A stretch of 21,700 nucleotides of DNA from a virus, in the IMG/VR virus record IMGVR_UViG_3300027861_000220, positions 1 to 21,700 of that record; one strand, 5' to 3'. Shown one piece after another: positions 1 through 21,700 of the stretch. How positions within the stretch are numbered: the stretch's first letter is position 1; every line of letters starts with the position of its first letter. The notes under the pieces are model-generated. The model made no database searches, was not told the origin of the DNA, and was given only the letters and a program-made list of their open reading frames with translations. Both the position numbers and the translations under genes were made by a program.

Positions 1-249
1 CCCGAAGACCTCTTCGCCGGTTCCGAAAGTAGCGTCAAACTCCCGTCTCGCTCCGTCGAGTACGGCTTCCAGGGTTTCAAGTTCTGAGCGTGGGCCTTGA
101 AAAATGACGTTGCTCAAAAAAATATCTTCACTTGCACCACGATCCGCACCTCTATAGTTCCCGTTGCTCAAAGCCTGCCACTTAATAGCTGGCTGAGTGT
201 CTGGTCTATATCCGTAAATCGTGTAAACGTTTGATCCGTCCCAAATCAT
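1..249 (-). CDS. Partial unknown gene downstream of the tape measure (83 residues seen)
   Basis: An open frame starts at an ATG (249-247) and runs off the left edge, so only the N-terminal 83 residues are visible. The start lies two bases after the tape-measure stop (TAATTATG arrangement), so it is probably translated by coupling. The visible protein begins MIWDGSNVYTIYGYRP and is soluble in character, with no signal peptide or membrane segment. Its position directly after the tape measure is where siphophages place distal tail or baseplate-type genes, so a tail-tip role is a reasonable inference. I do not recognise the family from the fragment. Confidence 0.7.
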   Translation of the reverse strand, partial: MIWDGSNVYTIYGYRPDTQPAIKWQALSNGNYRGADRGASEDIFLSNVIFQGPRSELETLEAVLDGARREFDATFGTGEEVFG

Positions 250-251
250 AA

Positions 252-2456
252 TTAAGTCACTAAAAGAGCGTCCTTTTCGTTTAATACGTCAGATAATTCG
301 CGGATCCGTTCTTGCATTGTCCGGTTGACGGTTTCGCCGATTGACTCCGCCGTTCCGCCTGGTGCATTTATGTTAATATCGCCAAAACTAATATTGCTTT
401 GTCCGGCCCCGCTCCGCCCGTTTGCTAGTGCTAAAATATTCCTTTGTTGTCCGGCGTTTAATATCATTTCGCCACGGTTTACAAGTGCGGTTGTTCTGTC
501 GCCTTGAACAGATCCTTCGCCTACGAAACCACCTCCGGCGAATTTTTGGGAACTAATTGCGGCGACCTGTACGGCTCCGGCCGCTGCTGCGGTTGCCGCT
601 GATATTAAACCTAAAGGAATAAATGGTTGCGTTGCCAGTGCTGAGGTTACGGCTTGAGCTGTGTTTATTATTGCGGAAATCAGAGAGTATTTTTTCTGCT
701 TCTCGAAACCTTTTTTTCTTATCGCGTCGATCTGTTCTTCACTTTTCCCCGCTGCTTTTGCTGCCTTGACGTCGTTGTCGGTTCTTACTTTTGCCAAACC
801 TCCCAAAGCCCCAACGAGACTAGAAATCGACGACATGGAAACATCGGCTAACCTCAAGCGCGAATTAATCAACTCTTGATCATCGGCGCGAATTTTTGCG
901 GTCATTTGCGCGTTTGCCTCCGCCGCATCTTCCCACCGTTTTAATTGATCCTGGTGTGCCTTTTCCTTTGTAATTTCCCGTTGAACCATTATTTTATTGG
1001 CCCTCGCATCTCCCTCGTCTGGGCCTAAAATTGGGCCTAATATTTCCGGTGCTTTCGGTTTTGTGTCTTCGGCTGTCGTTACTGCTTTTAATTCTTTTGT
1101 TTTTGCGATTGCCAAATCTAAAGAGTGAATCAAAGCGTTTCTACTTTCCTCTGTTGCTCCGAAACCTTCTCCCCTTAAATCCTGAACAATTTTTTGTTGA
1201 TCTTTCAATCGGTTATTGGCCGCAAGAATGATCCGCTCTAGCTTTTTTGTTTCTTTCCAAGTCTCGGCTTTTCGCCATTGGTCTTGTGTTTCTGCAATTC
1301 CCTTATTTAGATTGTTAATTCCAATAAGAGCTTGTCTTAATTTCTTGTTTTCGTCGTCACTGAGAATCCCGTCTTTACCTTTGAATTTTTCGGCCTGTTT
1401 GTCTACGGCTTTTATTGCCAATTCTACACCAATTAAAAGTGCGGTCATTCCGGCTAAAACTGGATTGATTGCTATTAATTTTTGAGAAAATGCCACTATT
1501 GCGCCCGCGATTACTGCGAGCTGTTTGGCGGCGAAAACGATTAGAAAGTCCCGCCCAATCCTTAAAACAACGTCGAGATTGCTTCCGATTTTGATTAGAG
1601 CTTGACCCCACTTTTCAAAAACTCCCGATTCGATAGCTTTATTTAGACTGTTGACAACCTTTCCCATAACGTCGCGTAATTTGTCCCATAGTCCAGAGTC
1701 TAATATTTGCCGGATCACGGCTTGCAATTGATCTTTGATTGTACTCGTTAAGCCGGTCACGGTCTTTGAAAGTTTTTCCATTCCGCCCTTGGATCTTTCG
1801 AGTGTCTGCTCCAAAACCGTCCAGGCTTCTTTTCCCTTTCCGGCCTGTTGTAGTGCTTCGATCTTTCCTCTGACTTCCGCCGAAACGATTCCCAATTCTG
1901 TAAGCCTCGCCATAGCTTCACCGACTGGCCTGTTCGCCTGTAATCCGGCATAAGCGCGACCGACCCACATTGCCAATTCTTCAAAACTTCCGCCCGAAGC
2001 GGCGGCCGCATCGCCAACCGTCCGGAGCGCGTCACCGGTAGATAATGCGCCGGCCGTGAGTACTTCCAATAGTCTTGAAGCCTTGGCAACTTCGGCAAGC
2101 TGAAACGGCGTCGTTTGAGCGAATAAGGCGAGTTCTTCCATTCGCTTTTTTGCCTTTTCCGCCGATCCGAGTAAAACCTCGAATTGTACTGAAAGATCCT
2201 CGACTTCCGATCCGGCCTTAATAAAGGAACGAACCAAAACGCCGGTTGCTAAAGCGGCCACGGCTCCAATCGCTAATTTCATTCCGCCAAAACTCTTTTT
2301 CATCTTGTCGGCGGTTTTCTCGCTTTGCTTTTCTACACTTTTTAAGCCTTGGCGAATCTGCTTATTGTTCTTGCCTATATCCTTTGAAATTTTGTTATAG
2401 GCTTTTGTGACTCGGTTTTTGACCGATAATTCGACTTCGACTTTACGACCCGGCAT
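252..2456 (-). CDS. Tail tape measure protein
   Basis: This 734-aa protein would set tail length and sit inside the tail tube. The first ~50 residues are a Lys-rich, coiled-coil-like segment. Residues ~60-240 hold the conserved tape-measure N-terminal region (hydrophobic LAIGAVAALATGVL, then GSEVEDLSVQFEVLLGS and FAQTTPFQLAEVAKASRLL). Further hydrophobic stretches occur around 300-350. A long charged helical middle follows, and the C-terminal part has the usual AATAAAAGAVQVAAISSQKF, FAGGGFVGEG and LVNRGEMILN motifs. The ATG has a strong SD (AAAGGGG) and overlaps the end of the G-T chaperone frame by 14 nt, which is the normal gene order. Family assignment is firm. Confidence 0.93.
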   Translation of the reverse strand: MPGRKVEVELSVKNRVTKAYNKISKDIGKNNKQIRQGLKSVEKQSEKTADKMKKSFGGMKLAIGAVAALATGVLVRSFIKAGSEVEDLSVQFEVLLGSAEKAKKRMEELALFAQTTPFQLAEVAKASRLLEVLTAGALSTGDALRTVGDAAAASGGSFEELAMWVGRAYAGLQANRPVGEAMARLTELGIVSAEVRGKIEALQQAGKGKEAWTVLEQTLERSKGGMEKLSKTVTGLTSTIKDQLQAVIRQILDSGLWDKLRDVMGKVVNSLNKAIESGVFEKWGQALIKIGSNLDVVLRIGRDFLIVFAAKQLAVIAGAIVAFSQKLIAINPVLAGMTALLIGVELAIKAVDKQAEKFKGKDGILSDDENKKLRQALIGINNLNKGIAETQDQWRKAETWKETKKLERIILAANNRLKDQQKIVQDLRGEGFGATEESRNALIHSLDLAIAKTKELKAVTTAEDTKPKAPEILGPILGPDEGDARANKIMVQREITKEKAHQDQLKRWEDAAEANAQMTAKIRADDQELINSRLRLADVSMSSISSLVGALGGLAKVRTDNDVKAAKAAGKSEEQIDAIRKKGFEKQKKYSLISAIINTAQAVTSALATQPFIPLGLISAATAAAAGAVQVAAISSQKFAGGGFVGEGSVQGDRTTALVNRGEMILNAGQQRNILALANGRSGAGQSNISFGDININAPGGTAESIGETVNRTMQERIRELSDVLNEKDALLVT

Positions 2457-3221
2457 TTTTCCCCTTTAGCATTGACGCCATATTCTCGATCTCTCGCGCC
2501 TTGTCCGTTTTCGACTCTTCTTTGTTTTTGATTGTCGCATTGTTTACAATATCCATAAATTCGACCGCTCGCACAAATTTAACTGACTGTTTTTCTAAAC
2601 CGTCGGCAATTGGGAATATACTATAATTTTTAAGCCATTTATACGCAGAAAACAAGTGAAAACCGTCATTACTGACAAAATCTAAAGGTTTTACAGTAAT
2701 CCGCTTGAATCCACGACCGGCGCAAACTTGACAACCTACGCCGTGACATTCGACGCAATACAACTGCCAGGAATCAGAATCGGGATCAATATTTCCGTTC
2801 AAAATTCCTGACAGGATTATTAGTTTTTTCTTTCTTCTCCTGTTAATTCGCCACCCTCTTTTATAGCATCTGATAGCTCTGTCCGGGCTGTTTTCGGGAT
2901 CGCTGATAGGCAATCGGATCTCCACGGCCTTACTCCGCCTTTGAGTTTTTTCGCCCTTTCGTCCCGTTTGAGTTCGACCTCTTTTCCGTCTACGTCTAAG
3001 TTTCTGACATCTTTTAGGCCATAATGTAAAGCCAATAGAGCGGTTGAACCGATAGAAACCTGATAACCGTCGTCGGTTACTCGTCCGAGTTGGTCGTCTA
3101 GATCGGCCTCTTGCTCAATCGTCAAGTGTGCTAACTTGAAAACAGTCTGGTCTTTTTTGGGTAATTTACGATCATCTTTACAGATATAATCGAAAGTGTC
3201 TTTTGGTGATACGCCTTTCAT
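2443..3221 (-). CDS. Tail assembly chaperone G-T, made by -1 frameshift
   Basis: This is the predicted 259-aa frameshift product: residues 1-133 of chaperone G continue into the -1 frame at the AAAAAAC heptamer (2829-2823) and read 126 more codons to a stop at 2443. The extension has no start or SD of its own; its nominal upstream ATG at 2925 lies inside G. The extension carries CVECHGVG followed directly by CQVCAGRG (fusion residues ~156-171), two perfect DnaJ-type CxxCxGxG motifs expected to bind one zinc. In lambda-like siphophages the G and G-T pair loads the tape measure for tube assembly, and the gene sits just upstream of the tape measure here. The fusion is inferred from sequence, not observed. 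Confidence 0.85.
2764..2829 (-). promoter_or_regulatory. Programmed -1 ribosomal frameshift signal
   Basis: The coding strand has A AAA AAC in the correct zero-frame phase at 2829-2823, directly followed by the G stop codon. After an 8-nt spacer comes an 11-bp stem, CTGTCAGGAAT (2814-2804) pairing with ATTCCTGGCAG (2774-2764), with one G-U pair and a 29-nt loop. Heptamer, spacer and stem all fit the classical bacterial/phage -1 signal. A pseudoknot with the loop was not resolved by eye. Confidence 0.85.
2820..3221 (-). CDS. Tail assembly chaperone G (unshifted product)
   Basis: This 133-aa protein is the short form of the tail chaperone pair. I take ATG 3221 as the start: AAAGGA lies 6 nt upstream and the ATG overlaps the stop of the preceding 55-aa gene as ATGA. 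An in-frame ATG at 3260 has no comparable SD. The protein is charged and soluble (KGVSPKDTFDYICKDD at the start, many Lys/Glu, a short hydrophobic SIGSTALLALHYGL segment). It ends in GEERKN at a TAA that directly abuts the slippery heptamer. I recognise it by position, size and the frameshift arrangement rather than by strong sequence identity. Confidence 0.82.
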   Translation of the reverse strand: MKGVSPKDTFDYICKDDRKLPKKDQTVFKLAHLTIEQEADLDDQLGRVTDDGYQVSIGSTALLALHYGLKDVRNLDVDGKEVELKRDERAKKLKGGVRPWRSDCLSAIPKTARTELSDAIKEGGELTGEERKN

Positions 3222-3385
3222 TTTTGATCCTTTCTTTCTGTGGTTTCTATGGTTTTGCAAATCGCCGCTCTGTCTTTTAAATAATTCCCAGGTGAATTAT
3301 AAATATCTTCGGCGGCTTTTCTGTTTGGGAATAAAGGCGAAACAATAATTTCGCTGTGCGTATTGATTATAAAATATTGTTCCAT
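3218..3385 (-). CDS. Small hypothetical protein (55 aa) upstream of the tail chaperones
   Basis: The open frame starts at ATG 3385 with AAAGG 3 nt upstream and ends in a TGA that overlaps the chaperone G ATG (ATGA), so the two are translationally coupled. The product begins MEQYFIINTHSEIIVSPLFPNRKAAEDIYNS, is soluble, has one cysteine and no recognisable motif. It is the first gene after the terminator hairpin that follows the tail tube gene. Coupling and SD make it a likely real gene. Function is unknown. Confidence 0.65.
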   Translation of the reverse strand: MEQYFIINTHSEIIVSPLFPNRKAAEDIYNSPGNYLKDRAAICKTIETTERKDQK

Positions 3386-3430
3386 AAGCCTTTAGAGTGA
3401 ATATAAATCAATAAATGCCAAACGGGCAAC

Positions 3431-3457
3431 AAAAAAGCCCGGAACGGATGTCCGGGC
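3431..3457 (-). terminator. Rho-independent terminator after the tail tube gene
   Basis: Read on the minus strand, GCCCGGA (3457-3451) pairs perfectly with TCCGGGC (3443-3437) across a 7-nt loop and is followed by six Ts (3436-3431). It lies 31 nt past the tail tube stop and before the small gene and chaperones. The same strand carries on with tail genes, so it probably lowers, rather than ends, downstream transcription. Confidence 0.85.
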
Positions 3458-3487
3458 CATTCTGCCATTTGATAGAAAGGCAAACCG

Positions 3488-4915
3488 TCAAATGAAAAGT
3501 AGCTCGATTTCGTCGTCCGTGTCTGTCAGATTTCCAGTGCAAAGTGCTTCCAAAGCGATCCCAACAATGCCGTCTTGGTCTTCGATTGGTAAAGCTGAAA
3601 ACTCCAATTCGTCGGCCATAAAATAAAATTGTTTGCCAACTGTGCCACCAATATGTAATGAAAGACTCGTTTTCGTTCCGGCGTCAAGCTTGGCGAAAAA
3701 GTCGAAAGTCGCGGCGAGTTCCATCTCTAAATTAATAGTGACTTTTGGCTCTCTTGCTGTGATCCTTGCGGCTTCGTACCCTGTCCCGTCGGTAGCGTTT
3801 CCGTTCTCTCTGAGCGCGACGGTGTTTCCCATATCAAACGAAAAGTTTCTGAAAACTGGAGTAAAAGAACCGGCTAGCGTCAATTCCGCATCTTTCATTA
3901 TTGGCGGATCTTCGTTGTCGCGTGTTATTGTAGTCATGGCCTTGTCGCCGTTTGTCAATTTCGCGCCTTGAAACTCGAAATTATTGAAACCTTGACGATT
4001 GGCGGCGGCCTCGATCGTGAGATTAGCCATTGACGATCTTGCACTCCACGCGTAACCGTCTTGTTGCAATTCTAGCGTTGCGGCCTCTTGGTTGTTGGAA
4101 ATTGGCTTGATATGATAACCATAAACAGCGGGCGACCCTGACGTTGTCGCTGTGGCTCCTGACGTTCCGCCGGTTATTAATTCGGTTGTCAGTATAGGCA
4201 AGACCGAAGTCGCCTCAAAATAGACATAACCCGCGCCTGTGACTTCGGCTTTTAAAACTCGACCAGTTCCGCCTCCGGCTCCGGTGATTGTTTCGCCCCT
4301 CTGAAAAGGCCCGCTTGTTATTGCGCCAATTGCCACGCGAGAAGATCCCAGAACTTCAAGACCTGACGCGTTATAGGCCCACTGAACGTCTATATTTTCT
4401 TGTATGTCAGCTACTGCGGGAGAGTCTGTCGCCTCGTCGTCTGTTGCGTCGTCACGGTCACGATTGACAACGTCGACATAGTCAGATCCCACGGTTTCAA
4501 TTAAGAAAGTTCCAGAGTTTGAAAGGTTAGTCGCATAATTCACGGTCAAATAATCGCCGGCAACTATAGAGGTCAGAGTCGGAGAGCCATTGAATGAATA
4601 TCGGATTAAATTTCCGCTTTGCCAATCAATTGTATCAACGTCAAGACCGGCCAAAACTGAAAAAGTGTCCGGTGTGTTGATCTCGGATTGAAACGAAATA
4701 TTTGTTCCCTTGGTACTTTCCAGATTTCCAATAGGCGTTAAACTGGCTCTTGCCAAATTGCGCGGTTCTCTTGGCGCGTTGTATTCGGCTGTTGCGCCTA
4801 CCGTGATCCGGCCCTTTCCGTCGTCCGCCGTCAAAACTTCCGAAGTTCCGCAAGTTGACTCGACTCGTCCGAGTATCTGTTGTTTTCTGCTAAGTAGTGG
4901 ATCGCAAGTTGTCAT
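3488..4915 (-). CDS. Major tail (tube) protein
   Basis: This 475-aa protein is the likely tail tube subunit. It is beta-rich and soluble, with no signal peptide, and sits between the connector genes and the tail chaperones, where siphophages place the tube gene. A strong SD (AACGGAGG, 10 nt from ATG 4915) and the following terminator fit a highly expressed structural gene. It is long for a tube protein. Residues ~195-275 look like an added beta-sandwich with two Gly/Thr-rich turns (GETITGAGGGTGRV and GGTSGATATTSG), a pattern seen in phage decoration and fibre domains. The C-terminal half (TNGDKAMTTITRDNEDPP onward) reads like the core tube fold. A role as another abundant tail protein cannot be excluded. 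Confidence 0.75.
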   Translation of the reverse strand: MTTCDPLLSRKQQILGRVESTCGTSEVLTADDGKGRITVGATAEYNAPREPRNLARASLTPIGNLESTKGTNISFQSEINTPDTFSVLAGLDVDTIDWQSGNLIRYSFNGSPTLTSIVAGDYLTVNYATNLSNSGTFLIETVGSDYVDVVNRDRDDATDDEATDSPAVADIQENIDVQWAYNASGLEVLGSSRVAIGAITSGPFQRGETITGAGGGTGRVLKAEVTGAGYVYFEATSVLPILTTELITGGTSGATATTSGSPAVYGYHIKPISNNQEAATLELQQDGYAWSARSSMANLTIEAAANRQGFNNFEFQGAKLTNGDKAMTTITRDNEDPPIMKDAELTLAGSFTPVFRNFSFDMGNTVALRENGNATDGTGYEAARITAREPKVTINLEMELAATFDFFAKLDAGTKTSLSLHIGGTVGKQFYFMADELEFSALPIEDQDGIVGIALEALCTGNLTDTDDEIELLFI

Positions 4916-4931
4916 AATGTTAAACCTCCGT

Positions 4932-5390
4932 TTATGTTGTGCTGCTTGGGTTTGTCTTTAAAACTCTGTATTCTATCGTAAAAAGGATATCCACGGAACC
5001 AGGACGCGCCCGAACATTCGTATATTGGCGACTGCTTCCGAGATAGTCGGCAACAATCATTCCTTTAGTCCTTAGATTGGCGTGATCCGCCTCCAACAAA
5101 CGTTTAAAATCCTCAATAACCCGATCCAATGCTTTGTCGACCGGTGAAACCGTGTTATCGACCGTGACTTGGAAGGTGATTTCGGAATCCGACGTATAAG
5201 AGTTTATAGTCTCGCCGTCGGGATCTCTGTTCGTTTCTTCTGGCAATAAAACCATTACGTTTGGATATGTTTTCGTCGTGTGATTATAATCATTTGTGCG
5301 AGTATAATTCGAGTTATAGCCGCCGACTATGGTCATAGCGTTAATTGCCGTGATTATCTCGTTTATTATGTCGGTGTAAATAGTAGGCAT
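4932..5390 (-). CDS. Putative tail terminator / tail completion protein
   Basis: This 152-aa soluble protein (MPTIYTDIINEIITAINAM...) has an alpha-beta pattern like phage tail-terminator or minor tail proteins. It has an N-terminal helix, a middle strand region ITFQVTVDNT, a helix DKALDRVIEDFKRLLEAD, and a closing strand VDILFTIEYRVLKT. It lies between the gp37-like protein and the tail tube, the usual slot for such proteins. The ATG at 5390 has only a weak SD and lies 6 nt after the previous stop, so it probably depends on coupling. Together with the gp37-like protein next to it, one of the two would cap the tail. Which one does so is not decided by the sequence. Confidence 0.6.
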   Translation of the reverse strand: MPTIYTDIINEIITAINAMTIVGGYNSNYTRTNDYNHTTKTYPNVMVLLPEETNRDPDGETINSYTSDSEITFQVTVDNTVSPVDKALDRVIEDFKRLLEADHANLRTKGMIVADYLGSSRQYTNVRARPGSVDILFTIEYRVLKTNPSSTT

Positions 5391-5396
5391 TTTCTT

Positions 5397-5825
5397 TTAT
5401 TCGTGTTCTGGGGCCGTAAAGGCGAAAGTAATCTCGTAAACCCATTTCCCGCCGTCCTCGGCGACAAACCGGTCATTAATAGGCCATAAAATCGACGCGT
5501 CCGACTGATTGGTTATCGTATATCCTGAAAGCTTAGAACGTACCGACTCAATGAGAGTGTAGACGCCTTGGTGTCCTTTTTTCAGCTTTAAACTTCTTTG
5601 AATGACAGTAACAATCCATTCAAAAGTTCGCGTTTGTGTTAAAAATTTCTGGTTGTTGGCTTCCGGCGGGTTGGTGTAATTACTGCCGTTATACCGAACT
5701 AATAAAGATCCGTTTGGATGTAAATGATTAAACTCCGTCGGGTTATCCGGCCATGATCGGACGTCTACGTTTGTGATCTCTGATAATTTTGTAATGAGAT
5801 CATTTTCTACTGTAGTTAAATCCAT
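5397..5825 (-). CDS. Mu gp37-like (DUF1834) head-tail or tail-terminator protein
   Basis: This 142-aa protein resembles the Mu gp37/DUF1834 group. It has an N-terminal helix (LTTVENDLITKLSEI), then DVRSWPDNP, a strand GSLLVRYNGSNY, TRTFEWIVTVIQRSLK, a helix GVYTLIESVRSKLSGY, and a terminal strand WVYEITFAFTAPEHE. It directly follows the gp36-like gene, its start overlapping that stop by one base, exactly as in Mu-like head-tail clusters. Such proteins act at the head-tail junction or tail end. Family assignment is by pattern and gene order. Confidence 0.75.
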   Translation of the reverse strand: MDLTTVENDLITKLSEITNVDVRSWPDNPTEFNHLHPNGSLLVRYNGSNYTNPPEANNQKFLTQTRTFEWIVTVIQRSLKLKKGHQGVYTLIESVRSKLSGYTITNQSDASILWPINDRFVAEDGGKWVYEITFAFTAPEHE

Positions 5826-6301
5826 TAGGTATCAAGTCCATCATTCGGGCCGAAGAATCTGTCAAGGCGTCCGGTCTTTTCGCTTGTAGTCTTAAAAATT
5901 GGTTGGCTTATACTTTTCTTTAAAACGTAAAAATTAGCTTGATTGGCGTCTGAGTCGGCGTCGTCGATTAAAATTTTGTTGTCCCTTAATGCCCTAAGCT
6001 CCGTATTTACTAACGCTATATCCTCTTTTATTGCGTCTGGTACTTGCAGATCGACGCGCCTTTTATAAAGGTTGAGAATAGCCAGAGAAACCGACCAACG
6101 ACGAACAGAGTCGGGAACTGGCGAAAAAGGTAAGGTTGAGTGCTTACCTCTTGCGAAACTATCAATTTGGGAATCGGCGTCGGCGATTGCGCGGGTCACT
6201 GTCACAACGTTGACAGTGATCCCGCTCGTATCGTCGGTTAATTGTGCAAGAAAAACTCCTGGGAGTCGTTCCTCGACATCTGATTGTGAACTATACGCCA
6301 T
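5825..6301 (-). CDS. Mu gp36-like (DUF1320) head-tail connector
   Basis: This 158-aa protein begins MAYSSQSDVEERLPGVFLAQLTDD, the typical opening of the DUF1320/gp36 family. The core is helical (VVTVTRAIADADSQIDSFARGKH, then VRRWSVSLAILNLYKRR), matching the family's connector fold, and a flexible acidic tail follows. It would form a ring below the portal. It follows the major capsid gene by 9 nt and lacks an obvious SD, so translation probably depends on coupling. Confidence 0.85.
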   Translation of the reverse strand: MAYSSQSDVEERLPGVFLAQLTDDTSGITVNVVTVTRAIADADSQIDSFARGKHSTLPFSPVPDSVRRWSVSLAILNLYKRRVDLQVPDAIKEDIALVNTELRALRDNKILIDDADSDANQANFYVLKKSISQPIFKTTSEKTGRLDRFFGPNDGLDT

Positions 6302-6310
6302 TGGTTCATA

Positions 6311-7297
6311 TTAAGTCAGAATTGTGTCAACCCAAGCATATCCGAGTTGAGAGGCGATTATCTGAATGTCAGTATCTTCGCGACACTCATAAACCCACTG
6401 GTCTTCGGCCTCTTCGCGGAATACGCGATTTAAGCGTCCGCCTCCGCCCTGTTGCTTGACCCTGAACTGTCCGCCGGCTGTTGGAACTTTTAAGCCCATT
6501 GTTTGGGGTGTGTAACATAAGAAAGCCGATCCCTTTGTGGCTGTCTTTTCCCAAACGTATTTTGCGGTCATGGTATCGGTTTTCTCTTCTTTTGCGGTGT
6601 TGGTTATAGCCCCACCAACAAGAACGTTTAGGCCCAATAATGAACCGAGCAGATCAGCAGTGACAACGTTTTTCATTGTATACTTGATTTTGTCGGCAAC
6701 GTCGGGGTTCTGTTTCAGATCTTCCATAGTCCGATAGTCCAAGACTAAAGTGTTTGGAGTCATTCCGGTTTCGCTCTGAATCTTTATTATACCGGCTGTT
6801 ATGTCAGTAAAGAAAGTATTCGTTCCACTGGCTACGGTGTGCGCCCACTGTCCCGCGACATCTTCTCCGCCGGCGTTTCCATCGGCCCAAGTTGCAGCTT
6901 GGATAATTTCGGCGATCCGAACTTCTTTGCGAAGGTCGATTTTATCAGCGCAATACTCGATTGCATCCTGTTGAGAATTTACAGGGGGAGCGCCGACCAT
7001 TCCCTGACTTTCAATGTCTTCGCGGGTAACGGCCTTGGCGAAGGCATACTGTAAAGTCTGAATTGAAACGCTTGTCAGTTTGTAGTCGCCTCGTTTGGCT
7101 TTTGAGCCAGGAGCACGCAAAGCTGCCTCGTCACGGAACCAATCCCCGCGAAAATACTTTGTGTATTTTGCTTTGTGGGAAATGTTGTCTTTAATCGGGA
7201 AAATCTTATCCGCGATATAAGACGAATTTTTAAACCGTGTACTCGCATCTTGCAAGGGGCCGGCGATTATTTCACTTCTAATATCTGGTGTGGGCAT
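6311..7297 (-). CDS. Major capsid protein
   Basis: This 328-aa protein is the HK97-fold-type capsid subunit expected here. I start it at ATG 7297, where GGAGG lies 8 nt upstream; a TTG two codons earlier falls inside that spacing. The sequence has an N-arm with PDIRSEIIAGPL, a basic loop (YTKYFRGDWFRDEAALRAPG), a helical region around KIDLRKEVRIAEIIQAA, a DYRTMEDLKQNPDVADKIKY segment and a Gly-rich GGQFRVKQQGGGGRLN turn. It closes with WVYECREDTDIQIIASQLGYAWVDTIL, typical of capsid C-termini in Mu-like phages. Gene order (protease/scaffold, decoration, capsid, connector) supports the call. Confidence 0.88.
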   Translation of the reverse strand: MPTPDIRSEIIAGPLQDASTRFKNSSYIADKIFPIKDNISHKAKYTKYFRGDWFRDEAALRAPGSKAKRGDYKLTSVSIQTLQYAFAKAVTREDIESQGMVGAPPVNSQQDAIEYCADKIDLRKEVRIAEIIQAATWADGNAGGEDVAGQWAHTVASGTNTFFTDITAGIIKIQSETGMTPNTLVLDYRTMEDLKQNPDVADKIKYTMKNVVTADLLGSLLGLNVLVGGAITNTAKEEKTDTMTAKYVWEKTATKGSAFLCYTPQTMGLKVPTAGGQFRVKQQGGGGRLNRVFREEAEDQWVYECREDTDIQIIASQLGYAWVDTILT

Positions 7298-7330
7298 TTT
7301 CAAGTCCTCCGTTAAATTTTTAAATTTGGT

Positions 7331-7711
7331 TTATGCGTCTACTGTCTGAGAGCTGAGTAATACTTCACCGAGATCGTCCTCGACTCCGCCCTGCAAAAGA
7401 AGGCCGGCGGGTTCTGCTGTTGATGCCGCTGCGATTGCTTTTCCGGTTGCGGCTTCGGTTGATACCTTTGCGCCGGCGGCCAGAGTTGCGCCCAAAACGA
7501 TTTTAGAAGTTCCGCCCGATCCCATTGGAACGATTAAAGCCTCTTCGCCGATTCCTGGGGTATTTTGTACAACCCCAACTATGGGAGCGGTGATCGCTGC
7601 CGGTGAGATTGCTTTCCCGTCACTGTCTAGGGAAATATAAGTGTACTGTAAAGACGAAAGATCTTCGGCAGCTTCTAAAGTGATAGGATTCGCGGGGTTA
7701 CAAGTAGTCAT
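7331..7711 (-). CDS. Head decoration / capsid cement protein (DUF2190-like)
   Basis: This 126-aa, Ala/Gly-rich beta protein resembles the DUF2190 group that decorates or cements phage capsids. Examples are QYTYISLDSDGKAISPAAI, PIVGVVQNTPGIGEEALIVPMG and KIVLGATLAAGAKVSTEAATGKAIAA. The strong SD (AATGGAGG, 8 nt spacing) suggests abundant synthesis. It lies between protease/scaffold and capsid genes. Its first residues, MTTCNP, match those of the tail tube protein (MTTCDP). Confidence 0.85.
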   Translation of the reverse strand: MTTCNPANPITLEAAEDLSSLQYTYISLDSDGKAISPAAITAPIVGVVQNTPGIGEEALIVPMGSGGTSKIVLGATLAAGAKVSTEAATGKAIAAASTAEPAGLLLQGGVEDDLGEVLLSSQTVDA

Positions 7712-7744
7712 TTTCTAGACCTCCATTAAATTGTTAAAAACCGT

Positions 7745-8305
7745 TTATTTGTTATAAAGTTTTGTTAGTTCTGGATTTTCGTCCTGAGCTTTTTTGAAAC
7801 ATTCGCTATAAGACATATTTGGATTGGCTTTTTCGATTTCTACGGTCTTGGCTGCGAGTTGGTCACCGGCTCCGGTCTTGGTGGCTCCGTCTTTTATCTG
7901 CTCGCCGAAGTCGATTTTCTTTTCTCCGCTCGAAAGCTGATTTTTGAAAATGTCCAGAGCGGTCAACTTTTTCGTTTCGCCGTTTTCGGAAAACTCCATT
8001 TCCTCGGAATCATTCAAACCTTTCAAGGTTTTAATATACCCGTCTTTGTGAGCGGGTAAAATCCGACCGGCTTCGATCTGCTCGTCCACGAAATCGGAAA
8101 ACTCTTTGGTCTTTGCGGTTTCGCTCGCTTCGGTGATCTTGGCATCGGCGTCGTCGGCGCGTTTGGTTTCGGCTGTTAGCTTTTCGCTAAACTCTTTTTT
8201 CTCAGCTTCGTGAGAAGCTTCTTTTTCTGCGAAGTTGGCTTCGTTTTCTGCGATAGTGCCTTCCAAGCTTGAAACTTTCTTTTCGAGTTCTTCGACTGTT
8301 GCCAT
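7745..8305 (-). CDS. Scaffold protein from internal start (Mu Z-like)
   Basis: An in-frame ATG at 8305 (codon 168 of the protease gene) is preceded 8 nt upstream by GGAGG within AACGGAGG, far stronger than the SD of the full-length gene. It would give a 186-aa protein made only of the coiled-coil scaffold and its tail (MATVEELEKKVSSLEGT...). In Mu and lambda (I/Z, C/Nu3) the scaffold is likewise made from an internal start in the protease gene, in excess over the protease. Translation from this site is inferred from the SD and the family precedent. Confidence 0.82.
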   Translation of the reverse strand: MATVEELEKKVSSLEGTIAENEANFAEKEASHEAEKKEFSEKLTAETKRADDADAKITEASETAKTKEFSDFVDEQIEAGRILPAHKDGYIKTLKGLNDSEEMEFSENGETKKLTALDIFKNQLSSGEKKIDFGEQIKDGATKTGAGDQLAAKTVEIEKANPNMSYSECFKKAQDENPELTKLYNK

Positions 8306-8806
8306 TTCTTGATCCTCCGTTAATTTTTCATTAAATAAATGTTTGACTATATCCTTGATAACCTTTTTTAATTTGCTTTCGTCGGCCTCGGTTTCTGCGA
8401 AGTCGAAAGCTGTAAATTCATCTGTCGCCGAAAATGCGAAATCGGCCAAACCTTTTACGGCCGGCGCGGAAGCCCCTAAAAACGCGATATGTCTTAAACT
8501 CATGTCGGGCCTTAAGGCAATCGAGCGATTTTTAAACATCTTGTTTTTAAGCATTGTTCCGAACTCGTCCACGACGTCGGACATTTCAGCGACCAGAGTG
8601 TCGCCTTTCCTGAAAACCTTCTTAAACCATGCAAAAGCCGGCGCGGTGTCGCTCTCTGGATGTCCTATTGTGGCGGGTACTGCGTCGCCTTTTTCAAACT
8701 GAGAAACAATCTTATCTAGATCGTTTTCTGTCCATTTTTTAGTATTTCCCGCACTATCGGTTTGGTGTCCGCATTTAAAAACTTCCATTTGTACTGATTT
8801 TGGCAT
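7745..8806 (-). CDS. Mu gpI-like head maturation protease with C-terminal scaffold
   Basis: This 353-aa protein looks like the Mu I family (Mu-like_Pro): an N-terminal protease domain joined to a scaffold. Residues ~1-130 hold the protease features: KKWTENDLDKIVSQF, PATIGHPESDTAPAFAWFKKV, FKNRSIALRPDM (RSIAL is the likely Ser-nucleophile region) and HIAFLGASAPAVKGL. Residues ~165-260 form an acidic, Glu/Lys-rich coiled coil typical of scaffolds. The C-terminus has a short helix-rich tail (NPNMSYSECFKKAQDENPELTKLYNK). ATG 8806 lacks a good SD, so the full-length protein is probably made in low amounts. It is first in the leftward late transcript. Confidence 0.88.
   Translation of the reverse strand: MPKSVQMEVFKCGHQTDSAGNTKKWTENDLDKIVSQFEKGDAVPATIGHPESDTAPAFAWFKKVFRKGDTLVAEMSDVVDEFGTMLKNKMFKNRSIALRPDMSLRHIAFLGASAPAVKGLADFAFSATDEFTAFDFAETEADESKLKKVIKDIVKHLFNEKLTEDQEMATVEELEKKVSSLEGTIAENEANFAEKEASHEAEKKEFSEKLTAETKRADDADAKITEASETAKTKEFSDFVDEQIEAGRILPAHKDGYIKTLKGLNDSEEMEFSENGETKKLTALDIFKNQLSSGEKKIDFGEQIKDGATKTGAGDQLAAKTVEIEKANPNMSYSECFKKAQDENPELTKLYNK
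8306..8320 (-). promoter_or_regulatory. Internal ribosome binding site for scaffold
   Basis: The minus strand reads AACGGAGG, eight more bases, then ATG 8305. The site is inside the protease coding frame and nearly copies the leaders of the capsid, decoration and tail tube genes. Confidence 0.85.
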
Positions 8807-8916
8807 ATTTTCAATTTAAACACTAACGACAACAAAAATCTACTGACAAAGTGTTAGAGGTTGTCAGTTTTACAATTTATATTATGAAATAACGATATAA
8901 TCACTATAGAGGTATT
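8807..8916. promoter_or_regulatory. Divergent late control region
   Basis: This 110-bp AT-rich gap separates the two divergent late transcripts. It holds the inverted repeat at 8842-8868. A TATAAT (8896-8901) faces right but has no good -35 at 17 bp and lies only 15 bp before ATG 8917, so any message from it would be nearly leaderless. On the left-facing strand a TTGTCA overlaps the repeat, with only a weak -10 after it. Poor -35 boxes fit activator-dependent promoters, as with Mor/C in Mu. Exact start sites are not determined. Confidence 0.5.
8842..8868. repeat. Inverted repeat ACTGACAA-N11-TTGTCAGT, likely operator
   Basis: ACTGACAA (8842-8849) is perfectly complementary to TTGTCAGT (8861-8868), with centres 19 bp apart, about two helical turns. 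It is in the middle of the divergent promoter region, where a dimeric activator or repressor would control both late transcripts. Confidence 0.7.
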
Positions 8917-9372
8917 ATGAGTAAAACACGATTAGATTGGGACGAAAACCACAAGCTGATAACTGAAACCTATATGAAGTTATCAAAGAAAAAGAGCAAA
9001 CGGCCATCGCTCGCCGAAGTGTCAAAAGTAACCGGCTTTTCAATCCGGACGATTCACCTTCACTTAAAAGAGTTGGCCGAAATGAGTTTCGAGGAACGTT
9101 TCAGGGATTTGAAGTTAATGTCTGACTCTCTTTTAATATCAATGCACAAATACGGCGCAACCGGAAGGGCTAGTTGTGCGAAACTGTTCTTTCAAATGGT
9201 CGACGGTTTCACCGAGAAAACAGATCATAAAATCAAGTTCGACGAGTTGTCATTAATGAGTAAAAAAGAACTTGAGGCGAAACTCAACGAGTATACAATC
9301 CCAAAGCGAGAGAAAAAGAAAAAGCCTAAAACGAAAAAGAAGGCCGTAAAAAATGCAAAAAAGTCAAAGTGA
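8917..9372 (+). CDS. Terminase small subunit (HTH protein)
   Basis: This 151-aa protein has a helix-turn-helix at about residues 30-55 (SLAEVSKVTGFSIRTIHLHL), a helical middle and a strongly basic Lys-rich C-terminus (KREKKKKPKTKKK). It precedes and overlaps the large terminase gene by 20 nt. An HTH DNA-binding protein next to TerL fits the small subunit that recognises packaging DNA. The ATG has AGAGG 4 nt upstream. Small subunits vary greatly, so the call leans on context. Confidence 0.78.
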   Translation: MSKTRLDWDENHKLITETYMKLSKKKSKRPSLAEVSKVTGFSIRTIHLHLKELAEMSFEERFRDLKLMSDSLLISMHKYGATGRASCAKLFFQMVDGFTEKTDHKIKFDELSLMSKKELEAKLNEYTIPKREKKKKPKTKKKAVKNAKKSK

Positions 9373-10861
9373 ACAATCATTAATTGACCGGATCAAACTC
9401 CAAAGGGAATTGACTCGGCGCGATTGTGTCGAGTCTTTCTATAATTTTTTTCAATATTTTTGGGGCGCAATCGTTCCCGAAAGCCTTGTCGATAATTGGC
9501 ATATCCGTTATTTATGCGCCGAACTGCAATTAATAGGCGAGCAGATTATCCGGCGTGAAATATCGGAGTATGATTTGATAATCAATATTCCGCCAGGAAC
9601 CACGAAAAGCACTATCACTACGGTTATGTTTCCGGCTTGGTTGTGGCTACGGGATTCGACTTTGCGAGTCATATCCGGATCATACTCCGCCGAAATTGCT
9701 ATCGATCACGCGGTCAAAAGTCGCCATTTACTGAAATCTTTTAAATTTCAAGAACTTTATGGTGATTTAATCGCATTTTCTCCGGATCAAGACAACAAAA
9801 GCTATTACCAGAATACCGCCGGCGGAACGAGATCGGCCTGTGGTGTAGGGGGGGCCATAACCGGAAAGCATGGTCATATTATCATAATCGACGATCCTAT
9901 AAACCCGAAACAATCCAATTCTGAAGCGTACCGGAAAACGGCTAACGATTGGATGAAAAATACGCTATCAACTCGTAAAGTAGACAAGGCGAAGACGCCA
10001 ACGATCTTAATAATGCAACGGCTCCACGAAGATGATCCGACCGGAAACAGGCTCCAAAAGGGCCGTGTAAAACATATCTGTCTACCTTCCGAGGTTTCAG
10101 AGTTGGACAATATAAGTCCGCCAGAGCTTGAGCAATACTATATCGACGGGTTACTCGATACCGTCCGAATGAGTCACGACGTTTTAACCAATGAGCGCGA
10201 GCAGTTAGGATCGGCGGAGTACGCCGGCCAATATTTACAAAGCCCCACGGCTGCCGAAGGTAATTTATTTAAACGAGATTGGTTCCAATATTACGGCGAA
10301 CTACCGAAAGGACGACCGCAAAGAGTTGTCAACTCCTGGGATACTGCTTTTAAAAAAGGGGAAGAAAACGATTTTTCCGCTTGCACCACTTGGTTCGAGT
10401 ATGAAAACGGCTTTTATCTGGTCGATATGTTTCAGGATAAACTAGAATTTCCCGATTTAAAGCGTCAAATACCGATCCAATCGTTAAAATGGCGCGCTCA
10501 TTATAATTTAATCGAAGATAAGGCGAGCGGACAAAGTTTAATACAGGAATTGCGGTTAAAAGGCAAAATAACCATAATAGCGGTACAAGTTGACAAAGAT
10601 AAAATAGCCAGAGCCAAAATGTCGACTCCGGCAATTGAGGCGAAAAAAGTTTTTTTACCCGAAGCCGGTTGGATAAATATATTCTTAGATCAAATGTGCG
10701 GTTTTCCAAACACCAAAAACGACGACATTGTCGACACGGTTTCCCAATTTTTGAATTGGGCGCGGGAAAATCCTTTCGATACTCCGCGAGCGGTTGGTCG
10801 TGGTCGTCGCCAAACAAACAATTTATTAAGGGGAAATAGCTATGACGCAGCGAAATTCTAA
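9353..10861 (+). CDS. Terminase large subunit (TerL)
   Basis: This 502-aa protein is the DNA-packaging motor and nuclease. The ATPase domain shows a Walker A variant PPGTTKST (~80-87), the adenine-binding region around FYNFFQYFWG, and a Walker B HIIIIDDP (~175-182). Coupling-type residues follow in ILIMQRLHEDDPTG. The C-terminal RNase H-like nuclease starts at VVNSWDTAFKKGEENDFSA (Asp ~330 and ~340), continues with LIEDKASGQSLIQEL and ends at a KNDDIVDTVSQFL acidic cluster. All usual motifs are present and the gene looks intact. It overlaps the small subunit by 20 nt and the portal by 20 nt. Confidence 0.95.
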   Translation: MQKSQSEQSLIDRIKLQRELTRRDCVESFYNFFQYFWGAIVPESLVDNWHIRYLCAELQLIGEQIIRREISEYDLIINIPPGTTKSTITTVMFPAWLWLRDSTLRVISGSYSAEIAIDHAVKSRHLLKSFKFQELYGDLIAFSPDQDNKSYYQNTAGGTRSACGVGGAITGKHGHIIIIDDPINPKQSNSEAYRKTANDWMKNTLSTRKVDKAKTPTILIMQRLHEDDPTGNRLQKGRVKHICLPSEVSELDNISPPELEQYYIDGLLDTVRMSHDVLTNEREQLGSAEYAGQYLQSPTAAEGNLFKRDWFQYYGELPKGRPQRVVNSWDTAFKKGEENDFSACTTWFEYENGFYLVDMFQDKLEFPDLKRQIPIQSLKWRAHYNLIEDKASGQSLIQELRLKGKITIIAVQVDKDKIARAKMSTPAIEAKKVFLPEAGWINIFLDQMCGFPNTKNDDIVDTVSQFLNWARENPFDTPRAVGRGRRQTNNLLRGNSYDAAKF

Positions 10862-12398
10862 AGGCCAATTCATTAAAAATCAGTTTAAAGCCTCAAACGA
10901 AGCTACTCGAAGCCGGCGATCACGGTCAAAAGGTGACTTTCCAACCGAAGCGGAGATCGCAAGCCGTCAAAACTCTATGGATTGGGGCGGGTATCTTGAA
11001 TATTTGCCGAACCCGGATCAAGTCCTCTTGAACATCGGTCGCGATATGTCCGTTTATGCTGATATTCGCCACGATCCCCACTTGACCGCCGTAATTTCGA
11101 GCAGAAAATCCGGTGTAAAATCTATGTTATGGGAGATTGATCGGGGAAAATCTATGTCCCGTCACGCGAAAGCCGTTTCGGCTGTATTCGGTAAATTAGA
11201 CGTTTATCGCATAATCAATGACATTCTCGATTACTTTTTAACCGGTTTGGCTCCGGTCGAAGTTATGTGGGATCGTCCAAACGAGGCCGGTTTAATCCTT
11301 CCCTTTGAAGTAATGGGAAAACCTCCTGAATGGTTTATGTATGATGGAAATAACGTTTTAAAGTTCCGCTCTATATCCGCCGGACTAGCCGGTGAGGACA
11401 TTTCAAACCGGAAAATAATAAATCCAAGGCACAACCCGACGTATAAAAATCCCTACGGGGAAAGCCTTCTCTCGACGGTTTATTGGCCGATTATCTTTAA
11501 ATTTGGCGGTCTTAAATTCTGGATGAAATTTACGGAAAAGTTCGGACAACCTTTCGCTATTGGTAAGGCTCCACGATCCGCCGGCATAACCGAGTTTAAT
11601 AATCTGGCTACCTTGCTTGAGGATCTTCTCCAGGATTCGGTTGCGGCCATTCCTGACGACTCAAGCGTCGAATTTCTCGAAGCCTCCGGCAAAAAAGCAA
11701 GCTCGGACATTTATTTGGATCTGCTGAATTTCTGTAATGCGGAAATCTCGAAAGCTATTCTCGGTCACGGTTCCGCTGCCGATTCCACTCCTGGCAAGCT
11801 TGGCGGAGAAGATGCTCAATTAAGCGTCCGGCAAGATATAATCGAAGAGGACAAAAGGATTGTCGAAAGTTGCATGAACGAGCTTATAAAATGGATTATG
11901 GAAGTCAATTTCGGTGTTGCGGAGTCTATACCCGTTTTTTCTCTCCACAAAGAGCAAGACATCGAAAAGGATAGAGCGGAGCGCGATAAAATGCTAACCG
12001 ATACCGGTCAAATACAATTGACTCAACAATATGTCGATTCTGCTTACGGTTTCGAGAAAGACGACATAATCGTCAAGGCGGCAGCGACGCAAGAGATTGC
12101 CGAAACTGTGATTCCTGAGAAAGCGAAAGCCAACTTTGCGGAGCAAATTTCGACATTCAAGGATCAAGCTGTTATAGACGAAATGTTGAGATCAATCAGT
12201 CCCGAAGAACTGAGAAAACAGGCTGATTTCGTAAAGCCGATTTTTGACCTTTTCGACAAATCGCAAAACTATTCCGAAGCGATGGAAGGATTAATCGACG
12301 TTTTTGGTGAGGTTGATCCCGAAGCACTTTCAAAGGTTTTAGAGAGGGCCGTTTTTATATCCGACATTTGGGGAAGACTGCAAGAAAATAAAGCCTAA
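10842..12398 (+). CDS. Portal protein (Mu gp29 / DUF935 family)
   Basis: This 518-aa protein matches the DUF935 portal family: QVLLNIGRDMSVYADIRHDPHLTAVISSRKSGV near the N-terminus, then VDRPNE-type VMWDRPNEAGLILPFEV, LLSTVYWPIIFKFGGLKFWMKFTEKFGQPFAIG, and a helical KAILGHGSAAD segment. The portal is the dodecameric ring at one capsid vertex that docks terminase and later the tail. AGGGG lies 8 nt before ATG 10842, which is inside the terminase end. The C-terminal ~100 residues are acidic and helical. Intact and of normal length. Confidence 0.93.
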   Translation: MTQRNSKGQFIKNQFKASNEATRSRRSRSKGDFPTEAEIASRQNSMDWGGYLEYLPNPDQVLLNIGRDMSVYADIRHDPHLTAVISSRKSGVKSMLWEIDRGKSMSRHAKAVSAVFGKLDVYRIINDILDYFLTGLAPVEVMWDRPNEAGLILPFEVMGKPPEWFMYDGNNVLKFRSISAGLAGEDISNRKIINPRHNPTYKNPYGESLLSTVYWPIIFKFGGLKFWMKFTEKFGQPFAIGKAPRSAGITEFNNLATLLEDLLQDSVAAIPDDSSVEFLEASGKKASSDIYLDLLNFCNAEISKAILGHGSAADSTPGKLGGEDAQLSVRQDIIEEDKRIVESCMNELIKWIMEVNFGVAESIPVFSLHKEQDIEKDRAERDKMLTDTGQIQLTQQYVDSAYGFEKDDIIVKAAATQEIAETVIPEKAKANFAEQISTFKDQAVIDEMLRSISPEELRKQADFVKPIFDLFDKSQNYSEAMEGLIDVFGEVDPEALSKVLERAVFISDIWGRLQENKA

Positions 12399-12400
12399 TA

Positions 12401-12433
12401 ACCATCAAATGACCATCAAACAACCGTCAAACA
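12401..12433 (+). repeat. Three 11-bp tandem repeats directly before the Mu F gene
   Basis: ACCATCAAATG (12401), ACCATCAAACA (12412) and ACCGTCAAACA (12423) follow each other without gap and end exactly at ATG 12434. They fill the place where an SD should be. No SD-like sequence is present. Confidence 0.85.
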
Positions 12434-13846
12434 ATGCCCGAATTTAATAAAAACATTCTCGCGACCGCTCTCGGAATGGAGCCCGCCGACGCCATTAATT
12501 ATATGGAATCCAAAGGTTTCAAAATAACTTGGGATTGGACAGAAACGTTAAACGAAGCCAATAACAAGGTTTTCCAAGTCGCAAAGTCTATGCGAATGGA
12601 CGTTTTACAGGATATCCGATCCGAAGTCCAAAAAGCCATTGATAAGGGAATCCCGTTTAATAAATTCCGTGAAAACCTCGAACCGACTTTAGTTAAAAAA
12701 GGTTGGTGGGGAAAAAAGACGATCGTCGGGCCTCGCGGAGTTCAAACGGTTCAACTCGGATCACCGCATCGCCTGAAAACAATCTATTCGACAAACGTTC
12801 AAAGCGCGTACAATGCCGGACGCTGGAAAGGTCAAGAGGCAAACAAAGAGCGACGTCCTTATTTAATGCTTATCGAGTTTCTTGACAAGGCTGCCAGAGT
12901 GACGCACAAGTCGAGGTCGGGATCTATAGCTCCGGTTGACTCTCGGTTTTGGCAAGGGCCGGCGTCTTGGTATCCTCCAAACGGTTTCGGTTGTCGTGGT
13001 CGCGTTCGTTCGTTGACCGAAGAACAGGCAAAAGCTCGCGGAATTGGTTTAAAAGGTTTTGGCCGTCCCGATCCTGGCTTCGGTGGCAATCCTGGGATTA
13101 CTATTTGGAAACCTAAAAAAGCCGATTATGACAAAGATATTTGGGAAAAAGGCGAGCAATTGGCTCCTCCGGCCCCAATTTCTCCGGAAACATTCAAACC
13201 GGCTAAAACGATTAAGGAAGCTAATTCAAGGTTATCAAAAGTTAGTGATCATGTAGGAATAAACGAAAATTTATCAATTACCAATGAAATTTTGTCCGCT
13301 CTCGAAGAAAATTTAAAACCAATAGGGATAAAATTAAAATCACTAGAATATATAAGAAAAAACGCTAGACAATTAGGCAAGGCGGGAGCGACAAAGTTAC
13401 AATTACAAAAAACTTTTTTAAAGCAACCAGAGCAAAGAACAAAAAAAATCGTTGTTGAATTTGAAAACAGAAAAAAAAGAGAATTAATAAACATTGAAAA
13501 AGGATTATTAGACGACAGACCAGAGCCATTAAAGGATATTTTAAGAAAGAAAAAACTTAATATTTTAAACTCTAAAACTCCGTTTTCTTTCGCAACAACA
13601 AAAAGAAAAATATACGCAGTAGCAAAGCATGAATCATATCATACCATATTTTTTGAAAAAGACTTAAAAGATAAATTTCTTAATAATATAAAAGGTATTC
13701 CAATAAATAAATGGTTTTCGGTTTCAGAATACGCAGGATCAAATTTATCAGAATTGTTTGCTGAATTAGGCACTCAAATAAGTTTAGGAAATAAGATCCC
13801 TAACGATTTAAAAACCGCATTTCTAAAAACAATGAAAGGTATATAA
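12434..13846 (+). CDS. Mu F-like head morphogenesis protein fused to a putative zincin metallopeptidase
   Basis: This 470-aa protein has two parts. Residues ~1-250 are a phage Mu F domain: RLKTIYSTNVQSAYNAGRWK (~112-131), then AARVTHKSRSGSIAPVDSRFW and WYPPNGFGCRGRVRSL (~180-195). This is a minor head protein near the portal. Residues ~265-470 are Lys/Asn-rich and contain KHESYHTIFF (HExxH, H399-E400-H403), followed by SEYAGSNLSELFAELG (E440/E444), a pattern like ATLF-type zincins. The DNA from about 13230 is much richer in A and poorer in CpG than the front half, and arginine switches to AGA. This suggests the tail was acquired separately. ATG 12434 has no SD. Protease activity and target are inferred. 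Confidence 0.85.
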   Translation: MPEFNKNILATALGMEPADAINYMESKGFKITWDWTETLNEANNKVFQVAKSMRMDVLQDIRSEVQKAIDKGIPFNKFRENLEPTLVKKGWWGKKTIVGPRGVQTVQLGSPHRLKTIYSTNVQSAYNAGRWKGQEANKERRPYLMLIEFLDKAARVTHKSRSGSIAPVDSRFWQGPASWYPPNGFGCRGRVRSLTEEQAKARGIGLKGFGRPDPGFGGNPGITIWKPKKADYDKDIWEKGEQLAPPAPISPETFKPAKTIKEANSRLSKVSDHVGINENLSITNEILSALEENLKPIGIKLKSLEYIRKNARQLGKAGATKLQLQKTFLKQPEQRTKKIVVEFENRKKRELINIEKGLLDDRPEPLKDILRKKKLNILNSKTPFSFATTKRKIYAVAKHESYHTIFFEKDLKDKFLNNIKGIPINKWFSVSEYAGSNLSELFAELGTQISLGNKIPNDLKTAFLKTMKGI

Positions 13847-14004
13847 TGGAATCGGATCAGTGTATTATTTGTAATAATTATCAAATGTCACAAACTTGTA
13901 AGGCTTATAACAAAATCCCCTTTGAAATATTTTCCGGTGAACATGATCACCGTAAACCCTTTCCAGGTGACAACGGGATCCGCTTCGAGGAAAAAAAGAA
14001 ATGA
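13846..14004 (+). CDS. Small Cys-containing phage protein (52 aa)
   Basis: The ATG overlaps the Mu F gene stop (TAATG) with AAAGG 6 nt upstream; its TGA overlaps the next start (ATGA). The protein starts MESDQCIICNNYQMSQTCKAYNK and ends PFPGDNGIRFEEKKK. The pattern CxxC-x8-C, then a Pro/Gly/His-rich GEHDHRKPFPGDNGIRFE, is like small hypothetical proteins often found beside head genes in other phages. Metal binding by Cys and His is plausible. It sits where an immunity gene might be expected after a toxin-like fusion, but its conserved-phage look argues against that. Confidence 0.78.
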   Translation: MESDQCIICNNYQMSQTCKAYNKIPFEIFSGEHDHRKPFPGDNGIRFEEKKK

Positions 14005-14507
14005 AAATCGTCGCAAAAGTAGACTCAAGCGAAGTTGACGATCTACTCGACGAATTAAAACGTCGCGGTTCCAATTTAAAGCCGGCTTTGCGCTCTATTG
14101 AACAGGCTATTTTATCCGGTATCGAAGATATTTTCGAGAAAGAAGGCGATCCAAAATGGAAGAAACTATCGAAAGTTACCAAAAGAGCAAAAGAAAAAGC
14201 CGGTCGTGACAATACGAAAATTCTCACTTTTAGCGGAGCTTTGGCAACTTCTATCCAACAAGGCGGGGAAATCGTCGGAAATAACGTCTACGTCGGAACT
14301 AATGTCGAGTATGCGCCTTATCACCAGGAGGGCCGAAAGCAACGAGTCACGCCAAAACAAAGGCAATGGCTCGGAAAGAATCTCGGATTATGGAAGAAAG
14401 TCGGATCTGAAATAAAGCTACCAAAACGGGAATTTTTAACAATTACCCAGGAAGCCGAAAACGAAGCCGTAGACATTTTAAACGATCATTTACTCAAGGG
14501 ATTATGA
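14001..14507 (+). CDS. Phage virion morphogenesis protein (Mu gpG-like, Phage_tail_S)
   Basis: This 168-aa basic protein matches the Mu gpG virion morphogenesis group. It has an N-terminal helix VDSSEVDDLLDELKRRG, then AILSGIEDIFEKEGDPKWKKLSKVTKRAKEK (the GxPxWxxLSxxT-type signature), LTFSGALATSIQQGG, VYVGTNVEYAPYHQEG and a closing PKREFLTITQEAENEAVDIL. It is needed in Mu for tail or head completion. It follows the Cys protein with an ATGA overlap and has a GAGG SD. Confidence 0.88.
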   Translation: MKIVAKVDSSEVDDLLDELKRRGSNLKPALRSIEQAILSGIEDIFEKEGDPKWKKLSKVTKRAKEKAGRDNTKILTFSGALATSIQQGGEIVGNNVYVGTNVEYAPYHQEGRKQRVTPKQRQWLGKNLGLWKKVGSEIKLPKREFLTITQEAENEAVDILNDHLLKGL

Positions 14508-14788
14508 AAGCACTTCTCGACAAAATGGAGATCGACGATCTTCCAAATGAAGGCTTGAAACTAATCGCCGAAAAACTCGGAATGTCATTAGTAAAAGAAC
14601 TGGTTTTAAAGTGTGGCGGAACCGTTGTTTATATCCCGAAAACATTTAATAAAATATATTGCCGTCGTTATATCCTCAAAAATTGGACAGGCTCAAACGT
14701 TCCTGTTTTGGCTGCCGACTTGGGAATTACTGAGCGGACAGTGTACCGACATCTTGATTCAAAAATAATCGCCAAAGCTCGGTCGTAG
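14504..14788 (+). CDS. Mor-family transcription activator
   Basis: This 94-aa protein fits the Mor family, which includes Mu Mor and C, activators of middle and late promoters that lack good -35 boxes. Visible: the dimerisation part (LPNEGLKLIAEKLGMSLVKELVLKCGGTVVYIPK), and a C-terminal helix-turn-helix (VPVLAADLGITERTVYRHL). It is shorter than Mu Mor but contains both parts. AAGGG precedes ATG 14504, which overlaps the previous stop as ATGA. Being last in the rightward late operon, it would promote its own transcript if it acts at the divergent control region. That target is a guess. Confidence 0.82.
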   Translation: MKALLDKMEIDDLPNEGLKLIAEKLGMSLVKELVLKCGGTVVYIPKTFNKIYCRRYILKNWTGSNVPVLAADLGITERTVYRHLDSKIIAKARS

Positions 14789-14939
14789 TCAGTCTAATAT
14801 TATGCTTTAAAGTCCACGGTCTTTTATTCCACAACCTTTTTAATTGTCGCTTCAATCGTTTATGTGTTACTGGATTTTTCAAAGTTGAATTGATCCGAGT
14901 CGCTTCTTTTGACAATAATGTCGAGTTTCTTCCGTTCAT
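14727..14939 (-). CDS. Small basic hypothetical protein (70 aa), antisense overlap with the Mor-like gene
   Basis: The ATG overlaps the preceding minus-strand stop (ATGA), with AAAGG 8 nt upstream, which supports a real start. The product is strongly basic (KRLKRQLKRLWNKRPWTLK) and has no recognised domain. Its last ~20 codons lie opposite the end of the Mor-like gene (62-nt tail-to-tail overlap). It could be a small nucleic-acid-binding protein. It may also be shorter or non-functional in its overlapped end. Confidence 0.5.
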   Translation of the reverse strand: MNGRNSTLLSKEATRINSTLKNPVTHKRLKRQLKRLWNKRPWTLKHNIRLTTTELWRLFLNQDVGTLSAQ

Positions 14940-15154
14940 GGTTTTAGCCTTTCTTTTTGTTTGTGGATTCTGTAAAGTTGCATTTCTAGTTCGCTCTCCT
15001 GGCCTTCTGAAACGATTGATTTAACGTCCTTACCATCATAAAGGATATTATTTATATAAATCAATTCGTCGACATAATCATAATAAATGTCAACGACGAC
15101 CATTTCGCCGTCGAGAATAATTCCGGCTCTTTTACTCTGGTTTTTTAGGTTCAT
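14936..15154 (-). CDS. Hypothetical protein (72 aa)
   Basis: I place the start at ATG 15154, with AAAGGG about 7 nt upstream; an upstream TTG is less likely. The protein is MNLKNQSKRAGIILDGEMVVVDIYYDYVDELIYINN..., beta-rich at first and with a charged helical end (SELEMQLYRIHKQKERLK). No family recognised. It overlaps the zinc-ribbon gene before it by 23 nt and the basic protein after it by 4 nt, within a run of small coupled genes. Confidence 0.7.
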   Translation of the reverse strand: MNLKNQSKRAGIILDGEMVVVDIYYDYVDELIYINNILYDGKDVKSIVSEGQESELEMQLYRIHKQKERLKP

Positions 15155-15281
15155 TGTGATCCCTTTCAAAAATCTTTCTGTATTCGCAATCCGTTATCGC
15201 TTTCGCCCCGCACTTTTTCGAGGCGTTTTTGTTACATAGCGGATAAGCTACACAATAAATATTTTCACACTTGATCGCCAT
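15132..15281 (-). CDS. Small Cys-rich (putative zinc-binding) protein (49 aa)
   Basis: An open frame from ATG 15281 gives MAIKCENIYCVAYPLCNKNASKKCGAK..., with cysteines at 5, 10, 16, 24 and 32, a spacing that suggests a small zinc ribbon. It overlaps the previous gene by 17 nt and the next by 23 nt. The SD is weak, so translation would depend on coupling. The cysteine pattern and lack of stop codons support it. Function unknown. Confidence 0.6.
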   Translation of the reverse strand: MAIKCENIYCVAYPLCNKNASKKCGAKAITDCEYRKIFERDHNEPKKPE

Positions 15282-15774
15282 TGTCGCCCATAATTTCGCT
15301 TTTCATTTCAGCCATATCCATAATGGCGCGGTTTATTGGCGTCAAAGGTGATTTCAACTCGTTTACGTCGGTTGAAACGTAACTCTTATGTGGCGTCAAT
15401 TTGTGTCGTCGGGCCATATCTCGCACACAATAAAGGAAAACAGGCAAGAGATCCGGCTCGATTGCAAACTCGACGTTTTTCTCTCCGTAAACAATCATAT
15501 AAATATAAAAGCCTAAAACTGTTGTTCCTTTATAGCGGATCTCAGTGTCGCGACCTTTCAAAAGGCTGTTGACGTCCTCGGTCATGTCTGGGATCTTGTC
15601 TTTTCCCATATCGAGAAAACCGTCTACAATGCCGGAAAATATGTCAAAAGTTCCTTTGCTTAAAACGATGCTTTCTACGTCGTCGGCTGCAAGATAAATT
15701 TTGACGCCGTTAAAATCTCCTAGCAATTGTCCGGCCTTTGTTTCTGGCTTTTTTATGTTCTGGTTTATTCTCAT
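15265..15774 (-). CDS. Hypothetical protein (169 aa)
   Basis: The product starts MRINQNIKKPETKAGQLLGDFNGVKIYLAADD and has a hydrophobic helix-like stretch GTTVLGFYIYMIVYG near the middle, then FAIEPDLLPVFLYCVRDMARRH and an acidic end. The hydrophobic segments are too broken by charged residues for a clear membrane protein. I do not recognise the family. The ATG overlaps the stop of the 58-aa gene (TAATG), so they form one unit downstream of the endolysin. Confidence 0.7.
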   Translation of the reverse strand: MRINQNIKKPETKAGQLLGDFNGVKIYLAADDVESIVLSKGTFDIFSGIVDGFLDMGKDKIPDMTEDVNSLLKGRDTEIRYKGTTVLGFYIYMIVYGEKNVEFAIEPDLLPVFLYCVRDMARRHKLTPHKSYVSTDVNELKSPLTPINRAIMDMAEMKSEIMGDNGDQV

Positions 15775-15950
15775 TATGGAACCTGAATAATTGGTTTTTG
15801 TTGCGTGACCTTGACGTCGTCGGCCTTTAAAACCGCACTCCTGGCAACCATTCCAGAGAGAGCCGCGCCTTCAAGACCGTTGACATTGTACGTCTGGAAT
15901 AGTGTTATTATTTCTTTAAAAACCGTTTCTACCTTTTTTCCGTCTATCAT
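15774..15950 (-). CDS. Small hypothetical protein (58 aa)
   Basis: ATG 15950 has the strong leader AGAAAGGTAAATT directly before it, identical to the leader of the 49-aa gene at 21299. The product is MIDGKKVETVFKEIITLFQTYN..., a soluble small protein with a helix at residues 7-20 and Val/Lys-rich end. It starts 3 nt after the endolysin stop and its stop overlaps the next ATG. Function unknown. Confidence 0.75.
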   Translation of the reverse strand: MIDGKKVETVFKEIITLFQTYNVNGLEGAALSGMVARSAVLKADDVKVTQQKPIIQVP

Positions 15951-15953
15951 AAT

Positions 15954-16535
15954 TTACCTTTCTAAGTGTTTAAGTGACCGCATAACCCAACCGCGAAGAT
16001 ATTTGTATTTAACCGGTTTATAACTACATCTGTCGAAATATTCTTTAATTCTATAAGCAATAAAATCATTTGGTATAATTGAATACTCCTGGACTTTGTT
16101 GTTTATGAGTTTTAGGCTCGCGGGGCCGATTATTCCGTCAATTTTAATTCTGTTTTCTGCTTTCGTCCAAGCGTTTACGAGTTCTTGTAAAGACCTCGCC
16201 GCCGGTTTCTTTCCTACATTGACCGCATAATCAAAAACCGACTCGGCGAGAGATTGGTTTAAAATCTGCTCGCATTTTAGAGGTTTCCAAAAATATTTTA
16301 AATAAAAATTTTGCACCAAATTAGAAAGTGAAAGGCTTTTGAATTTATAATTATTTTGAACACCTTCTTTAAACTGGTTCCTTTTAAATGAGTCTATGTG
16401 TTCCCATCCGTTCCAATTAGGCCAAAACTTGCGCGATATCCCGCAATAACTTTCGCGGCCAATATCATCCGGATCATTACTATAACCACCTTCGGAAGCT
16501 AGAACCTTCTTAATAGCTTTGTTAAAATCTGCCAA
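15954..16535 (-). CDS. Endolysin: GH108 lysozyme with peptidoglycan-binding domain
   Basis: This 193-aa protein resembles phage GH108 muramidases that cut the glycan strands of peptidoglycan. The catalytic region is EGGYSNDPDDIGRESYCGIS (Glu15 the likely acid), followed by RKFWPNWNGWEH and YFWKPLKCEQI. The middle has ESVFDYAVNVGKKPAARSLQELVNA and DGIIGPASLKLIN, the usual PG_binding_3-type end. Start is TTG 16535 with GGGG 5 nt upstream. No signal peptide, so release would need a holin, which I could not identify here. Confidence 0.9.
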   Translation of the reverse strand: MADFNKAIKKVLASEGGYSNDPDDIGRESYCGISRKFWPNWNGWEHIDSFKRNQFKEGVQNNYKFKSLSLSNLVQNFYLKYFWKPLKCEQILNQSLAESVFDYAVNVGKKPAARSLQELVNAWTKAENRIKIDGIIGPASLKLINNKVQEYSIIPNDFIAYRIKEYFDRCSYKPVKYKYLRGWVMRSLKHLER

Positions 16536-16548
16536 AATATCCCCTTTG

Positions 16549-17091
16549 TTAAATGTGTTTCCAATTTTTTCTTGCTTTTATAAGATGTATAGCTGACGGA
16601 TGAACGTCGTATATACCAGACAACTCTTTTTGTGTTAAACTCGACGCTCTAATATTTAAAACTTGGGTTTCTGTTAGTTTAGATCGGCCTTGAAGTTCTC
16701 CCTTTGGTGGCCGATTCCGCCCTTTGTTTTCTCTATCGTCAACATTGTCTTGGTGTGTCCCTAAAAATAAATGGTCGGTATTGCAACATTTTGGATTGTC
16801 GCAATGATGACAGACAAAAAGACCGGACGGAATATTGACCAAACCAAACGCCACTCTATGAGCTTTTTCAAGTTTGCCATTAACTCTTATTAGTCCATAA
16901 CCTCCCGTCCCTAAAGAACCTTGCCATTCTAAACAATTATTTTTTTTGTTTAACTTCAATCGTTCTGTTAATCGTTCGGAAGTGCTTTTTAAATCTAACC
17001 GGCCGCGAAGCCTCATTCTTTCATAATGCAAACCACAATACTTTGAACCTTTTTTTTGTCTATCGCATTTTTCAACAATACAAACTTTCAT
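16549..17091 (-). CDS. HNH endonuclease (free-standing, homing type)
   Basis: I start this at ATG 17091 (GGGG 5 nt upstream), giving 180 aa; an upstream non-ATG start would add 17 residues. The N-terminus has CIVEKCDRQKKGSKYCGLHYERMRLRG, a zinc-finger-like region. The HNH core is KAHRVAFGLVNIPSGLFVCHHCDNP, CCNTDHLFLGTHQDNVDDRENKG. The C-terminus LTETQVLNIRASSLTQKELSGIYDVHPSAI is a helix-turn-helix for DNA recognition. Such genes are self-propagating endonucleases inserted between phage genes. It has its own promoter upstream and lies next to the endolysin gene, 13 nt apart. Confidence 0.88.
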   Translation of the reverse strand: MKVCIVEKCDRQKKGSKYCGLHYERMRLRGRLDLKSTSERLTERLKLNKKNNCLEWQGSLGTGGYGLIRVNGKLEKAHRVAFGLVNIPSGLFVCHHCDNPKCCNTDHLFLGTHQDNVDDRENKGRNRPPKGELQGRSKLTETQVLNIRASSLTQKELSGIYDVHPSAIHLIKARKNWKHI

Positions 17092-17191
17092 TATTTCCCC
17101 GCACTTTAAAGGCGTTGTGTAAAAGTGCGAGCAAATACACAACTTTAACGAACTGGCCGACCTTTTAAAAATTATCTCCGCACTTTACCAG

Positions 17192-17220
17192 AGTATACAA
17201 TTTAATTGTTATCAATTCAA
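17192..17220 (-). promoter_or_regulatory. Sigma70-type promoter for the HNH gene
   Basis: On the minus strand TTGAAT (17220-17215), a 17-bp spacer and TATACT (17197-17192) fit a promoter about 100 nt before ATG 17091. The spacer contains AATTGATAACAATT, nearly palindromic, which may be an operator. Its activity is untested. Confidence 0.6.
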
Positions 17221-17234
17221 TAAATCTTTTTGTT

Positions 17235-17313
17235 AAAAAGCCGACGCGGGTTTGGTAACTAATCAAAATTAAAACTAACCATTCAAATTTAAGGTTAATT
17301 TATCCGCGCCGAC
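17235..17313 (-). terminator. Probable terminator after the methyltransferase operon
   Basis: GTCGGCGCGG (17313-17304) can pair with CCGCGTCGGC (17249-17240) in a 10-bp stem with two G-U pairs and a ~54-nt AT-rich loop, followed by TTTTT (17239-17235). The first arm lies in the end of the 54-aa gene. The long loop makes it less certain. It would separate the replication genes from the HNH/endolysin unit. Confidence 0.55.
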
Positions 17314-17464
17314 CTTCTTTAAATTTCATTTTATTGATTTTCTTCAAAAGTTTAATATATGGATCCGCCTTTTCTGGCTGGTCTGAAATCTTATATTTGA
17401 GTCCCGTATATCCGAGAGCGTCCACAATTAGCGGGTTGAAAAGTATTTCTTTGTATTCGTTCAT
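17300..17464 (-). CDS. Small hypothetical protein (54 aa) after the methyltransferase
   Basis: The ATG overlaps the methyltransferase stop (ATGA). The product MNEYKEILFNPLIVDALGYTGLKYKIS... is basic at its C-terminus (KLLKKINKMKFKEGRRG). The coupling and length suggest a real gene. No motif is recognised. A terminator-like hairpin starts in its last codons. Confidence 0.65.
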   Translation of the reverse strand: MNEYKEILFNPLIVDALGYTGLKYKISDQPEKADPYIKLLKKINKMKFKEGRRG

Positions 17465-18087
17465 AAAAAACTTACCTGCTTAGTCTCTTCTGTAAATCGT
17501 TTTTTCATAGCGTCGAAATAATCTTTATCAATTTCACAACCGACGAAATCGACCCCGAAATAATGAGCGGCAATTGCGGACGATCCCGATCCTAAATGGG
17601 TGTCAAGAATCTTCTGTCCTGGTTTAGCGTAGTTTTCTAACAACCAACGATATAGTTTGATTGGTTTTTGGCATGGGTGAATAGTTGTTTCACAGCGATT
17701 TAATGAATACCATTCACAATCTACTATTGAAACTTTCACACCTTTTGAATAAGATGCTATTTCACAATCACTATAATTTGGGTGTTTTGTCCTTTTATAC
17801 CAGACTATTGCACCATTATCGCCCTCAAAACAATTATAATAATTAGCACCCCAAATGATACGATCTTTTGATATTCTGGATAATTCTTTGAAATATTTAT
17901 TTTGTGGTATCTCATCATTCCACTTTATATTACCAAATACCCCTCTAGTAACCCCCCTTAGTTTATTCTCTGATTTGTTAGAAAAATCCCCAATCCCATA
18001 AGGAGGGTCAACAATAGCCAAATCAAAGTAATTATTTTCATATTTGGACATAACCTTCATACAATTTTCATTTAATAGCTTAATCAT
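17461..18087 (-). CDS. DNA adenine-N6 or cytosine-N4 methyltransferase
   Basis: This 208-aa protein has VDPPYGIGDF (motif IV, residues ~26-33), a recognition region in the middle, TIHPCQKPIKLYRWLLENYAKPG (~135-157), then ILDTHLGSGSSAIAAHYFGVDFVGCEIDKDYF (motif I/II, ~160-191). Motif IV before I is the beta-class order of amino-methyltransferases. No restriction enzyme lies beside it, so an orphan enzyme protecting phage DNA from host restriction is likely. The first ~130 codons are AT-rich and nearly CpG-free while the last ~75 match the rest of the phage. It is coupled to genes on both sides. Confidence 0.93.
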   Translation of the reverse strand: MIKLLNENCMKVMSKYENNYFDLAIVDPPYGIGDFSNKSENKLRGVTRGVFGNIKWNDEIPQNKYFKELSRISKDRIIWGANYYNCFEGDNGAIVWYKRTKHPNYSDCEIASYSKGVKVSIVDCEWYSLNRCETTIHPCQKPIKLYRWLLENYAKPGQKILDTHLGSGSSAIAAHYFGVDFVGCEIDKDYFDAMKKRFTEETKQVSFL

Positions 18088-18242
18088 ATCGGTATTGGAT
18101 CCTTTTCTCTCGGTTTAAATTGTTTAATTGTTTCCGGCCATTGACAGTGATCCGTTTCTTTCTTTACGTTCTTGACCTGTAGTTTTGAACAGTCCGGAAA
18201 GTTGGCACATTGACCGCATTGAGTTTTTGGTTTCTTTTTCAT
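18084..18242 (-). CDS. Small Cys protein (52 aa) upstream of the methyltransferase
   Basis: The start overlaps the previous stop (TAATG, ATG at 18242) and its TGA overlaps the methyltransferase ATG, so it is coupled both ways. The protein is MKKKPKTQCGQCANFPDCSKLQ..., with Cys 9, 12, 18 and 33 suggesting a zinc ribbon, and a Lys/Pro-rich C-terminus. It may be an accessory DNA- or protein-binding factor. Function unknown. Confidence 0.7.
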   Translation of the reverse strand: MKKKPKTQCGQCANFPDCSKLQVKNVKKETDHCQWPETIKQFKPREKDPIPI

Positions 18243-18478
18243 TAATTGTCTGATTCTTCTTTGAATAATTTTGTGATTTCGTTTTTTTCTGAATTAAAAC
18301 GACAATGATACCCTTTGGTTTTTGGGTAAAGATCCTTAATTAATTTAAATAGGACATCATTACGATATCTCAATTGTGATGACATTTCCGAAACTCCGGC
18401 CTTGGCATCATTAACCGACTCAAAGCAATCAGTGATCGCCTTTATATGCTTTTTATTTGATAATTTTATTATTTCCAT
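18242..18478 (-). CDS. Hypothetical protein (78 aa)
   Basis: ATG 18478 is preceded by AGAAAGGTA at good spacing, so I prefer it to an upstream in-frame start. The product is MEIIKLSNKKHIKAITDCFESVNDAKAGVSEMSS..., helical and charged, with KLIKDLYPKTKGYHCRF in the middle. No family recognised. It begins 41 nt after the RusA stop. Confidence 0.75.
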   Translation of the reverse strand: MEIIKLSNKKHIKAITDCFESVNDAKAGVSEMSSQLRYRNDVLFKLIKDLYPKTKGYHCRFNSEKNEITKLFKEESDN

Positions 18479-18518
18479 TTTTTTACCTTTCTGTTGATTT
18501 TTATTTGTTTTATTCTGT

Positions 18519-18878
18519 TTATCCGTCCACATTTAAAAATATATTGCCTTCGTATCCCCAAAATTTGCGAGCGTTTACACTCCAAACATGACAGTCCTGT
18601 TTAAGTAGCGCGTCCATAAAGCCCTTAATCAGATTGTCAATATCTGGTGTTTGTTGGTGTGGCTGTCCTTCCATCTCTCTTTTTTTCTTCTTTGACCAGG
18701 ATTTCGGCATTGACAAATAGAAATCAATGGTCAACTCGTTAAAGGCACTTTTAAGCCCGAATGAGAGCAGTTTATTCGCGTATGCCCGATAGTCCACAAC
18801 GATCGGTCTTTGCATCCATTTATCTTGTTTGGTCATTCTGGGCTTGGCTTTTGGCTCTATTACTAAAGTTCTAAACAT
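18519..18878 (-). CDS. rusA: RusA-family Holliday junction resolvase
   Basis: This 119-aa protein fits RusA, a metal-dependent endonuclease that cuts recombination junctions. The motifs are: N-terminal KPRMTKQDKW, IDFYLSMPKSWSKKKK, the catalytic HQQTPDIDNLIKGFMDALL (Asp ~78/80) and a C-terminal W..NARKFWGYEG in place of the usual KxxG turn. Length is normal. It lies in the replication block with the ATPase and initiator genes. A 12-codon frame (18909-18871) overlaps its start; it may be a leader or only chance. It has a modest SD (AAAGAG). Confidence 0.88.
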   Translation of the reverse strand: MFRTLVIEPKAKPRMTKQDKWMQRPIVVDYRAYANKLLSFGLKSAFNELTIDFYLSMPKSWSKKKKREMEGQPHQQTPDIDNLIKGFMDALLKQDCHVWSVNARKFWGYEGNIFLNVDG

Positions 18879-18905
18879 TTGTTAAACTCTTTTGATGTTT
18901 GTTTA

Positions 18906-19019
18906 TCATATTTTCAACCTTTCTACAAGCTCGGAAATCAGCCTTTCATATTCTTCGGCGTCCTTTGCTTTCTTGGCTATAATCGCTTTAAAACGTTCGT
19001 ATTCTTGGATATTCGGCAT
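18906..19019 (-). CDS. Very small coiled-coil-like protein (37 aa)
   Basis: An open frame from ATG 19019 (AAGGG about 8 nt upstream) gives MPNIQEYERFKAIIAKKAKDAEEYERLISELVERLKI, a single amphipathic helix with Leu/Ile heptads. It overlaps the end of the 114-aa gene by 32 nt. Probably a real mini-gene, but at this length chance is possible. Confidence 0.45.
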   Translation of the reverse strand: MPNIQEYERFKAIIAKKAKDAEEYERLISELVERLKI

Positions 19020-19332
19020 ATTCGGCCCTTTTTTTTAGGTGTGAACTACTACCGGAAAAGCCTGGAATTGTGATCCCAGACTCGACCATTGAGTCAATGC
19101 AATTTTTTTTTGTTTGGTTTGGTACTTCGACCGGCGACTTTCCCTCATCTTCCGACCAGTTGTATTTCTCGCGAATCCGCAAACAACGCTCCGCCATATT
19201 CATTTCGCTTTCTGTCCATAATTGCCCCAAATGGCTTTTATTATAAAGATGTTTCTCCTGTTGCAAGATCCACACCTTCAAATCTGCCGGAAGCCGGCCT
19301 AAACCTGAATGTAACATCTCCACATTTTCCAT
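18988..19332 (-). CDS. Hypothetical protein (114 aa) overlapping the ATPase gene
   Basis: ATG 19332 has AAAGGA 8 nt upstream, although it lies within the previous gene (92-nt overlap). The protein begins MENVEMLHSGLGRLPADLKVW, then a helical MNMAERCLRIREKYNW and a polar C-terminus (GFSGSSSHLKKRAEYAE). No family recognised. If the start were further in, the protein would lose ~40 residues. The SD supports the long form. It probably works with the replication genes around it. Confidence 0.65.
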   Translation of the reverse strand: MENVEMLHSGLGRLPADLKVWILQQEKHLYNKSHLGQLWTESEMNMAERCLRIREKYNWSEDEGKSPVEVPNQTKKNCIDSMVESGITIPGFSGSSSHLKKRAEYAEYPRIRTF

Positions 19333-20164
19333 ATCTTCGATCCTTTATTTTTGCAATTCTGAAATTGGTTAAATTATCCGTTCCGGCTTTGTCGGCCCAC
19401 TGGCGAGAAACGATAAAACCATTATCGATCATATTGTACCAATGAGAAGAGTCCGAAACGTCGTATAATGAAATTGAACAATTTTTCCCATTAGCCAACT
19501 TTTTAGGTTTGGCCGGATGAGCTACGATCCAAAATGAAATCCCCTTTTCCCTTGCGAACATTTGAATACGGGTTAAGGCGGCCCCTATAAAATCAGTATT
19601 GCTTATACCTTTTGGTTTATTGCTTTCAAGTTTGTTCCAGGGATCGATAATTGCCATATCTATTTTGTTCTCCATGCACTCGTCGAAAATGGTGTTCAAA
19701 ACCTTGTCAACGGTTCCGATATTCATGTGACAGTCGGCAAAAACAAAACGCTCTTTTAAGACCTTTTCCCATTTGTCGAGGTCTTTTTGTGTCATAATTT
19801 CATAACTGTTATAATCACCAGAAAAAGGTTTATTTGCGAGTTTTTCGCAAAGCTTTTGCAAATGAAACTCCGCCGGATAATTCTCAGGACTATAAACGAA
19901 AACTTTCCATTTATATTTTTTCATCATGTTTATAGCTAACGAATCGAGGATTTCGCTTTTACCGCTTCCAGGGCTGCCGGTTACGAGATTTAATTGCCCA
20001 ATCGGCGGAAATTTGAAATAAGGATCTAGAACTGGCCAACCGGTTGTTAACCCTTCCGGCAATCCGTTTGCTAAAATGTCCTTCACCTTTGACATAGCTT
20101 TTCCGACGTCTAACAAGGTCAAGGTGTTATTCATTCTCTCGCCTATTTTTTCCGCTTCATTCAC
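19241..20164 (-). CDS. RecA/DnaB-fold replicative ATPase (helicase-like)
   Basis: This ~307-aa protein has a DnaB/RecA-type core: Walker A TGSPGSGKSEIL (~62-73), KVFVYSPENYPAEFHLQKL, MAIIDPWNKLES (Walker B), RIQMFAREKGISFWIVAHPAKPKK (sensor-like), and C-terminal SRQWADKAGTDNLTNFRIAKIKDRRYGKCGDVTFRF, typical of phage DnaB-like helicases. No primase-binding N-terminal domain is present. Start choice: GTG 20164 has GGGG 6 nt upstream; GTG 20176 has SD spacing that is too short; ATG 20134 is possible with a weak SD. It overlaps the initiator gene by 8 nt. Confidence 0.88.
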   Translation of the reverse strand: MNEAEKIGERMNNTLTLLDVGKAMSKVKDILANGLPEGLTTGWPVLDPYFKFPPIGQLNLVTGSPGSGKSEILDSLAINMMKKYKWKVFVYSPENYPAEFHLQKLCEKLANKPFSGDYNSYEIMTQKDLDKWEKVLKERFVFADCHMNIGTVDKVLNTIFDECMENKIDMAIIDPWNKLESNKPKGISNTDFIGAALTRIQMFAREKGISFWIVAHPAKPKKLANGKNCSISLYDVSDSSHWYNMIDNGFIVSRQWADKAGTDNLTNFRIAKIKDRRYGKCGDVTFRFRPASGRFEGVDLATGETSL

Positions 20165-20867
20165 AAGGTACCCCACCGACTCCGCTATTGTTGTTTATTG
20201 GCTTTTGAAAATTATTTTTATCCCACCGATTTAACCTTCTTTTTAAATCCCAGGTTTTTTCCATTTCAAACCGCATTTTTTTTCCGTTTGATTCCGACCA
20301 ATAACTATAAAATGAGCGCAACATTTCAATATCATGCGTTTCTTTAAAAGGTGTAATTGATTGTTTGAAAGCGTCCTCGCGCCCTTCAATACTTTTCTTT
20401 CCTTTACTTTCCTTTACTTTACTTTGTGTATTAATGGGTGCAACCTTCCGACGGAAATCGAGTTTCTTCCCGAAGTTATCGTGTAAAAGGGTGAATAAAC
20501 TCTCTAAACTCACACAATTACTTTTTCTCTTTGAATATGCGTCTTCTATTGATTTTACGAATTTTTCGTCAAAAACAATGCGCTCAAACTCCCATAAATA
20601 ACGATTAAATACTTTTAACCTCATTAAGTCGGTAATTACCTCAATTAACTGCGTTTCCGTAGTCATTAACTCAGTTGATAACAACATTAACTCGGTTTCC
20701 TCTGATAAATCCAAGAAATGAAAATCTGCGTCGCCTAATTGTTCAATCAATTGATACCAAATCGCGTAACCGGCATGGCCATATTTTTGTTTCATAAAGC
20801 CCATTTTTTTTCCTTGGTGTACTGGGTGTGGAAAATAATCGACGTTATTTCTTTCGGGCCTTGACAT
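20157..20867 (-). CDS. DUF4373-like replication initiator
   Basis: I start this 236-aa protein at ATG 20867 (GGAG 5 nt upstream); an upstream GTG would add 25 residues. It begins MSRPERNNVDYFPHPVHQGKKMGFMKQKYGHAGYAIWYQLIEQLGD, the DUF4373/Lin1244-type N-terminal domain of phage and plasmid replication proteins. A winged-helix-like part follows (ITDLMRLKVFNRYLWEFERIVF), then a Lys/Ser linker and a C-terminal domain ending at the ATPase gene. Residues ~55-82 hold four seven-residue repeats (T[EQD]L[MI]), encoded by four 21-bp DNA repeats that may be the origin. It precedes the helicase, as initiator-loader pairs do. Confidence 0.82.
   Translation of the reverse strand: MSRPERNNVDYFPHPVHQGKKMGFMKQKYGHAGYAIWYQLIEQLGDADFHFLDLSEETELMLLSTELMTTETQLIEVITDLMRLKVFNRYLWEFERIVFDEKFVKSIEDAYSKRKSNCVSLESLFTLLHDNFGKKLDFRRKVAPINTQSKVKESKGKKSIEGREDAFKQSITPFKETHDIEMLRSFYSYWSESNGKKMRFEMEKTWDLKRRLNRWDKNNFQKPINNNSGVGGVPCE
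20621..20704. repeat. Four 21-bp iteron-like repeats inside the initiator gene (candidate origin)
   Basis: ATTAA cores occur at 20623, 20644, 20665 and 20686, exactly 21 bp apart (two helical turns). The best copies read CATTAACTCRGTT; two others are degenerate (CATTAAGTCGGTA, AATTAACTGCGTT). An AT-rich stretch lies to the left (20560-20620). This resembles lambda, where iterons lie inside the O gene. The period is seven codons, so a protein repeat can also explain it. Confidence 0.55.
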
Positions 20868-20903
20868 AAAGCTCCAATCAAATAGGGATTCGGCGGTTTG
20901 GGT

Positions 20904-20982
20904 GAATTGCAGTAAACCCGCGCCTATATGTCCAGAGGACACCGATCCCTAAAAAGTAATCTTGTGTTCGATGCTGCAATTC
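20904..20982. repeat. 9-bp inverted repeat around a small hairpin, upstream of the initiator
   Basis: GAATTGCAG (20904-20912) is perfectly complementary to CTGCAATTC (20974-20982), 61 bp apart. Between them TGTCC-AGA-GGACA forms another small hairpin. The segment lies in the 160-bp gap (20868-21027) before the initiator ATG, so it could be a structured leader RNA or a binding site. Confidence 0.5.
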
Positions 20983-21027
20983 ATTTTAAATTAAAATAGT
21001 TAATACAATCCTGAGATCAAGCGTTTT

Positions 21028-21153
21028 TTAGTTTTTCTTTCTTTCGTACATATATGAAAATATGGCAAAAGCTGCCCATACAATAGACATTATAAGGTGA
21101 TTGTTAGAGCTACAAACCACACTACATATAATTCCAAGTTGAGAGCTTTTCAT
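21028..21153 (-). CDS. Small membrane protein (41 aa)
   Basis: ATG 21153 overlaps the previous stop (ATGA). The product, MKSSQLGIICSVVCSSNNHLIMSIVWAAFAIFSYMYERKKN, has one strongly hydrophobic stretch (residues ~19-36) followed by a basic end, typical of a single-pass inner-membrane protein with N-out or hairpin topology. Coupling supports it. Function is unknown; it is far from the endolysin, so I do not call it a holin. Confidence 0.6.
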   Translation of the reverse strand: MKSSQLGIICSVVCSSNNHLIMSIVWAAFAIFSYMYERKKN

Positions 21154-21299
21154 TTTTCGCCTTTCAATTTTTCAAGCTCCGATTCCAGTTTCCCCACATA
21201 AGCGACGATCCTGTTTTTACGCTCTTCGATAAATCCTGTCACCCAAGGCGAAAGTATACTCATGTCGATCAATTCGTCTAATTCCTGGCTTATATCCAT
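21150..21299 (-). CDS. Small hypothetical protein (49 aa)
   Basis: ATG 21299 has the strong leader AGAAAGGTAAATT, identical to that of the gene at 15950. The product MDISQELDELIDMSILSPWVTGFIEERKNRIVAYVGKLESELEKLKGEK has a C-terminal Leu-heptad coiled coil and an acidic N-terminus. It overlaps the small membrane protein gene. Function unknown. Confidence 0.75.
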   Translation of the reverse strand: MDISQELDELIDMSILSPWVTGFIEERKNRIVAYVGKLESELEKLKGEK

Positions 21300-21338
21300 A
21301 ATTTACCTTTCTTTGATTAAAGTATAATAACGAGTTTC

Positions 21339-21509
21339 TTATTTTACTTTCCCTCGATTCGTAAACCGCTTGAAAATGGTTCTCTTTTCGAGTTCCTCGC
21401 ATAGAATGATCCTGCCATAGGCTGCCAGAGATATTTTCAATTCTTTAGCGTTGTTCGCTAGGTCTTTGTATTCGCCTTGTTCTAGTTGTGACGTAAAGCA
21501 TTTTTTCAT
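21339..21509 (-). CDS. Small basic protein, possibly ribbon-helix-helix-like (56 aa)
   Basis: ATG 21509 follows AGAAAGGTACACA. The product is MKKCFTSQLEQGEYKDLANNAKELKISLAAYGRIILCEELEKR..., with a short strand, then two helices (EYKDLANNAKEL, SLAAYGRIILCEEL) and a basic tail (FKRFTNRGKVK). This order resembles ribbon-helix-helix DNA-binding proteins, but it is only a pattern match. It is the first gene after the terminator. Confidence 0.7.
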   Translation of the reverse strand: MKKCFTSQLEQGEYKDLANNAKELKISLAAYGRIILCEELEKRTIFKRFTNRGKVK

Positions 21510-21532
21510 TGTGTACCTTTCTTTGAGTTTTT

Positions 21533-21601
21533 AAAAAAGCAAGAGCGGGTTAATAAATTAATATTCACCTAAAACCAGCGACGATTTTTTGCTCTTGCTT
21601 T
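21533..21601 (-). terminator. Rho-independent terminator after the cytosine methyltransferase
   Basis: AAGCAAGAGC (21600-21591) pairs perfectly with GCTCTTGCTT (21546-21537) and runs into TTTTTT (21538-21533). The loop is 44 nt and itself can fold. It lies directly after the stop of the methyltransferase. The strong stem and T-run support termination. Confidence 0.75.
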
Positions 21602-21700
21602 CATTGTGAGTTTATAATTTGCTTTCCTATGTATTCGGCTATTTGTGGTACTAAAGCGTTCCCTAGACATTTAAGTCGGTGTGACCTATTGGGAACACAA
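21601..21700 (-). CDS. Partial DNA (cytosine-5) methyltransferase, C-terminus only
   Basis: The frame runs from the right edge to TGA 21601-21603 and shows 32 residues: VPNRSHRLKCLGNALVPQIAEYIGKQI and a short tail. RLKxLGNALVPQxAEYIG is the C-terminal motif X of C5 methyltransferases (usually GNAVxP). The N-terminal catalytic part lies outside the window. Another DNA-modifying gene in this phage, probably for anti-restriction. Confidence 0.82.
   Translation of the reverse strand, partial: CVPNRSHRLKCLGNALVPQIAEYIGKQIINSQ

Follow-up and report, generated by a model that had tools for sequence, protein, structure and literature searches.

Analysis of the 21.7-kb virus record IMGVR_UViG_3300027861_000220 (positions 1–21,700, hereafter the window) reveals a small gene, G, with the gene of the major tail protein (MTP) on one side and that of the tape measure protein (TMP) on the other, followed in the -1 frame by an extension, T. 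Read along the minus strand, the order is MTP, G, T, TMP, and the pair is therefore assigned to the tail assembly chaperones of the lambda G/GT type. The features of the locus are the following:

252–2456, minus strand: TMP, whose start overlaps the end of T; matches TMP_3 (E 7e-10) and several PHROG tape-measure families.
2446–2829, minus strand: T extension, 128 residues in the -1 frame, from translation, family alignment and an AlphaFold2 model (pLDDT 86.4).
2587–2619, minus strand: IFPIADGLEKQ, the window form of the family motif LPPVAGGxLDQ, from the family alignment.
2710–2757, minus strand: inner Cys4 hairpin CVECHGVGCQVCAGRG, from translation and family alignment, with strands predicted on both sides.
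2764–2774, minus strand: 3' arm of a stem, ATTCCTGGCAG, pairing with the 5' arm.
2804–2814, minus strand: 5' arm of the stem, CTGTCAGGAAT, 8 nt 3' of the heptamer (folding z -3.34).
2820–3221, minus strand: G, tail assembly chaperone of 133 residues ending in EERKN and then TAA; aligns with the G of relatives and lies between the MTP and TMP genes.
2823–2829, minus strand: in-register slippery heptamer (A AAA AAC) that abuts the G stop on its 5' side; G contains no other in-register heptamer.
3488–4915, minus strand: MTP, of the one family that stands upstream in each of the 47 GT loci.

On the minus strand, G starts with the ATG at 3221 and the stop codon of T occupies 2445–2443; the predicted GT fusion is about 259 residues long. 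Neither G nor T of the window matched a named family in Pfam, PHROGs or NCBIfam, the named lambda-type G/GT families giving no sequence match; the G of one relative (L044) gave a weak match to phrog_313 (E 0.12). The capsid and tail genes occupy 252–8806 of the window on the minus strand, in a layout divergent with respect to the plus-strand region 8917–13846 that contains terminase, portal-like and head morphogenesis-like genes. At 475 residues, the MTP of the window exceeds that of most relatives (about 310) by some 160 residues, which suggests an inserted domain.

The 3' end of G reads GGA GAA GAA AGA AAA AAC TAA TAA, so that the heptamer (2829–2823) stands in the X XXY YYZ register and adjoins the stop codon (2822–2820) without a gap. 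It is separated by an 8-nt spacer, UAAUAAUC, from a stem of 11 bp including one G-U pair, with a minimum free energy of -23.9 kcal/mol and a z-score of -3.34, a stability equalled by 1 of 200 shuffled sequences. Heptamer, spacer and stem are thus all found at the G stop codon, as the original prediction had claimed, and together they form the arrangement by which programmed -1 frameshifting is recognised, i.e. a heptamer with a structure 5–9 nt downstream; slippage itself and its rate are inferred. The gene order and the -1 frameshift near the end of G are shared with lambda gpG/gpGT and with other long-tailed phages (PMC5009743). In lambda, T is made only as a fusion to G, as predicted for the window, at a G:GT ratio of about 30:1 (PMC5009743). 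In the gp12/gp13 pair of Acinetobacter phage Loki, the stop codon of the first chaperone is likewise immediately preceded by A AAA AAC, which was proposed as the slip site (PMC5313236). Slippage in E. coli is far weaker on A AAA AAC than on A AAA AAG (PMC5009743); A AAA AAC recurs in many members of the T family of the window.

The -1 product reads KKLIILSG...CVECHGVGCQVCAGRG...AGS and contains, in the form CVECHGVGCQVCAGRG, the back-to-back CxxCxGxG pair that had been predicted for the extension. In AlphaFold2 models of T (pLDDT 86–88) the inner knuckles are flanked by one strand on each side. A Cys4 zinc knuckle or ribbon is characterised by four cysteines in two CxxC pairs that are framed by two strands and retained as a unit, and the hairpin of the window, which shows this pattern, very probably binds one zinc ion. 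The window T alone did not match any entry in a sequence search of the PDB, and searches of the PDB and BFVD by structure yielded nothing significant for T.

Used as direct queries against IMG/VR and isolated phages, T, G and the head protein of the window retrieved no relatives with a readable T. The family was reached only by scanning DNA for a pattern that encodes two CxxCxGxG motifs back to back, followed by iteration. In IMG/VR the scan returned at least 120 stretches, mostly encoding unrelated proteins; the double motif is common in viral contigs, and the idea that it is a phage rarity was rejected. Among the matches, L044 and L114 showed the full arrangement of MTP, G, slippery run, T and TMP. 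Iteration with their T sequences retrieved L125, L129 and L130, then a locus in an assembled Phycisphaerae genome, and further iteration led to 59 viral loci, of which L187 and L188 are unrelated, and to more loci in Planctomycetota genomes. The resulting set, mostly built with cysteine-bearing profiles, comprises 66 distinct T extensions; heptamers were scored on 44 distinct loci and the MTP was tested on 47 loci. The scan also returned recurrent CPKCKGKGCSHCGGTG proteins (L011, L021, L026, L028, L031, L034, L037, L038, L041, L045 and others), whose starts lie within the 3' end of an upstream ORF in another frame, with the stop 11–17 nt before the motif, and which contain no slippery site; together with the upstream ORFs they are separate, overlapping gene pairs.

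An in-register heptamer marks the start of the T frame in each of the 44 distinct loci scored, the background being 10 of 4400 upstream codon positions in the G genes of the family (0.23%). The heptamers are A AAA AAA, A AAA AAC, A AAA AAG or G GGA AAC, and since the type varies, selection appears to act on slipperiness rather than on the encoded peptide. T likewise starts from an in-register heptamer in L191–L194 and L220–L223, with G GGA AAA in L191, and over the whole set a canonical in-register heptamer is present at the T start of 64 of 66 distinct extensions, the exceptions being L126 and L273. Heptamer and extension are thus kept across divergent relatives, and the proposal that the cysteine motif is confined to the frameshifted product is upheld. 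Absence of both heptamer and stem from relatives had been named as a result that would speak against frameshifting: the heptamer is kept, the stem of the window is not, and a conserved stimulatory stem was rejected. In L126 (4839–4890; also L127), T joins G at GTG GAA AAG, with the non-canonical GGAAAAG; in the C-terminal part of T these loci are close to the window, and all eight cysteines are present. In L273 (approximately 5235–5260) G ends in a run of ten A and T is found in frame +1 (or -2), which reflects either another kind of shift or a homopolymer error.

Two other origins of T can be weighed against ribosomal slippage. An independent T gene with a start codon of its own, next to an incidental heptamer, could be argued for from the T-frame ATG that follows G in L126 with a possible ribosome-binding site, and from a TTG close to the motif in the window. 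The stretch from slip to motif in the window contains neither ATG nor GTG, however; in many relatives a T-frame stop codon stands immediately 5' of the slippery run and the T frame has no ATG, GTG or TTG ahead of the first cysteine, so that T cannot start by itself in those relatives. As the homology of T among relatives also begins exactly at the slip site, an independent gene is hardly credible. Slippage of the RNA polymerase on the A run, instead of the ribosome, would be plausible for the runs of nine A found in 37 of the 44 distinct loci, which are long enough for it (L273 has ten), and it is possible in these nine-A relatives. The run of the window consists of six A followed by C, and a run of six A is too short for efficient transcriptional slippage, which is therefore unlikely in the window. 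Other members have runs of six to eight A, or G GGA AAC, and the stem at the correct spacing in the window also argues against the polymerase, which makes transcriptional slippage an improbable source of GT.

Alignment of the 66 distinct T sequences shows that most contain eight cysteines arranged in two nested sets. The outer set has the form CxxC-x4-8-C, a variable loop and then CP, and the inner set, CxxCxGxGCxxC, is seated in this loop; both are present in about 50 T sequences. The inner set is wholly absent and the outer one kept in L176, L186 and L220, three of the four inner cysteines are lost in L259 with one stray remaining, and only the outer set is present in L235, in L242–L243 and in isolated phages, including Alteromonas P24, Rhizobium I4 and Rhodobacter RcZahn. 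Conversely, the window, L194 and L222 have kept the inner set and wholly lost the outer one, distal CP cysteine included. The CP cysteine is missing in 3 of 66 sequences, exactly those without the N-terminal three (probability 2e-5 assuming independence), and these three losses are scattered on a tree that is poorly resolved with long branches. No T sequence lacking both sets occurred among the 66, which were mostly collected by cysteine-bearing profiles. The loss of the cysteine sets as units argues for two separate predicted Cys4 metal sites that are gained or lost as units. The flanking strands of the models would bring the chain back so that the CP cysteine may meet the first three. The window is a derived single-site member with the inner site only; the predicted CxxCxGxG pair is thus present on its chaperone, but represents only the inner half of a two-site module.

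Redox activity can occur in paired CxxC motifs, and the cysteines might accordingly be read as a redox or disulphide element instead of a zinc site. We consider this quite improbable, as the four-cysteine sets are kept or lost as units, His apparently replaces Cys in a few sequences (L192, L193 and L223) and the predicted flanking strands better suit a tetrahedral metal site. The original prediction had further seen in the extension borrowing from, or convergence on, the cysteine-rich region of DnaJ; on such a reading GT could act, as DnaJ does, as a zinc-dependent unfolding chaperone. The two adjacent CxxCxGxG motifs of the window speak in favour of this, as does anti-TRAP, which shares DnaJ-like motifs (PMC2896485) and is among the weak structure matches to T. 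Like T, both anti-TRAP and the DnaJ region have CxxCxGxG knuckles, and theirs bind zinc, but these knuckles are further apart than those of T. Moreover, DnaJ has four spaced motifs forming two sites whereas the window has two, back to back; anti-TRAP is a separate small protein; the second GxG is missing from most relatives; the outer site is of the form CxxC-x-C...CP and not CxxCxGxG; and a J domain is absent. Searching the PDB sequences with the family profile, the best matches were to the alpha subunit of phenylalanyl-tRNA synthetase (PheRS; 4p71, E 5.7e-5, and 2rhq, E 6.3e-4), anti-TRAP was matched weakly (E 0.43) and DnaJ not at all at E ≤ 1. Of about 100 weak genomic matches of the profile, 25 were inspected, and at least 23 of these proved to be PheS. 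The top Foldseek matches in the PDB, none significant, include PheRS and anti-TRAP, and DnaJ does not appear in the structure-match lists from the PDB and BFVD, all of them non-significant and still compatible with a shared fold. Kinship with DnaJ is thus very improbable and the likeness probably only superficial.

The Cys4 hairpin of PheRS alpha (4p71 and 2rhq) resembles that of T in its CxxCxGxGCxxC motif with identical spacing and in its neighbouring strands, and 24 residues superpose at 0.8 Å, which is not significant; it is a small hairpin within an enzyme that has nothing further in common with T. Short Cys4 hairpins can readily arise repeatedly, and the similarity, seen at the level of sequence, may reflect either descent or convergence. 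Planctomycetota PheS sequences with a CxxCxGxGCxxC hairpin (L195–L219) are the nearest non-phage sequence match to the T motif.

Taken together, these data make it highly likely that the window encodes a lambda-type G/GT pair produced by -1 slippage on A AAA AAC, in which T carries a predicted Cys4 zinc hairpin and the window is a single-site member. Most ribosomes would end at the TAA and produce G, and a minority, aided by the stem, would slip by -1 on A AAA AAC and produce GT. The compact Cys4 hairpin of T, with one predicted zinc, would stabilise the fold of T. With such slippage, the metal-bearing form would be the minor one, and the slip is predicted to decide which copies of the chaperone can bind metal. 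The original prediction placed the zinc motif on a tail chaperone that recruits the tape measure; in lambda, G binds the tape measure and T the major tail protein (PMC5009743), and by this analogy T would contact the latter. The lambda counterpart of T recruits MTP to the G-coated tape measure, and the Cys4 site may hold a T domain that recruits the MTP family of the window; we infer a T-MTP contact in the window phage from this analogy. A single MTP family is present upstream of G in 47 of 47 loci tested, a pairing with T that fits MTP recruitment without proving it, and a long ORF lies 3' of T in nearly all loci in which the contig is long enough. A search with the MTP only, blind to T, retrieved 31 viral loci, of which 29 reach T, and the cysteine extension is present in all 29; the cysteine-bearing T is not a product of the search method. 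A further step, in which GT would grip MTP only when zinc-bound, and frameshift dose and metal would together gate tube growth on the tape measure, is rather unlikely; were it true, phages could swap sites and still keep the gate.

In the searched literature, which covered few subscription journals, no paper was found that describes zinc in the extension of a tail chaperone, and a conserved zinc-type module in this known frameshift system is, within that literature, previously undescribed. Little is known about the structure of the T domain, which is made only by frameshifting, or about how it binds; the family provides structural studies with a compact T module and with clear Cys-to-Ser mutants, and opens a route to testing how T meets MTP. 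The T proteins of lambda, HK97 and Loki, unlike those of the window family, have no CxxC, that of Loki having no cysteine; the cysteine trait is therefore lineage-bound.

The MTP or T was also found in isolated phages, namely Alteromonas P24, Rhodobacter RcZahn and RcTiptonus, Rhizobium I4, L338C and TM16, and Agrobacterium JP1, in all of which a cysteine-bearing T follows an in-register A AAA AAC, A AAA AAG or G GGA AAC. The junction of P24 closely parallels that of the window, G ending in ESERKN-stop vs. EERKN-stop and T starting with KKLII in both. In the records of the isolated phages (L224–L231) the GT frameshift is unannotated and T is either a separate hypothetical protein or missing; the family thus provides a sequence signature for spotting unannotated GT frameshifts in environmental phages. 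A further locus, L234 (2534–3220), shares the MTP family and has a different G/T region, with T TTT TTC and without the CxxC module.
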